Shown piece after piece: positions 1 through 59,402 of a stretch of 59,402 nucleotides of DNA. The notes under the pieces were generated by a model. The model was not told the DNA's origin. It ran no database searches and was given only the letters and a program-made list of their open reading frames with translations. The position numbers were made by a program, and so were the translations under genes. Numbering within the stretch: position 1 is the stretch's first letter; the number at the start of each line of letters is the position of its first letter. Origin of the DNA: Rhodospirillaceae bacterium (GTDB taxonomy: Bacteria > Pseudomonadota > Alphaproteobacteria > Azospirillales > Azospirillaceae). The stretch lies in contig JAJUIU010000014.1 of assembly GCA_029267445.1 (NCBI GenBank), positions 1 through 59,402 of the forward strand, given 5' to 3'.

Positions 1-141
1 CAGCCCACGGCCGTCAGCCGCCAGCAGGCGGCCCCGGCTCCGCAGCCGCCGCTGGCGGTGGAGCCGGCGCCGCGCGCCAAGGCCCCGGCCGAGGACGACC
101 ACCTGGACATCCCCGCCTTCCTGCGCCGTCAGGCGAACTGA
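1..141 (+). CDS. ftsZ: Cell division protein FtsZ, C-terminal tail (partial)
   Basis: The window opens inside this gene; frame 1 is open to the TGA at 139-141. Only the last 46 residues are present: a Pro/Ala-rich spacer ending in DDHLDIPAFLRRQAN. The LDIPAFLRRQ block is the conserved C-terminal peptide by which FtsZ, the tubulin-like GTPase of the Z ring, binds FtsA and ZipA-type partners. The position directly upstream of lpxC matches the alphaproteobacterial division/cell-wall cluster. The GTPase core is outside the window, so nothing can be said about it. A strong hairpin terminator follows the stop. Confidence 0.93.
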   Translation, partial: QPTAVSRQQAAPAPQPPLAVEPAPRAKAPAEDDHLDIPAFLRRQAN

Positions 142-165
142 GGACGGTCTTTCCCGACGGATCAC

Positions 166-198
166 GGGGCCGGTGCACGCGCGCCGGCCCCGTTTTTT
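166..198 (+). terminator. Rho-independent terminator after ftsZ
   Basis: GGGGCCGG (166-173) pairs with CCGGCCCC (184-191) across a 10-nt loop and is followed by GTTTTTTC. This is a classical intrinsic terminator 25 bp past the ftsZ stop, so lpxC probably has its own promoter in the following gap. Confidence 0.85.
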
Positions 199-456
199 CG
201 TCCCCGGAAAGTCTTTCGCGAGTAGTTCGCGCGTCATGCTGCGACGCGAAAGCAGTGACGGAGATCACAGGCAGGACAAGGCCCGGCGTTTCACTGCGCC
301 GCCGTAACAATCGGTAACAAAGAGTGATTTGAGACGGGACTCGGGCACTGTTATCTCACCAGCGTGGCTTTCCGGTTGCTGCACTGCGGTCAGGACCCCG
401 TCCAGGACCGCGGCCAGGGCCGGTTCCGCCGACACGATGAAGAAGAACAGACACGC
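199..456 (+). promoter_or_regulatory. lpxC upstream region with CGTTTCAC/GTAACA words
   Basis: Together with the terminator this is a gene-free stretch of about 315 bases. It is the only place an lpxC promoter can lie. It holds CGTTTCACTG (287-296), then CGTAACAATC (303-312) and GGTAACAAAG (313-322), the last two being adjacent decamers. CGTTTCAC and CGTAACA resemble the repeated decamers before the 2H phosphoesterase at 5.3-5.4 kb. No confident -10/-35 pair was found. Reading frames here are shadows. Confidence 0.35.
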
Positions 457-1362
457 ATGTCCGTCCAGCACACCCTCAAGGCTCCGATCGACTGCACCGG
501 CGTCGGCCTGCACTCCGGCAAGCGCGTCGCGCTGACGCTGACGCCGGCGGCCCCCGACACGGGCGTCGTCTTCCTGCGCACGGACCTTCCGGCGGAGCGG
601 GCGCTGATCCCGGCCCGCTGGGACCGGGTCGTCGACACGCGTCTGTGCACTGTCGTCGCCAACGAGCAGGGCGCTTCCGTCGGCACGGTGGAGCATCTGA
701 TGGCGGCCCTGCGCGGCTGCGGCGTGGACAACGTCGTGGTCGAGCTGGACGGGCCCGAAGTCCCCATCATGGACGGCAGCTCCGAGCCCTTCATCTTCCT
801 GATCGAATGCGCCGGCCTCAAGGCCCAGGACGCGCCGCGCCGGACCATCCGCGTGCTGAAGGAGGTGCGGGTGGAGGATGGCGGCAAGCTGGTGTCGCTC
901 GCCCCCTCCCCGGTCGCCAGCTTCCATGTGGAGATCGAGTTCGACAGCGCCGCCATCCGCCGGCAGGAGGGCGTGCTGCGCCTGATCGGCCCGGACAGCT
1001 TCAAGAACGAGGTCTGCCGCGCCCGCACCTTCGGCTTCCTGCACGAGGTGGAGGCCATGCGCAAGGCGGGCCTCGCGCGCGGCGGCTCGACGGAGAACGC
1101 CATCGTGATCGACGGCGACCGCGTGCTGAACGAAGGCGGCCTGCGCTACACGGATGAGTTCGTGCGCCACAAGATCCTCGACGTGGTGGGCGACCTCTAC
1201 ATGGCGGGCGCCCCGATCGTCGGCCATTTCCACGGCGTGCGCCCCGGCCACGCCATGAACAACCTGCTGCTCCGCGCCCTATTCGCCGACGCCACGGCCT
1301 GGCGCTGGGAGTCGGAGGCCGCCCCCGTCTGGGAGGCGGAGCGTCTGGCCGCCATCGCCTGA
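457..1362 (+). CDS. lpxC: UDP-3-O-acyl-N-acetylglucosamine deacetylase LpxC
   Basis: Catalyses the committed step of lipid A synthesis in the cytoplasm: zinc-dependent removal of acetate from UDP-3-O-acyl-GlcNAc. The product is 301 aa, normal for the family. Visible motifs are GVGLHSG near the start, the first zinc-ligand helix VEHLMAAL, EVPIMDGSS (substrate loop), RHKILDVVGDL with the His and Asp zinc ligands, and GHFHGVRPGH with the catalytic His. The frame is open further upstream (from 364), but homology begins at MSVQHTLKAP, so the ATG at 457 is chosen. It sits between ftsZ and bamD, as in other alphaproteobacteria. Confidence 0.96.
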   Translation: MSVQHTLKAPIDCTGVGLHSGKRVALTLTPAAPDTGVVFLRTDLPAERALIPARWDRVVDTRLCTVVANEQGASVGTVEHLMAALRGCGVDNVVVELDGPEVPIMDGSSEPFIFLIECAGLKAQDAPRRTIRVLKEVRVEDGGKLVSLAPSPVASFHVEIEFDSAAIRRQEGVLRLIGPDSFKNEVCRARTFGFLHEVEAMRKAGLARGGSTENAIVIDGDRVLNEGGLRYTDEFVRHKILDVVGDLYMAGAPIVGHFHGVRPGHAMNNLLLRALFADATAWRWESEAAPVWEAERLAAIA

Positions 1363-1387
1363 ACGGGCCCTGTCGATCCATCGGAAT

Positions 1388-1425
1388 CCGCCCGCCTTTC
1401 GCCTGGAAGGCGGGCGGTTCGTTTT
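1388..1425 (+). terminator. Rho-independent terminator after lpxC
   Basis: CCGCCCGCCTT (1388-1398) pairs perfectly with AAGGCGGGCGG (1407-1417), with an 8-nt loop, followed by TTCGTTTT. It lies 25 bp past the lpxC stop. Confidence 0.88.
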
Positions 1426-1498
1426 AGGGTCCGGCGCTGCGTGGCACCACCGGACCGCACGGACGAATGGCGCTTGGCGACGGCGCGGTTCCGCGTGC

Positions 1499-1504
1499 TA
1501 TAAG
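1499..1504 (+). promoter_or_regulatory. Candidate -10 element for bamD
   Basis: TATAAG lies 38 bp upstream of the bamD ATG, just after the lpxC terminator. A TTGGCG about 19 bp upstream is a poorly spaced -35 candidate. It is supported only by sequence resemblance and location. Confidence 0.35.
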
Positions 1505-1542
1505 GTCCCGCACTTACGCCTGATCGTGGCAGCCTGGATACG

Positions 1543-2361
1543 ATGCTCCGTTCCTTCCGTTCCGCCCGCGCGAAGCTCACGCTTGTCCCCGCGGCCCTTC
1601 TGTTCCTGTCCGCCTGCTCCTCCACCGAGGAAGAGGTCCCCTACATCGAGCGGCCGGTCGAACAGATCTATACCGAGGCGGCGAACGCCATCGATGGCGG
1701 CAACTATCTGAAGGCGGCCGTCCTCTTCAACGAGGTGGAGCGGCAGCACCCCTACTCGCAGTGGGCCGTGCGCGCGCAGCTGATGGCCGCCTATGCCCAC
1801 TACTCGGTCCTGCAGTACGACGAGGCGATCGAGACGCTGGACCGCTTCATCCAACTGCATCCGGGCAACCGGAACGTGGCCTACGCCTTCTACCTGAAGG
1901 GCCTCAGCTACTACGAGCAGATCACCGACGTGCGGCGCGACCAGTCGACGACGCAGAGCGCGCTGGAGGCCCTGCAGGAGGTGGTGCGCCGCTTCCCGAC
2001 CTCGCCCTACGCCCGCGACGCCAAGCTCAAGATCGACCTCGCCCGCGACCATCTGGCCGGCAAGGACATGGAGGTCGGGCGCTACTACATGGCCACGCAG
2101 AACTACATGGCGGCCATCAAGCGCTTCCGCCGCGTGGTCGACGAGTACCAGACCACCAGCCATGTGCCCGAGGCGCTGCACCGCCTGACGGAGGCCTATC
2201 TCGCGCTCGGCATCCTGGAGGAGGCGCAGGTCGCCGCCGCCGTGCTGGGCCACAACTATCCGGGCAGCGAATGGTACGTGGACACCTACGACCTGATGAC
2301 CGGCAGCGTCCGGGAATCGGAGCAGGGTTTCCTGTCCCGCGCCTGGAACTGGGTGTTCTGA
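1543..2361 (+). CDS. bamD: Outer membrane protein assembly factor BamD
   Basis: Lipoprotein of the BAM complex that inserts beta-barrel proteins into the outer membrane. The 272-aa product starts with a lipoprotein signal ending LSACSS (lipobox, Cys about residue 24). Tetratricopeptide-like helices follow: GNYLKAAVLFNEVERQHPYSQWAVRAQ, then repeated YDEAIETLDRFIQLHPGN-type units, the usual BamD (ComL/YfiO) architecture. Length is typical. It is placed lpxC-bamD-recN, a conserved alphaproteobacterial order. The ATG at 1543 gives the complete signal peptide. Confidence 0.95.
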   Translation: MLRSFRSARAKLTLVPAALLFLSACSSTEEEVPYIERPVEQIYTEAANAIDGGNYLKAAVLFNEVERQHPYSQWAVRAQLMAAYAHYSVLQYDEAIETLDRFIQLHPGNRNVAYAFYLKGLSYYEQITDVRRDQSTTQSALEALQEVVRRFPTSPYARDAKLKIDLARDHLAGKDMEVGRYYMATQNYMAAIKRFRRVVDEYQTTSHVPEALHRLTEAYLALGILEEAQVAAAVLGHNYPGSEWYVDTYDLMTGSVRESEQGFLSRAWNWVF

Positions 2362-2417
2362 TGACGCTCCGGCCCGCCCTCCAGCCGGGAGGCGGGCCCC
2401 TGCCCGCCTGAGGCGCC

Positions 2418-4088
2418 ATGCTGGTCGCCCTGTCCATCCGCGACGTGGTCCTGATCGAGCGGTTGAACCTCGCCTTCAGGCCGGGGCTCTGCGTGCTGAC
2501 GGGTGAGACCGGGGCCGGCAAATCCATCCTGCTGGACGCGCTGGGGCTGGCGTTGGGGGCGCGCGGCGACAGCGCGCTGGTGCGCCACGGCGCGGATCAG
2601 GCGGCTGTCACGGCCGAGTTCGACCTCTCATCCCGTCCCGACCATCCGGTCTTCGCCATCCTGCGCGAGCAGGACCTGGAGGCGGAGGACACCCTCGTGC
2701 TCCGCCGCACCGTCACCACCGACGGTCGCTCCCGCGCCTTCGTCAACGACCAGCCGGTGGGCGTCACCCTGCTGCGCCGGCTGGGGGAGACTCTGGTGGA
2801 GGTGCACGGCCAGTTCGAGACGCACGGCCTGTTGGACCCGCGCACCCATCTGGGCCTGCTGGACGCCTATGCCGGCCTGGGCGACCGGGCGAAGGCCGTC
2901 GATTCGGCCTGGCGCGCCTGGCGTCAAGCCGAACAGGCCCGCACCCGCGCCGCCGAGGACGCCACCCGCGCCAGGGCGGAGGAGGATTATCTGCGCCACG
3001 CCGTGGCCGAGCTGGACGCCCTCGATCCCCACGAGGGGGAGGAGACGGAGCTGGCCGACAAGCGGATCATGCTCCAGAACCGCGAGAAGCTGGTCGAGGC
3101 CATGGACCAGGCCTATGCGGAACTGGCGGGGGAGCGCGGGGCGGAACGCTCCATCGCCGCAGCGTTGCGCGGGCTGAACCGGATCGCGGACAAGACGGGG
3201 GGCCTGCTCGATCCCGTCATCGCGGTGCTGGACGAGGCCTCCGTCCAGCTCGAGGAGGCGTCCCGCGCCCTCCAGGGCCTCTCCGCCAACGTGGACATGG
3301 ATGGCGGCTCCCTCGACCGGATCGAGGAGCGGCTGTTCGCGCTGCGCGCCGCCGCCCGCAAGCACGGGGTGGAGGTGGACGGCCTCGCCCCGCTGCGCGC
3401 CGAGATGGCGGGCAGGCTGTCGCTGATCGAGGACCAGGGCGACATCCTCCAGAAGCTCGGCCGTGCGGCGGAGGAGGCCAAGGCCGCCTATGCCAAGGTG
3501 GCGGAGGATCTGTCCAAGGCCCGCGCCGCCGCCGCCGGCAAGCTCGATTCGGCCGTCGCCGCCGAGCTCAAGCCGCTCAAGCTGGAGAAGGCCCGCTTCA
3601 CCACACGGGTGGTCCGGGCTGAGGAGTCCGGCTGGGGGCCCGACGGCATCGACGACGTGGCCTTCACCGTCGCCACCAACCCCGGCGCCCCGCCCGGCCC
3701 GCTCGCCAAGATCGCGTCGGGCGGCGAGCTCGCCCGCTTCATGCTGGCCCTCAAGGTGGTGCTGGCCCAGGTCGGCACCGTGCCCAGCCTCGTCTTCGAC
3801 GAGGTGGACACCGGCATCGGCGGCGCCGTGGCAGACGCCGTGGGCGAGCGCCTCGCCACCCTGGGGCGCGGCCTCCAGGTTCTGGTCGTCACCCACAGCC
3901 CCCAGGTGGCCGCGCGCGGCAGGCACCACTGGCAGGTGCGCAAGCGGGCGACGGACGGCCGCGCCGTGACCGAGGTGGTGGAACTCTCCGACGCCCAGCG
4001 CCGGGAGGAGATCGCCCGCATGCTCTCCGGTGCCGAAATCACCGAAGCCGCCCGCGCCGCCGCCGAGGCGCTGATCGGGCGGGGTTGA
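2418..4088 (+). CDS. recN: DNA repair protein RecN
   Basis: SMC-like ATPase that acts on DNA double-strand breaks before RecA-dependent repair. The 556-aa length is typical. Visible are Walker A GETGAGKS (about residues 29-36), a long central coiled-coil region rich in Ala/Glu/Arg, the ABC signature ASGGELARF, Walker B SLVFDEVDTGIGG and the switch VVTHSPQVAA. The start ATGCTGGTCGCC is 56 bp after bamD, so it is probably co-transcribed. In related genomes ligA often follows directly; here about 1.9 kb of extra genes separates them. Confidence 0.96.
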   Translation: MLVALSIRDVVLIERLNLAFRPGLCVLTGETGAGKSILLDALGLALGARGDSALVRHGADQAAVTAEFDLSSRPDHPVFAILREQDLEAEDTLVLRRTVTTDGRSRAFVNDQPVGVTLLRRLGETLVEVHGQFETHGLLDPRTHLGLLDAYAGLGDRAKAVDSAWRAWRQAEQARTRAAEDATRARAEEDYLRHAVAELDALDPHEGEETELADKRIMLQNREKLVEAMDQAYAELAGERGAERSIAAALRGLNRIADKTGGLLDPVIAVLDEASVQLEEASRALQGLSANVDMDGGSLDRIEERLFALRAAARKHGVEVDGLAPLRAEMAGRLSLIEDQGDILQKLGRAAEEAKAAYAKVAEDLSKARAAAAGKLDSAVAAELKPLKLEKARFTTRVVRAEESGWGPDGIDDVAFTVATNPGAPPGPLAKIASGGELARFMLALKVVLAQVGTVPSLVFDEVDTGIGGAVADAVGERLATLGRGLQVLVVTHSPQVAARGRHHWQVRKRATDGRAVTEVVELSDAQRREEIARMLSGAEITEAARAAAEALIGRG

Positions 4089-4140
4089 CCTCAAAAGAAG
4101 ACTTCGGCAGGCTTGTTGCAACCTTTATGGAAGTGCTGAC

Positions 4141-4833
4141 ATGCCAGATAACCTAGCAACGCTGCGTGCTCAGTACGCCCGACTCAAGGGCATTGAACAG
4201 GCAACGTTCGGAAGCAGTGCTGTACGCACTGCGATTGTTAGAGATTTTAACTCAATAGTCAGGAAAATTTCATCTGTCACCTCAGAAGACTTCGCCGATT
4301 TTCTTGTAAATGACCCGATCGTACACGATGAGAGCAAATTTATTCCAATGGCGATATTCGACAGCAAATTAAAACAGACAATAAACGTATTAAATTACAG
4401 CTATAATTTGTCTAATCGGATTATTGAAATTGGGAGTCTTTACAATGCAATCCACGATGAAGAGCTGAAAAATAGATGCTCTGACCTTCTTTCAGCAGTA
4501 TCTGCTTTTGACAGGGTTATAAATCAGGCGACGCTCGTATTAGAAGATCGCATCAGACGCAAGCTGTCGTACACTGGTGGACTTACTGGTGCGCAACTAA
4601 TAAATAGCTTCATAAAGGCTGATCTGTCTACGACCACATTGAAGTTGAGCGATGACGAAGGTGAGCACAGAGGATTTTGTGACATCATGCGCGGTATTAT
4701 GTCCGCTTTAAGAAACCCAACCCATCATACAATAACTGAGAAGTTTACCAGAGAAGATGCTTTGAAGATCTGCGGCTTTATCGACAACCTCTTAAGGATT
4801 GTTGATGGCGGTACGGTCATTCGGAGTGTTTAG
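4141..4833 (+). CDS. HEPN-like protein of the TIGR02391/Ymh type, AT-rich (acquired)
   Basis: 230-aa product. The C-terminal part carries FCDIMRGIMSALRNPTHH (residues 179-196) followed by EDALKICGFIDNLLRIVD. This resembles the hypothetical TIGR02391/'Ymh' family, in which an RNPxxH-like signature precedes an EDAL..L helix. RNPTHH fits the RNxxxH ribonuclease motif of the HEPN superfamily, many of whose members are toxin or anti-phage RNases. The N-terminal half is helical and not recognised. Base composition is very different: several 60-base lines are 28-45% GC against about 70% around it, and rare A/T-ending codons abound, so it was probably acquired. Activity is inferred. It could also be an inactive scaffold. 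Confidence 0.7.
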   Translation: MPDNLATLRAQYARLKGIEQATFGSSAVRTAIVRDFNSIVRKISSVTSEDFADFLVNDPIVHDESKFIPMAIFDSKLKQTINVLNYSYNLSNRIIEIGSLYNAIHDEELKNRCSDLLSAVSAFDRVINQATLVLEDRIRRKLSYTGGLTGAQLINSFIKADLSTTTLKLSDDEGEHRGFCDIMRGIMSALRNPTHHTITEKFTREDALKICGFIDNLLRIVDGGTVIRSV

Positions 4834-4834
4834 A

Positions 4835-4859
4835 GAATTTTTTCGCACAGGATTTTTTC
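4835..4859 (+). repeat. T-rich 10-bp direct repeat after the HEPN gene
   Basis: GAATTTTTTC (4835-4844) and GGATTTTTTC (4850-4859) are repeated with a 15-bp period between the HEPN-like stop and the next gene. There is no hairpin, so it is not a normal terminator. It marks the end of the AT-rich segment. Confidence 0.5.
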
Positions 4860-4922
4860 AGGATGCCTATTCGGTATAGCCGCGATGAAACTGAACGCGT
4901 TCTGGGACAGGAGCTTCCACCC

Positions 4923-5198
4923 ATGAGCGGCGAGAACCCGAGCGGCGAGAACCCGATCAGCTACGATCCCGCGACCGACATGCTGTGGGTCGAGCTGCGT
5001 GAGTGGCCCGGTGCCGGCACCGCTAGCGATACCGCCGCCGTGGGTGGAGAAGACGCCGAGACCGACCTTGTCGTGCATTACGCCGCCGACGGCGAGCCCT
5101 GGGCCTGGGAGATCGAGCATGCCTCCACACGTCCCGATCTGGTGGCGCGCGCCTTGAGGGAGGTGCGGGCTCGTCGTCTGCCCGCCCGGGCCGCCTGA
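4923..5198 (+). CDS. DUF2283-like small protein
   Basis: 91 aa from the ATG at 4923. This start has AGGAG 9 nt upstream; an in-frame ATG at 4863 would add 20 residues and is the alternative. The core reads ISYDPATDMLWVEL...DLVVHYAADGEPWAWEIEHAS, matching the DUF2283 pattern (YD...D.LYI.L ... .VDYD..G...GIEI..AS). That family has unknown function and often sits near toxin-antitoxin or mobile genes. Its start has a tandem 15-bp duplication giving SGENPSGENP. GC is back to the host level. It lies 89 bp after the HEPN-like gene on the same strand; pairing as antitoxin is only a guess. Confidence 0.65.
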   Translation: MSGENPSGENPISYDPATDMLWVELREWPGAGTASDTAAVGGEDAETDLVVHYAADGEPWAWEIEHASTRPDLVARALREVRARRLPARAA

Positions 5199-5281
5199 AC
5201 CGCCGCCGCCGCTGTTGTTGCTGGACAAAATTCCTACAACCACCTAAGCTCCTCCCCATCGGCGGGCGGGGTTTGTCCGCG

Positions 5282-5425
5282 CGGTGTTACGGTACGGCCC
5301 CTGGGGCGGAAAAACGTATCACGACGTAACACGGCGTATCACAAGGCCCCCCCGCTGCCCCCCGGGTGAAACGAAACGGCGGATTCGGCCGAAAACCTTT
5401 CACGGCGTTTCACAGCGTTTCACAA
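5282..5425 (+). repeat. Phased decamer repeats CGTWWCACNN (8 copies)
   Basis: Plus-strand tandem triplets lie at 5315-5344 (CGTATCACGA, CGTAACACGG, CGTATCACAA) and 5396-5425 (CCTTTCACGG, CGTTTCACAG, CGTTTCACAA), each with exact 10-bp phasing. The triplets are 81 bp apart, close to eight helical turns. Minus-strand copies lie at 5282-5291 (CGTAACACCG) and 5364-5373 (CGTTTCACCC). The last triplet ends 20 bp before the ATG of the 2H phosphoesterase. Such helically phased words suggest cooperative binding of a regulator on one DNA face. The binder is unknown. Confidence 0.8.
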
Positions 5426-5444
5426 CGGCCGTCGCGAAGGCTGC

Positions 5445-5957
5445 ATGGACTACGCGCCCATCATCCTGACCCTCAAGCTGGACCCCGAGGCCTTCGCCCG
5501 GTTCGACGGGCTGCGCCGCCTGTGGTTCCCGCCGGAGCGGAACCTGATCCCCGCCCATGTCACCCTGTTCCATCATCTGCCCGGCACGCGGCTGCCGGAG
5601 CTGCGGGACGACCTGAAGCGGGTCTGCCGCGACATGGCCCCGATCGCGGTGGAGGTGGCGGCCGTGAAGTCCATCGGCCGGGGTGTCGCCTACATGCTCC
5701 GCTCCCGCGATCTGGAGGACCTGCGCGACCGGCTGGCCGACCTCTGGTCGGACTGGCTGATCCCCCAGGACCGGGAGGGCTTCCGCCCGCACATCACCGT
5801 GCAGAACAAGGTGGACCCGAAGGTGGCCAAGGACACGCTGGCCCGACTTTCGGCCGACTTCCGCCCCACCACCATCGTTGGCGAGGGGCTGCTGCTCTGG
5901 CGCTACCGCGACGGCCCGTGGGAGGCGGCGGGGGAGATCGTGTTCCGCAGCCGGTGA
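5445..5957 (+). CDS. 2H phosphoesterase, 2'-5' RNA ligase family protein
   Basis: 170-aa member of the 2H (two-histidine) phosphoesterase superfamily, whose members ligate or open 2'-5' or 2',3'-cyclic phosphates in RNA. The two signature motifs are HVTL (residues 38-41) in the N-terminal lobe and HITV in the C-terminal lobe, where the preceding GFRP is also typical. Length is standard for ThpR/LigT-like proteins. The start ATGGACTACGCG has GAAGG 7 nt upstream. It stands directly upstream of ligA (63-bp gap). The phased decamers in front suggest dedicated control. The exact substrate cannot be told from sequence. Confidence 0.85.
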   Translation: MDYAPIILTLKLDPEAFARFDGLRRLWFPPERNLIPAHVTLFHHLPGTRLPELRDDLKRVCRDMAPIAVEVAAVKSIGRGVAYMLRSRDLEDLRDRLADLWSDWLIPQDREGFRPHITVQNKVDPKVAKDTLARLSADFRPTTIVGEGLLLWRYRDGPWEAAGEIVFRSR

Positions 5958-8180
<2,223 letters not shown>

Positions 8181-8198
8181 CGGCGGACGGGCGTCTTC

Positions 8199-8223
8199 GG
8201 AACCGACCACCGCCAGACAGGTT
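8199..8223 (+). promoter_or_regulatory. Candidate EcfG general-stress promoter for the PhnA-like gene
   Basis: GGAAC (8199-8203), 16 nt, then GGTT (8220-8223), about 100 bp before the ATG at 8324. The alphaproteobacterial general-stress sigma factor EcfG recognises GGAAC-N16/17-CGTT; only the first base of the -10 differs. The same arrangement occurs before both PRC-barrel genes in this window. Confidence 0.55.
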
Positions 8224-8323
8224 AGGGCGCCGAGGGGCAGCTGGGACCGCGCCCCGCCGTCGTCCCCGCCAGCGCCCCTGGGCGGCCTCGACACGGTGGC
8301 GCTGCCGTCCCGAGGAGAGGCCG

Positions 8324-9226
8324 ATGACTCGTGTGCACACCTACGATACCGGAGCCGGAACCAGCGGCGGCGCCGGGGTGGAGATCGTCCCCGCCGCGCG
8401 CCGCATCTCCTGGGGGGCCGTGTTCGGCGGCGTCGTCCTGGGGCTGGCCATCAACCTGCTGCTCAGCCTGCTCGGCATCGGCATCGGGCTGACCACGATC
8501 GACCCGACCCAGGCCGCCGGCACGCCCTCGGCCAGTTCCTTCGGGATCGGTGCCGCCATCTGGTGGATCGTCAGCATGCTGGTGGCGATGTTCGTCGGCG
8601 GCTACACCGCCGCCCGGCTGGCCGGCGTGTTCCAGAACGGCGACGGCGTGCTTCACGGGCTGATCACCTGGGCCTTCCTGCTGCTCGTCACCTTCTATCT
8701 GCTGACGTCGGCCATCGGCGGCATCATCGGCGGCGCCTTCAGCACGCTGGCGGGCGGCGTCCAGGCGGCGGCCGGTGCGGCACCCGAGGCGGCCGACGCG
8801 GCCCAGAGTGCGGGCATCGGCGGACAGCAGGTCGCCCAGCAGGTCGACCGGATCATCGCGGAGGGGGCGCCCGACGCGTCGGAGCAGGAGGTCACCCAGG
8901 CGCGCAAGGAGCTGACCGCCATCGCACCCCAGTTCCTGCGCGGCGGGGAGCAGGCCGAACAGGCCCGGCAGCAGGCGACCGACATCCTGGCCCGCATCGC
9001 CGGCGTGCCGCCGGCGGAGATCCAGCAGCGCGTGGACACGGCCCTTCAGCAGGCCGAGGCCCAGGTCCGGCAGACGGCGGAGACGGCGGCCGACGCCGCC
9101 AGTTCCGCGGCGATCTGGGGCTTCGTCGCCCTGGCCCTCGGCGCGGTGGCGGCCGGTCTCGGCGGCCGCACCGGCACCCGGCGTCTCGCGGACACGCCGA
9201 CCACAGGGGACGCCGCCCTGCGCTGA
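8324..9226 (+). CDS. PhnA-like multi-pass membrane protein
   Basis: 300 aa, inner membrane. The N-terminal region RRISWGAVFGGVVLGLAINLLLSLLGIGIG is the hallmark of proteins often annotated 'PhnA-like' in rhizobia and Azospirillum; their function is unknown. There are membrane segments at about residues 27-52, 70-95 and 110-135, then an Ala/Gln/Glu-rich helical stretch likely outside the membrane, then a last hydrophobic segment (IWGFVALALGAVAAGLGG). The start is set by the strong GAGGAG ribosome site 7-10 nt before ATG 8324. The candidate EcfG promoter upstream and the lack of partner genes suggest a stress-induced envelope protein. Confidence 0.7.
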   Translation: MTRVHTYDTGAGTSGGAGVEIVPAARRISWGAVFGGVVLGLAINLLLSLLGIGIGLTTIDPTQAAGTPSASSFGIGAAIWWIVSMLVAMFVGGYTAARLAGVFQNGDGVLHGLITWAFLLLVTFYLLTSAIGGIIGGAFSTLAGGVQAAAGAAPEAADAAQSAGIGGQQVAQQVDRIIAEGAPDASEQEVTQARKELTAIAPQFLRGGEQAEQARQQATDILARIAGVPPAEIQQRVDTALQQAEAQVRQTAETAADAASSAAIWGFVALALGAVAAGLGGRTGTRRLADTPTTGDAALR

Positions 9227-9399
9227 GGCATGGCGGGGGCCGATGTCCCCATCGGATGGCGGATTCCGCCACGGGATGGCGGCCGGGGCGACGACACTCG
9301 TCGTCCTGGCCCGGCGCCCCCAGGGAATCCGCCACTCCCTCTGACGGCATGCGGCTTGCTTCCGGCTGGGGCGGAACCACAGCTCCGGAAAAAGCCGCC

Positions 9400-10230
9400 A
9401 TGCGCTCCCTCCTCGGAATCGCCGCCATCGCGGCCGCCACCGCCTTCGCCGCCCTGCCCGCAAGCGCGTTCGAAACGCGGAGCTTCCCCGCCAGGGCCGT
9501 CGCGATCGACGGGGTCTACGGCACCGTCACCGTGTCGGTGGACCCCGGCGCCCGGGAGGTGACGGTCAGCGCGTCGGGCTCGCCCAAGTGGCTGCCGGAG
9601 TTCACGGCGGAGCGCTCGGGCGACACGCTGCGCCTGGTCCAGAAGGACCGGCCCCGCCAGATGCGTGGCGACGACAAGGCGAACCAGATCGACGTCCGCG
9701 TGACCGTTCCCGCCGGCACCGCCCTCACCCTGTCCGACCAGATCGGTGACGCCACCGTCGGCGACCTCGACGGACCGTTCACCCTGGAATCCCTGAACAG
9801 CGGCGAGGTGACGGTGGGCCGTGTGACCACGGCCACGCTGAACATCACCGGCAGCGGCGACGTCATCGTCGCGGCGACCGGCGGCGACGCGGTCGCGGCC
9901 ATCATGGGCAGCGGCGATGTCCGGATCGACCGGGTGGGCGGCGCGTTGAACGCCCGCATCATGGGGTCCGGCGACATCGCGACCGGCCCCGTGACGGGCG
10001 GCGTCAACGCCGCGATCTTCGGCTCAGGCGACATCGCGGTCGCCAGCATGGCCGGTACGGCCGAGGCGCGGATCAGCGGCTCCGGCGACATCGACCTCGG
10101 CTCCGGCCGCGCCGACACGCTGACGGTGGAGATCAACGGGTCCGGCGATGTCACTTTCGCCGGCAGCGTCGGCTCCCAGACGGTCCGGAACACCGGTTCC
10201 GGCAGTGTCCGGATCGGCCCGCGCGGCTGA
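9400..10230 (+). CDS. DUF2807 (head GIN domain) exported protein
   Basis: 276 aa with a Sec signal peptide (ALPASAFE, cleavage about residue 22-24). The C-terminal half contains GSGD seven times (the last as GSGS), spaced almost exactly 19 residues (one spacing of 20). This is the periodicity of a parallel beta-helix and the signature of DUF2807 putative auto-transporter adhesin head domains. The N-terminal half ([32 protein letters not shown]) is also beta-rich. It should be periplasmic or surface-exposed; no function is established. The start is the first ATG that gives the signal peptide. Confidence 0.75.
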
Positions 10231-10303
10231 TCCGGGCTGGTCTCCCCGGCCCGGCCGTCCTATCTGTTGGCGGCCGACCCCGTCGAACCGGAGAGCCGCA
10301 CCG

Positions 10304-10723
10304 ATGAAGTACCTGCACACCATGGTCCGCGTGACCGACCTGGACGCCTCGCTGGACTTCTACTGCGCCAAGCTGGGCCTGAAGGAGGTCCGGCGGATGG
10401 AGAACGAGAAGGGCCGCTACACCCTGGTCTTCCTCGCCGCTGAGGAGACGCCGGACGCCCAGATCGAGCTGACCTACAACTGGGACCCGGAGGAGTACAC
10501 GGGCGGGCGCAACTTCGGCCATCTCGCCTTCGCCGTGGACGACATCTACGCCACCTGCCAGCGGCTGATGGACAAGGGTGTGACCATCAACCGCCCGCCG
10601 CGCGACGGCCGCATGGCCTTCGTCCGCTCCCCCGACAACATCTCGGTCGAGCTGCTGCAGAAGGGTGCCGCCCTGCCCCCGGCCGAACCCTGGACCAGCA
10701 TGCCCAACACCGGCGTGTGGTGA
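10304..10723 (+). CDS. gloA: Lactoylglutathione lyase (glyoxalase I)
   Basis: 139-aa VOC-fold enzyme that converts the methylglyoxal-glutathione hemithioacetal to S-lactoylglutathione. The four metal ligands expected for GloA can be placed: His5 (MKYLH), Glu in QIELTYNW, His in [10 protein letters not shown] and Glu in NISVELLQ. The motif [15 protein letters not shown] is typical. The open frame runs back to 10148, but homology begins at the ATG at 10304, preceded by GGAGAGC. Confidence 0.93.
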
Positions 10724-10754
10724 CGCCGGGCGACACCGCTTGACGGACGGCTGA

Positions 10755-10806
10755 GACCTCGCCCAACGATAGGGGCCGGCGCTGCCCGGCGCCCCTTGGC
10801 GAGGTC
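10755..10806 (+). promoter_or_regulatory. Leader hairpin sequestering the RhtB ribosome site
   Basis: GACCTCGCC (10755-10763) is perfectly complementary to GGCGAGGTC (10798-10806). Between them an inner GC-rich hairpin starts with AGGGGC (10771-10776) pairing GCCCCT (10791-10796). The right outer arm contains the purine-rich GCGAGG just before the ATG at 10813, so folding would hide the ribosome binding site of the exporter. No U-tract follows, so it is not a terminator. Confidence 0.45.
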
Positions 10807-10812
10807 CCGTCC

Positions 10813-11430
10813 ATGCCGCCTGAAACCTGGTTCGCCTTCGTCGCGGCCTCGGCCCTGATCATCGCCATGCCGGGGCCGAACGTGGCCCTGATCGTGGCGA
10901 ACACCCTGGCCTATGGCCGGCGCTACGGCCTCGTCACCGTGTCGGGCACCAGTGCCGCCATGGTGCCGCAGCTGGCCCTGACGGTGCTGGGCATGTCCGG
11001 CCTCGTCACCGTCGCCGCCTCCGTCTTCGAATGGGTGCGCTGGGCCGGTGTCGCTTACCTGGTCTGGCTGGCGGTCCAGGCCTTCCGGGCGCCGCCGGTG
11101 GACCTGACCCGCGTGGCGCCCGAGCGCAAGGCCGCCCGCGCCATCTTCCTGCGCGGCTTCCTCGTCTCGCTCAGCAATCCCAAGACGCTGATCTTCTTCG
11201 GCGCCTTCCTGCCGCAGTTCGTCACGCCCGGCGGATCGGTCACCGGCCAGCTCGCCCTGCTGGCGGCGACCTTCCTTGCCGTCGCCGTCCTGCTGGACTG
11301 CGGCTGGGCGCTGGCCGCCGGCCGGCTGCGCGGGCTGCTGTCGACCAGCGGGCGGCTGCGCAACCGGCTGACCGGCGGGTTCTATCTGACTGCCGCCGCC
11401 GGCCTCGCCCTCACCCGCCGCAGCGCCTGA
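10813..11430 (+). CDS. LysE/RhtB family amino-acid exporter
   Basis: 205-aa inner-membrane protein with about six hydrophobic segments. Family motifs: MPGPNVALIVANTLAYGRRYGL at the N-terminus (the PGPN block), WAGVAYLVWLAVQAFR after TM3, and the central FLRGFLVSLSNPKTLIFFGAFLPQF with the conserved NPK. RhtB/LysE proteins export homoserine, threonine, lysine or related amino acids; the substrate here cannot be told. The start at 10813 is right after a hairpin that could hide its ribosome site. Confidence 0.9.
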   Translation: MPPETWFAFVAASALIIAMPGPNVALIVANTLAYGRRYGLVTVSGTSAAMVPQLALTVLGMSGLVTVAASVFEWVRWAGVAYLVWLAVQAFRAPPVDLTRVAPERKAARAIFLRGFLVSLSNPKTLIFFGAFLPQFVTPGGSVTGQLALLAATFLAVAVLLDCGWALAAGRLRGLLSTSGRLRNRLTGGFYLTAAAGLALTRRSA

Positions 11431-11482
11431 CGCGCCGGTTGATCTCGCGGCCCGCCGCCCCTATCCCTTCGGGGGAGCGGGC

Positions 11483-11914
11483 ATGGCCGGGCGGGGAGCG
11501 ATGGAGTACGCGGTTCTGGGCGGGGTGCTGGTCCTGGTCGGACTGATGGCGTGGTTCCTGCTGCGGGAGAAGGGGCCGTCGGACTCCGAAATCCGCAACC
11601 GGCTGGGCACCGTGTCGGGCTTCACCGTGACAGAGATCCACGCCTATTCCGGCACCGGCCTGGCGGCGGACGAGACGGCGGGACGCATCCTGATCCACGG
11701 CAAGGACCGGCCGCAGATCGCCCTGGTCCACATCAAGGAGCTCGTCGCCTTCTTCTACATCCCGAAGGAGGAGGAGTTCGAGATGGAGATCCAGTCCCGC
11801 CGCCATAAGGACGCGTTCTTCATCCGCTTCGAGAAGCGGTCCCAGGCCGACCTCTGGATCAAGATCTTCATGGTGATGGCGAAGGACCACGGCGGCCCGG
11901 TCCCGATCGCCTGA
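11483..11914 (+). CDS. Hypothetical membrane-anchored protein
   Basis: 143 aa. One N-terminal membrane segment (EYAVLGGVLVLVGLMAWFLL, about residues 7-26) is followed by a charged cytoplasmic-type domain with alternating beta and helix (GFTVTEIHAYSGTGLAADETAGRILIHG ... EFEMEIQSRR ... QADLWIKIFMVMAKDHGG). I do not recognise a family. The domain pattern resembles a PH-like fold, but this is a guess. The start at 11483 has GGGGAG 6 nt upstream; ATG 11501 is the alternative. It is convergent with the SnoaL gene 6 bp away. Confidence 0.6.
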   Translation: MAGRGAMEYAVLGGVLVLVGLMAWFLLREKGPSDSEIRNRLGTVSGFTVTEIHAYSGTGLAADETAGRILIHGKDRPQIALVHIKELVAFFYIPKEEEFEMEIQSRRHKDAFFIRFEKRSQADLWIKIFMVMAKDHGGPVPIA

Positions 11915-11920
11915 CAAGCC

Positions 11921-12346
11921 TCAATCCGCCATCCGCCGCTTCACCACGCGCATCAGTGCACCCAGAACCGGCAGCTTCTCGTAGAACTGCTCGGCCGCGT
12001 CCCAATGGTCCACATGGGACGTGACCAAGCCGGCCGCGTCGAACATCACCTCCGACATGCCCTCGATGCTCCAGACCTGCGGCTTGCCCTTCACCCGGAA
12101 CGTGAAGGTCCAGCGCAGGTACCCGGCGGCGGCCCCCATCGCCCGGTCGCGCACGATGAAGCGGGGCTCGTCCAGCTTGTCGAACATGTGGGTGAACAGC
12201 CGGATCAGCCGGTCCCGGTCGCGGAAGTCGTTGAACGGGTCCTTGAACCGCACGTCCGGGGTCGCCAGCCGCGCGAGGTCGCCCGCGTTCGCCTTCGTCA
12301 GCCCCTCGAAGAACCGCGCATACGCCTCCAGGGCCTCCCCGCTCAT
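11921..12346 (-). CDS. SnoaL-like NTF2-fold protein (photolyase operon)
   Basis: 141 aa, SnoaL/NTF2-like cone fold: EAYARFFEGLTKANAGDLARLATPDVRFKDPFNDFRDRD at the N-terminus and TSHVDHWDAAEQFYEKLPVLGALMRVVKRR at the end. It is the last gene of the minus-strand operon DUF6134-photolyase-SDR-SnoaL, and its ATG overlaps the SDR stop as ATGA (12343-12346). In several proteobacteria such SnoaL and SDR genes accompany photolyase in sigma-E/ChrR-type photo-oxidative stress clusters. Its ligand or reaction is unknown. Confidence 0.82.
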   Translation of the reverse strand: MSGEALEAYARFFEGLTKANAGDLARLATPDVRFKDPFNDFRDRDRLIRLFTHMFDKLDEPRFIVRDRAMGAAAGYLRWTFTFRVKGKPQVWSIEGMSEVMFDAAGLVTSHVDHWDAAEQFYEKLPVLGALMRVVKRRMAD

Positions 12347-13122
12347 TTCGGCACCGTCTTGCGGGCGAGCGCGAAGTAGAGCGGGTACGGCATGCAGCGC
12401 ATCCGCTGCAGGATGAAGGCGAACCGGCGGGGGAAGGTGATCTCGAAATGGTCCTGCTTCATCTCCGCCACCATGCGGGCGGACGCCTCCTCCACCGGCA
12501 TCAGGAACGGCATGGGGAAGTCGTTCTTGTCGGTCAGCGGCGTCTTGATGAAGCCTGGGTTCACCAGCTGCGTTTTGATGCCGTACCGCTCCACGTCCAT
12601 CTTCAGCGATTCGGTCATGTTGATCATGGCCGCCTTGCTGGCCCCGTAGGCCAGGGCGCGGGGCAGGCCCCGGTATCCGGCCACGCTGGAGACGACGACG
12701 ATATGGCCCAGCTTGCGCTCGATCATCCCCGGCAGCACGGCGTCCAGCCCGTAGGCGACCCCCAGCACGTTGATGTCGATGGTGGCCTTGAACTCCTCCG
12801 CCTTGAAGCCCTTGGCCCCGTCCGGCTTGTAGGTCCCGGCGTTCAGGATGCAGAGGGCGATCTCACCATGCTGGGCGCGGATGTCCGCCACGGCCTTCCG
12901 CGTCGCCTCCAGGTCGGTCACGTCCAGCGGCACCGGCACGATCCTTCCCGGCCCCGTCGCCCGCGCCGCCACCGCCGACAGCGTCTCCGCCCGCCGGGCG
13001 CTGGCGCAGACGGTCCAGCCCTCCGCCGCCAGCCGCAGGGCGACATGCTCCCCGATCCCGCTGGAGGCCCCGGTGATCCAGCAGACGCCGTCCTTCGGCG
13101 TCGGTGTGCGGACAGGTGTCAT
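12343..13122 (-). CDS. Short-chain dehydrogenase/reductase (photolyase operon)
   Basis: 259-aa classical SDR. The NAD(P) site is ITGASSGIG, followed by NAG in CILNAGTYK, the catalytic Ser in VVVSSVAG, and Tyr/Lys in YGASKAAM. The C-terminus VNPGFIKTPLT and the hydrophobic tail RMRCMPYPLYFALARKTVPK resemble the SDRs seen beside photolyase genes. It overlaps the photolyase stop (13119-13122) and the SnoaL start (12343-12346), both as ATGA, implying translational coupling. The open frame extends upstream inside the photolyase, but homology begins at MTPVRTPTPKDG. Confidence 0.88.
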   Translation of the reverse strand: MTPVRTPTPKDGVCWITGASSGIGEHVALRLAAEGWTVCASARRAETLSAVAARATGPGRIVPVPLDVTDLEATRKAVADIRAQHGEIALCILNAGTYKPDGAKGFKAEEFKATIDINVLGVAYGLDAVLPGMIERKLGHIVVVSSVAGYRGLPRALAYGASKAAMINMTESLKMDVERYGIKTQLVNPGFIKTPLTDKNDFPMPFLMPVEEASARMVAEMKQDHFEITFPRRFAFILQRMRCMPYPLYFALARKTVPK

Positions 13123-14675
13123 TCGGCGGCTTTCCCAGGGTAGGCCGGCTTCAAGCCGGCGATGAATCGCTGCGCATCGCGGCGGATCGCGTCCACCTTC
13201 TCCGGCGCCATCTTCTCGAGCGAGGCGTAGATCATGGTCATGCGCGGGTTGCCCTTCAGGCGCTCCCGGTTCTCGATCAGGAAATTCCAATAGAGGTAGT
13301 TGAAGGGACAGGCGTCGTCACCTGTCCCCTGCCGCACGTCGTAGCGGCAGCGTCCGCAATAGTCCGACATGCGGTCGATGTACTTGCCGCTGGCGGCGTA
13401 GGGCTTGGACCCCAGCATCCCGCCATCCGCGTGCATCACCATGCCGTGGACGTTCGGCAGCTCCACCCAGTCGTACGCGTCGGCGTAGACGGCCAGGTAC
13501 CATTCCTCGATCTCGCGCGGCTCCACCCCCAGCAGCAGGGCGAAGTTGCCGGTCACCATCAGGCGCTGGATATGGTGGGCGTAAGCCTCGCGCTTCGTCT
13601 GGCCCAGCGCCTGGGCCATGCAGTTCATGTCCGTCTCCGCCGTCCAGTAGAAGTCCGGCAGCGGACGGTGCGCGTTCAGGACGTTCGTGTCGGCATAGCC
13701 CGGCATCTTCAGCCAGTAGATGCCCCGCACATACTCCCGCCAGCCCAGGATCTGGCGGATGAAGCCCTCGGCCGCGTTCAGGGGCGCACGCCCCGCCCGG
13801 TACGCCTTCTCCACCTCGCGGCAGACATGCTTGGGGCAGAGCAGGCCGGCGTTCATGTAGGGGGAGAAGACGGCATGGAACAGCGTCTCCTCCCCCGTCT
13901 TCATGGCGTCCTGGTAGTCGCCGAAATGCGGCAGGGCATGGACCAGGAAGTGCTGGAACGCACGCTCAGCGTCGGCCCGCGTCACCGCGAAGCCGAACGG
14001 TCGCAGGTCGCCGAAATGATGGCCGAAGCGCCGCTCCACGAGGTCCAGCACCTCCGTCGTGATGGCGTCCGGCTCCACGGCGAAGCGCGGCGGCGGGGTC
14101 AGCCCCTTGGGCAGGCTCTTGCGGTTCTCCGCGTCGAAGTTCCACTGCCCGCCCTCCGGCTCCCCCTCCGGTGTCAGCAGCAGCCCGTGGTCGCGCCGCA
14201 TCTCGCGATAGAAGAACTCCATGCGGAGCTGGCGGCGGCCCTTGGCGTGGGCGCGGAAGCGGGCGATGGAGGCGAAGAAGCGGTCGTCCTCCCTGATGTC
14301 GACGGGCACGCCGACCGCGTCCTCCCAGCCCTTCATGTCCTGGAAGACGCGCCATTCGCCGGGGAAGGTCACCGCCACCCGCTCCGGCCGGTGCCGCGCC
14401 ACGGCGCGCGCGAGCTCGCCCCGGAAGCTGCCGGTGTTGGCCGGGTCGTCCAGCCGCACATAGTCCACGCGAACGCCGCCGGCCCGCAGCTCCTCGGCGA
14501 AGTGGCGCATGGCGCTGAACAGGAAGGCGATCTTCTTGGGGTGGTGCGGGACGTATGTGGCCTCGTCCCAGACCTCCGCCATCAGGACGGTGTCGGTACC
14601 CTTGTCGAGACCGCGCAGGGCGGCGATGTCCGGGGAGAGCTGGTCCCCCAGGACGAGGCGGAGCGTTCCGGGCAT
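13119..14675 (-). CDS. FeS-type (6-4) photolyase / cryptochrome-related protein (PhrB/CryB class)
   Basis: 518-aa light-driven DNA repair enzyme or photoreceptor of the FeS-BCP group. Evidence: N-terminal LRLVLGDQLSPDIAAL; FAD region with PLNAAEGFIRQILGWREYVRGIYW and HHIQRLMVTGNFALLLGV; and four cysteines at residues 352, 440, 443 and 456 (YCGRC, DDACPF). These spacings match the [4Fe-4S] ligands of Agrobacterium PhrB. The start is 4 bp after the DUF6134 stop and the stop overlaps the SDR start. The family uses FAD and 6,7-dimethyl-8-ribityllumazine and repairs (6-4) photoproducts. Confidence 0.92.
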   Translation of the reverse strand: MPGTLRLVLGDQLSPDIAALRGLDKGTDTVLMAEVWDEATYVPHHPKKIAFLFSAMRHFAEELRAGGVRVDYVRLDDPANTGSFRGELARAVARHRPERVAVTFPGEWRVFQDMKGWEDAVGVPVDIREDDRFFASIARFRAHAKGRRQLRMEFFYREMRRDHGLLLTPEGEPEGGQWNFDAENRKSLPKGLTPPPRFAVEPDAITTEVLDLVERRFGHHFGDLRPFGFAVTRADAERAFQHFLVHALPHFGDYQDAMKTGEETLFHAVFSPYMNAGLLCPKHVCREVEKAYRAGRAPLNAAEGFIRQILGWREYVRGIYWLKMPGYADTNVLNAHRPLPDFYWTAETDMNCMAQALGQTKREAYAHHIQRLMVTGNFALLLGVEPREIEEWYLAVYADAYDWVELPNVHGMVMHADGGMLGSKPYAASGKYIDRMSDYCGRCRYDVRQGTGDDACPFNYLYWNFLIENRERLKGNPRMTMIYASLEKMAPEKVDAIRRDAQRFIAGLKPAYPGKAAE

Positions 14676-14679
14676 GGGG

Positions 14680-15420
14680 TCAGGGCTTGGCGCCCGTCGG
14701 CGCCTCGGCCTGCTGGGTGATCAGCCCCTCCTTGTCCAGCCGGTAGCTGATCTGCTGGTCCTTGGCCTTGAAGGCCATCTTCACCCAGGCGTCGTTGTCG
14801 TCGTACCAGATGTCGATGGCGTCCGTGCTGCCGGGCTTGTTGGACAGGATGTTGATGCGGAAGTGGCGGGCGTCCACCACATCGCCCCCGGCGGTCACGG
14901 GCTCGACGCCCAGCGGCTCGATCCGCACGTCCATCATCAGGCCGCGCTGGGTGTCCAGAAGCTTGGTGGCGCCGATGGTGGCGATGTTCCAGTAGCTGGT
15001 GGGGATCACGTCCGCCGGGGCGATCAGGCTGCCCCGGCTGCTCTCCACGGCGAAGCCGTCCGGCGTGGCGCGCCCGCGCACCCAATGCTCCCGGCCGTCG
15101 TCGTTGGTCGTGGTGTCGAGGGAGACCAGCCGCCCGTTCTCCCACACCTCGCGGTTCCGGTGCTCGTACCGGAACGCGGTGATGAAGGCGAGCCGGACCT
15201 TGAAGTTGATCTCCTTCTCCACGATCACGCGCTCCCCCTCGCGGGTGAAGCGCAGACGGTGGAAGCCCATCTCGCTGTCGCCGTTGCGGAACACGGTGAA
15301 GGGGATTTCGCCCGACGGCGGAATGGCCGACGCGACCGCGACCGACGCGGCGACCGTCGCCGCCGAAACCAGGACGGCGCCAAGCACGAGCCCGGCGCGC
15401 AGCATGCGCTTTGCCATCAT
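14680..15420 (-). CDS. DUF6134 family exported protein (photolyase operon)
   Basis: 246 aa with a signal peptide or N-terminal anchor (RMLRAGLVLGAVLVSAATVAASVAVASAIP). The body, IPFTVFRNGDSEMGFHRLRFTREGERVIVEKEINFKV and later YWNIATIGATKLLDTQRG, fits DUF6134, a beta-rich exported family of unknown function. It is first in the minus-strand operon, 4 bp before the photolyase. ATG 15420 is used; the adjacent ATG 15417 has slightly better ribosome-site spacing. Its role in a photolyase operon is not explained. Confidence 0.75.
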   Translation of the reverse strand: MMAKRMLRAGLVLGAVLVSAATVAASVAVASAIPPSGEIPFTVFRNGDSEMGFHRLRFTREGERVIVEKEINFKVRLAFITAFRYEHRNREVWENGRLVSLDTTTNDDGREHWVRGRATPDGFAVESSRGSLIAPADVIPTSYWNIATIGATKLLDTQRGLMMDVRIEPLGVEPVTAGGDVVDARHFRINILSNKPGSTDAIDIWYDDNDAWVKMAFKAKDQQISYRLDKEGLITQQAEAPTGAKP

Positions 15421-15513
15421 GCCTTCACTCCCGTTCCGCACATTTTCCGTGTCCCCGAAGAGATAGTCCGCCACCCGGCGTCGCGCCAGTCCGCCGCGCG
15501 ATCATTCCCGACC

Positions 15514-16242
15514 TCAACCCTTGGTGCGCAGCGTGGAACGGCCGCCGTCCACGCCCAGCGTCTGGCCGGTGATCCAGCCGCTGTCTGGCGACAGCAGGAA
15601 GGCCGCCGCCGCCGCCTGATCCTCCGCCTCGCCCAAGCGGGGCAGCGGATGCATCGCGGCGATGCCCTGGGCGAACTGCTCGCTGCTGATCAGCGGCTTG
15701 GCGAGCGGCGTCCGCGTCAACGACGGCGCCACGATGTTGACCCGCACATGGGGCGCCCATTCCGCCGCCAGGGTCCGGCCGAGTGCCGCCACGGCCCCCT
15801 TGGCCGTCCCGATGACCGCATGGTTGGGGAAGCCCTGCTCCACCGCCACGGTGGAGAACAGGACGACGGCGCCCTTGGCCGCCTTCAGCCCCTTCTCCGC
15901 CGCCTTCAGCGCGGTGACGGCACCCAGCACGTTCAGCCGGTAGGCGGTCAGGAAGTCCTGCTCCGACGTGGCCTTCAGCGGCTTGATGACGATGCTGCCG
16001 ACACAGTAGGCGAGGCCGCCGATCCCCTCGCCCGTGTCGGCGGCGGCCACGGCCCGGGTCAGCGCGTCGCCGTCCAGCACGTCGGCCACGGCGGAACCGG
16101 CGTCCAGTTCCCGGGCCAGCGCCTCCACCTTTGCCGCGTCGCGGGCGATCAGATGCAGCGGGTGGCCGGCGGCGCGCAGCTTCCGGGACAGCGCCTCGCC
16201 GATGCCGCCGGTGGCGCCGATGACGATGATGGGAGATGCCAT
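15514..16242 (-). CDS. Short-chain dehydrogenase/reductase
   Basis: 242-aa SDR. Cofactor loop GATGGIGEALSRKL; Ser region VVLFSTVAVEQGFPNH; then the segment HAVIGTAKGAVAALGRTLAAEW, where the active-site position before the Lys reads IGTAK rather than the usual YxxxK. The canonical catalytic Tyr is therefore not evident. The C-terminus GWITGQTLGVDGGRSTLRTKG is the classic SDR end. Atypical SDRs of this sort ('divergent') may reduce unusual substrates or be non-catalytic. It lies 93 bp upstream of the photolyase operon on the same strand, so it could belong to it. Confidence 0.83.
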   Translation of the reverse strand: MASPIIVIGATGGIGEALSRKLRAAGHPLHLIARDAAKVEALARELDAGSAVADVLDGDALTRAVAAADTGEGIGGLAYCVGSIVIKPLKATSEQDFLTAYRLNVLGAVTALKAAEKGLKAAKGAVVLFSTVAVEQGFPNHAVIGTAKGAVAALGRTLAAEWAPHVRVNIVAPSLTRTPLAKPLISSEQFAQGIAAMHPLPRLGEAEDQAAAAAFLLSPDSGWITGQTLGVDGGRSTLRTKG

Positions 16243-16445
16243 TGTGCTCGATTCCGTGATTGCGGGCTTGATACGGAGCCAGGGGCGCTCCGGATGCATG
16301 CTGCGACAACTAGGCCGACGGCGGCGCCCGTCCACCGTGCCCTATCCCTCTGATCGCGGCCTCGAATCCGGGGACAGCGCGCACCACATGCTGTAGGCTC
16401 CGCGCCGAAGGCACGCGCGTTCCCATCCACCGACCGGCCGGCCCC

Positions 16446-16937
16446 ATGGCGTCCATCACCGCAGTTCCCGCACCCTACGCCGCGCACGACCACGCCCACT
16501 GCGTCGGCACGGCGATGGACCGGGCGCGGGCGCTCTGCGCGGACCGGGGCGTGCGCCTGACGCCGATCCGCGAGCGGGTGCTGAATCTCGTCTGGACCAG
16601 CCATCGGCCGCGCGGCGCCTACGACATCCTGGAGGACCTCGCGGCGGCGGAGGGCAAGCGGGTGGCCCCGCTCACCGTCTATCGCGCGCTGGACTTCCTG
16701 GTCGCCCAGGGCCTCGTCCACCGCATCGAAAGCCTGAACGCCTATGTCGGCTGCTCGAACCCGGAGCACAGCCACAGCGGCCAGTTCCTTGTCTGCGAAG
16801 GCTGCGGCACGGCGACCGAGTTGAACGATCCACGCATCACCCGGACCGTGTCCGAGGGCGCCCGCGAGCTGGGCTTCCGGGTCCAGCGACAGACGGTGGA
16901 AATCCTCGGCACCTGCCCGGCCTGCCAGTCCGCCTGA
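16446..16937 (+). CDS. zur: Fur-family zinc uptake regulator (Zur-like)
   Basis: 163-aa Fur-family repressor. Winged helix: RLTPIRERVLNLVWTSHRPRGAYDILEDL and LTVYRALDFLVAQGLVHRIESLNAYVGC. Structural zinc site: C117EGC120 and C157PAC160. A short His-rich N-terminus (HDHAHC) precedes it. Zur rather than Fur is chosen because of LNAYVGC, the 2xCxxC layout and the COG0523 GTPase gene 25 bp downstream. Under zinc sufficiency it should repress zinc acquisition genes; no clear Zur palindrome was seen upstream. Confidence 0.88.
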   Translation: MASITAVPAPYAAHDHAHCVGTAMDRARALCADRGVRLTPIRERVLNLVWTSHRPRGAYDILEDLAAAEGKRVAPLTVYRALDFLVAQGLVHRIESLNAYVGCSNPEHSHSGQFLVCEGCGTATELNDPRITRTVSEGARELGFRVQRQTVEILGTCPACQSA

Positions 16938-16962
16938 CATTCCCCAGCCGGTAACCCCACAC

Positions 16963-18114
16963 ATGACCGACGCCCAGCAGCCCTCGCCGCCGCCGCGCCT
17001 GCCCATCTCCGTGCTGACCGGTTTCCTCGGCAGCGGGAAGACCACCCTACTGTCCCGCCTGATCCGCGATCCGGGCATGGCCCGGACGGCCGTAGTCATC
17101 AACGAGTTCGGGGAGGTCGGGCTCGACCACCTGCTCGTCGCCAAGGCGGACGAGAACACGGTCCTGATGGATTCGGGTTGCATCTGCTGCACGATCCGCA
17201 GCGACCTCGCGGACACGCTGCGCGACCTCTACATGAAGCGCCTGCGCGGCGAGGTGCCGGAGTTCGACCGCGTGGTGATCGAGACGACGGGGCTGGCCGA
17301 TCCAGCGCCCATCCTGCACACGCTGATGACCGACCCGCTGGTCGCCAGCCGCTTCCGGCTGGACGGGGTGGTGACGACCGTTGACGCGGTGCACGGGTCG
17401 GGCCAGCTCGATGGGCACGTCGAAAGCCTGAAGCAGGCGGCCGTGGCCGACCGGCTTGTGCTGACCAAGACGGACATCGCGGAGGCGGGCGCCGTCGCGG
17501 CGCTGCGGGCGCGGCTGAGGGCCGTGAACCCGGCCGCCACCCTGGTGGACGCGCGGACCGACGCGGCACTGCCGGTGCTGCTGTTCGACGCGGGCCTCTA
17601 CAACCCGGCGACCAAGTCCCTGGACGTCCAGCGCTGGCTGCGGGCCGAGGCGTATGAGGACAACCACCACCATCATGGCCATGATCACGGCCACGACCAT
17701 GCCGCCTGCGACCATGACCACGGCCACTGCGAGCATGGGCATGGGCATGAGCACGGGCATCATCACGCCCATGACCATGCTCACGACCCGAACCGCCACG
17801 GCGACAGCATCCGGTCCTTCTGCCTGGCGCGGGACGAGCCGGTCGCCTGGGACGATCTGATCGGCTTCTTCGAAACCGTGACCCAGCTCCAGGGGGAGAA
17901 CCTGCTGCGCGTGAAGGGGCTGCTGAACGTCAAGGAAAGCGACCGGCCGATCGTGATCCACGGCGTGCAGCACCTGTTCCACCCGCCGGTGCAGCTCGAC
18001 GCCTGGCCGACCGACGACCGCCGCACCCGCATCGTCTTCATCGTCAAGGATATCGAGCGCGGAACGGTGGAGGCCCTGTTCGACGCCTGCGTGGCGCGCC
18101 CGGGGGCTGCGTAG
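16963..18114 (+). CDS. COG0523 (CobW/ZNG1-type) GTPase with His-rich loop, probable zinc metallochaperone
   Basis: 383 aa. P-loop GFLGSGKT (about 20-27), the diagnostic metal motif C73ICC76, NEFGEVGLDH, the specificity motif VLTKTD, and a C-terminal CobW_C domain (GLLNVKESDRPIVIHGVQHLFHPP). Between the domains, residues about 233-280 contain more than 20 His as HGHDHGHDH-type repeats, expected to bind zinc. It follows zur by 25 bp, so it is most likely zinc-regulated and delivers zinc to client proteins under limitation, rather than cobalt for B12. Confidence 0.9.
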   Translation: MTDAQQPSPPPRLPISVLTGFLGSGKTTLLSRLIRDPGMARTAVVINEFGEVGLDHLLVAKADENTVLMDSGCICCTIRSDLADTLRDLYMKRLRGEVPEFDRVVIETTGLADPAPILHTLMTDPLVASRFRLDGVVTTVDAVHGSGQLDGHVESLKQAAVADRLVLTKTDIAEAGAVAALRARLRAVNPAATLVDARTDAALPVLLFDAGLYNPATKSLDVQRWLRAEAYEDNHHHHGHDHGHDHAACDHDHGHCEHGHGHEHGHHHAHDHAHDPNRHGDSIRSFCLARDEPVAWDDLIGFFETVTQLQGENLLRVKGLLNVKESDRPIVIHGVQHLFHPPVQLDAWPTDDRRTRIVFIVKDIERGTVEALFDACVARPGAA

Positions 18115-18131
18115 GAAACGAGGCTGCATAA

Positions 18132-18167
18132 GGAAGGGGCGCCGACCATCCGGCCGGCGCCCCTTCC
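18132..18167. terminator. Bidirectional terminator between COG0523 gene and PRC-barrel gene
   Basis: GGAAGGGGCGCCG (18132-18144) pairs perfectly with CGGCGCCCCTTCC (18155-18167), a 13-bp stem. It lies between two converging genes and can serve both, although U-runs are weak. Confidence 0.7.
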
Positions 18168-18191
18168 CCCATATCGGCAGGCCAACCCGCG

Positions 18192-19511
18192 TCAGCGGTT
18201 GCGCAGGCCGACCATGTCCTCGCCCACCGACGCCTCGTCGTATTCGGGCAGGTTCTTCAGCTGCTCCTCGGTCATGCTGACGAAGACGTCCTCGGTCTGC
18301 GGATCGACGCGGGCGCTGTCCCACGGGATCATGACCTGCCGGCCGCCGATGCCGAGGAAGCCGCCGGCCTCCACGACCATGCCCCGCACCTCGCCGGAGC
18401 TGCGGTCCATCAGCAGGTCCTGGATCTCGCCGATATCCTCGCCGTTCTGGCCGCGCACGCTCTTGCCGATGAGCTGTTCCGCCTGGGCCATGCCCATGGC
18501 GCCCCCGGCGGCGGCACCGGCCGTGGCGGTGGCCGCCGTGCCGTCACGCTCCGTCTCGACGATCGTGGCGTCGCGCTCGATCTCACGCTCGGCCCCGCGC
18601 TCGGCGGTGGCCCCGGTCGTGCTCTCCCGCCGCGTCTCGGCCCGCTCCGTCTGGGCCCGCTCCGTCTCGGCCCGTTCCGTCTCGGGTCGCTCCTGGGTCT
18701 GACCGGCGCCGGCCTGCCCCTCCTGGACGACGCGGACATCCGTCTCGCCCTGCTGGGTCACCTGGACGTCCGGCTTCGCGGTCTGGACCTCGACATCCGG
18801 CTTGGCCTGCGTGACCGAAACCTCGGGCTCCGGCTGGCGCACGGTGACGTCCGGTGCGGGCTGCTGCACCGTCACGTCCGGCGCCGGCTGCTGCACGGTC
18901 ACATCGGCCGGCGGCTGCTGCACCGTGACCTGTGCGGCGTCACCGCCGCCCGCCTGCGCGGATCGCATCTGACCGCTTGAGGAGGAGCCCCCGCCGCTCG
19001 TCGAGGGCGTGGTGGAGGCGGTGGTGCTGGAGCCGCCCGCCGCCGCCGTCGCACCAGAGGATGCGCCGCTCATCGAGGTGCGGATCTGCTGGTATTGGCT
19101 GCGCAGGTCGGACAGGGCCTGCATGGCCTCCTTCTTGTTCTCACCGCTCTCTGCCTGTTCCAACGCCTCCTCGGCCTCGTCGATGGCGTCGGTGAACTGC
19201 TGGATGTTGGACTGGCCTTTCATCTGCAGCGCGGCCTGGCGGGCCTGCTCCAGGGCGGTCTTCGCCTGCGTGACAGCCTGCTTCATCTGGTCGCCGCTGG
19301 CCTGCTGCATCTGCTTCTCGGCCTGCTGCAACTGGGACATGGCCTGCTGCAGCTGCTGCTGCGCCTGGCCGGACTGCTGCGGCTGGGTCTGCTGGGAGCC
19401 CGGCTGCTGGCTGGGCTGGCCGCCGCTCTGACCGCTCGGCTGCGCATAAGCGATCGGGGCGGCGCCCAGCGCGAGCGCAACCGCCGTGCCGAGCCACAAG
19501 CTGTGACGCAT
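18192..19511 (-). CDS. PRC-barrel exported protein with repeat-rich linker
   Basis: 439 aa. Signal peptide ending APIAYAQPS; a Gln-rich coiled coil (QAQQQLQQAMSQLQQAEKQMQQ, about 50-130); a Ser/Gly/Thr linker; tandem repeats of about 10 residues (VTVQQPAPD and variants, about 195-265); an ERAETERAQTERAET repeat; then a C-terminal PRC-barrel (AEQLIGKSVRGQNGEDIGEIQDLLMDRSSGEVRGMVVEAGGFLGIGGRQVMIPWDSARVD). Exported PRC-barrel proteins are common in Azospirillum-like and rhizobial genomes; no function is established. It has its own EcfG-like promoter and a similar neighbour encoded upstream. Confidence 0.78.
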   Translation of the reverse strand: MRHSLWLGTAVALALGAAPIAYAQPSGQSGGQPSQQPGSQQTQPQQSGQAQQQLQQAMSQLQQAEKQMQQASGDQMKQAVTQAKTALEQARQAALQMKGQSNIQQFTDAIDEAEEALEQAESGENKKEAMQALSDLRSQYQQIRTSMSGASSGATAAAGGSSTTASTTPSTSGGGSSSSGQMRSAQAGGGDAAQVTVQQPPADVTVQQPAPDVTVQQPAPDVTVRQPEPEVSVTQAKPDVEVQTAKPDVQVTQQGETDVRVVQEGQAGAGQTQERPETERAETERAQTERAETRRESTTGATAERGAEREIERDATIVETERDGTAATATAGAAAGGAMGMAQAEQLIGKSVRGQNGEDIGEIQDLLMDRSSGEVRGMVVEAGGFLGIGGRQVMIPWDSARVDPQTEDVFVSMTEEQLKNLPEYDEASVGEDMVGLRNR

Positions 19512-19573
19512 GATGTCCTCCCTCCGAATGACTGGAAAAACGAGAGGGGCGTGCCCGCCTCGCTCGCCCCTCC

Positions 19574-19598
19574 AACCGCTGTGACTGAAATGGGTTCC
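19574..19598 (-). promoter_or_regulatory. Candidate EcfG promoter for the first PRC-barrel gene
   Basis: On the minus strand GGAAC (19598-19594), 16 nt, then GGTT (19577-19574), 63 bp before the ATG at 19511 and just after the stop of the upstream PRC gene. It has the same geometry and the same -10 variant as the elements at 8199 and 20773. Confidence 0.6.
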
Positions 19599-19607
19599 GA
19601 CGAAACG

Positions 19608-20696
19608 TCAGCGTTCGGCGGCGCCGCCCCGCACCGCCGCCTCGGCTTCCGTTCCATAGGCGTAGGCGGGGTCGCGCATCAGGTCGCGCTGGGGGATGGT
19701 GACGATCAGTTCGCGGTCCAGCCGCGTGGCCGACAGTTCCCGCCACGGCACGGCGATGCGGCGGCCGTCCGCCTCGATCACCGCGTGGCTCACGCCGCCC
19801 GTTCCCGGATCGATGAGCAGATCGGTGATCTCGCCCACGGACTGGCCTTCGAAATCCCGGACCTCCCGGCCGAGCACGCCGCCGGCCATGACGGAGGGGT
19901 CGGTGGTCGGCCGCCGGGCGGCAGGAGCCTGACCCGGATAGGGCTCGCGGTCGGGGTCGGTCGCCTCGGGACGCAGGTTGCCTTGCGGGATGGCGACATC
20001 CTCGCCTCCGGCTTGCCCGGCTGGTTGAGGGTTCGCACCCTGCCCGCCCTGGCTGGCGCCGTCGGCGCGGGGCGGCTGTCCGACAGTGGGCGGAACCTCG
20101 ATGTCGGTCACGCCCTGACGCTCAAGGCTTTCGACCACCGCCTCGGGCACGTCGGGCAGCGGCACCGGATCGGGCCGGTTCGAACCTCCCGCCGAGGGCT
20201 GCCCGCCCTGTGGGCCCGCCTGCCCGGGCTCCCCTTGCCGTCCCTGGACTGTCATGCCCATGCCGGAGGGTGTATCGCCGCCGACCGCCTGCCCGGGTGG
20301 GATGGCGGGATCCGGCACGCGGACCTGCCCGGGGCCGGCCTGCGGCACGGCCGAGGCCCCCTCCTCCGGCGCCACGGTGGGATCCTGCATCGTCACCGTG
20401 TCGGCCGTCCCGGTCAGCCGGTCGACATCGGCGCCGATCTGGGATTCGCGCAGTTCCTGGCCGGCCTGCTGCTCCGGCGTGTCGATGGCGCCGGCCGGCT
20501 CCGCCGGGGCGAGACCGCCCGGCACGTTCTCCGAGCGCACGACGGAGTCGCCGCCGCCCGGAGTCTCCGGTCCACCCTGGCGGGGGACGGGCTGCTGCGG
20601 GCTGCTGGACTGGGTCTGCTGCGCCATGACGGGGGTGGCGGCGATCATCAGGGCCGCGGCTGCGGACAGCAGGACTGGCGGCGGCGGACGGCGCAT
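19608..20696 (-). CDS. PRC-barrel exported protein, second copy
   Basis: 362 aa. Signal peptide ending MIAATPVMAQQ; long Pro/Gln/Gly-rich low-complexity region (about 25-270); C-terminal PRC-barrel (GGVLGREVRDFEGQSVGEITDLLIDPGTGGVSHAVIEADGRRIAVPWRELSATRLD). It has the same layout as its downstream neighbour, but the linker is unrelated in sequence and the identity is confined to the barrel. It is likely periplasmic. A candidate EcfG promoter lies 53 bp upstream. Confidence 0.78.
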   Translation of the reverse strand: MRRPPPPVLLSAAAALMIAATPVMAQQTQSSSPQQPVPRQGGPETPGGGDSVVRSENVPGGLAPAEPAGAIDTPEQQAGQELRESQIGADVDRLTGTADTVTMQDPTVAPEEGASAVPQAGPGQVRVPDPAIPPGQAVGGDTPSGMGMTVQGRQGEPGQAGPQGGQPSAGGSNRPDPVPLPDVPEAVVESLERQGVTDIEVPPTVGQPPRADGASQGGQGANPQPAGQAGGEDVAIPQGNLRPEATDPDREPYPGQAPAARRPTTDPSVMAGGVLGREVRDFEGQSVGEITDLLIDPGTGGVSHAVIEADGRRIAVPWRELSATRLDRELIVTIPQRDLMRDPAYAYGTEAEAAVRGGAAER

Positions 20697-20748
20697 CGGC
20701 TTCTCCCGGAATCAGATGGCCCGCCGCGACGGGCGGACATGGTCCGTC

Positions 20749-20773
20749 AACCGGCATTGGCCGGGGCGGTTCC
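20749..20773 (-). promoter_or_regulatory. Candidate EcfG promoter for the second PRC-barrel gene
   Basis: On the minus strand GGAAC (20773-20769), 16 nt, then GGTT (20752-20749), 53 bp before the ATG at 20696. It is identical in design to the one before the other PRC-barrel gene, suggesting shared general-stress control. Confidence 0.6.
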
Positions 20774-20814
20774 CGATTTCGGGGGTGATGACGGGCGAGC
20801 CCGCCGACGGCGGG

Positions 20815-21651
20815 TCAGCCCCGGTTGGCCAGCAGATCGATCACGTGGGACTCGCGGGCGGCGAAGGCGCCCGACCATTCGGCCCGGGCGGCCGCTTCGA
20901 GCGCTTCCATGAACGCGTCGTCATGGTCCGGATCGTGATGGAAAAGGGCCAGCGCCTTGGCGTCCGCCGCGCGGCATAGCCGCACACCCTCGTTCCAGGT
21001 CGAATGACCCCAGCCGCGACGGGTCGCGAGTTCGTCCTCGGTGTAGGTGCTGTCATAGACGACGAGATCGGCGCCCTGGATGAGGTCCAGGATGCTGGCG
21101 TCGAGCTGGCCCGGCACCGGTTCAGTATCGGTGACGTAGCAGAAGGTCTTGCCCGCATGCTCGATCCGGTAGCCCAGCGCGCCGCCCGGATGGTTCAGGG
21201 CCGCCGTCCGCACCCGGAGATCGGGGCCGAGGTCGAACCGGTCGCCCGGCTGCACGTTCTCGAACTGGAGGTCGGCGCGCATGGTCGTCAGCGGCACCGG
21301 GAACAGCGGCGATTCCATGCACTTGGACAGCGCGTTGTGGATGCAGTCGGCTCCACCAAGCGGCCCCGACAGGATGCGCATCCCGAAGTTGGGCGAATAG
21401 CCCGGCTCGAAGAAGGGGAAGCCGTTGATGTGGTCCAGGTGGGTGTGCGTCAGCAGCATCGTCGCGCGCCGCACCCCCTCCTTCAGGAACCGCTTGCCGA
21501 GCGCCCGCACGCCCGTGCCCGCGTCCAGCACAAGGATCTGGTCACCGGCCCGAACCTCCAGGCAGCTCGTATTTCCGCCATACCGAAGATGCGAAGGGTA
21601 AGGACAGGGGAACGTGCCGCGCACGCCCCAGAACTTGACCGTGAACTCCAT
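20815..21651 (-). CDS. MBL-fold metallo-hydrolase
   Basis: 278 aa metallo-beta-lactamase fold. The start VKFWGVRGTFPCPYPSHLRYGGNTSCLEVR is typical of the RNase-Z-like/PhnP-like 'GVRGS' subgroup; LVLDAGTGVRALG precedes the metal motif THTHLDHINGFPFF; later metal ligands are in LNHPGGALGYRIE, YVTDTE and LFHHDPDHDD. Members include cyclic-nucleotide phosphodiesterases and c-di-GMP-linked proteins of unclear substrate. It stands alone, with no operon partner. Confidence 0.85.
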   Translation of the reverse strand: MEFTVKFWGVRGTFPCPYPSHLRYGGNTSCLEVRAGDQILVLDAGTGVRALGKRFLKEGVRRATMLLTHTHLDHINGFPFFEPGYSPNFGMRILSGPLGGADCIHNALSKCMESPLFPVPLTTMRADLQFENVQPGDRFDLGPDLRVRTAALNHPGGALGYRIEHAGKTFCYVTDTEPVPGQLDASILDLIQGADLVVYDSTYTEDELATRRGWGHSTWNEGVRLCRAADAKALALFHHDPDHDDAFMEALEAAARAEWSGAFAARESHVIDLLANRG

Positions 21652-21843
21652 GTGCGCCCCTTGGCGAGGCGGACAGCGACCGACCGCGCCGCCCTCACCG
21701 TCCTAGAATGGTTCCAAACTTAACCAATCCCCCGCGGGCCGGATGTGATGGGACGCACAGGGGCTGACCGCGACCGCTCATACACAGGTACCGCTGAATT
21801 TCGCATTAATTCAACAGGCTGCGCAACTGACCGGACGTACGCC

Positions 21844-22806
21844 TCAGCGGTGGGCGACGGAACCAGCGAGCCGGTTGTCCAGGCGCTCGTCCTCGAGGCC
21901 CGCAGGCTCCTGGTGGATGGTCAGCTGCGCGTCCGGAAACGCCGTGCGGACCCGTTCCTCGATCGCGTCGGTGATGTCGTGCGCCTCGGCCAGCGTCAGA
22001 TGGCTGTCGAGCTCGAGATGGAACTCGATCTGCTGGCCGACTCCGGTGGAGCGGGTGCGCAGATCGTGCAGTCCGCGCGACTGCGGATGCTCCAGCACCA
22101 GGGCCACGATTCGTCGGCGATCCTCGTCGGGCAGTTCCCTGTCCATCAGCACGCCCAGAGCCTTGCTGGCGATACGCGTTGCGGCCCAGACCAGGAACGC
22201 GGCGATGCCCAACGCGAACAGGGGGTCCCAGTAGTAGGAACCGGTGGCGCTGGTCAGGACCAGCGCCGTGATCACCGCCAGGTTCATGAACAGGTCGCCG
22301 CTATAGTGCAGGCTGTCGGCGTCGATCGCCATCGATCCGGTGCGGCGGATCACCCAGCGCTGGAACGCCACCAGACCCAGCGTCATCACGATGGCGAAGA
22401 TCATCACCGCGATGCCGAGCGTGGTCTCCTCGACCGGGCGCGGCTCGAACAGACGGCCGATCGCCTCGTACCCCAGGAACACGGCCGAGCCGGTGATGAA
22501 GGCCGCCTGGGCCAGCGCCGCCAGCGGCTCGGCCTTGCCGTGTCCGAAACGGTGGGAGGTGTCCGGCGGCTGCAGGGCCCGCGCCACCCCCAGCAGCGTC
22601 ACCACCGAGGCGATGGCGTCGACGCTGGAATCGATGAGGGACGACAGGATGCTGACGGCACCGGTGGCGAGATACGTGGCCAGCTTGACCACGATCAGGA
22701 TGGAGGCGACGGCCACGCTGGCGTAGGTGGCCCGTCGCCGCCAGACATCGTCGGACAGCGCCTTCTCGACCCTCGTCTCGGCCGTCGTCCGCCCGCCGTC
22801 CGTCAT
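21844..22806 (-). CDS. Cation diffusion facilitator (FieF-type) efflux protein
   Basis: 320-aa inner-membrane metal/H+ antiporter. Six hydrophobic segments. First metal site in LIDSSVDAIASVV (DSxxD), HRFGHGKAEPLAALAQ between TM2 and TM3, second site in IDADSLHYSGDLFMN (HxxxD), and a cytoplasmic domain ending IEFHLELDSHLTLAEAHDITDAIEERVRTAFPDAQLTIHQEP. The pattern fits the Fe/Zn FieF subfamily. ATG 22806 is chosen over an open frame from 22929. It lies 46 bp downstream of pdxH. Confidence 0.9.
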   Translation of the reverse strand: MTDGGRTTAETRVEKALSDDVWRRRATYASVAVASILIVVKLATYLATGAVSILSSLIDSSVDAIASVVTLLGVARALQPPDTSHRFGHGKAEPLAALAQAAFITGSAVFLGYEAIGRLFEPRPVEETTLGIAVMIFAIVMTLGLVAFQRWVIRRTGSMAIDADSLHYSGDLFMNLAVITALVLTSATGSYYWDPLFALGIAAFLVWAATRIASKALGVLMDRELPDEDRRRIVALVLEHPQSRGLHDLRTRSTGVGQQIEFHLELDSHLTLAEAHDITDAIEERVRTAFPDAQLTIHQEPAGLEDERLDNRLAGSVAHR

Positions 22807-22852
22807 CGCCCCCGCACCCGGATCGCCGCCCGGCCCGGCGGCGGGGCGCACA

Positions 22853-23476
22853 TTAAGGGTAAAGCCGCGCGACCGTCCAGCCGTCGGGCCCGGCCGCGTA
22901 CTGGAACCGGTCATGCAGACGGAACTCACGGTCCTGCCAGAACTCCATCAGCTGCGGCACGATGCGGTAGCCCGACCAATGCGGGGGGCGCGGCACATCC
23001 CGCCCGGCGTGGAGCGCCTCCAGCTCCCGCACGCGGCGCTCCAGCGTGGCGCGGCTGTCCAGCGGACGGGACTGGAGGGAGGCCCAGGCCCCGATCTGGC
23101 TGCCGCGCGGGCGGCTGGCGAAATAGGCGTCGGCCTCCGCCTCGGTCACGCGCTCGACGACGCCCTCGACGCGAACCTGCCGGCGCAGGCTCTTCCAGTG
23201 GAAGTTCACCGCCGCAAGCGGATGTGCCGCCAAATGGTCACCCTTGCGGCTTTCGGTATTGGTGTAGAAAACGAATCCGCGCGCATCGAGGCCCTTCAGC
23301 AGCACGACGCGGATGCTGGGGCGGCCGTCCGGGCCGACGGTGGCGAGCGCCATCGCGTTGGGGTCGTTCGGCTCCGCCGTCTCCGCCTCGGCCAACCAGG
23401 CGCGGAAGAAGGCGAAGGGGTCGGCGGGCATTTCTCCGGTCGCGTTTTCGCCATTCATTCGAGTGATCCGCGTCAT
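22853..23476 (-). CDS. pdxH: Pyridoxamine 5'-phosphate oxidase PdxH
   Basis: Oxidises pyridoxine/pyridoxamine 5'-phosphate to pyridoxal 5'-phosphate using FMN. About 207 aa. Motifs: [39 protein letters not shown] (FMN and substrate binding), [32 protein letters not shown], and the C-terminal [27 protein letters not shown] with the RxH site. The start is uncertain between ATG 23476 and ATG 23458; both have weak ribosome sites. It is divergent from the surface antigen gene. Confidence 0.93.
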
Positions 23477-23603
23477 AGTTGCGCCTGAATTTCCGATGAG
23501 GATAGGCGCGGTGACAATGATGTCCACGCCCTCCGCCGCATGGCTGCGCTCCGGGTGGAGTTCGGCCGGAGGCGCTTGGACCAGCAAGGAAAGAGGCACC
23601 AGA

Positions 23604-24074
23604 ATGTTCCGGAAGTTCGTTCTCGTCGCGGCCACCGTGGGCCTGCTTGCCGGCTGCACCACCTCCGGCGGCCCGAAGCAGTCGGGCGGTGCGGTGCTGG
23701 GCGGGCTTGCCGGCGGTCTGGCCGGTTCGCAGATCGGCGGCGGCGAAGGCCGCCTTTGGGCGACCGGCGCCGGCGTGCTGCTGGGCGCCCTGATCGGCTC
23801 CGAAGTGGGACGCTCGCTCGACCGTGCCGACCAGATGGCCCTGCAGCAGAACACCCAGCGGGCCTTCACCGCCCCCCTCAACGAGCCGATCGTCTGGAAC
23901 AATCCCGACAACGGCAACCGTGTGGTGGTGACCCCGACTCGGGAGGGCCGCGTCGCCTCCAGCGGCAGCTACTGCCGTGAGTTCCAGCAGACGATCACCG
24001 TCGGTGGCCGGACCGAACAGGCCTTCGGCACGGCGTGCCAGCAGCCGGACGGCTCCTGGAAGATCGTCAGCTGA
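23604..24074 (+). CDS. RT0821/Lpp0805-type surface antigen lipoprotein
   Basis: 156 aa, with lipoprotein signal VGLLAGCTT (Cys about residue 15). A glycine-zipper segment ([42 protein letters not shown]) follows, then a C-terminal domain [38 protein letters not shown]...[14 protein letters not shown] with two Cys likely disulphide-bonded. This is the rickettsial 17-kDa antigen-like layout, an outer-membrane lipoprotein of unknown role. GAAAGAGG precedes the ATG at 23604. Confidence 0.88.
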
Positions 24075-24115
24075 CGCGGCGACGCGTCGAACCTGGATGC
24101 GCATGGCGCCGCCGC

Positions 24116-24143
24116 TTGACCCCGATGGGGGCAGGCGTAGGAT
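24116..24143 (+). promoter_or_regulatory. Sigma-70-type promoter for the J-protein gene
   Basis: TTGACC (24116-24121), 16 nt, then TAGGAT (24138-24143), 35 bp before the ATG at 24178. Exactly the same hexamers and spacing occur before fabI. Confidence 0.5.
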
Positions 24144-24177
24144 GCGGAGTGCCCACCTCCCATAACTTGCGGCGGCC

Positions 24178-25086
24178 ATGCGCGATCCCTACCAAGTGCT
24201 GGGTGTTGGCCGGACGGCCTCCGCCGACGACATCAAGCAGGCGTTCCGCCGGCTCGCCAAGCAGTACCACCCGGACGTGAATCCCGGGCGGACCGATATC
24301 GAGCACAAGTTCAAGGAAGTGAACGCGGCCTACAGCCTGCTGTCCGATCCGGACAAGCGGGCCCGCTTCGACCGCGGCGAGATCGACGCCACGGGGGCCG
24401 AACGCCCCGACCGGTCGTTCCGCCGCGCCTATGCGGGGGCCGGGGCCGGGTCGGGCGCCGGGGGCGCGGACCCGTTCGGCTTCGACGATCCGTTCGCCGA
24501 CATCTTTGGTGCCGCGCGCCGCCGATACGGGGCCGGCGTGAAGGCGAAGGGATCGGACGTGGCCTATTCCGTCACGGTCCCCTTCGTGGACGCCTGCCTG
24601 GGCGCCAAACGGCGCGTCAGCCTGTCCACCGGCAAGAGCATCGACGTCACCATCCCGCCGGGCACCAAGGACCTAGCCAAGCTGCGCCTGAAGGGCCAGG
24701 GGCTGCCGGGCCTCGGCGGCGCCCAGGCCGGGGACGCCATCGTCGAGGTGCATGTCGTTCCCCACCCCCACTTCGTCCGGCGTGAGGACGACATCCACCT
24801 GGAGGTGCCGATCACGCTCCAGGAGGCGGTGCTGGGGGCCGCGATCAAGGTGCCCACCCTGGACGGCACCGTCGCCGTGAAGGTGCCCAAGGGCGCCAAC
24901 ACGGGCACCACCCTGCGCCTGAAGGGCAAGGGGGTGTTCAACCCGGATCGCAAGATCCACGGCGACCAGTACGTCAAGCTGACGGTCGTGCTGCCGGAGA
25001 AGATCGACCCGGAACTCACCGCGTTCATTGAGAAATGGGCGAAGTCCCACGACTACGATGTCCGCAAGAAGGCGGGGCTGGGCTGA
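24178..25086 (+). CDS. DnaJ C-terminal domain protein, CbpA-like co-chaperone
   Basis: 302 aa. J domain at residues 1-68 ([36 protein letters not shown]) with the HPD motif needed to stimulate DnaK ATPase. A Gly/Phe-rich linker (about 75-115) follows, then two DnaJ C-terminal beta domains ([22 protein letters not shown] and [19 protein letters not shown]). The Cys-rich zinc region of true DnaJ is absent, hence CbpA-like. It probably acts with DnaK on client proteins. A good promoter lies upstream. Confidence 0.9.
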
Positions 25087-25326
25087 GACGATCATCGCCG
25101 ACGGATAGATGCCGCCGACGACTACGAACATTCGGCCTCTAAACCTTAGTGTCGGCAAGTGGTCGCCCGCGTGAGATCATGACCACAGGAACCGAGAGGA
25201 TATGGTGAACGCTCAGTCGCGCGCGCATTTCTTGCGGGCGGCGAACCCGGATGGACATTCCCGCGTCGTCATTGTTTAATCCGTCGACGACCGAATCTTG
25301 CGAAGAGTTCCAGACGGAGAGTTCTC

Positions 25327-25656
25327 ATGATCCTGCGTTTCGCCGCCATGGCCGCGGCCGTGACGATGTTGGCCGCCTGCACCACCACCGGCGGCACCCA
25401 GGCGACAGCACCCGCCGCGCCGAACGCGACGGCCGCCGCCGCGCCCGCACCTGCGGCTCCCGCCGAGGAGCCGAAGGCCTCCTCCGCCGCGCTGGCGCAG
25501 GTCACCTCCAACCAGGGCCGCCGCTGTGACAACGTCACCGGCACCCGGGTCAAGGCGGCCTGCAGCAACGCTCCACTGCAGACCGGCAACCAGGACACCG
25601 CGCGCGAGATGCTCTCCCGCGCGAACCCGAGCCTGCCGCCCGGCCAGGGCCAGTGA
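25327..25656 (+). CDS. Small Ala/Pro-rich lipoprotein
   Basis: 109 aa. Lipobox VTMLAACTTT (Cys about residue 18), then a low-complexity Ala/Pro stretch of about 35 residues. The C-terminal domain is short: QGRRCDNVTGTRVKAACSNAPLQTGNQDTAREMLSRANPS, with two cysteines. No family is recognised. A terminator follows. The 240-bp gap before it contains no other gene; no firm promoter was seen there. Confidence 0.7.
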   Translation: MILRFAAMAAAVTMLAACTTTGGTQATAPAAPNATAAAAPAPAAPAEEPKASSAALAQVTSNQGRRCDNVTGTRVKAACSNAPLQTGNQDTAREMLSRANPSLPPGQGQ

Positions 25657-25702
25657 CCCTGGGGCTCCGGCCGGAGCCTCCACTCGACGCCACATGACGA
25701 AA

Positions 25703-25733
25703 AGCCCGGAACGTCCATAGTTCCGGGCTTTTT
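25703..25733 (+). terminator. Rho-independent terminator after the lipoprotein gene
   Basis: AGCCCGGAAC (25703-25712) pairs with GTTCCGGGCT (25720-25729), 7-nt loop, followed by a T-run (TTTTT counting the stem end). Confidence 0.9.
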
Positions 25734-25801
25734 CCATGCGTGCCATCGATCGATGCGACCATGGACCGGGAAGTCGGATACGGCCCGCCCTCCAAATGAG
25801 A

Positions 25802-25825
25802 ACGGCGGGGATCGCTCCCCGCCGT
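25802..25825 (-). terminator. Terminator of the TonB-dependent receptor gene
   Basis: A 9-bp perfect stem, ACGGCGGGG (25802-25810) with CCCCGCCGT (25817-25825), 6-nt loop, 26 bp past the receptor stop on the minus strand; a short T-rich stretch follows in that direction. Confidence 0.75.
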
Positions 25826-25850
25826 CTCCAATCCGTCGAGACGGATCCGC

Positions 25851-28796
25851 TTAGAACTTCGCGGTCAGGCCGACCGTGAAGTAACGGCCGATCGCGTCGT
25901 AGGTCTGCGGGAAGGTGTTGCCGCTGTTCGTCGTCGTCGGGCCGATGTCGTTGCCGACTTCGGGCGGCTGCTTGTCGAACAGGTTGGTCACCGTCAGATT
26001 GACGCTGAGGTTCTCCGTGGCATCCCACTGGGCCGACAGGTCGAAGTAGTCGTAGTCGGAGATCGTGGAGTAGGCCGGCAGGAAGTTCGTGCCGCCCGGC
26101 TCCTCGACCACCTCGTCGATGTGGCGCCACTGGATGCCGAAGTCGAAGTCGGAGATCGACCACACCGCGCGGGCGCTCCACTTGTACTCCGGCGTCGGGT
26201 TGCCCGAGAACGGGCCGCACGCGATGGAGTAGTAGCCAAGGCACTCGCGGTTGATCGAGCTCGGCGTGGCCTGGAACTTGAAGCTGTTGACCTTCGTGCC
26301 GTTGAAGGTCAGCGCCATGGAGCCGGCGGACTCCGGCAGACCCAGCTGGGCCAGCTCGAAGCCGTAGGACACCGCCAGGTCATAACCGTCGGTCTTGATC
26401 ACGCCCAGGTTCGACAGCAGCAGCTGCACGCCCGGAGCGTCGACACCGTTGAAGGTGCCGGTGATCGGGCTGCGGAGCACCAGGGCGCACGCCTCGTTCA
26501 GCGTGAAGCCCGGGTTGCGCGCGGCGCTGTAGCAGTCGTCCAGGACGTCCGTGGACGACGGCCGGGTGATGCCGCCCGTCAGCTCGATGTCGTAGTAGTC
26601 GAAGGTGATCGTCAGGCCGTCGATGAAGGACGGCTGGAGCACCACGCCCAGGGTGACCGTCTCGGCCTCTTCCGGACCGACGTTCGGGTTGCCGCCCTGC
26701 AGCACGTTGATCTGACCGGCGGACGGCTGCGACAGCAGGCCCAGCTGGGCCACCGGCACGCCCGTCAGGCGGCAGAGGTTGGACAGGGTGCCGGCCTGGT
26801 TGGCCTGGGCCTGGTTGGTGGCCGCACCGGCGCAGGGATCGACGGCCAAGTTCGACAGGCCGGACACGGCCGGAGCGAACAGCTCGTTGATGTTCGGCGC
26901 GCGGGTCGCCTTCTGGTACATGCCGCGGAGGCGGACGTCCGGGATCGGCGAGTAGTCGCCACCGGCCTTCCAGGTGTTGTAGTTCTGGCTGGCGGTGGTG
27001 CTGAACTCCGTCTCACGGAAGCCGAGCTCCAGGTTCAGGCTGTGGATGCCGGTCACGTCGGAGACGAGCGGAACCAGCAACTCGCCGTAGAACTCGCCCA
27101 GTTCGACCAGACCCTGACGGTCCGGCAGCGGGGCGCCGGTGCCGAGCACCTCGCCCTGGATCTGGGAGGCGCTGTCGGACTTGTTGCCGGCTTCGAGGCG
27201 GCGGTACTCGTAACCGAAGGCGATGCCGATCGTGCCGTCGGAGAACGGGCTCTTCAGCGACCCCAGGTCACCCGAGAAGGTGAGCGAGGCGACCTGCTGC
27301 TCGACCTCCTGCCGGAGCAGGGCGTCGAGGTTGATGAAGTTCGCCATCGCCGGGGTGATCGACCCCTCCGCACCCCAGACGTTCAGCGGCACGCAGCCGT
27401 TGGCCGTGTTGGTGCAGGTGGTGGTGTTCAGCGCGCGCAGGGCCTGCTGGACCTTGGAGAGCGAACCCCAGTTGTCGCGGGTCTGGATCTGCTCCGACTC
27501 GCCGTGCGTGAAGTAGGCGTCGTAGGACCAGTTGTTCAGCCACTGGCTGAGATCACCCCGCAGGCCGGTGGTGACCTGGAACATCTGGTTTTCGAAGATG
27601 TTGATGCGGGGCCCGAGCTCCGTCAGACGGCGACCGATGGTCAGCGGGACCTCGGTCGCGTTGCCGACGACGCAGTCCGCGGCCGGGATGTTGCGCGCGG
27701 CGCAGAGCTGCGCCCGCGCCGGGGCCGGGATGAACGGGTTGCCGATCGGAACCTGATAGACGTTCAGGAAGGTGCCGGACGGGGCCAGCTGGGTGAAGAC
27801 GTCGCTCTTCACGTACAGCAGGTTGGTGTAGACCTCGGCGAACGGCGCGATCTCATACCGGGCGATACCGGTGATGGCGCTGCGCTCCAGCGGGGTCTGG
27901 TAGTAGTTGTCCGGGTTGAAGTTGAAGGAGTGCTGCGCCGCGACGTACGGCTCCAGCTGCCCGGTGGCCGGGTTGATGCGGCGGGTGCCGAGCGCCGTGC
28001 CGCCCGGGGCGGTCACGGTGGCGATGACCGACGGGACGGTCGTGGCGGAGCCGACGGGGCCGCCCGTGGTGGAGCTGCGGGTCACGAGGCCGAAGGGCCG
28101 CATGTCCTGACGGACCGGATCGGTCTCGGTGTAGCCGACGCTGAGGACGGCGTTGCCCTTGCCATTGGCGAAGTTGCCGCCGACCACGAGGTCGGTGCGC
28201 AGGCGCTTGGCGTCCTCACGGTCGGAAATGCCGTAGGAGCCGCTGGCCGACACGCCCTCGAAGTCGTTCTTCAGCACGAAGTTCACGACGCCGGAGATGG
28301 CGTCGGCGCCGTACACGGCGGAAGCGCCGCCGGTCACGAGGTCGACACGCTCGACCAGCGCGATCGGGATGACGTTGGTGTCGACGGCACCGTTCAGGTC
28401 GAACGGAACGATGCGGCGGCCGTCAAGCAGCACGAGGGAGCGGTTGGGGCCGAGGCCGCGCAGGTCGATGGTCGCACCACCGCCCGAGCCGTTGTTGGTC
28501 GCCGGGCCGATGGCCGGCACGGCGGCCGGGAGCTGCTTGATCAGCTCTTCGACGGCGACCGGCTGGTTGGCGCGGATCTCCAGCTCGCCGACCGAGGTCA
28601 CCGGGCTGTTGGAGATGACGTTCGGCGTGCGGATGCGCGTGCCGGTCACGATGATCTGTTCGATCTGGCCGGACTGGGCGGTCGACGTCTGGGCCTGCGC
28701 CTCCGTCGCGATCGGCGCGACGGCCACGAGGCCGAGGGCCGCACCGGCGAGGAGCGCCGACCGCAGGGCGCGTTCCTTCGTGAAAGTCTGCTTCAT
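25851..28796 (-). CDS. TonB-dependent receptor (large, proteobacterial OAR/Caulobacter-type)
   Basis: 981-aa outer-membrane receptor. Signal peptide ending IATEAQAQ; then IEQIIVTGTRIRTPN (TonB-box/plug start), plug domain with LRGLGPNRSLVLLDGRRIVPFD, VERVDLVTGGASAVYGADAISGVVNFVLK, and a long beta-barrel ending IGRYFTVGLTAKF with the terminal Phe required for BAM insertion. The two internal Cys pairs (AARNIPAADC, TTCTNTANGC) are in extracellular loop regions. This large type is frequent in Caulobacter and sphingomonads and imports carbohydrates, peptides or metal chelates. There are no transport genes beside it, so the substrate is open. Confidence 0.93.
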   Translation of the reverse strand: MKQTFTKERALRSALLAGAALGLVAVAPIATEAQAQTSTAQSGQIEQIIVTGTRIRTPNVISNSPVTSVGELEIRANQPVAVEELIKQLPAAVPAIGPATNNGSGGGATIDLRGLGPNRSLVLLDGRRIVPFDLNGAVDTNVIPIALVERVDLVTGGASAVYGADAISGVVNFVLKNDFEGVSASGSYGISDREDAKRLRTDLVVGGNFANGKGNAVLSVGYTETDPVRQDMRPFGLVTRSSTTGGPVGSATTVPSVIATVTAPGGTALGTRRINPATGQLEPYVAAQHSFNFNPDNYYQTPLERSAITGIARYEIAPFAEVYTNLLYVKSDVFTQLAPSGTFLNVYQVPIGNPFIPAPARAQLCAARNIPAADCVVGNATEVPLTIGRRLTELGPRINIFENQMFQVTTGLRGDLSQWLNNWSYDAYFTHGESEQIQTRDNWGSLSKVQQALRALNTTTCTNTANGCVPLNVWGAEGSITPAMANFINLDALLRQEVEQQVASLTFSGDLGSLKSPFSDGTIGIAFGYEYRRLEAGNKSDSASQIQGEVLGTGAPLPDRQGLVELGEFYGELLVPLVSDVTGIHSLNLELGFRETEFSTTASQNYNTWKAGGDYSPIPDVRLRGMYQKATRAPNINELFAPAVSGLSNLAVDPCAGAATNQAQANQAGTLSNLCRLTGVPVAQLGLLSQPSAGQINVLQGGNPNVGPEEAETVTLGVVLQPSFIDGLTITFDYYDIELTGGITRPSSTDVLDDCYSAARNPGFTLNEACALVLRSPITGTFNGVDAPGVQLLLSNLGVIKTDGYDLAVSYGFELAQLGLPESAGSMALTFNGTKVNSFKFQATPSSINRECLGYYSIACGPFSGNPTPEYKWSARAVWSISDFDFGIQWRHIDEVVEEPGGTNFLPAYSTISDYDYFDLSAQWDATENLSVNLTVTNLFDKQPPEVGNDIGPTTTNSGNTFPQTYDAIGRYFTVGLTAKF

Positions 28797-28985
28797 ACCT
28801 AATCGTTCCCTTTCCGTCTTTTGGCGTAACCGGCGACGGCCCCGATGGCGTTTGTTGTTGCCATTCTTGCGGGCGGCACAGGCCGGGCTGCACGCAGGGG
28901 GTACTCCGACCCGCCTACCGCGCATACCTGACTTGGGGGAATAGCAGACCTACTTTCAGCGCTGCAACAAGGCTGTAATACGAAT

Positions 28986-29019
28986 GCCAACGGTTCAGGA
29001 CAACCGTTGCATTTTTGCA
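28986..29019. promoter_or_regulatory. Hairpin/palindrome upstream of the TonB receptor
   Basis: CAACGGTT and AACCGTTG form an 8-bp perfect inverted repeat around a 6-nt loop, followed on the plus strand by CATTTTTGCACAAG. The 269-bp gap (28797-29065) lies between two minus-strand genes, so a plus-oriented T-run does not fit a terminator for either. It may be an operator of the receptor gene or a weak terminator for the YihY gene. Confidence 0.35.
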
Positions 29020-29065
29020 CAAGTTCAATCGGGTACCCGGCGCTCTTCGATCGGGACCGTGCGGC

Positions 29066-30373
29066 TCATTGCCGGATTCGCTGCGGCTGAACCTCGCGTG
29101 GCGGCGGTGCGGCCGCGTTGTCGAACAGATCGACCAGCGGCAGGCCCAGGATGCTCCGCCCGGCCGCCTCCGCCCGGGCGTAGAGCTCGGCCAAATGGTC
29201 CTGCCAGACGGTCTGGAGCTTGCCGACCGCGCGGAGGTTGCCCCGCAGCCCCATCCCGAGGGCATGCCGGAGGTCGTCCACCGTCTGGTCGTGCAGGTCG
29301 CGGGTGAGGACCCAGGCCGACCGCTGCGTGCGCTCCACCCAGTGGGCGCCGCGGAGCTGCTCCAGCATGCCGTCGATGACGACGGCGCCCACCGGGATGC
29401 GGTGGGCGAGCGTGTCCCGGCGCATGCCGACGCCGAGCTTGGAGGCCTCCCGCAGCTCCTTGAGGATCGCCAGCGCGATGACGATGCGCTGGGCCGACAG
29501 CAGTCCCTCCGGCCCGACATCGACGATCTTTCCGGCCCGCCATTCCGGCAGGGCGGCCGTGATCTCCGCCCCGAACAGGACGATGGACCAGACTGTGTAG
29601 AGCCACAGCAGGAAGATCGGCACCGCCGACAAGGCGCCATAGATCGTCTCGTAGGTCGGGAAGGCAGTGATGTAGAGGCCGAATCCGATCTTCGAGACCT
29701 CCATCAGCAGCGCCGCCGTCACCCCTCCCAGGATCGCGTCCTTCCAATGCACGTCGCGGTTCGGGATGCTGAGGTACATCAGCGTGAACGCGGCCGCCTC
29801 GAACAGGCCGGGAAGCAGGAGGTTCAGCAGCCCGAAGGTCGCGTCGTCGGACGCGCGGAACTCGGCCAGGGCGCGCGACGACACCGACAGGCTGGCACCC
29901 AGGAGCAGCGGCGTCACCGTCAGCACGGCCCAGAAGGACAGGATGCGCACCACCAGGGGGCGTGGGTCGGTGGCGCGCCAGATCGCGTTGAACACGGCCT
30001 CCACCGAGAAGAACAGGATGATGGAGGTCACGGCCAGGCCGACCACGCCGAAGCCGGTGAGCGCGGCCGCGTTGCTCATGAACTGGTCGACATAGGACTG
30101 CACCTCGCCGCCCACCGCCGGAACGAGATTGTCGAACAGAAGCTCGTAGGCCTGCTGCCGCAGCCGGCTGTAGGCGGGAAAGGCCGAGAAGATGGCGAAG
30201 GTGACGGTGAGCAGCGGCACCAGCGCCAGCAGCGTCGTGTAGGTCAGCGAGCCCGCCGCCTGCAGGTCGTTGCCCTGCCAGAACCGCCGCAGCGCGTGGC
30301 GCAGCACGCCGCCGATGTCCCGCAGCCTGCCCGGCAGGCTCTTCAGGCTGCCGATGATGGCGAGCGGCCTCAT
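29066..30373 (-). CDS. YihY/virulence factor BrkB family inner-membrane protein
   Basis: 435 aa with six hydrophobic segments. Family motifs: ALRRFWQGNDLQAAGSLTYTTLLALVPLLTVTFAIFSAFP at the N-terminus, WRATDPRPLVVRILSFWAVLTVTPLLLG, and LPNRDVHWKDAILGG-type loop (IPNRDVHWKDA). The C-terminal soluble extension of about 150 residues contains a winged-helix-like region (AIVIALAILKELREASKLGVG...). YihY proteins were once called RNase BN; the function remains unclear. The start is fixed by GGGAGGATATCC just before ATG 30373. It is divergent from fabI. Confidence 0.9.
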   Translation of the reverse strand: MRPLAIIGSLKSLPGRLRDIGGVLRHALRRFWQGNDLQAAGSLTYTTLLALVPLLTVTFAIFSAFPAYSRLRQQAYELLFDNLVPAVGGEVQSYVDQFMSNAAALTGFGVVGLAVTSIILFFSVEAVFNAIWRATDPRPLVVRILSFWAVLTVTPLLLGASLSVSSRALAEFRASDDATFGLLNLLLPGLFEAAAFTLMYLSIPNRDVHWKDAILGGVTAALLMEVSKIGFGLYITAFPTYETIYGALSAVPIFLLWLYTVWSIVLFGAEITAALPEWRAGKIVDVGPEGLLSAQRIVIALAILKELREASKLGVGMRRDTLAHRIPVGAVVIDGMLEQLRGAHWVERTQRSAWVLTRDLHDQTVDDLRHALGMGLRGNLRAVGKLQTVWQDHLAELYARAEAAGRSILGLPLVDLFDNAAAPPPREVQPQRIRQ

Positions 30374-30418
30374 GGATATCCTCCCATGGCCACCCGCCGG
30401 ACGCGGCGGGCGTCCCGT

Positions 30419-30446
30419 TTGACCGGTCCGGGGGTTCGTGTAGGAT
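30419..30446 (+). promoter_or_regulatory. Sigma-70-type promoter for fabI-aroC
   Basis: TTGACC (30419-30424), 16 nt, TAGGAT (30441-30446), 58 bp before the fabI ATG and in the divergent gap with the YihY gene. Same hexamers and spacing as before the CbpA-like gene. Confidence 0.5.
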
Positions 30447-30504
30447 GCGCGCCGTTTTTCCCGCCCCCCCGCGCGCCGGAGCCGAACCCGGCGATGAGGA
30501 CAGC

Positions 30505-31347
30505 ATGACAACGACTTCCCCCCTCATGGCCGGCAAACGCGGACTGGTCATGGGCGTCGCCAACGATCGCTCCATCGCCTGGGGCATCGCCCAGGCCGCC
30601 GCCGCGCATGGCGCGCAGCTGGCCTTCACCTACCAGGGCGACGCGCTGCTGAAGCGTGTCCGCCCCCTGGCGGAGCAGGTCGGGGCCGATCTCGTACTGC
30701 CGTGCGACGTGACGGACGAGGCCAGCATCGACGCGACTTTCGCCGCCATCGGGGAAAAGTGGGGCGGGCTCGACTTCGTGGTCCATGCGATCGCCTTCTC
30801 GGACAAGAACGAGCTGGATGGCTTGTACCTAAACACCTCGCGGGCCAATTTCGCGCGGACGATGGATATCTCCTGCTATTCCTTCACAGCGGTCGCCCAG
30901 CGGGCGGTCCCCCTGATGACGAACGGCGGGAGCCTGCTGACCCTCACCTACTACGGGGCGGAGCAGGTGATGCCCCACTACAACGTGATGGGTGTGGCCA
31001 AGGCGGCGCTGGAGGCCAGCGTTAAGTATCTGGCCAACGACCTGGGCCCGATGGGGATCCGGGTGAACGCGATCTCGGCCGGGCCGATCAAGACCCTGGC
31101 CGCCAGCGGCATCGGCGACTTCCGCTTCATTCTGAAGTGGAACGAGTTGAACGCGCCGCTGCGCCGGAACGTGACGATCCAGGAGGTGGGCAACTGCGCC
31201 CTCTATCTCCTGTCCGATCTCGGCACCGGGATGACCGGGGAGAACCTGCATGTCGACGCGGGCTATCACACGGTCGGGATGGCCCGCGTCGACACGGCCC
31301 AGGAGACCGGCGCCCTGCTCGCCAGCCTGAACAGCGCCGGCCAGTAG
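30505..31347 (+). CDS. fabI: Enoyl-[acyl-carrier-protein] reductase (NADH) FabI
   Basis: 280-aa SDR that completes each round of type II fatty-acid elongation; the target of triclosan. Visible are the nucleotide loop [35 protein letters not shown], and catalytic Tyr159/Lys166 (YNVMGVAK, Y-x6-K spacing, diagnostic for FabI). C-terminus [18 protein letters not shown] 30505 starts the homologous region (the open frame runs back to 30445). aroC follows after 25 bp, suggesting an operon. Confidence 0.95.
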
Positions 31348-31372
31348 TCGGCCCGGCGCGGGAGGGCGCACC

Positions 31373-32458
31373 TTGGCGGGAAACAGCTTCGGCACCCTGT
31401 TCCGCTTCACCACCTTCGGCGAGAGCCACGGGCCGGCGATCGGCTGCATCGTCGACGGCGTGCCCCCGCGCCTACCGCTGGACGAAGCGTTCATCCAGCC
31501 GTACCTGGACCGCCGCAAACCGGGCCAGTCCAAGTACGTCACCCAGCGGCGCGAATCCGACACGGTCGAGATCCTGTCGGGCACGTTCGAGGGGCTGACC
31601 ACGGGCTCCCCGGTCATGCTGCTGATCCGGAACGAGGATCAGCGGTCCAAGGACTACGGCGACATCAAGGACAAGTTCCGCCCCGGCCACGCCGACTACA
31701 CCTATCAGGCCAAGTACGGCATCCGGGACTATCGCGGCGGCGGGCGCTCCTCCGCCCGCGAAACGGCGAGCCGCGTGGCCGCGGGCGCCATCGCCCGGCG
31801 CGTGCTGGACCTCGCCCCCGCCCCTGTCACCATCCGCGCCTGCATGGTGCAGATGGGGCCGCACAAGGTGGACCGCTCGCGCTGGGACTGGGACGCGGTG
31901 GACGGCAATCCGTTCTTCTGTCCCGACCCCGTGGCGGCCGAACAGTGGGCCGAATACCTGGACGGTGTCCGCAAGGCCGGCTCATCCACCGGGGCGGTGA
32001 TCGAGGTGGTGGCCTCCGGCGTGCCCGTTGGCTGGGGCGATCCGATCTACGACAAGCTGGACGGCGATCTCGCCCGCGCGATGATGACCATCAACGCGGT
32101 CAAGGGCGTGGAGATCGGCGCCGGGTTCGCGGCGGCCGAGCTGTCCGGCGAGGATAACGCCGACGAGATGCGGATGGGGCCGGACGGCAAGCCCGTGTTC
32201 CTGTCGAACATGGCGGGCGGCATCCTGGGCGGCATCTCCACCGGGCAGGACATCGTGGTGCGTTTCGCCGTGAAGCCGACCAGCTCTATCCTCACGCCCC
32301 GGCGCACGATCGATGTCCATGGCGCTGAGACGGACATCCTGACCAAGGGGCGCCACGACCCCTGTGTCGGCATCCGCGCCGTCCCGGTGGGCGAGGCCAT
32401 GATGGCCTGCGTCCTGGCCGACCATTTCCTGCGCCACCGGGCGCTGGTGGGCGGCTAA
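31373..32458 (+). CDS. aroC: Chorismate synthase AroC (TTG start)
   Basis: 361 aa; the last step of the shikimate pathway, converting EPSP to chorismate with reduced FMN. Signatures: [27 protein letters not shown] at the N-terminus, [63 protein letters not shown] and the C-terminal [17 protein letters not shown]. The start codon appears to be TTG at 31373 with GGGAGGG ahead; no ATG/GTG fits. Its end overlaps pabC by 4 bp, tail to tail. Chorismate feeds the pabB/pabC products encoded next door. Confidence 0.95.
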
Positions 32459-33195
32459 AGCAGCCGCGCCTCGCGCAGCCCCAGCGCCGTGGTCAGCATG
32501 ATGGCGTCGGCGCGACCGAGATCGTCCACCGTCACCGGCCGCTCCGCCGCGGCCCAGGCCTCGATCATCGCCGCGCGCATGACGCCCGGCAGCGCCCCCT
32601 CCTCCACCGGCGGGGTGACCCAGCCGCAATCGAGCTGCAGGAAGATGTTGGCCGCCGTCGCCTCCGCCACGCGGCCGGCGGTGTTGAGCATCACCGCGTC
32701 ATCGGCGCCGGCGGCTTCGGCCTCGCGGCGGGCGAGGATCGAATCCAGGTAGTTCGTGCTCTTGATCCGGCTCAGCGGCGACCGCTCGTTGCGGCAGGTC
32801 CCCCGCGCCACGATCAGCCGGGCCGGCGGCAGCGGGGGCGGAAGCGGCCCCGCCGTCATCAGAACGGTCGGTCGGGCCGGATCGGGTCGCGGCAGGCCGC
32901 GCGGTCCGGGTCCGGCGGTGAGGGTCAGGCGCACCGCCGCGTCCCCCAGGCCGTTGTCGGCCGCGACCGAAGCCACCGCGTCGGCGAGGGCGTCGTCGGA
33001 CAGCGGCACCGGCAGCCCGATCACGTCGGCACCGCTCCGCAGCCGGGCGAAGTGGGCCTCCAGGCGCTGTCCGCGTCCGTCCCGCACGGCGATGGTTTCG
33101 AACAGGCCGTCGCCAAGGGTGAAGCCCCGGTCCGTCGGGTCGATCCGCGCCACCGCCGCCGGGACCAGCGCGCCGTCGAGCCAGACCAGGGTCAT
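32455..33195 (-). CDS. pabC: Aminodeoxychorismate lyase PabC (class IV aminotransferase fold)
   Basis: 246 aa, PLP enzyme releasing 4-aminobenzoate and pyruvate from aminodeoxychorismate in folate synthesis. N-terminal [20 protein letters not shown] is typical of the D-amino-acid aminotransferase/PabC family; [42 protein letters not shown] contains the PLP lysine and the conserved E-T/A-NIF block. Start overlaps the pabB stop (33192-33195, ATGA), so the two are co-translated. Confidence 0.88.
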
Positions 33196-34604
33196 TCGGC
33201 CGCCAGCTCCAGCCCGTCCGCCAGCCCAGGCGGCCATGCCATCCCGGGGTCCAGGGCGGTCAGCAGGGCGCGCGCTTTCAGCAGGCTTTCCTGGTATTCG
33301 GCCTCGGGCTCGCTGTCGGCGACGACCCCGCCGCCGGCCTGGGCCTGGACCACGCCGTCGGCGATGCACAGCGTGCGGATGACGATGGAGCTGTCCATCG
33401 CCCCGTCGAAGCCGATCCAGGCGACGGAGCCGCAATAGGGGCCGCGTCGCGATGGCTCGAGTTCGCGGATGATCTCCATGGCCCGGATCTTCGGGGCGCC
33501 CGTGATCGATCCGCCGGGGAACGCGGCCCGCAGCAGGTCGATGGCGCCAAGGGCACGCTCCAGACGCGCGGTCACGACCGAGGTCAGGTGGTGGACGGCC
33601 CTGTAGCTCTCCAGGCCCCAGAGCGTCGGCACACGCACCGTGCCGCGCGCCGCCACCCGCGACAGGTCGTTGCGCAGCAGGTCCACGATCATCAGGTTCT
33701 CGGCCCGGTCCTTCTCGCTCGCGAGCAGGGCCGCCGCGAGGGCCGCGTCCTCCTCCGGTGTGGCACCGCGCGGTCGGGTGCCCTTGATGGGCCGGGTCTC
33801 CACCGATCCGTCGGGGTGCAGCCGCAGGAACCGTTCCGGCGAACCCGACGCGATGGCGCGGCCACGGCCCAGATCGAGCAGGGCCGAGAACGGGCCGGCC
33901 GTGCGGGGACGCAGCGCCCGGTAGACGTCGAGCGGTGTCACCCCCGGCCGCAGTCGGGCCAGGAAGCGCTGCGTCATGTTCGCCTGATAGATGTCGCCCG
34001 CGCGGATGTAGTCCACGATGCGGGCGACGGCGGCGCGGTAAGCCTCCGGCGACAGCTCGGCCCGCCAGCCGCCCTCGATCAGGGGTCCGGACGGGATCGC
34101 TGGCGCCGCCGCCCCGACGATACGGTCGGCGAAGGCCGCCACGGCGGCCGCGTCCTCCCCGACGACCCAGGCCCGCAGCACCTCATGGTCGAAGGCGACC
34201 ACCGTCGGATAAAGGCCGACGGCCATATCGGGCAGCGCGGCACCCCGTGCGCGGGGCGGCGGCAGGCGTTCCAGCCAGCCGCCCAGTTCGTATCCCAGGA
34301 ATCCGACCGCCCCACCCTGGAAGGGGGGAAGGTCCGGCAGCGCCGGGCGCCGCGACGGGCCGAGCAGTGCCGCCAGCGCGTCGAACGGGTCGGTCCCGGC
34401 GAGCGGCGCTCCGTCCAGCGTGACCGTCCGCCCCGTGACCTCCAGCCAGCGCGTCGGCCTTGCGGCGACATAGCTGTGGCGCGCGCGCCGGGGATCGTCG
34501 GACGCGCCCCCGTCCAGCAGGATCGGACGGTCCTCGTCGGCGACGGCGTGGAAGGCGCGCACCGGATCGAGCCAAGGGATTTCGCGGACGGTGGGAACGT
34601 TCAT
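33192..34604 (-). CDS. pabB: Aminodeoxychorismate synthase component I PabB
   Basis: 470 aa, chorismate-binding enzyme. Motifs: FQGGAVGFLGYELGGWLERLP at the N-terminus, IRAGDIYQANMTQRF, and the block ETRPIKGTRPRG in which the PIKGT lysine separates PabB from anthranilate synthase (PIAGT). Then LMIVDLLRNDLSRVA, FPGGSITGAPKIRAMEIIRELEPSRRGPYCGSVAW and IRTLCIADG. No glutamine amidotransferase domain is fused, so PabA must be encoded elsewhere. pabC follows, overlapping by 4 bp. Confidence 0.93.
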   Translation of the reverse strand: MNVPTVREIPWLDPVRAFHAVADEDRPILLDGGASDDPRRARHSYVAARPTRWLEVTGRTVTLDGAPLAGTDPFDALAALLGPSRRPALPDLPPFQGGAVGFLGYELGGWLERLPPPRARGAALPDMAVGLYPTVVAFDHEVLRAWVVGEDAAAVAAFADRIVGAAAPAIPSGPLIEGGWRAELSPEAYRAAVARIVDYIRAGDIYQANMTQRFLARLRPGVTPLDVYRALRPRTAGPFSALLDLGRGRAIASGSPERFLRLHPDGSVETRPIKGTRPRGATPEEDAALAAALLASEKDRAENLMIVDLLRNDLSRVAARGTVRVPTLWGLESYRAVHHLTSVVTARLERALGAIDLLRAAFPGGSITGAPKIRAMEIIRELEPSRRGPYCGSVAWIGFDGAMDSSIVIRTLCIADGVVQAQAGGGVVADSEPEAEYQESLLKARALLTALDPGMAWPPGLADGLELAAE

Positions 34605-34759
34605 GGCGCCGGACCATAGCGGGGCGCCGACGCGTCGCCAAGGGCGGCACGGTCACGCCATTGCCGCGTGCGACCCAGGCCCCCACTTCGCCATTGGCGG
34701 TAGCCCTCCCATATGGTGGGATGCGCCCCAGACCGTCCCCGTTGGAGCCCGCTTCCCAC

Positions 34760-36565
34760 ATGATGCGCGTCCTCGTCAGAATCTTCGCCGTGTTCGGCTT
34801 CCTCGTCGTGCTGCTGATCGGGGGGGCCATCGCCGTGGGCCTCGCCCTGGCCCCCGGAAAGCCGGACCTGCCGGAATCCATCGTGCTGGAGTTCGATTTC
34901 GAACGGTCGCTGCAGGAAAGCGAGGCGGGAAACCCCTTCGGCTCCGTGTTCGGTGACGATCCGGTCAGTGTCCGCACGATCGTCGACGCGCTGGACCGCG
35001 CCGGCCGCGACCCGCGCGTGAAGGGGCTGGTCGCCAAGGTCGGCAACAGCACGATGGGCCTGGGCGCCACGCAGGAGGTGCGCGACGCCGTGGCCCGGTT
35101 CCGCGCGACCGGCCGTTTCGCCGTGGTGCATGCGGAGACGTTCGGTGAATTCTCCAACGGGACCCAGAGCTATTATCTGGCGGCCGCCTTCGACGAGGTG
35201 TGGCTCCAGCCGCTGGGCAACCTCGGCGCCACCGGCTTCCTGGCCTCGCCCCTGTTCTATCGGGGCACGCTGGACAAGCTGGACGTGAAGCCGCAGATCG
35301 CCAAGCGGCACGAGTACAAGTCGGCGGCCGAGCCCTTCATGGAAACGACCATGACCCCCGCCAACCGGGAGATGATCGACAGCTTCCTGGGCGACATCTA
35401 CGGACAGCTCGTGGCCGACATCGCAGGCGACCGCGACCTGCCACCTGAGGCCGTCGCCGCCGCGATCGACCGCGCCCCGCTGCTCGACAAGGAAGCCGTG
35501 GACGCCAAGCTGGTGGACCGTCTCGGCTACTACGACGAGGTTCTGGACGCGGCGAAGGAGCGCGCGAAGGACGGCGACAAGAAGGCGGAGACGGTCAAGC
35601 TGACGACCTACGCCGGTGCCGTCACGCAAGCGAACGACCAGGGGCCCGTCATCGCCGTCGTCATCGGCGAGGGCGGCATCACCCGCGGCGAATCCGACAG
35701 CAATCCCCTGACCGGGGAGCGGACCATGGGTGGTGCGGAGGTGGCGGCGGCCCTGCGCAAGGCGATCGACGATCCGCAGGTGAAGGCCATCCTGTTCCGC
35801 GTCGACAGCCCCGGCGGCTCCGCCGTGGGGTCGGAGGTGGTGCGGCGCGAGGTGCAGCGCGCCCGCAAGGCCGGCAAGCCGGTGATCGTCTCCATGGCCG
35901 ATCTCGCGGCCTCGGGCGGTTACTGGGTGGCGATGTCGGCGGACAAGATCGTGGCGCAGCCCGCCACGCTCACCGGGTCCATTGGCGTCCTGGGCGGCAA
36001 GCTGAACATCACCGGTGCGCAGAACATGGTCGGGCTGACGGTGGACACGCTGGCCAAGGGCGGCAACGCCGGCATGTGGTCCCAGCAGACCGACTACTCG
36101 CCCTCAGAGCTGGCGCGCCGCGACGCGATGCTGGACGACATCTACGGCTACTTCACCCGGACCGTGGCCGAAGGCCGGGGCATGACGGTGGAGCGTGTGC
36201 ACGAGATCGCCAAGGGCCGCGTCTGGACCGGGCGGCAGGCCAAGGAGCTGGGACTGGTCGATGCGCTGGGCGGCTATGCCGTGGCCCTCGACCTCGCCCG
36301 CGAGGCGATCGGGCTGGCAGCAGGCGCGCCGGTCACCGTGCGGCTCTATCCACGGGCGAAGAGCAACTTCGAGGAGCTCATGGCCCTGTTCAACGGCGAC
36401 GAGACGGCGAGCCTCGGATCGACCAGCATCGGCAAGGCCCTGCTGGCCGACGCGCTGGAGGATTACCGGCCGCAGCTCAGGCAGGTTGCCCCCCTGCTCC
36501 AGGCCGCGACCCGGCCGGAGGAGATGACGGTCCTGCTGCCCCCGCTGGGTGTCGCGGGCTACTGA
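34760..36565 (+). CDS. sppA: Signal peptide peptidase SppA, 67K tandem type
   Basis: 601-aa membrane-anchored serine protease that degrades cleaved signal peptides. One N-terminal membrane segment (IFAVFGFLVVLLIGGAIAVGLAL). Two ClpP-like domains in tandem: the first with the general-base Lys in KRHEYKSAAEPF; the second with FRVDSPGGSAVGSEVV and the nucleophile Ser in ADLAASGGYW. This matches the long E. coli form, not the short one. ATG 34760 and ATG 34763 are both possible. Encoded alone between pabB and tlyA. Confidence 0.92.
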   Translation: MMRVLVRIFAVFGFLVVLLIGGAIAVGLALAPGKPDLPESIVLEFDFERSLQESEAGNPFGSVFGDDPVSVRTIVDALDRAGRDPRVKGLVAKVGNSTMGLGATQEVRDAVARFRATGRFAVVHAETFGEFSNGTQSYYLAAAFDEVWLQPLGNLGATGFLASPLFYRGTLDKLDVKPQIAKRHEYKSAAEPFMETTMTPANREMIDSFLGDIYGQLVADIAGDRDLPPEAVAAAIDRAPLLDKEAVDAKLVDRLGYYDEVLDAAKERAKDGDKKAETVKLTTYAGAVTQANDQGPVIAVVIGEGGITRGESDSNPLTGERTMGGAEVAAALRKAIDDPQVKAILFRVDSPGGSAVGSEVVRREVQRARKAGKPVIVSMADLAASGGYWVAMSADKIVAQPATLTGSIGVLGGKLNITGAQNMVGLTVDTLAKGGNAGMWSQQTDYSPSELARRDAMLDDIYGYFTRTVAEGRGMTVERVHEIAKGRVWTGRQAKELGLVDALGGYAVALDLAREAIGLAAGAPVTVRLYPRAKSNFEELMALFNGDETASLGSTSIGKALLADALEDYRPQLRQVAPLLQAATRPEEMTVLLPPLGVAGY

Positions 36566-36584
36566 TCCCGGGCGGATATGGAGG

Positions 36585-36605
36585 CCCGCCGGTGCCGCCG
36601 GCGGG
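36585..36605. terminator. Terminator between sppA and tlyA
   Basis: CCCGCCGG (36585-36592) pairs with CCGGCGGG (36598-36605), 5-nt loop, between two converging genes; on the plus strand TCTCAGCTTTCC follows. Confidence 0.55.
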
Positions 36606-36607
36606 TC

Positions 36608-37357
36608 TCAGCTTTCCCGGACCCCGCCGATCAGGAACTCCTTGTTGCCCTCGGGACCGGTGATCGGGCTCTCCTCGACGCCCAGCACCCGCCACCCCGG
36701 CAGGCCAGCGAGCCAGCCCGCGATCCTGTCGCAGACCTCCCGGTGCAGTTCCGGTTCCCGCACCACCCCGCCCTTGCCGACGCGCCCCTTGCCGACCTCG
36801 AACTGCGGCTTGATCAGGGCGACGAGCCGCGCGCCGGGCCGTGTCAGCGCTAACGGGGCGGGCAGCACCGTCTCCAGCCCGATGAAGCTGGCGTCGCAGA
36901 CGACGAGGTCCACGGGCTCGGGCACCTGTTCGGCTGTGAGGTGGCGGGCGTTCGTGCGCTCCAGCACGACCACGCGCGGGTCCTCCCGCAGCTTCCAGGC
37001 GAGCTGGCCGTGTCCGACATCCACGGCATGGACCTTTGCCGCCCCCCGGCTGAGCAGCACATCCGTGAAGCCGCCGGTGGAGGCGCCGACATCGAGGCAG
37101 ACGAGGCCGGCGGGATCGATGGAGAAGGCGTCCAGCCCCCTGACCAGCTTCAGACCGCCCCGGCTCACCCAGGGATGGTCCTGGCCCTTCACCGTCAGGG
37201 GCTGGCCCTCGGCGATCAGGTCGCCAGCCTTGTCGATCCGCCGGGTGTCCGCATAGACCAGCCCAGCCAGGATCAGGGCCTGCGCCCGGCTGCGCGTTTC
37301 GGCGAGGCCCCGGTCCACCAAGGCCTGGTCAACCCGTACTTTCGGCTGCTTGGACAT
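36608..37357 (-). CDS. tlyA: TlyA family rRNA methyltransferase / hemolysin-like protein
   Basis: 249 aa. An S4 RNA-binding domain at the N-terminus (RVDQALVDRGLAETRSRAQALILAGLVYADTRRIDKAGD) is followed by an FtsJ-like SAM methyltransferase (LVCLDVGASTGGFTDVLLSRGAAKVHAVDVGHGQLAW, then IKPQFEVGKG). TlyA of mycobacteria 2'-O-methylates 16S and 23S rRNA; the haemolysin label is historical. It belongs to the xseB-ispA-dxs-tlyA neighbourhood common in alphaproteobacteria. Confidence 0.92.
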   Translation of the reverse strand: MSKQPKVRVDQALVDRGLAETRSRAQALILAGLVYADTRRIDKAGDLIAEGQPLTVKGQDHPWVSRGGLKLVRGLDAFSIDPAGLVCLDVGASTGGFTDVLLSRGAAKVHAVDVGHGQLAWKLREDPRVVVLERTNARHLTAEQVPEPVDLVVCDASFIGLETVLPAPLALTRPGARLVALIKPQFEVGKGRVGKGGVVREPELHREVCDRIAGWLAGLPGWRVLGVEESPITGPEGNKEFLIGGVRES

Positions 37358-37417
37358 GGGGCGCGCATTCGTGATATCGGGGTCGGGAGAGTTAATCCAT
37401 TGACCGGAGTGGACCGC

Positions 37418-37567
37418 ATGCGCGCACGCACGCTGAAGCCCATCCATGCGGCGGCGGCCCTGGCCGTCCTGCTGCTGGCAGGCTGCAACACCGTCGAAGG
37501 GATCGGCAAGGACATCCAGAAGGCCGGCGAGGCGATCGAGAACGCCGGCGAGAAGGGCAAGAAGTAA
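37418..37567 (+). CDS. ecnB: Entericidin A/B family small lipoprotein
   Basis: 49 aa, below usual ORF cut-offs as a separate gene. Lipobox VLLLAGCNT (Cys about residue 24) followed by VEGIGKDIQKAGEAIENAGEK, a near-perfect match to the entericidin core (NTxxGxGKDxxxxGxxI). Entericidins are envelope lipoproteins first described as a toxin/antidote pair linked to stationary-phase lysis; single copies like this are common and probably structural or stress-related. GGAG precedes ATG 37418. Divergent from tlyA; a strong hairpin follows. Confidence 0.9.
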   Translation: MRARTLKPIHAAAALAVLLLAGCNTVEGIGKDIQKAGEAIENAGEKGKK

Positions 37568-37600
37568 GGGGCGAAGGGGGCCGCGCCCCCTTGCCCCTTT
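37566..37600. terminator. Terminator between the entericidin gene and dxs
   Basis: AAGGGGC-GAAGGGGG pairs with CCCCCTT-GCCCCTT (one bulged base), followed by TTTCC on the plus strand. It overlaps the entericidin stop and serves both converging genes. Confidence 0.75.
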
Positions 37601-37606
37601 CCGGCC

Positions 37607-39532
37607 TCAGGCCCGGGCGGCGCCCGGCGCTTCGGCCTTGGCGATGCCCAGCGCGTTCAACGCCGTCGCGACGATGTGCTTCGCGTTTAGCCCGGCCTCG
37701 TCATACTGCTTGTTCGGGCTGTCCTGGTCCTGGAACACGTCGGGCAGCACCATGGGGCGGATCTTGCAGCCCTGGTCCAGCAGGCCCTCGTGCGCCAGGA
37801 AGTGCAGCACGTGGCTGCCGAACCCGCCGACCGAACCCTCCTCGACAGTGATCAGCACCTCGTGCTCCGCCGCCAGCTTGCGGATCAGGTCATGGTCCAG
37901 CGGTTTGGCGAAGCGGGCGTCGGCGACCGTGGTGGACAGGCCGTGCGCGGCCAGATCCTCGGCGGCCTTCAGGGCCTCCTGCAACCGGGTGCCGAGGCTG
38001 AGGATGGCGACCTTCGTGCCCTCGCGCAGGATCCGGCCCTTGCCGATCTCCAGAACCTCGCCCCGCTCCGGCATGTCGCAGCCGACCCCCTCCCCGCGCG
38101 GATAGCGGAAGGCGATCGGGCCGCCGCCATAGGCGGCCGCCGTGGCGACCATATGCACGAGTTCCGCCTCGTCCGCCGCCGCCATCACGACCATGTTCGG
38201 CAGGCAGGCGAGATAGGCCACGTCGAAAGCGCCCGCATGGGTGCAGCCGTCCGCCCCCACCAGCCCCGCCCGGTCGATCGCGAAGCGGACCGGCAGGTTC
38301 TGGATGGCCACGTCATGGACCACCTGGTCATAGGCGCGCTGCAGGAAGGTCGAGTAGATCGCGCAGAACGGCTTGTAACCCTCCGTCGCGAGGCCGGCGG
38401 CGAAGGTCACCGCATGCTGCTCCGCGATGCCCACGTCGAAGCACCGGCTGGGATGGGCCTTCTCGAACAGGTCGAGGCCGGTGCCGGAGGGCATGGCGGC
38501 GGTGATGGCGACGATCCTGTCGTCGGCGTTCGCCTCCTTCACCAGGCTTTCCGCGAAGACCTTGGTATAGCTGGGCGCGTTCGCCTTGGGCTTCGCCTGG
38601 GTGCCAGTGATGACGTCGAACTTGGTCACCGCGTGCAGCTTGTCGGCGCTGGCTTCCGCCGGGGCGTAGCCCTTGCCCTTCTGGGTCACCGCGTGGATCA
38701 GCACCGGGCCGCTGGCCGGATCGTCACGCAGGCTTTCCAGGATGGGAACCAGGATGTCCAGGTTGTGGCCGTCGATCGGGCCCACATAGTAGAAGCCCAT
38801 CTCCTCGAACAGCGTGCCGCCGGTGACAAAGCCGCGGGCGTACTCCTCGGCCTTGCGGGCGGCCTGCTTGATCGGGCGCGGCAGGTTCTCGACGATCTCC
38901 TTGCCGAACTCGCGCAGGCCCCGGTACTGGCGCGACGAGATCAGGCGGGACAGGTAGCCGCTGATGGCACCCACCGGCGGGGCGATCGACATGTCGTTGT
39001 CGTTGAGGATGACGATCAGGCGGCTGTCCATGGCGCCGGCGTTGTTCATCGCCTCGTACGCCATACCGGCGCTGATCGCGCCGTCGCCGATCACCGCGAT
39101 GACGTTGCCGCCCGTGCCCGCCAGATCGCGCGCCACCGACATGCCGAGACCGGCGGAGATGCTGGTCGAGCTGTGCGCGGCGCCAAAGGGGTCGTACTCG
39201 CTCTCCGCCCGCTTGGTGAAGCCGGACAGGCCGCCGCCCATGCGCAGCGTGCGGATGCGGTCACGCCGCCCGGTGATGATCTTGTGCGGATAGCACTGGT
39301 GGCCGACGTCCCAGATCAGCCGGTCGTCGGGCGTGTTGAACACGTAGTGGATGGCCACCGTCAGTTCCACAACGCCAAGGCCGGCGCCGAGATGTCCACC
39401 CGTCACAGACACGGCGTCGATGGTTTCCGTCCTGAGCTCGTCCGCGAACTGACGGAGCTGGGACGGGTGCAGCCGCCTCAGGTCGGCCGGTATCCGGACC
39501 TGGTCAAGAAGCGGTGTCTTTGACTGACCCAT
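37607..39532 (-). CDS. dxs: 1-deoxy-D-xylulose-5-phosphate synthase Dxs
   Basis: 641-aa TPP enzyme that makes DXP from pyruvate and glyceraldehyde 3-phosphate, the first step of the MEP isoprenoid pathway. Motifs: [40 protein letters not shown]/Mg site [18 protein letters not shown]...[42 protein letters not shown] and the C-terminal [18 protein letters not shown] 39532 matches the usual N-terminus ([16 protein letters not shown]). It follows ispA by 76 bp, so precursor synthesis and chain elongation are encoded together. Confidence 0.97.
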
Positions 39533-39592
39533 CGGATCCCACCCTCGTTTTGCCTGTAACGGTAACCTGACTCGAAACAACTGTCCACATTT

Positions 39593-39613
39593 CCTGACAC
39601 GGATTGTGTCAGG
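39593..39613. repeat. Hairpin overlapping the ispA stop
   Basis: CCTGACAC (39593-39600) and GTGTCAGG (39606-39613) form a perfect 8-bp inverted repeat with a 5-nt loop. The ispA stop codon (39611-39609) lies inside one arm, so the structure forms at the end of the ispA message and before dxs. It lacks a T-run; it could attenuate, stabilise or process the ispA-dxs transcript. Confidence 0.5.
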
Positions 39614-40508
39614 CTTTCCTGTCAACCACGTAGGAGGCGACCTGCCTCAGCATTTCCGCCCGGTTCTCGAAGATGTCGAGATGTGCGGCGGCCTGATCCG
39701 CCAACCGCCGCGCCTGATCGCGCGCCCTCTCAACACCCAGGATGGAGACGAAGGTCGCCTTGTTGGCCCCCTCGTCACGGCCGACAGACTTGCCGGTCTC
39801 GGCCTCCGTCCCCTGGACATCCAGCAGGTCGTCGGCGATCTGGAAGGCGAGGCCGAGATCGTGGGCGTAAGCCTGCAGCGCATGCAGCTGCGGCGGGCTC
39901 GCCCGGCCGAGGATGCCGCCCGCCATGGCGGAGAAGGCGATCAGCTCGCCCGTCTTCATCCGCTGCAGGCGGGTGATGGCGCCGATGTCGAACTCCTCGG
40001 TCTCCGCGATCAGGTCCAGCATCTGCCCACCGACCATGCCGCGCGGTCCCGCCGCCTTGGCGAGCCCGGTGACCAGCCGGCAGCGGACCTGGGGATCCTC
40101 ATGTGTCTCGGGATCGGCCAGCACCTCGAACGCGAAGGTCAGCAAGGCGTCGCCGGCCAGGATGGCCGTGGCGTCGTCATACTGGAGATGGACCGTCGGC
40201 CGGCCGCGCCGGAGGTCGGCGTCGTCCATGGCGGGCAGATCGTCATGGATCAGGCTATAGCAATGGATGAACTCCACCGCCGCCGCCGTGCGCAGCGCGC
40301 AGGCCGGGTTCACATTGAACATGCGCGCCCCCTCCATCACCAGGAAGGGCCGCAGGCGCTTGCCGCCGCCAAGGCAGCCATAACGCATGGCCTCGTACAG
40401 CCGGGCCTCGCGCAGGTCCGCCTTCGGCAGCAGCACGTCCACCGCGGCTTCAACCTGCTCGACCGTGTCCGCCATGGCGGCCGTCAGCGACTTCGGCAAG
40501 GCTGGCAT
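39609..40508 (-). CDS. ispA: Farnesyl diphosphate synthase IspA
   Basis: 299-aa polyprenyl synthase forming geranyl and farnesyl diphosphate. First Asp-rich motif DDLPAMDD (residues 89-96) with RRGRPTVH after it, and GGKRLRP upstream; second Asp-rich motif in [19 protein letters not shown]. The two-residue insertion in the first motif and chain length fit bacterial FPP synthase. Between xseB and dxs on the same strand, as in many proteobacteria. Confidence 0.95.
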
Positions 40509-40554
40509 CGTCGTCTTCTGTCCCGGGAGGAAGGAAACTGTGGCGGGCGGCGGA

Positions 40555-40806
40555 TCAATCCAGCCGGGCCGGCTCGACGCCGACCGAGCCGTCGGCCGCG
40601 ATGGTGATGCGGTCCACCTTCGCCTGGGCCTCCCGCAGCTTGAGTTCGCAATGCCGCTTCAAGAGCGTGCCCCGCTCGTAGTGCCGGATGGCGTCATCCA
40701 GCTTGGCCTTGCCCTCCTCCAGCTGGCGGACGATGCGCTCCAGTTCGGCAAGCGCGTCCTCGAAGGACAGGGCGGCGATGTCGGCGGGCAGGCTCTGATC
40801 GGTCAT
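40555..40806 (-). CDS. xseB: Exodeoxyribonuclease VII small subunit XseB
   Basis: 83 aa. Core LSFEDALAELERIVRQLEEGKAKLDDAIRHYERGTLLKRHCELKLREAQAKVDRI is the full XseB helical hairpin that binds the large subunit XseA (not in this window). The complex degrades single-stranded DNA. ATG 40806 is 46 bp upstream of ispA. A much longer open frame on the same strand is an artefact of GC content. Confidence 0.93.
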   Translation of the reverse strand: MTDQSLPADIAALSFEDALAELERIVRQLEEGKAKLDDAIRHYERGTLLKRHCELKLREAQAKVDRITIAADGSVGVEPARLD

Positions 40807-40929
40807 CGATATTGCTTTGGCGGGGAAAGCAGCGACTTTAAGGCGGACGCACCGCGCATCGCAAGGCGGGATAACCCGGATAACGCCCGTAAGGCGGACC
40901 GGGGTGCGCCGATCGATGGTGCAGGGGGG

Positions 40930-41520
40930 ATGATGGGTCTCGGTCGTCGCGCCTTTCTGGGACTGTTGCCGGTCGCGGCCGCGGCCGCCACCATGGCCGA
41001 ACCTGCGGGAGCCGACGCCATGGAACGCGTGCTGACGGATTTCGGAACCGGCGCCGGCGCCGTCCCGGCGCAGGCGTGGTACGCCGTATCCGACAGGGTG
41101 ATGGGCGGGGTTTCGCGCGAGGCGGCGGGGCTGGAGCAGGTCGGCGACCGCATGGCCATGCGGCTGACCGGGTTCGTCAGCTCCGCCAACAATGGCGGCT
41201 TCATCATGCTCGGGTGTCCCCTGCCGGCGGGATTGGGTGCTGCCGAATGGACGGGCCTCAGGCTGACCGTCCGGGGTGCGGGGGACGGATACCGCGTGAC
41301 TCTGCGCACCGCCGACACGCGCCGCCCATGGGAGCACTACGCACAGCCGCTTCCCGTGGCGACGGACTGGCGGACGGTCGACCTGCCTTTCGCTGGGTTT
41401 CAGCCCAACCGCGCGCTGCCGCCCATGGACCTGGAGGGCCTGACCCGGATCGGGCTGGTCGCCGGGGGCAAGGATGCGCCGGCCGACCTCGCGGTCGCCC
41501 GTGTCGTCATCTACCGCTGA
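40930..41520 (+). CDS. CIA30 (NDUFAF1-like) family protein with Tat signal
   Basis: 196 aa. Twin-arginine signal GRRAFLGLLPVAAAAATMA, so it should be exported folded. The mature part, WYAVSDRVMGGVSREAAGLEQVGDRMAMRLTGFVSSANNGGFIMLG and later WRTVDLPFAGFQPN, is the CIA30/galactose-binding-like domain named after mitochondrial complex I intermediate-associated protein 30. The bacterial role is unknown. Start at 40930 or 40933 (adjacent ATGs after GGGGGG). Divergent from xseB. Confidence 0.82.
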   Translation: MMGLGRRAFLGLLPVAAAAATMAEPAGADAMERVLTDFGTGAGAVPAQAWYAVSDRVMGGVSREAAGLEQVGDRMAMRLTGFVSSANNGGFIMLGCPLPAGLGAAEWTGLRLTVRGAGDGYRVTLRTADTRRPWEHYAQPLPVATDWRTVDLPFAGFQPNRALPPMDLEGLTRIGLVAGGKDAPADLAVARVVIYR

Positions 41521-41523
41521 CGA

Positions 41524-42453
41524 TCAGGCCGCCATCAACGCCTTGACGTGGGCAGCGCTGGCGCTGGCGAGCGCCCGCAGGTCGTACCCGCCCTCCAGCA
41601 CGGAAACGACCCGCCCCTTGGCGTGACGGTCGGCGATATCCGCGAGCTTGCGGGTGACCCAGGCGAAGTCGTCATCGCTGAGATGCAGGCCGGCCAGCGG
41701 GTCGCGGGTGTGGGCGTCGAATCCGGCCGAGATGAGGACGAGCTCCGGCCGGAAACGCTCCAAGGCCGGGAACATGCGCTCGGCCATGCCGTGCCGGAAC
41801 TCCGGACTGCCCGACATGGGCGCCAGGCAGACATTCACGACATTGTCGAAATCGCCGCTCTCCCGGATCGACCCGGTGCCGGGGTAGAGCGGCCACTGGT
41901 GGCTCGACCCATAGAACAGGTCGGCGTCATGCTGGGCGAAGGTCTGGCTGCCGTTGCCGTGATGGACGTCGAAATCGATGATGGCGATCCGCCGCAGCCC
42001 GTGGCGGTCCCGCGCGTGCATCGCGCCCACCGCCACATTGTTGAACAGGCAGAAACCCATGGCCTGATCGGGCTCGGCATGATGGCCGGGCGGGCGGACG
42101 GCGCAGAAGGCGTTGCGCACCTCCCCCGCCATCACCGCGTCGATGGCGGCGCAGACGGACCCGGCGGCACGCAGGGCGGCCTCGCCCGAGCCCGGCGACA
42201 CCACTGTATCGCTGTCGATGGCGGCATAACCAGTGCTGGGGATCCGCGCCAGGATCGAGTCCACATAGTCGGCTGGGTGGACGCGGGAGAGCTGGTCCCG
42301 GGTGGCACGGGGGGCGTCCCGCCGGTCGAGGAACATGAAGGCCTCATCCTCCAGGGCCGCCAGCACCGCGCGAAGGCGATCGGCGCATTCCGGATGCTCC
42401 TCCCCGGTGTCGTGTTCGAGGCAGGCCGCGTGTGTGAAGAGCGCGGTGTGCAT
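41524..42453 (-). CDS. Histone deacetylase-like amidohydrolase
   Basis: 309 aa of the arginase/deacetylase superfamily, class II HDAC-like. Visible: HPECADRLRAVLAAL, SRVHPADYVDSI, RPPGHHAEPDQAMGFCLFNNVAVGA with the charge-relay His pair, zinc ligands in IIDFDVHHGNGSQ and ISAGFDAHTRDPLAGL. Bacterial members remove acyl groups from acetylpolyamines or proteins. It belongs to the conserved xseB-ispA-dxs neighbourhood in alphaproteobacteria. ATG 42453 is chosen; the frame is open to 42513. Confidence 0.92.
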   Translation of the reverse strand: MHTALFTHAACLEHDTGEEHPECADRLRAVLAALEDEAFMFLDRRDAPRATRDQLSRVHPADYVDSILARIPSTGYAAIDSDTVVSPGSGEAALRAAGSVCAAIDAVMAGEVRNAFCAVRPPGHHAEPDQAMGFCLFNNVAVGAMHARDRHGLRRIAIIDFDVHHGNGSQTFAQHDADLFYGSSHQWPLYPGTGSIRESGDFDNVVNVCLAPMSGSPEFRHGMAERMFPALERFRPELVLISAGFDAHTRDPLAGLHLSDDDFAWVTRKLADIADRHAKGRVVSVLEGGYDLRALASASAAHVKALMAA

Positions 42454-42566
42454 GGGATTCCCCTTTGCGTTTCCTCCGGGTCCCATTCTCCTCCAATCCG
42501 TACCGCTTTTCATGAGGAAATTGTCACACAGCCCGGAAGCCGACCTGCCCTATCCAGGCATTTGCT

Positions 42567-42803
42567 TCAGCCCCCCTTGCGGATCAGGAAAGTGGAGACG
42601 TCATCCTCCGTCCGGCTTTCCAGCAGGGCGTGGCCCGTGGCGGCACAGAAGGCGTCGAAGTCCCGGGGGGCGGCGGGATCGGTTGCGGTGACGCGGAGCA
42701 CCTGCCCCGGCAAAAGGCCGGCCAGCGCCTTGCGGGCCCGCAGCACAGGGAGGGGGCAGATCAGGCCCGTGCAGTCCAGATCGCGATCGGAAGACATAGC
42801 CAT
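42567..42803 (-). CDS. TusA-like sulfur carrier protein
   Basis: 78 aa. DRDLDCTGLICPLPVLRARKALAGLLPGQVLRVTATDPAAPRDFDAFC is the SirA/TusA fold with CPxP; C16 is the expected persulfide carrier. In E. coli TusA passes sulfur for tRNA 2-thiouridine; in other bacteria homologues serve reactive-sulfur handling. Here it is divergent from a BigR/SqrR-like sensor 139 bp away, suggesting a role in sulfane sulfur metabolism. Confidence 0.88.
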   Translation of the reverse strand: MAMSSDRDLDCTGLICPLPVLRARKALAGLLPGQVLRVTATDPAAPRDFDAFCAATGHALLESRTEDDVSTFLIRKGG

Positions 42804-42942
42804 ATCGTCTTATCCACGAAGGCGGGTCGAACGATAATTTTCTGTTGAACTTTCGCGTGGCGCCATAAGGATAGTTCGGCAACGGAATTTTTTTCCCGGC
42901 GCGCCGCTTGACTCCCCCGAACTCGGAACAAGTTTTTCGCTC

Positions 42943-43290
42943 ATGGACCTGAATGTCTTGAAAAGTCACGCCCGTCGGGCGAGCACGCTGCTGAAGGCGA
43001 TGGCCAACGAGCGGCGCCTTTTGATCCTCTGCTACCTCGCCGAGGGGGAGCGGTCGGTTGGCGAGCTTGAACGCTTGGTCGGCCTTTCGCAATCGGCCTT
43101 GTCGCAGCATTTGGCCCGGCTGCGCCGGGATCGGCTGGTGCGGACGCGCCGCAGTGCCCAGACGATCTATTACAGCCTGCATGGCGACGAGGCGCCGGCC
43201 ATCATGGCCCGGCTTTACGACATCTATTGCCACGAGCCGCTGCGTGAAGCCCGCGCGAATGGCCAGGGAGCGCCCTGCGCGCCCCACTGA
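42943..43290 (+). CDS. ArsR-family repressor of the BigR/SqrR persulfide-sensing type
   Basis: 115-aa winged-helix repressor: LLKAMANERRLLILCYLAEGERSVGELERLVGLSQSALSQHLARLRRDRLVRTRRSAQTIYYSL. Cys30 (LILCYL) and Cys96 (DIYCHEP) are spaced 66 residues apart, exactly as C42/C108 of BigR and the SqrR pair, which form an intraprotein tetrasulfide to derepress sulfide-oxidation genes. Classical ArsR metal sites (CVCD) are absent. Divergent from tusA, so it likely controls that gene and itself. Confidence 0.85.
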   Translation: MDLNVLKSHARRASTLLKAMANERRLLILCYLAEGERSVGELERLVGLSQSALSQHLARLRRDRLVRTRRSAQTIYYSLHGDEAPAIMARLYDIYCHEPLREARANGQGAPCAPH

Positions 43291-43322
43291 GGCGGTGCGG
43301 TCGAGGCGTAGGGCGGCCGCCT

Positions 43323-43745
43323 TCAATCGCGGCGCCCGGCGAACCGAAATCCCGTGACGGTCAGCACCAGCCAGCCGAGAATCAGCGCGAGGCCGCCGAC
43401 CGGTGCGACCACGCCGAACATGCTGGGCCCCCAATAGCCAAGGGCGTAGAGCGCGCCGGGGAACAGCAGGCAGCCGATCGCGAAGAAAACTCCCGAGATG
43501 GCGAGCAGTCCGCGATCGCGGGCGGCGCGCTGATGCAGATCGGCGACCACCGCCAGGATGACCGCATGCACCATCTGGTATTGGCTGCCCGTCGCCCAGA
43601 GGGGTGCGGCCCGCAAGGCCTCGTCCCGGCCAATGGCGCCTTCGAGGCCGTGGGACGCGAAGGCGCCGGCGGCCACGGCGCACGCGCCGAAGACTCCCGC
43701 GAGGATCAGGAGGACACGGCCGGTCCGGGAGGGTTGCTTCTGCAT
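43323..43745 (-). CDS. DUF423 family inner-membrane protein
   Basis: 140 aa, four hydrophobic segments. The DUF423 pattern is plain: VFGACAVAAGAFASHGLEG...YQMVHAVILAVVADLHQRA...FFAIGCLLFPGALYALGYWGPSMFGVVAPVGGLALILGWLVL. Function unknown (E. coli YwdK/YgdD-like). ATG 43745 is preferred over the longer frame. Confidence 0.9.
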   Translation of the reverse strand: MQKQPSRTGRVLLILAGVFGACAVAAGAFASHGLEGAIGRDEALRAAPLWATGSQYQMVHAVILAVVADLHQRAARDRGLLAISGVFFAIGCLLFPGALYALGYWGPSMFGVVAPVGGLALILGWLVLTVTGFRFAGRRD

Positions 43746-43796
43746 CGGATCGTCCTTCGAAACAGTTGGCCCGTTATGGACGATCGGCGCGGACAA

Positions 43797-43835
43797 GGCG
43801 AGGGCCGGACCGCGTAGTGCGGACCGGCCCTCGCC
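43797..43835 (-). terminator. Long GC hairpin after the pirin gene
   Basis: GGCGAGGGCCGG-A-CCGC pairs with GCGG-A-CCGGCCCTCGCC around GTAGT (one A-A mismatch), 12 bp past the pirin stop. The T-run on the minus strand is weak, but the stem is very stable. Confidence 0.65.
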
Positions 43836-43846
43836 AGCTTCGGTCG

Positions 43847-44557
43847 TCAGGCCGCCTTGGGCAGGTCGGCCAGGAGGATCTCCGCCTCCTCCAGCGCCTC
43901 GATGGTGAGCACGGGCTCATCCTTGATCGCGGCACCGTCGCGGGCGTCGATCTCGACACCGTTCACCTTCACCCGGCCCCGCGCCGGCACCAGATAAGCC
44001 AGCCGGTCGCCGAGCGTGTGGGTCACCGTCCTGCCGGCCGGCAGGGTCGCCGCCAGCAGGGCCGCGTCCTGGTGGATGGTCAGGGCGCCCTTGTCGGCGT
44101 CGACATCGCGACCGGAGGCCAGCACCACGAGTTCGCCGGCCCGGTCCCCCTTGGGGAACTCACGGCTTTCCCAGCGCGGCTGCACCCCGGCCTTGTTCGG
44201 GATGATCCAGATCTGGAAGATCTGGGTGTCGCCCGGCTCGCGGTTGTACTCGGCATGGACGATGCCGGTACCGGCCGACATCACCTGGACGTCGCCCGCC
44301 TCGGTCCGGCCTTCGTTGCCCAGGAAGTCCTGGTGGGTGATGGCGCCCTTCCGGACATAGGTGATGATCTCCATGTCCCGGTGCGGATGCGGATCGAAGC
44401 CGGTGTCGGCCGCGATGGTGTCGTCGTTCCAGACCCGCAGCGGTCCCCAGTGGACCCGCTTCTGGTCGTAGTAGTGGCCGAAACTGAAATGATGCTTGGC
44501 ATCCAGCCAGCCGAAGTTGGCCTTGCCCAGCGAATTGAACGTCCGACGCTCGATCAT
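43847..44557 (-). CDS. Pirin family protein (YhaK/quercetinase-like)
   Basis: 236-aa bicupin. Metal ligands in FDPHPHRDMEIITYVRKGAITHQD (HxH...E/H) and GTGIVHAEYN; N-terminal FSFGHYYDQKRVHWGPLRVWNDD is typical. Bacterial pirins include quercetin 2,3-dioxygenases and redox-linked proteins. Encoded next to wrbA on the same strand with a divergent LysR, a layout seen in electrophile/quinone stress operons. Confidence 0.9.
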   Translation of the reverse strand: MIERRTFNSLGKANFGWLDAKHHFSFGHYYDQKRVHWGPLRVWNDDTIAADTGFDPHPHRDMEIITYVRKGAITHQDFLGNEGRTEAGDVQVMSAGTGIVHAEYNREPGDTQIFQIWIIPNKAGVQPRWESREFPKGDRAGELVVLASGRDVDADKGALTIHQDAALLAATLPAGRTVTHTLGDRLAYLVPARGRVKVNGVEIDARDGAAIKDEPVLTIEALEEAEILLADLPKAA

Positions 44558-44630
44558 GACACGTCTCCTGTGGCGGGACCCCTCCTGCCGAGGCGGCCCC
44601 TGGTTGAACCCGTAAACTGATCCGTACAGA

Positions 44631-45233
44631 TCAGCCCTTCAGCTTGGCGGCGATCCGGGCGACATGCTCGCCCTGGAAGCGGGCGCCGGCCAGATCGGCG
44701 GCGCTCGGCTGCCGGCTGCCGTCGGCGGCGGCGATGGTGCTGGCGCCGTACGGTGTGCCGCCCTTGACCTCATCCACCCCCATCTGGCCCTGGAAGCTGT
44801 AGGGCAGGCCCACGATCACCAGACCATGGTGCAGCAGCATCGTGTGGGTGGAGAGAATGGTGCTCTCCTGGCCGCCATGCTGCGTCGCCGTGCTGGTGAA
44901 GACGCTGCCGACCTTGCCGACCAGGGCGCCCTTGGCCCACAGCCCGCCGGTCTGGTCCCAGAAGTTCGCCATCTGGCTGGCCATGCGGCCGTAGCGGGTC
45001 GGCGTGCCGACGATGATCGCGTCATAGTCGGCCAACTCCTGCGGGCTGGCGACCGGAGCCGCCTGGTCCAGCTTCAGGCCGGCGTTCTTCGCCACCTCGG
45101 CCGGAACCAGTTCCGGAACGCGCTTCACCGTGACCTCGGTGCCGGGAACGGCGCGCGCCCCCTCCGCCACGGCGTTCGCCATCGTCTCGATGTGGCCGTA
45201 GCTGGAATAATAGAGCACCAGAACCTTGGTCAT
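44631..45233 (-). CDS. wrbA: NAD(P)H:quinone oxidoreductase WrbA
   Basis: 200-aa flavodoxin-like enzyme reducing quinones by two electrons. FMN-binding loops: [65 protein letters not shown]; and C-terminal [41 protein letters not shown], which together identify WrbA. ATG 45233 follows GGAG by 5 nt; ATGs at 45239 and 45245 are alternatives. Upstream of pirin (73-bp gap); divergent LysR gene across 137 bp. Confidence 0.94.
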
Positions 45234-45370
45234 CTTCATCTCCATCCGGGTTGGCGCCGGGGGGCGCCGTCGATGTCGGGACAACAGATAGCGCGGAGCC
45301 CCTTGCCAGATAATCGTCCGTGGCCGAACTTGATCGTTGCCCCCATCGCAACAATTGGACGGCTTTTCCC

Positions 45371-46306
45371 ATGGACCGGCTCGAGGATCTGCGGCTCTTC
45401 ACGCTCGTGGCGGACACGCGCAGCTTCACCCGCGCCGCCGAGAAGCTGGGACTGTCGAAGTCAGCGGCAAGCCGGCGCGTGGCCGACCTGGAGGCGCGGC
45501 TTGGAGTCCGGCTGCTGCACCGGACCACACGAAGCATCAGCCTGACCCAGGCGGGCCAGGGCTTCTGCGAGCGGATTTCCCAGATTCTCGCCGACCTGGA
45601 CGAAGCGGAACGGTCGGTGACCAGCGAGCTGGCGGCACCGCGCGGAACCATCAAGATCGCGGCCCCCGCCTCGTTCGGGATGCGGCACCTGGGCAAGGCC
45701 ATCGCGGGGTTCGTGGAAACCTATCCCGAGGTCAGCATCGAGATGGACGTCTCCGACCGGTTCGTGGACCTGGTCGACGAGGGATACGACCTCGCCGTCC
45801 GCATCGGCCAGTTGAAGGACAGCTCGCTGATCGCCCGGCGCATCTGCCCCATCCGCATGGTCGTCTGCGCAAGCCCCGATTATCTGAGGCGGCGGGGCGT
45901 GCCCCGGACCCCGGACGATCTCGCCGGGCACGACTATCTGATCTACACGGGCCGCAACCAGCCGGGGCTGCTGTCCTTCCGCAAGGCGCCGGGTTCGGAC
46001 GAGCTGCGGACGGTCAAGGTGCAGGGGCGCCTCTGCATCAACAACGGAGACATGCTGCGCGAAGCTGCGATCGCCGGGCTCGGCATCGTCGACCAGCCCA
46101 CCTTCATCGTCGGCGAGGATCTGATCGCGGGACGGCTGCAGCCGGTGCTGCTCGACTACACGCTGTCGCCGGGCGCGCTCCACTGCGTCTACCCGGCGAA
46201 CCGCCATCTGTCGCCGAAGGTTCGGGTGTTCGTCGACCATCTGGCGGGCCGGTTCGGCCCGGTGCCCTACTGGGACGCCGGACTGACGGTGATCAAGGGA
46301 GGCTGA
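45371..46306 (+). CDS. LysR family regulator (probably of wrbA-pirin)
   Basis: 311 aa. N-terminal [62 protein letters not shown]; effector domain with [23 protein letters not shown] and [19 protein letters not shown], the AaeR/DsdC-like 'crg' subgroup. LysR proteins usually control the divergent gene, here wrbA and pirin, in response to a small effector, possibly a quinone or aromatic. ATG 45371 matches the family start. Confidence 0.9.
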
Positions 46307-46460
46307 GCGCGGGGGGCCGTCCGGGGCCGATTTACCCACTGTTACACGGGCGATACCCATTGAGACTGGAACGGGTGCCCGCGCTGCGCTAACTCCCCGC
46401 CCGGCGGGATGCGAGTGGGGGCGTCCCGCCCCGTACCGCCCTACGGGAGTGTCGCGTTCC

Positions 46461-47351
46461 ATGTCGGTCAGTCGCCGCGCCGTGCTTTCGGGCACCGGCG
46501 TCATCATCGGCGCCTCCGCGCTTACAGCCATCGTGCCCGGCCAAGCCGCCGCGGCGCCCCGGTCCTATCGCGTCCACACGGCGCCCGCCACGGCGGGCAG
46601 CGTCGACTCCTGCCTCGTCCTGGGTGAGCGCAAGGCGGTCCTGGTGGACGGCCAGCTGTTCAGCGCCGACGCCGCCCAAGTGGCCGACCTCGTCGCCGCA
46701 ACCGGCCGGACGCTGGAGACGGTCTTCGTCACCCACGCCCATCCCGACCATCACCTCGGGCTGGCGGTGATCAAGGAGCGGTTCCCGGCGGCCCGCGTCG
46801 TGGCGCACCCCGCCGTCGCCGCCCAGATCGACGCGCTGGCGCCGCGCCAGCAGCGCGTGATGCGCCAGCGCTCCGGGCCGGCGATCGCGGACCGCCTCGT
46901 GACGGTGGCGCCGCTGGCGCACGACCGGATCGAACTGGAGGGGGAGCGGCTGGAGGTGATCGGCCCCATGCAGGGCGACACGGCGGTGTCGACCGCACTC
47001 TGGGTCCCGCAACTGCGTCTCCTGGTGGCCGGCGACTTCGCCTATGCGGGCACGCACCTGTGGATGCGGGAGGTCCTGTCGCCGACGGCCCTGGACGGCT
47101 GGCGGCGGTCGCTGGACCTGCTGGAGCGCCTCGGCCCGCAGGTGGTCGTGCCGGGACACCGGACCCCGTCCTTCGGCAACGACCCTGGCGTCTTCGCCTT
47201 CACCCGCCGCTATCTCGACAGCTGGGAGGCCGCCCTTGGCACCGCCCGGACGGCCGGCGACATGGTCGAGCGGATGAACGAGGCCATGGGACGGCTGCCG
47301 CAGGAGAACTATCTGCACTTCGCGGCCGGGGCCGCCCTCAAGGGCGGATGA
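46461..47351 (+). CDS. Tat-exported MBL-fold metallo-hydrolase
   Basis: 296 aa. Signal SRRAVLSGTGVIIGASALTAIVPGQAAAAP with twin Arg. Metallo-beta-lactamase motif VTHAHPDHHLGL, then VAGDFAYAGTH and VVPGHRTPSFG supply the other metal ligands. It resembles SoxH/quinoprotein-relay MBL proteins of the periplasm; substrate unknown. ATG 46461 is used; ATG 46449 would add four residues. Confidence 0.85.
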   Translation: MSVSRRAVLSGTGVIIGASALTAIVPGQAAAAPRSYRVHTAPATAGSVDSCLVLGERKAVLVDGQLFSADAAQVADLVAATGRTLETVFVTHAHPDHHLGLAVIKERFPAARVVAHPAVAAQIDALAPRQQRVMRQRSGPAIADRLVTVAPLAHDRIELEGERLEVIGPMQGDTAVSTALWVPQLRLLVAGDFAYAGTHLWMREVLSPTALDGWRRSLDLLERLGPQVVVPGHRTPSFGNDPGVFAFTRRYLDSWEAALGTARTAGDMVERMNEAMGRLPQENYLHFAAGAALKGG

Positions 47352-47390
47352 TGGCCGCGTCCCCCCTACCCGTTCGGTCGGCCTCGCCCG

Positions 47391-47419
47391 TTGCCGCGCC
47401 TCGCGGTCGCGGCTATAGT
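47391..47419 (+). promoter_or_regulatory. Sigma-70-type promoter before the 88-aa gene
   Basis: TTGCCG (47391-47396), 17 nt, TATAGT (47414-47419), 74 bp before ATG 47493. Good spacing and a strong -10. Confidence 0.55.
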
Positions 47420-47492
47420 CCCTCGGTGGGAATATGCGGATAGACCGCTGCGGACGGCGCGGACGCGCCAAGGCCAAGGGAGGGGTGGGCTG

Positions 47493-47759
47493 ATGCGTGT
47501 CGGTGAAATCCCTGGCCCCGGCGCCTTCGTGGAGTTCAGCCGCAAGATCAGCGAGCTCTCCCGCGAGAATGTGGAGGCGAACGCGCGCCGCCTGGAGGAA
47601 GCCGTCCAACGCGGCCGCGAGCTTCAGAACGTGCAGGACCTCACCCGAACGACGAACCTGCGCCTCGACCGCAACGTCACCGACATCCAGAGCACGATCG
47701 AGCGCGCGCGGACGATTCCCGGTCTCGCGGTTGGCGGGACCGTCGACATCCGAGCCTGA
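47493..47759 (+). CDS. Hypothetical 88-aa helical protein
   Basis: 88 aa, no signal peptide. Mostly one long charged helix (EFSRKISELSRENVEANARRLEEAVQRGRELQNVQDL), then NVTDIQSTIERARTIPGLAVGGTVDIRA. I do not recognise a family. The start is set by GGGAGGGG before ATG 47493, and an independent promoter supports it as real. Confidence 0.65.
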   Translation: MRVGEIPGPGAFVEFSRKISELSRENVEANARRLEEAVQRGRELQNVQDLTRTTNLRLDRNVTDIQSTIERARTIPGLAVGGTVDIRA

Positions 47760-47865
47760 GCGACCTCGCCGGTTTGATGACGCTGGACGCTGCGGGACGG
47801 CAGCTTTACCGTCCGGTCCAGGCGGTCGCCGCTGACCGCCAGCCCACCGGCACTGTCGGCGCCCC

Positions 47866-50403
47866 GTGACCAGCACCCTCGTCACCACCCTCTTCGCCGT
47901 CGCCGGCCTGCTGGGCCTCGTCGCCCTGCTTCCGCCTGTCGCCCGGAAGCTCAGGCTCCCGCTGGCGGTCCTGCTCGCCGTCGTCGGCGTGGCGCTCGGT
48001 ACCGGGCGCCTGCTGCTGGGCGAAGCCACGGCCGACGGCATGGGCGCCGTCGGCGACTTCCTCAAGGCGCTTGGCGACCTGCAGCTCTCGTCCGCCGCGT
48101 TCCTCTACATCTTCCTTCCCATCCTGCTGTTCGAGGCGGCCCTCAACATCGACGTCCGCCGCCTCATGGACGACCTCTGGCCCGTGCTGCTGCTGGCCGT
48201 GGTGGCGGTGCTGGTGGCCACATTCGGCGCCGGTTTCGCGATGTGGGTCGGCTGGTGGCTCTGGCATGGCGAGTGGTCGACCGTCGGACTGGTGGTCTGC
48301 CTGCTGCTCGCCAGCATCGTGGCGACGACGGACCCGGCGGCGGTCATCGGGATTTTCCGCGACATCGGCGCCCCACGCCGGCTGACGATGCTGGTCGAGG
48401 GGGAGAGCCTGTTCAACGACGCCGCCGCGATCGCCGTCTTCACCATCCTGCTGGCGATCCTGACCGACCTCGCGTCGGGCGGCCCGAACGCCGGCGGCGC
48501 GGAAGTGGATACGCTGGGCGCCGTCCTGCTGTTCCTGGTCAAGTTCCTCGGCGGAATCGCGGCCGGCTTCGCGATGGGCCGCCTCGTCGGCTGGGTGGTG
48601 ACGCCGCTGCGCGACATGCCGCAATCGGAGATCACGCTGACCGTGGTCCTCGCCTACATGTCGTTCATCATCGCGGAGAATTACCTGAACGTCTCCGGCG
48701 TCGTCGCCGTGGTGACGGCGGGCCTTGTCATGGCGGCGGAGGGGCGGACCCGGATCAGCCCGGAAAGCTGGACCGGGCTGCGAAACGTCTGGTCCCAGCT
48801 CGGCTTCTGGGCCAACACGCTGATCTTCCTCCTGGCCTCCATGCTCATCCCGCCGACGCTGGCGAACGCGACCTGGGGCCACGCGATCCTTCTGACGGCC
48901 CTCATCCTCGGCGCGCTCGCCGCGCGGGCGGCGGTGATCTGCGGCATGATCCCCGTGCTGACCTGGATGAAGGCGGCCGACCGGATCAGCTTCCCATACC
49001 AGATGGTGATCCTCTGGGGCGGCCTGCGGGGGGCGGTGTCGCTGGCGCTGGCGCTCGCGGTGACGGAGAACCGCGCCGTTCCGGACGCCCTGCAGGACGT
49101 GGTCGCGGTCGTGGCCACCGGGTTCGTGCTGTTCACCCTGTTCGTCCAGGGAACCACGCTGCGCCCGCTGATCCGGCTGTTCGGCCTGGACAAGCTGTCG
49201 CCGGTGGACCTCGCCCTGCGCAACCGGGCGCTCGGCCTGTCGCTGGGCAATGTGCGGCAGGAGGTGGAGGGGATCGCCCGCAACTTCGACCTGGACCCCG
49301 GCCCGGCCGTGTCGCCGCTGCTCGACCGGGGTGCCGCCCTGGCGCAGGAGCAGCTGGACCTGGAGCAGACGGGCGCGCTGACGCCCGAGGACCGGGTCTA
49401 CATCGGGCTGCTCACCCTCGCCCGTTACGAGGAGGAGGCTTACCTGCGCTACTTCGGCGACGGGGTCGTTTCCCGCCTGACGGCGCAGAACCTGATGGTG
49501 GCGGCGGGCAGAATCCAGGACGGCGCGAAAACGGGGCGCCGCGCCGGGTACGAAGCGGCGGCCCGCAAGGCCGTCCGGTTGTCGGCGTCGCTGCGGGCGG
49601 CCCTCTGGCTCCACCGGCGGCTCGGCTGGGACGCTCCGCTCGCGCGGCGGCTGTCGGAGCGGTTCTCAGACCTTGTCGTACAACGCTTCGCGGTGCAGGA
49701 GCTGCGGCGGTTCGCGGCCGACCGGCTGTCCCGGCTGCTGGGTCAGGACGCGGCCGCCACGCTCGATGCCGTGCTGAGCACCCGGCAGGCCGTCGTCGAC
49801 GAGGCGGTCGAAACGCTGCGCCTGCAGTATCCCAGCTACGTGGAGACGGTGCAGGCGCGCTACCTGCAACGGGCGGGGCTGCGCTTCGAGGAGCGGACGC
49901 TGCGCCAGCTGCATGACGAGGCGATCATCAGCCGCGAGATCCTGGTCGACCTGGAGCGCGACATCAAGCGCCGCTGGGCGGCGGTGGAGCGTCCGCCCGA
50001 GCTCGACCTCGGACTGTCGACGGCCGAGATGCTGCGCCGGGTGCCCCTGTTCGCGGAACTGCCCGAGGATCGCCTGGGCAAGATCGAGACGCTGATGCGG
50101 CCGCGCCTCACGGTGCCGGACGAGCTGGTGGTCCGGCGTGGGGAGCGGGGCGACGCGATGTATTTCATCGCCTCGGGTGCCGTGTCGGTGGAACTGCCGA
50201 TCCCGGTCAGGCTGGGCACGGGCGATTTCTTCGGCGAAATGGCGCTCGTCTACGACATTCCCCGCAACGCGGACGTCCGCTCGCTCGGCTACTGCCGGCT
50301 GCTCGTGCTCGACAAGCGGGATTTCAATCACCTCTACGTCGAGGATACGGAGCTGCGGGCCCACATCAACGGCGTGGCCTCGCGCCGTCAGGCGGCCGGC
50401 TGA
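47866..50403 (+). CDS. CPA1 cation/H+ antiporter fused to a cyclic-nucleotide-binding domain
   Basis: 845 aa, GTG start. About 12 membrane segments in residues 1-440, with the NhaP/CPA1 core TTDPAAVIGIFRDIG and VEGESLFNDAAAIAVF (ND motif). A long cytoplasmic helical region (about 450-720) follows, then a C-terminal cNMP-binding domain (FAELPEDRLGKIETLMRP...VVRRGERGDAMYFIASGAVSVEL...LGTGDFFGEMALV). Such fusions likely gate Na+/K+-H+ exchange by cAMP/cGMP or a related ligand. No convincing ATG precedes the GTG. The downstream kinase gene is on the opposite strand, 3 bp away. Confidence 0.9.
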   Translation: MTSTLVTTLFAVAGLLGLVALLPPVARKLRLPLAVLLAVVGVALGTGRLLLGEATADGMGAVGDFLKALGDLQLSSAAFLYIFLPILLFEAALNIDVRRLMDDLWPVLLLAVVAVLVATFGAGFAMWVGWWLWHGEWSTVGLVVCLLLASIVATTDPAAVIGIFRDIGAPRRLTMLVEGESLFNDAAAIAVFTILLAILTDLASGGPNAGGAEVDTLGAVLLFLVKFLGGIAAGFAMGRLVGWVVTPLRDMPQSEITLTVVLAYMSFIIAENYLNVSGVVAVVTAGLVMAAEGRTRISPESWTGLRNVWSQLGFWANTLIFLLASMLIPPTLANATWGHAILLTALILGALAARAAVICGMIPVLTWMKAADRISFPYQMVILWGGLRGAVSLALALAVTENRAVPDALQDVVAVVATGFVLFTLFVQGTTLRPLIRLFGLDKLSPVDLALRNRALGLSLGNVRQEVEGIARNFDLDPGPAVSPLLDRGAALAQEQLDLEQTGALTPEDRVYIGLLTLARYEEEAYLRYFGDGVVSRLTAQNLMVAAGRIQDGAKTGRRAGYEAAARKAVRLSASLRAALWLHRRLGWDAPLARRLSERFSDLVVQRFAVQELRRFAADRLSRLLGQDAAATLDAVLSTRQAVVDEAVETLRLQYPSYVETVQARYLQRAGLRFEERTLRQLHDEAIISREILVDLERDIKRRWAAVERPPELDLGLSTAEMLRRVPLFAELPEDRLGKIETLMRPRLTVPDELVVRRGERGDAMYFIASGAVSVELPIPVRLGTGDFFGEMALVYDIPRNADVRSLGYCRLLVLDKRDFNHLYVEDTELRAHINGVASRRQAAG

Positions 50404-50406
50404 CCG

Positions 50407-51987
50407 TCAGGCGACGGGAAGCTGGATGCGCAGGCAGAGGCCGCCGGCCTCGCGGTTGCGGGCCTCCACATGCCCGCCGACGGCCTCCAAATTGCGCCGC
50501 ACGATCCATAGACCAATGCCATAGTGGGGCATGCCGTCCTGGCCCGACAGGCGCAGGGCACGTTCCGCGTCGCAGTCGCTGTCCGTGGCACCGTCGCCAA
50601 GAGTTGCGATGCGAGGCTGTCCGCGCTGGGAGAAGTAGCGCTCGAAGATCTTCTCCAGGTTCGCGGGATCGACACCCGGCCCCTCATCCTCCACCGTGAG
50701 CTGAGCGACGGTGCCTTCCCGCCGGAGCACCACGCGGATCACGCCGCCGGGCGGCGAGAAGCCGATCGCGTTGTCGACGATGTTCTCGATCACGGTCTCC
50801 AGAAGTTCCTCCCCGGCCTTCACGAACACGTCCGCCTCGACCCGGGGGATGACCGTCACGCCGCGCGTCTCCAGGAGGCCCTTGTACCCTTGCAGCACCC
50901 GGTCCAGCAGCGAGGACAGGTCGATCCGCTGACGGGGCGGTTCAAGCAGGTCGGCTGCTGTCTCGTCCATCCGCCGGGCGAAGCTGACGAGCCCGTCCAA
51001 CCGCTCCACCGACCCCTCGATCATGTCGATCGCGCGCCGCCCACGCTGGTCGCCGGGCGGGACGATCCGTTTCAGCGGCTCCAGCGACTGGCGGATGACC
51101 GCGATCGGCGTCTTGAAGGCGTGGGCGTTGTCCTCCGCCGCGCGGCGGAGGTTGGTGGCCGAGTTGTGGAGCGTCGCCACCAGCCGGTCGAAGTCCTCGG
51201 CCACCGGCGCCAGCTCCGGCACGCTGTTGCGGGCGGCGAAGCTGCCGGCCGGCCCCCGGTTCTGCACGATGTCGCGGGCGAGGTCGCCGAAACGGCGGAT
51301 GTTGCGCCACACCTCTGTCAGCAGCACCAGCACGAGGGCCGCCAGTGCCACATAGATGAGGGAGGCCGCCTGCACCTCCGGTGTGCGCCAGTAGGGCCGT
51401 CCAGGATGGGTGCCGAGATAGGGGGCGGCCGCATGGGACGTGACGACGGCCCAGCAGCCGACAGGTGACTGGATCGGCACGATCGAGGTCAGCAGGTCCA
51501 GCCCGCCCCGCTCCGTCGGCACGGGGATCGCGAGCGGCTGGTCGCCGGCGCAGCTCGCCGCCAGCCGCACCAGCACCCCCTGCTCGATCAGGCGCTGCCG
51601 CTCCAGGTCCAGCATGGCGGTCGGCACGGCGGGAGCGGAGGCGACATAGAAGAAACCTTCGCCGGTGCTGCTGGTCACCGCCTTCGGCCGCAGCAGCAGC
51701 CGGACACGGGTATTGTCGTCGGCGAAGCGGGCGAGCACGGGGCCGAGCCGGGCGAGCCCCGGCCCGTCCGCCGACGGCAGCATGGGCTCCAGCGCCCGGG
51801 CGATGAGCTGTCCCTGCTGCTGCGCGCTGCGGAGCAGAAGGACCTGACGTTCCTGGTCCGCCTGCCGGAACTGCTCGTAGATCAACACCGGCAGGGCGAA
51901 GAAGACGAGGGTGACCACCAAGAGCCGGCCGGCGAGCGACCGCAGCATCCAACGCAGGCTGCGTCCACCCCCGGCCAATGCCCTCAT
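50407..51987 (-). CDS. Two-component sensor histidine kinase
   Basis: 526 aa. TM1 at about 21-37 (GRLLVVTLVFFALPVLI), periplasmic sensor 38-205, TM2 207-225, a HAMP-like region, then the phosphoacceptor His289 in an unusual H-box EDNAHAFKTPIAV (AFKTP instead of xLRTP). N-box ENIVDNAIGFSPPGG, G1 DEGPGVDPANLEKIFERYFS, G2 GIGLWIVRRNLEAVGG. The sensor has two Cys (about 146 and 178) that could form a disulfide. ATG overlaps the response regulator stop (51984-51987). The signal is unknown. Confidence 0.9.
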   Translation of the reverse strand: MRALAGGGRSLRWMLRSLAGRLLVVTLVFFALPVLIYEQFRQADQERQVLLLRSAQQQGQLIARALEPMLPSADGPGLARLGPVLARFADDNTRVRLLLRPKAVTSSTGEGFFYVASAPAVPTAMLDLERQRLIEQGVLVRLAASCAGDQPLAIPVPTERGGLDLLTSIVPIQSPVGCWAVVTSHAAAPYLGTHPGRPYWRTPEVQAASLIYVALAALVLVLLTEVWRNIRRFGDLARDIVQNRGPAGSFAARNSVPELAPVAEDFDRLVATLHNSATNLRRAAEDNAHAFKTPIAVIRQSLEPLKRIVPPGDQRGRRAIDMIEGSVERLDGLVSFARRMDETAADLLEPPRQRIDLSSLLDRVLQGYKGLLETRGVTVIPRVEADVFVKAGEELLETVIENIVDNAIGFSPPGGVIRVVLRREGTVAQLTVEDEGPGVDPANLEKIFERYFSQRGQPRIATLGDGATDSDCDAERALRLSGQDGMPHYGIGLWIVRRNLEAVGGHVEARNREAGGLCLRIQLPVA

Positions 51988-52829
51988 GCGCGATCCCGCG
52001 CGGCGCCGACCAGTTCGCCCGGATGCTGGTCGGACCAGCGGTAACCGAACCCGGGATAGTTCTCGATCTCGTCGAACTGGCCGTCGACCGACCGGAACTT
52101 GTGCCGGATCCGCTTGATGAAGGCGCGGACATTGGCGCGGTACCCGGCCGGACCGTAACCGGCCACGAAGTCCTTGCCGTGCACGAGGTCGTAGAGGTCG
52201 CGGTACGACACGTCCTCCCCCGCCTTCGTCGCCATCATGCGGACGATGTTGAACTCGGTCAGGGTGAGGTCGATGCGCTGCCCGTTCCAGAACGCCCGGG
52301 CGACCTCGAGCCGCAGCTCAAGCGGACCCCGGCGGTAGAGCTGCCCAGCGGCCGACTTGTCCTGGGCGGCGCCGGCGGCATCCTCGGCGCTCGGCTTGCG
52401 GCCCTGGATGATGAGCTGCATGCGCTTCAGCAGGATCGGCAGCGAGCGCGACTTCTCGACGAAGTCGACAGCACCGCCGGTCAGGGCCGTCTCCTCGTAG
52501 ATCTGGTCGGACAGCACGGTCAGGAAGATGACCGGGATGTCGATGTTGCGCGCCCGGAGCTGGCGAAGGGTCTCGATGCCGTCCATGCGCGGCATCCGCC
52601 AGTCCATCAGGATCAGGTCCGCGTCGCCCCCGGTGGCGAAATAGTCCAGCGCCGTGTGCCCGCGGTCGAAGGGGACAACGTCGAAGCCCTCGTCCGTCAG
52701 GTTCATGCCGAGGGATTCGCGGAACAGGTCGTCATCGTCCACGAGCGCGATCCGCGCCAGCGCGGGCGCGCGGGCGTCAGGGGTGCCAGGCCTCGGCGAT
52801 GAGTTCGGCAAAGCATTGCTGAGCGACAT
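51984..52829 (-). CDS. OmpR-family response regulator
   Basis: 281 aa. Receiver domain: acidic cluster VDDDD (about 30-34), phospho-Asp76 in LILMDWRMPRMDG, Thr and Lys switch residues (TVLSDQ, DFVEKS). C-terminal winged helix: LELRLEVARAFWNGQRIDLTLTEFNIVRMMATKAGEDVSYRDLYDLVHG. Its start overlaps the upstream lipoprotein gene by 53 bp, and its stop overlaps the kinase start. ATG 52829 is used; TTG 52811 is the only other start in the overlap. Confidence 0.9.
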   Translation of the reverse strand: MSLSNALPNSSPRPGTPDARAPALARIALVDDDDLFRESLGMNLTDEGFDVVPFDRGHTALDYFATGGDADLILMDWRMPRMDGIETLRQLRARNIDIPVIFLTVLSDQIYEETALTGGAVDFVEKSRSLPILLKRMQLIIQGRKPSAEDAAGAAQDKSAAGQLYRRGPLELRLEVARAFWNGQRIDLTLTEFNIVRMMATKAGEDVSYRDLYDLVHGKDFVAGYGPAGYRANVRAFIKRIRHKFRSVDGQFDEIENYPGFGYRWSDQHPGELVGAARDRA

Positions 52830-53313
52830 AGGGCTGACCGTCCGTGCTGGTGAGTTCGTAGGAAAGGGTGCGGAAGTCCCGCGTGGTCATCTCCATGAAG
52901 AGAAACACGCGGAGGCGGCATCGGGCGTTCCCGTACTGCCACGTCTTCGCCGGTGGTATCTCCTCGGTCCAGACGGGCTGCCCGAGAAGCTGCACCATGT
53001 CCCGTTCGGACATACCGACCAGCGTCGCCGGGTCGAGTGCCAGCGGGTTCTCCGGAACCTTGATCGCCACCTCGGGTGAATGGGGCTGTTCAACCGGCGC
53101 GGTCCTGACGGCCGCCGCCGCCATCGCCGGTGCGGAGGCGACCGGTGGAACGGCCGGCTTCGTGCGCGGGACCGGCGAGGGCGGAACCTCCACCGCAGCG
53201 GTCGCGACCGGTGGCGACGCCACCGATGGTGCCGCTGGTATCGTCGCGGTCCGATCCGCGCAGCTCACCAGCAGGACGGCACCGCCGATCAGGCCAGCCG
53301 CACAGGTCAGCAC
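52777..53313 (-). CDS. BamE/SmpA-like lipoprotein, first gene of the two-component operon
   Basis: From GTG 53313 the product is about 178 aa. It begins with a short lipoprotein signal (VLTCAAGLIGGAVLLVSCAD), has a Pro/Ala/Val-rich linker of about 75 residues, then a C-terminal domain DPATLVGMSERDMVQLLGQPVWTEEIPPAKTWQYGNARCRLRVFLFM, which resembles BamE/OmlA (GMS..dv..lLGqP...W.Y...C.L). ATG 53487 gives a longer, less likely product. It lies upstream of the regulator and kinase on the same strand, so it may be an accessory sensor of envelope state. The family assignment is by resemblance only. Confidence 0.6.
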   Translation of the reverse strand: MLTCAAGLIGGAVLLVSCADRTATIPAAPSVASPPVATAAVEVPPSPVPRTKPAVPPVASAPAMAAAAVRTAPVEQPHSPEVAIKVPENPLALDPATLVGMSERDMVQLLGQPVWTEEIPPAKTWQYGNARCRLRVFLFMEMTTRDFRTLSYELTSTDGQPYVAQQCFAELIAEAWHP

Positions 53314-54189
53314 GCCGTCCAGGCCCTGCCGGCCGGGATCGGCCAGTCCCGCCTGGCCGCGCCGAACCGGGAACGGCAACGCCACGCCATTCTGTCCGAA
53401 CCCGGCAGACACAGTCGGCTCCTCCTCGCTGGAACAAGGGTGTTTGGACACGCCGCGCACCGGCCACCCGTGACCGGAAACGGACATCGACGAGCAAGTT
53501 GTAGGGGCAAAATTGGCCGTTATGGTGAACAGGTGGTTAAGAAAGCCGCCCCTACCCCTTCTTTGCCGGGCGGTCCGCCCGATCAGCGTATTCCCTCGGA
53601 ACAAAAAGGGGGCAGCACCGCGACGAACGCGGGGACGACCGGCCGACGCGCCCGCCGGCGCCACGCGAAGCCGCATGTGCAAGGCGGCACTTCCAAGACT
53701 TCAGTGCTGTCGGAAAGGGCGACGGCGGGCCGTGGTGCTTGCCACGCCCGCCGCCCCGCCCTCAAGCGTTCAGTCGGATGGGCACAAGCCTTTTTCGACC
53801 GCCTGGGCGGTGACCTTGCCACGATAAATCCGACCGTGATTCCGGCCGCCCCGCAGGTCACGGCCGGTGTGCCGCATCGGTGAATGACCACACGATCGAC
53901 AGGGAAAATGCTGCGCTCCATGGTCGACACCGTCAACCGGGGCGGGCGCATGCGGCACCCGCGAACGGCGCTCGTCCCGCGCATGGCTCGGTCCCGTCCC
54001 ATCGTCGCGCGCCCTGCCCCGAACGGTGGCGACCGGCCGGAACGAAAGGGCCGAGGCCCTGTTGTCGAGCAAGGCCGAAGGACGCGCACAGAAGTCCCGC
54101 CCGCAAGGGAACCCGCCAGGGCAACCGCCACGCGGCGGACCTTCTCGGCGCGTACGGCACGCGATGATGAAACCAAGGAGGCCTCTGAG
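53314..54189. other. Gene-free interval between divergent operons (about 876 bases)
   Basis: No convincing gene is seen on either strand; long frames here are GC artefacts. It contains a stable GC hairpin (GGCGGGC...GCCCGCC with GTGG/CCAC, about 53733-53762), an AT-richer patch at 53505-53545 that may hold the minus-strand promoter, and an EcfG-like element at 54039-54063. It probably serves as the regulatory region for both sides; a small RNA is possible but not shown. Confidence 0.4.
54039..54063 (+). promoter_or_regulatory. Weaker EcfG-like promoter before the 54.2-56.7 kb operon
   Basis: GGAAC (54039-54043), 16 nt, then TGTT (54060-54063), 127 bp before the ATG. It differs from GGAAC-N16-CGTT in one -10 base and from the GGTT of the other three sites. 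Confidence 0.4.
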
Positions 54190-55359
54190 ATGGCGATCGG
54201 CGAGACTACCGGCTCGGCATCGCGCGGCGGTGCGGGGTCCGGCACCGACACGATGCGGACCGACAGGAGCGGGCAGACGTCGAGTGCCCAGTCCTCGAGC
54301 AACCATTCCTCCAGCACCTCGGGCATGACCGAACGCGCCAAGCAGGAGGCCCAGGCCGCCGGCGAGCGCATCACGGATGCCGCCCGGGACAAGGCGCGTG
54401 GCGCCTTCGAGCAGCGTCAGAACGACATCGCCAGTCAGATCGAGGGCATCGGCGAGGCGCTGCGCGACGCCGCCGACCGGCTGGAGGAGCACGGTCAGGG
54501 CTTCCCCGCCCGCTACATGAAGCAGGCGGCCGGGCGCGTGGATGATTTCGCCCATTCCGTCCGCGACCGCGGCTTTGATGACCTTGTCACCGAAACGGAG
54601 ACTTTCGCGCGACGCCAGCCCGAACTCTTCATCGGCGGTGCGGTCCTGCTGGGTGTCGGCATCGGCCGGTTCCTGCGCGCGTCCAGCGAGCGGCGCCGTG
54701 CCGGCCGGATGGGTCGGCAGACGCAGGGCGCGCAGTCGATGGGTGCGCAGTCGATGGGCGGGTCGTCCCGGGGCGCGTCGTCCTATGGCGGCGGTTACGG
54801 CTCCAGCGGCTACGCCGGCGCGCGCGGCAGCGTCTACAATCCGACCGACGGCGACGATTACGCCGGGGCCGGATATGGCGGCGCCTATGCGTCCGGGGGG
54901 CTGGACGAGCGCACCCGGCGGATGCGCACTACGAGTTCCCGCGCGGACGAGTTCGCGCACTACCCCGCCGCCGACGCGCTGGCGGGCAGGAACGCCCCCA
55001 GCCCGATGGGTGCCGGAGCCGGCGGTCAGGGGTCGCCGCGTGGCGGGACCGGGACAGGTGGCCTGGGCGACACTGGCAGCGGCTCGGCTGGCACGCCCGG
55101 GTCGACCGGAACCGGAACCGGGGCGGGACGGGCCGGTGAGGGCGGCGGCCTGGGCACCGGCTCGACCGGGACCAGCGCGGGAGCAGCAAGCGCGACATCG
55201 ACGGGCGGCGGCAAGTCGACCGGCTCAGGCACGCCCGGCGACAGCGCGCTGGGTACCCATGGGGTCGGTTCCACCAGCACCGGCGGCTCCCCCGGCGCCA
55301 AGGACACGACGCAGAAGGCCGGCGGGTCCGGTAGCGGGACGGGAGGGTCGAAGCAATGA
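54190..55359 (+). CDS. Gly/Ser/Thr-rich membrane-associated protein, first of a stress operon
   Basis: 389 aa. A helical N-terminal region (GMTERAKQEAQAAGERITDAARDKARGAFEQRQNDIASQIEGIGEALRDAADRLEEHGQG, about 45-105) resembles apolipoprotein- or LEA-like stress helices. One hydrophobic segment follows (RQPELFIGGAVLLGVGIGRFL, about 145-165). Then a low-complexity tail of over 200 residues rich in Gly, Ser and Thr. The start is set by AAGGAGG 10 nt ahead of ATG 54190. It overlaps the next gene by 4 bp (ATGA). No defined family is recognised for the tail. Confidence 0.75.
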   Translation: MAIGETTGSASRGGAGSGTDTMRTDRSGQTSSAQSSSNHSSSTSGMTERAKQEAQAAGERITDAARDKARGAFEQRQNDIASQIEGIGEALRDAADRLEEHGQGFPARYMKQAAGRVDDFAHSVRDRGFDDLVTETETFARRQPELFIGGAVLLGVGIGRFLRASSERRRAGRMGRQTQGAQSMGAQSMGGSSRGASSYGGGYGSSGYAGARGSVYNPTDGDDYAGAGYGGAYASGGLDERTRRMRTTSSRADEFAHYPAADALAGRNAPSPMGAGAGGQGSPRGGTGTGGLGDTGSGSAGTPGSTGTGTGAGRAGEGGGLGTGSTGTSAGAASATSTGGGKSTGSGTPGDSALGTHGVGSTSTGGSPGAKDTTQKAGGSGSGTGGSKQ

Positions 55360-55790
55360 CCGTCAACGAACCGCCGATCGACCCGGTGGAACCTGTGCCG
55401 CATGGTCGTGACGACCGGCCACTGACCGCCCTGTTCGGCGATCTGGCCAGCGAGACGGCGGCCTTGATCCGCAAGGAGGCGGAACTCGCCAAGGCCGAGA
55501 TGTCGGAGAAGGCGAACCAGGCGATGCGCGGGGCGATCAGCCTCGCCGTTGGTGGCGCCGTGGCGCTGATCGGGCTGGTGTTCGTCCTCTGGGCGATCGT
55601 CTATGCGCTCGCGATCTGGCTGCCGCCCTGGGCGGCCGCGCTGATCGTCGGCGTGGCGATGGCGATCATCGGGCTGGTGATGCTCCAGTCCGGCCGCTCG
55701 AAGCTGTCGGCACAGAACCTGCAGCCCAAACGCACGATCGAAACGCTTAAGGACGATGGGCGCTGGGCGAAGGCCCAGGTCCAGCGCTGA
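55356..55790 (+). CDS. Phage holin family (PF07332-like) membrane protein
   Basis: 144 aa. LTALFGDLASETAALIRKEAELAKAEMSEKANQ followed by two membrane segments (AVGGAVALIGLVFVLWAIVYALAI and AALIVGVAMAIIGLVML) is the actinobacterial/alphaproteobacterial 'phage holin superfamily III' pattern, which is chromosomal and not phage-linked. It overlaps the upstream gene by 4 bp and is followed by a DUF3618-like gene, a combination common in stress-linked operons. Function unknown. Confidence 0.85.
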   Translation: MTVNEPPIDPVEPVPHGRDDRPLTALFGDLASETAALIRKEAELAKAEMSEKANQAMRGAISLAVGGAVALIGLVFVLWAIVYALAIWLPPWAAALIVGVAMAIIGLVMLQSGRSKLSAQNLQPKRTIETLKDDGRWAKAQVQR

Positions 55791-55861
55791 GGCGACCCAA
55801 CCGGACACAACCGACCAGGCCGAGACGCCGGTCCGCATCAAGAACGTGAGGAGGACCAACC

Positions 55862-56680
55862 ATGGCCGATGATTGGGAAGACATGGTCAAGGACAACACC
55901 CTTCCGCTGGCGCTGATAGGCGTCGGCCTGGGATGGCTGCTGCTGTCCAATGCGAGGGACACGGAAAGCTTCGAGCATGCCCGTGACTGGACCGAACGGC
56001 AGCGTTCGGCGGCCCGGGGCCGTTATGCCCAGGCCCGGGGGCAGGCGCGCGGCGCCTATGCCGAGCACAAGGGCACGATGCCCCGTTACTACGATGAGGC
56101 GCGGGGCCGCGTCTCCCGGGCGATGGAGAGCGTGCGCCATGGCGCGGACGAACTCCGGCACCGCGCGGGTGAACGGGTGCAGGGCATGCGCGGCGGGTCC
56201 GGCCAGGAGACGGGTCGCGGGTATGACAGCGTCGCCGATTACGACGCGCGCGGCGACTACGCGGCCTATGGCGAAAGCGCCTATGGCTACGATTACGACA
56301 GCACCACCGGCCGTGGCCGCTCGGGTGGCATGATGAGCCGCTCGCGCGGAATGATGCAGGGCCTGTCCTCACGCACGCAGCACGCCGGCGAAAGCCTATG
56401 GGACATGATCGACGAGCATCCGCTCGCCGCCGGGCTGATGGGCCTCGCGCTCGGGGCCGCCGTCGGGGCGAGCCTGCCGGCGACACAGACCGAGGACGAA
56501 TGGTTCGGTGAGTACCGCGACCAGCTGGCCGAACGGGCCTGGCACGAGGGCGAGGGCTACATGGAGCGGGCCGGCAACGTCGCGAAGGAGGCGGCGCGCG
56601 CCGGTGCCGACGCCGCACGCGACCGGGCCCGCGAGGAGGCGGACCGGCAGGGCCTGACGTCCACGGACGCCCAGAGCTGA
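55862..56680 (+). CDS. Membrane-associated helical protein, last of the stress operon (DUF3618-like/nutrient-deprivation type)
   Basis: 272 aa. WEDMVKDNTLPLALIGVGLGWLLLSNA (one membrane segment) at the start, a helical Ala/Arg/Glu region, a Tyr/Gly/Asp-rich stretch (about 120-155), a second hydrophobic segment (HPLAAGLMGLALGAAVGASLP), and a C-terminal helix (NVAKEAARAGADAARDRAREEADRQG). The hydrophobic ENPLPxxLIGxGxGW-like motif is shared with nutrient-deprivation-induced proteins of rhizobia. Strong terminator after it. Confidence 0.7.
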   Translation: MADDWEDMVKDNTLPLALIGVGLGWLLLSNARDTESFEHARDWTERQRSAARGRYAQARGQARGAYAEHKGTMPRYYDEARGRVSRAMESVRHGADELRHRAGERVQGMRGGSGQETGRGYDSVADYDARGDYAAYGESAYGYDYDSTTGRGRSGGMMSRSRGMMQGLSSRTQHAGESLWDMIDEHPLAAGLMGLALGAAVGASLPATQTEDEWFGEYRDQLAERAWHEGEGYMERAGNVAKEAARAGADAARDRAREEADRQGLTSTDAQS

Positions 56681-56710
56681 TCCCGAATCGTCCTTCGACG
56701 GTTGATCTGA

Positions 56711-56745
56711 AGGGCCCCGTCCGCCAGTCGGACGGGGCCCTTCCC
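56711..56745 (+). terminator. Terminator of the holin-like operon
   Basis: AGGGCCCCGTCCG (56711-56723) pairs perfectly with CGGACGGGGCCCT (56729-56741) around CCAGT, followed by TCCC. 13-bp stem. Confidence 0.85.
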
Positions 56746-56804
56746 ATTCGGGGATGAATAACCCCATGGCTGAATCGGCTTGACTTGATCCGGTGCCAGG
56801 TCCA

Positions 56805-56835
56805 GTTAAAGCGTACCAGATTGGTCCGGTTTAAC
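56805..56835. promoter_or_regulatory. 31-bp palindromic operator before the SUF regulator
   Basis: GTTAAAGCGTACC (56805-56817), 5-bp spacer AGATT, GGTCCGGTTTAAC (56823-56835). Arms match at 11 of 13 positions. It lies 31 bp upstream of the Rrf2 ATG. A TTGACT (56780-56785) further up could be a -35. The site would let an Rrf2 dimer control its own gene and the suf genes behind it. Confidence 0.65.
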
Positions 56836-56866
56836 GACCGCCACCGCAGGTGCCGGGAGGCGTCCC

Positions 56867-57343
56867 ATGATCAGGTTGAGCAAGCTCACCGACTACGCCG
56901 TGGTCGTACTGACCGAGATGGCGCGTATCGATGCGCGTGCCCGCCAGCCGACCGTGTTCACAGCACCTGCCCTGGCGGATCGCACCGCGGCACCCGTGCC
57001 CACCGTGCAGAAGGTTCTGAAGCTGTTGGTGAAGGGCGGTGTGGTCGTGTCCACACGCGGAGCCGCTGGAGGCTATGCCTTGGCGAGGACGCCCGACCGC
57101 ATCACGGTCGCCCAGATCATCCAGGCCGTGGACGGTCCCATCGCGCTGACAGACTGCGTCGACGGGGCGGAGGGGTCCTGCGGCGTTGAGCGCCTTTGCC
57201 CGATCCGGGGCAACTGGGACAAGGTCAACCGCGCCGTCCGCGTGGCGCTCGAGAGTGTGACGCTGGCCGACATGGCCATGCCCACCCTGCCCGACCTCGC
57301 CGTTCCGCCGCCCGCGCGCCGGGCTGCGGCGGCGGCCGGCTGA
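56867..57343 (+). CDS. Rrf2 family SUF-system regulator (SufR/IscR-like)
   Basis: 158 aa. Winged helix LSKLTDYAVVVLTEMARIDAR...FTAPALADRTAAPVPTVQKVLKLLVKGGVVVSTRGAAGGYALAR, with Fe-S ligands Cys97, Cys105 and Cys111 in CVDGAEGSCGVERLC (IscR uses C92/C98/C104). It senses Fe-S status and controls Fe-S assembly genes. It stands right before sufB, as in many alphaproteobacteria (SUF minimal system regulator type). ATG 56867; GGGAGG precedes it. Confidence 0.92.
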   Translation: MIRLSKLTDYAVVVLTEMARIDARARQPTVFTAPALADRTAAPVPTVQKVLKLLVKGGVVVSTRGAAGGYALARTPDRITVAQIIQAVDGPIALTDCVDGAEGSCGVERLCPIRGNWDKVNRAVRVALESVTLADMAMPTLPDLAVPPPARRAAAAAG

Positions 57344-57380
57344 CCGTGGGCGAACGGAAACGCATGAGGGGTTGATAGAG

Positions 57381-57962
57381 ATGGCCGCGACGGAACAGAC
57401 CCTGGAGCAGGTCCGCAGCCTGACCGAAGGCAAGTACAAGTACGGCTTCTTCACGGACATCGAGTCCGAGATGGCCCCCAAGGGCCTGAACGAGGACATC
57501 GTCCGCTTCATCTCTGCCAAGAAAAACGAGCCGGAGTGGCTGCTGGAGTGGCGTCTGAAGGCGTTCCGCCACTGGCTGACGATGGCCGAGCCGGACTGGG
57601 CGATGCTGAAGTATCCGCCCATCGACTACCAGGACGCCTACTACTACGCCGCACCCAAGGTGAAGGACGGCCCGAAGTCCCTGGACGAGGTCGATCCGGA
57701 GCTGCTGAAGACCTACGAGAAGCTGGGCATCCCGCTGAAGGAGCAGGAGATCCTGGCGGGCGTGGAGGGAGCCGGCGATGTGCCGGCCATCGCCGTCGAC
57801 GCCGTGTTCGACAGCGTCTCGGTGGCGACGACCTTCAAGAAGAAGCTGGAGGAGAAGGGCATTATCTTCTGCTCCATCTCCGAGGCGATCCAGAACCACC
57901 CGGAGCTGGTGCGGAAGTACGTGGACAGCTCCATCGGGCAGCGCACGCCCGGCGGGATGTAG
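57381..57962 (+). CDS. sufB: SufB, 5' fragment (interrupted by inverted join)
   Basis: SufB is the scaffold component of the SufBCD Fe-S assembly complex, normally about 480-490 aa. Here only the first about 180 residues are Suf[49 protein letters not shown] through NHPELVRKY. After codon 180 (base 57920) the frame reads [12 protein letters not shown] and stops, because it enters the antisense of another sufB. SufCDSU are not downstream. Start and ribosome site (GAGGGG) are good, 37 bp after the regulator. Either contig chimera or a true broken gene. Confidence 0.85.
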
Positions 57963-58546
57963 CAGAACGAACCATCGGAGAACACCGCCGAGTTGAGGGT
58001 GGCGAAGAAATTGTCGGTGTACGGCACGACTGAGCCGAGGTACTGACGCACCAGGTCCGGGTGCTCGCGCACGGCGTCGGAGAAGGAACAGAAGATGATG
58101 CCCATTTCCGCCAGCTTGGTCTTGAAGGTCGTCGCCACCGAGACACTGTCGAACACCGCATCGACGGCCACGCCGGCCAGCAGTTCGCGTTCGGCGAGTG
58201 GCACGCCGAGCTTTTCGTAGGTGCGCAGCAATTCCGGATCAACCTCGGCCAGGCTGCGCGGTCCGTCCTGCTGCGATTTTGGTGCCGAGTAGTAGGAAAT
58301 GTCCTGATAGTCGATCGGCGGATGGATGACGGTCGACCACGTCGGCTCGCGCAGCGTCAGCCAGTGCCGGTAGGCTGCCAGGCGCCATTCGAGCATGAAC
58401 GCCGGCTCGTTCTTCTTCGCAGAAATCAGTCGGATGACGTCTTCGCTGAGGCCACGCGGCACCGTGTCGGTTTCCAGCGGGGTGTAGAACCCTTGCCGAT
58501 ACTCCCGGCCGATCAGCTCATCGAGGCTTGATGTCGGATTTGCCAT
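57713..58546 (-). CDS. sufB: Second SufB, 5' fragment in inverted orientation
   Basis: The minus-strand frame starts [63 protein letters not shown] and follows SufB through [24 protein letters not shown], ending as SufB at base 57911. From there to its stop (57713) it is merely the antisense of the plus-strand sufB. The two SufBs differ at about one-third or more of aligned residues and lack a shared insertion (EGAGDVPAI is absent here), so they are not recent duplicates. Flanking GC is about 58-60%, lower than the rest. Confidence 0.85.
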
Positions 58547-58724
58547 GGACCTGCCTCGCCTCTTTCATGGTTGGCGGGGGACGGTTGGCGCTTCGGTCCG
58601 GCGCTGCCGAACGCATTGGCGTTAACCTCCTCACGCCTTTAAGACCGAGGCCGTTTCGTATCGTTCCGACGAAAAATTGAACGGCGAGCGCGCGTGGCAC
58701 CGGCCGTTCCAAGTTGTGCGGCGA

Positions 58725-59303
58725 TCAGGCGAGAACCGTTCCCCAGGTGACGAATGCGAGCACCAGCATGATGACCCAGGCAACGAGGCCTGCAGCGAAG
58801 ACGCTTCCTCCGAGCAGGAGTGAATGACCTTCGTCATTCAGGTCGTAGGTGCGGTCGACGCCCTGGAAGATCAGCACTGCCGCGCAGGCAAGGGCCAGGA
58901 GCATCATCAGGATGTTGAATACCAGGCTCGGGACAAACAGGGCTACCGGGGCCAGCCACAGTGGCGTGGGAACCACCGCCGCCAGGGTAAAGGCATCCTG
59001 ATAGGAGGGCGACGCATCGACAACCTGGCCGATCATCTGCAGGACACGCCCCATGATCGGCACCATCACAAGTTCCGCGGTGAAGAATACGACCGCCAGG
59101 AACCAAGCCTCGCCAAGCGTGATTTCCGGCAGCGGCGGGCCGCCGTAGGTGCGCCAGGCATACAGCAGCATGGCGGGCGGAATCAGCGACATCGGAATGA
59201 CGTAGAGGAAGTACAGTTTGGCGACCGACGGGTGAATGCGTTTCAGCCAGTCCCAACCTTCCCCGTGCGATGTCAACATTCTCGGAAACATCATCGGATT
59301 CAT
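58725..59303 (-). CDS. Yip1-family-like inner-membrane protein
   Basis: 192 aa with about five hydrophobic segments (FLYVIPMSLIPPAMLLYAW, AWFLAVVFFTAELVMVPIMG, LAPVALFVPSLVFNILMMLLALACAAVLIF, VFAAGLVAWVIMLVLAFVTWG). The N-terminal MLTSHGEGWDWLKRIHPS and the YxDAFTLAAVVPTPLWL block fit the bacterial Yip1-domain proteins. Function unknown. It lies beyond the sufB join, on the same strand as the second SufB but upstream of it (178-bp gap), and probably belongs to the other genome. Last complete gene; 59304-59402 holds no recognisable gene. Confidence 0.75.
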   Translation of the reverse strand: MNPMMFPRMLTSHGEGWDWLKRIHPSVAKLYFLYVIPMSLIPPAMLLYAWRTYGGPPLPEITLGEAWFLAVVFFTAELVMVPIMGRVLQMIGQVVDASPSYQDAFTLAAVVPTPLWLAPVALFVPSLVFNILMMLLALACAAVLIFQGVDRTYDLNDEGHSLLLGGSVFAAGLVAWVIMLVLAFVTWGTVLA

Positions 59304-59402
59304 GACATGCCTCCTCGTGGACGTCGATCAATGGAAATTTGACCGGCAATGTCGGATTTGGTTTTCGTCGAGGAAAAAGTGAGCGAGGATTTCGGCGAAA
59401 TC

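Follow-up and report, generated by a model that had tools for sequence, protein, structure and literature searches.

The window, that is, the whole stretch of DNA analysed, is a complete contig (C160) with a length of 59,402 nt. It belongs to a draft genome that comprises 174 contigs and 4.23 Mb and is scored at 100% completeness and 0.65% contamination. At its right end two incomplete sufB genes meet on opposite strands. The features of this end are as follows.

56867 to 57343, plus strand: native rrf2-type SUF regulator gene (TIGR02944, 137.6 bits against a cut-off of 110.65)
57381 to 57920, plus strand: opening 180 codons of the native sufB, truncated after VRKY (NF008773 positions 3-177 of 484; groups with same-family relatives)
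57910 to 57920: join, inverted microhomology TGCGGAAGTAC, where the left homology stops and the right homology begins
57911 to 58546, minus strand: opening 212 codons of the foreign sufB, truncated after STYFR (NF008773 positions 8-216 of 484)
57921 to 59402 (contig end): foreign tail, Rhodocyclaceae-like (DNA identity to Propionivibrio locus L035; tetranucleotide distance)
58725 to 59303, minus strand: foreign yip1 gene (PF04893, 60.7 bits)

The plus-strand SufB starts with the ATG at 57381 and ends with the TAC codon at 57918-57920, in the residues NHPELVRKY, and the minus-strand SufB is read from 58546 down to 57911 with yip1 upstream of it (59303-58725). The original prediction had let the two homologies end at VRKY (57920) and at STYFR (57911) and had given the overlap of the halves as GCGGAAGTAC (57911-57920), and both ends and the overlap proved exact. 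The opposite strands of the two halves mean that the second piece is inverted. A single gene folded back on itself, which the prediction had already discounted, was rejected, as residues 11-174 of the right half share 65% identity with the left half. The tail reaches the contig end, and no native DNA is visible beyond it. Its yip1 and sufB genes are separated by 178 nt (58547-58724) without an rrf2 gene, whereas the Propionivibrio locus L035 carries rrf2 at that place; the missing rrf2 points to a difference between lineages or else to a second join.

The left side of the join was compared over its last 1.4 kb (56500-57920) with 58 relatives, 34 of the same family and 24 of the same class. The best DNA match was G012 at 80%, followed by G027, G032, and G002 at 77%, all four being genomes of the same family. 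The left half also matches Azospirillum records of a plasmid collection over its full length, with 72-74% identity in the ten rows listed, and the host is therefore called Azospirillum-related. At the protein level, identities to the left half are 73-91% for the same-family loci and 61-65% for 16 distinct Rhodocyclaceae-group loci; to the right half they are 64-73% and 80-90% (90% for L035), respectively. Part of this gap is selected, because the compared loci had been fetched by their match to one half or the other. One class-level locus (L010, from G050) shows the reverse, with 66.3% to the left and 71.8% to the right half. A 9-residue insert of the EGAGDVPA type is present in the left half and in all four close relatives aligned, and absent from the right half and from all four Rhodocyclaceae-group sequences aligned. 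As a separate observation, seven genomes of the same family (G001, G006, G013, G019, G023, G028, and G033) have two sufB-like places each, so that many members of genus g2 may possess two SUF systems.

The tail gave a different picture. With Propionivibrio D159 (L035) it shares a DNA identity of 84.7% in sufB (640 nt compared) and of 80.5% in yip1 (594 nt compared), whereas in the 58 relatives only its sufB part was matched, at no more than 75% in matches of at least 250 nt. None of the 58 other relatives had a Yip1 match at E <= 0.001. A Yip1 search of genome contigs returned five loci, two from Accumulibacter and one each from Propionivibrio, Oryzomicrobium, and Rhodocyclaceae, the nearest being those of Propionivibrio and Accumulibacter with 84% protein identity. 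When 297 genomes sampled from the Propionivibrio family, to which G060 belongs, were searched with the tail, 22 of them, including L035's own genome and G063, matched at E <= 1e-140 with a best DNA identity of 85%, and the remaining 275 gave no match at that threshold. The 28 genomes of the genus of G060 contained nothing closer than 85%. The source genome was thus not found among these 297 family and 28 genus genomes, a sampled collection with one genome per species, so that its absence there does not exclude its existence. Because the best DNA match stands at 85%, the tail was placed by family and not by species. Other genomes match it unevenly: in the Accumulibacter genome G059 yip1 is 79% identical but the sufB match does not exceed 71%, and for G061 and G062 the match is confined to yip1.

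A plasmid search with the tail returned 44 records, each with 60-80% identity and none covering more than 80% of the tail. The 15 matches listed of these 44 sit in its sufB part (one extends a base beyond), the best three listed belong to Cupriavidus and Paraburkholderia, and the commonest genus is Azospirillum with 12 of the 44. A phage search, applied to 81 nt around the join, yielded a single match of 44 nt at 89% identity, in a sufB of a Microcystis phage. A plasmid or phage origin of the tail was rejected on these results. The matched phage region (MaAM05, MW495066.1, 268370-268413) is annotated as sufB on the record.

A tree of 34 rows placed the two halves on opposite sides of a branch with support 99/94, the left half with 16 rows from relatives (15 of the same family and one of the same class) and the right half with 16 Rhodocyclaceae-group rows. 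Of 47 loci, 34 were submitted to the tree, the other 13 being extra locus ids for places already included; L020 and L026 were then dropped from the 18 loci of relatives by the rule against identical or very short rows, and the two halves of the window complete the 34 rows. A native second sufB was rejected as the identity of the right half, since the tail falls outside the family's rows in this tree. Separate searches of each half for its best relatives, as the original prediction had proposed, thus led to the same family on the left and to Rhodocyclaceae on the right.

The composition of the tail was also compared with that of the contig. The tetranucleotide profile of the tail lies at a distance of 0.035 from the rest of the window, and of 153 segments of the same length only two have a distance at least as large, both over a low-G+C patch near 4-5 kb. 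Its distance to the Propionivibrio locus is 0.018, which is partly owing to genes in common. G+C content does not separate the halves, with 0.62 for the tail sufB and 0.63 for the native half. The low-G+C patch contains a gene at 4141-4833 that matches PF09509 (Hypoth_Ymh); G+C is 0.48 at 4001-5000 compared with about 0.69-0.73 in the flanks, and the gene, in what we take to be the recN region, looks acquired.

The native sufB continues elsewhere in the assembly. Contig C171 (15,189 nt) ends inside a sufB gene whose product matches the SufB profile from position 185 to the profile end, and inwards from it follow sufC, sufD, sufS, and sufU, in the same order as in relatives, with an unnamed gene after sufC and a weakly GNAT-like gene after sufD. 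The prediction that no downstream suf genes are present consequently holds within the window but not for the genome. In all four relatives measured, each with an intact gene, the stretch of sufB missing between the two contigs corresponds to 37 nt; it would be 43 nt if the tail supplied the final two codons before the join. C171 thus stops about 37-43 nt from the join, and its end is free of foreign DNA. Taken together, C171 and the left part of C160 have the same order as the known SUF operon (rrf2-sufB-sufC-sufD-sufS-sufU). The system is ordinary, with two further genes among the suf genes on C171. One of these (12588-13463 of C171) lies between sufC and sufD, has no NCBIfam match, and is GNAT-like by eye only; the other (10342-11262) lies between sufD and sufS and has weak matches to GNAT acetyltransferases below the cut-off. 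Three of four relatives have counterparts of both in the same places with 37-51% identity, and L062 has neither.

No such continuation was found for the right half. With the Propionivibrio suf locus as probe, and with 40 of 173 first-look candidates scored, the matches in the draft genome were the tail, the native half, and C171, together with two weak ones, 75-85 nt long, to the sufC part of the probe. A second C-terminal half of SufB was not found; a search with the C-terminal half of the Propionivibrio SufB recovered only the sufB of C171 and its sufD (24%). The genome contains a single NifU_N protein, which is the sufU of C171, in a search that detected the family in 12 of 14 control genomes. 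As judged by these NifU_N and SufB searches, no Fe-S assembly system other than SUF is evident, and given the sole NifU_N protein and the lack of a second SufB C-terminal half, a true break in sufB would cost the organism that system.

At the join, the T at 57910 is one extra base shared with Rhodocyclaceae sequences, which extends the shared stretch to 11 nt (57910-57920). Near the join the window has the codon AAG (K) where the four nearest relatives have CAG (Q); AAG is also present at this codon in other family members. If the native codon was CAG, the exact core would shrink to the 5 nt TGCGG and the remainder would derive from the tail. The Propionivibrio sufB served as a stand-in for the source sequence of the tail. 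In a 24-nt register over the junction, its antisense strand and the sense strand of the intact sufB of relatives share 15-16 identities. The junction score was equalled or exceeded in 140, 144, 844, and 947 of 2,076,481 registers with the four relatives tried, suggesting a join at a favoured, though not unique, annealing site. From the sequences compared, the microhomology at the junction is more than chance.

The original prediction had left the choice between a chimeric contig and a fresh inversion. The first of these is favoured because the halves come from two lineages, the left gene continues on C171, and the genome searches found no second half for the right gene. The contig end is therefore almost certainly an interspecies chimera and not a biological feature. 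Interspecies mis-joins in draft and metagenome assemblies typically show a foreign end piece, a join in a conserved gene, and an adjacent contig break, and the end of C160 resembles them in all three respects. On this reading the recipient side is the native sufB of an Azospirillum-related alphaproteobacterium, to which a yip1-sufB piece of about 1.49 kb from a Rhodocyclaceae-like bacterium has been joined in inverted orientation. The join lies at an imperfect inverted match between the ELVRxY codons of one sufB, on the sense strand, and the STYFRIN codons of the other, on the antisense strand, with a shared exact core of 5 to 11 nt.

Two origins of the chimera were considered. Assembler k-mers are normally longer than 11 nt, and the exact stretch shared here, at most 11 nt, lies below usual k-mers, which makes a mis-join in the assembly graph less likely than a chimeric molecule or a merge over a short overlap. 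Somewhat more likely than not, the origin is a chimeric molecule that arose during amplification or library preparation when a free 3' end annealed to a wrong template and primed there, and the location of the join at a favoured annealing site fits such priming. That the assembler or a scaffolder merged two contig ends over a short overlap is a serious but rather less probable possibility. The inverted second piece and the short complementary stretch (11 nt, or 5 nt) are both found in amplification-type chimeras. According to PMC1855051, more than 85% of rearrangements in amplified DNA are inverted, complementarity of 2-21 nt occurs in more than 70% of chimera junctions, and in multiple displacement amplification from a single Escherichia coli cell rearrangement within one molecule is favoured. 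The chimeras of multiple displacement amplification resemble the present join in their inverted orientation and in short complementary priming (2-21 nt there and 5-11 nt exact here), but they differ in that rearrangement within one molecule is favoured there, whereas two bacteria are involved here.

Two biological readings would accept the join as a real insertion, and each was considered very improbable. In one, a Rhodocyclaceae yip1-sufB fragment was transferred horizontally and entered the strain's native sufB in reverse orientation. The affiliation of the tail with another lineage is what a transferred piece would show, and sufB is present on plasmid-collection records of several genera. 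Yet the insertion would disrupt the one sufB detected in this genome, where the searches gave only one NifU_N protein and no further C-terminal half of SufB; C171 approaches the join to within about 37-43 nt without foreign DNA; and the tail stops at the contig end with no native DNA beyond it. A truly broken sufB without other Fe-S assembly would be hard to reconcile with a living cell. The other reading, given the same low standing, is a genuine strain in which a Rhodocyclaceae yip1-sufB fragment recently interrupted sufB by inverted insertion and in which Fe-S assembly is maintained by an arrangement unseen in the assembly.

A fresh inversion involving a pair of native sufB genes in the same genome, the second option of the original prediction, fares even worse. 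Two sufB-like places do occur in seven family genomes (six of genus g2 plus G006). An inversion would, however, draw both halves from one lineage, and the 99/94 branch separates them: the tail sufB falls among the Rhodocyclaceae rows and apart from the family copies, including L018, the one such second copy in the tree. Moreover, the genome search recovered no second SufB C-terminal half, which an inversion should have left as its other product, and Yip1 is matched in none of the 58 other relatives. The reversed assignment, with a native tail and a foreign left part, was raised since either side of a chimera might intrude, but nothing was found in its favour and it is no more credible than the inversion, as the left rrf2-sufB continues on C171 and has its best matches in its own family.

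The chimeric end of C160 is thus a warning, because a genome rated 100% complete and 0.65% contaminated nevertheless ends in 1.5 kb of foreign sequence joined on within a conserved gene. Read literally, the contig would point to horizontal transfer, to the loss of an Fe-S assembly gene, and to a Yip1 protein, which the organism itself most likely lacks.
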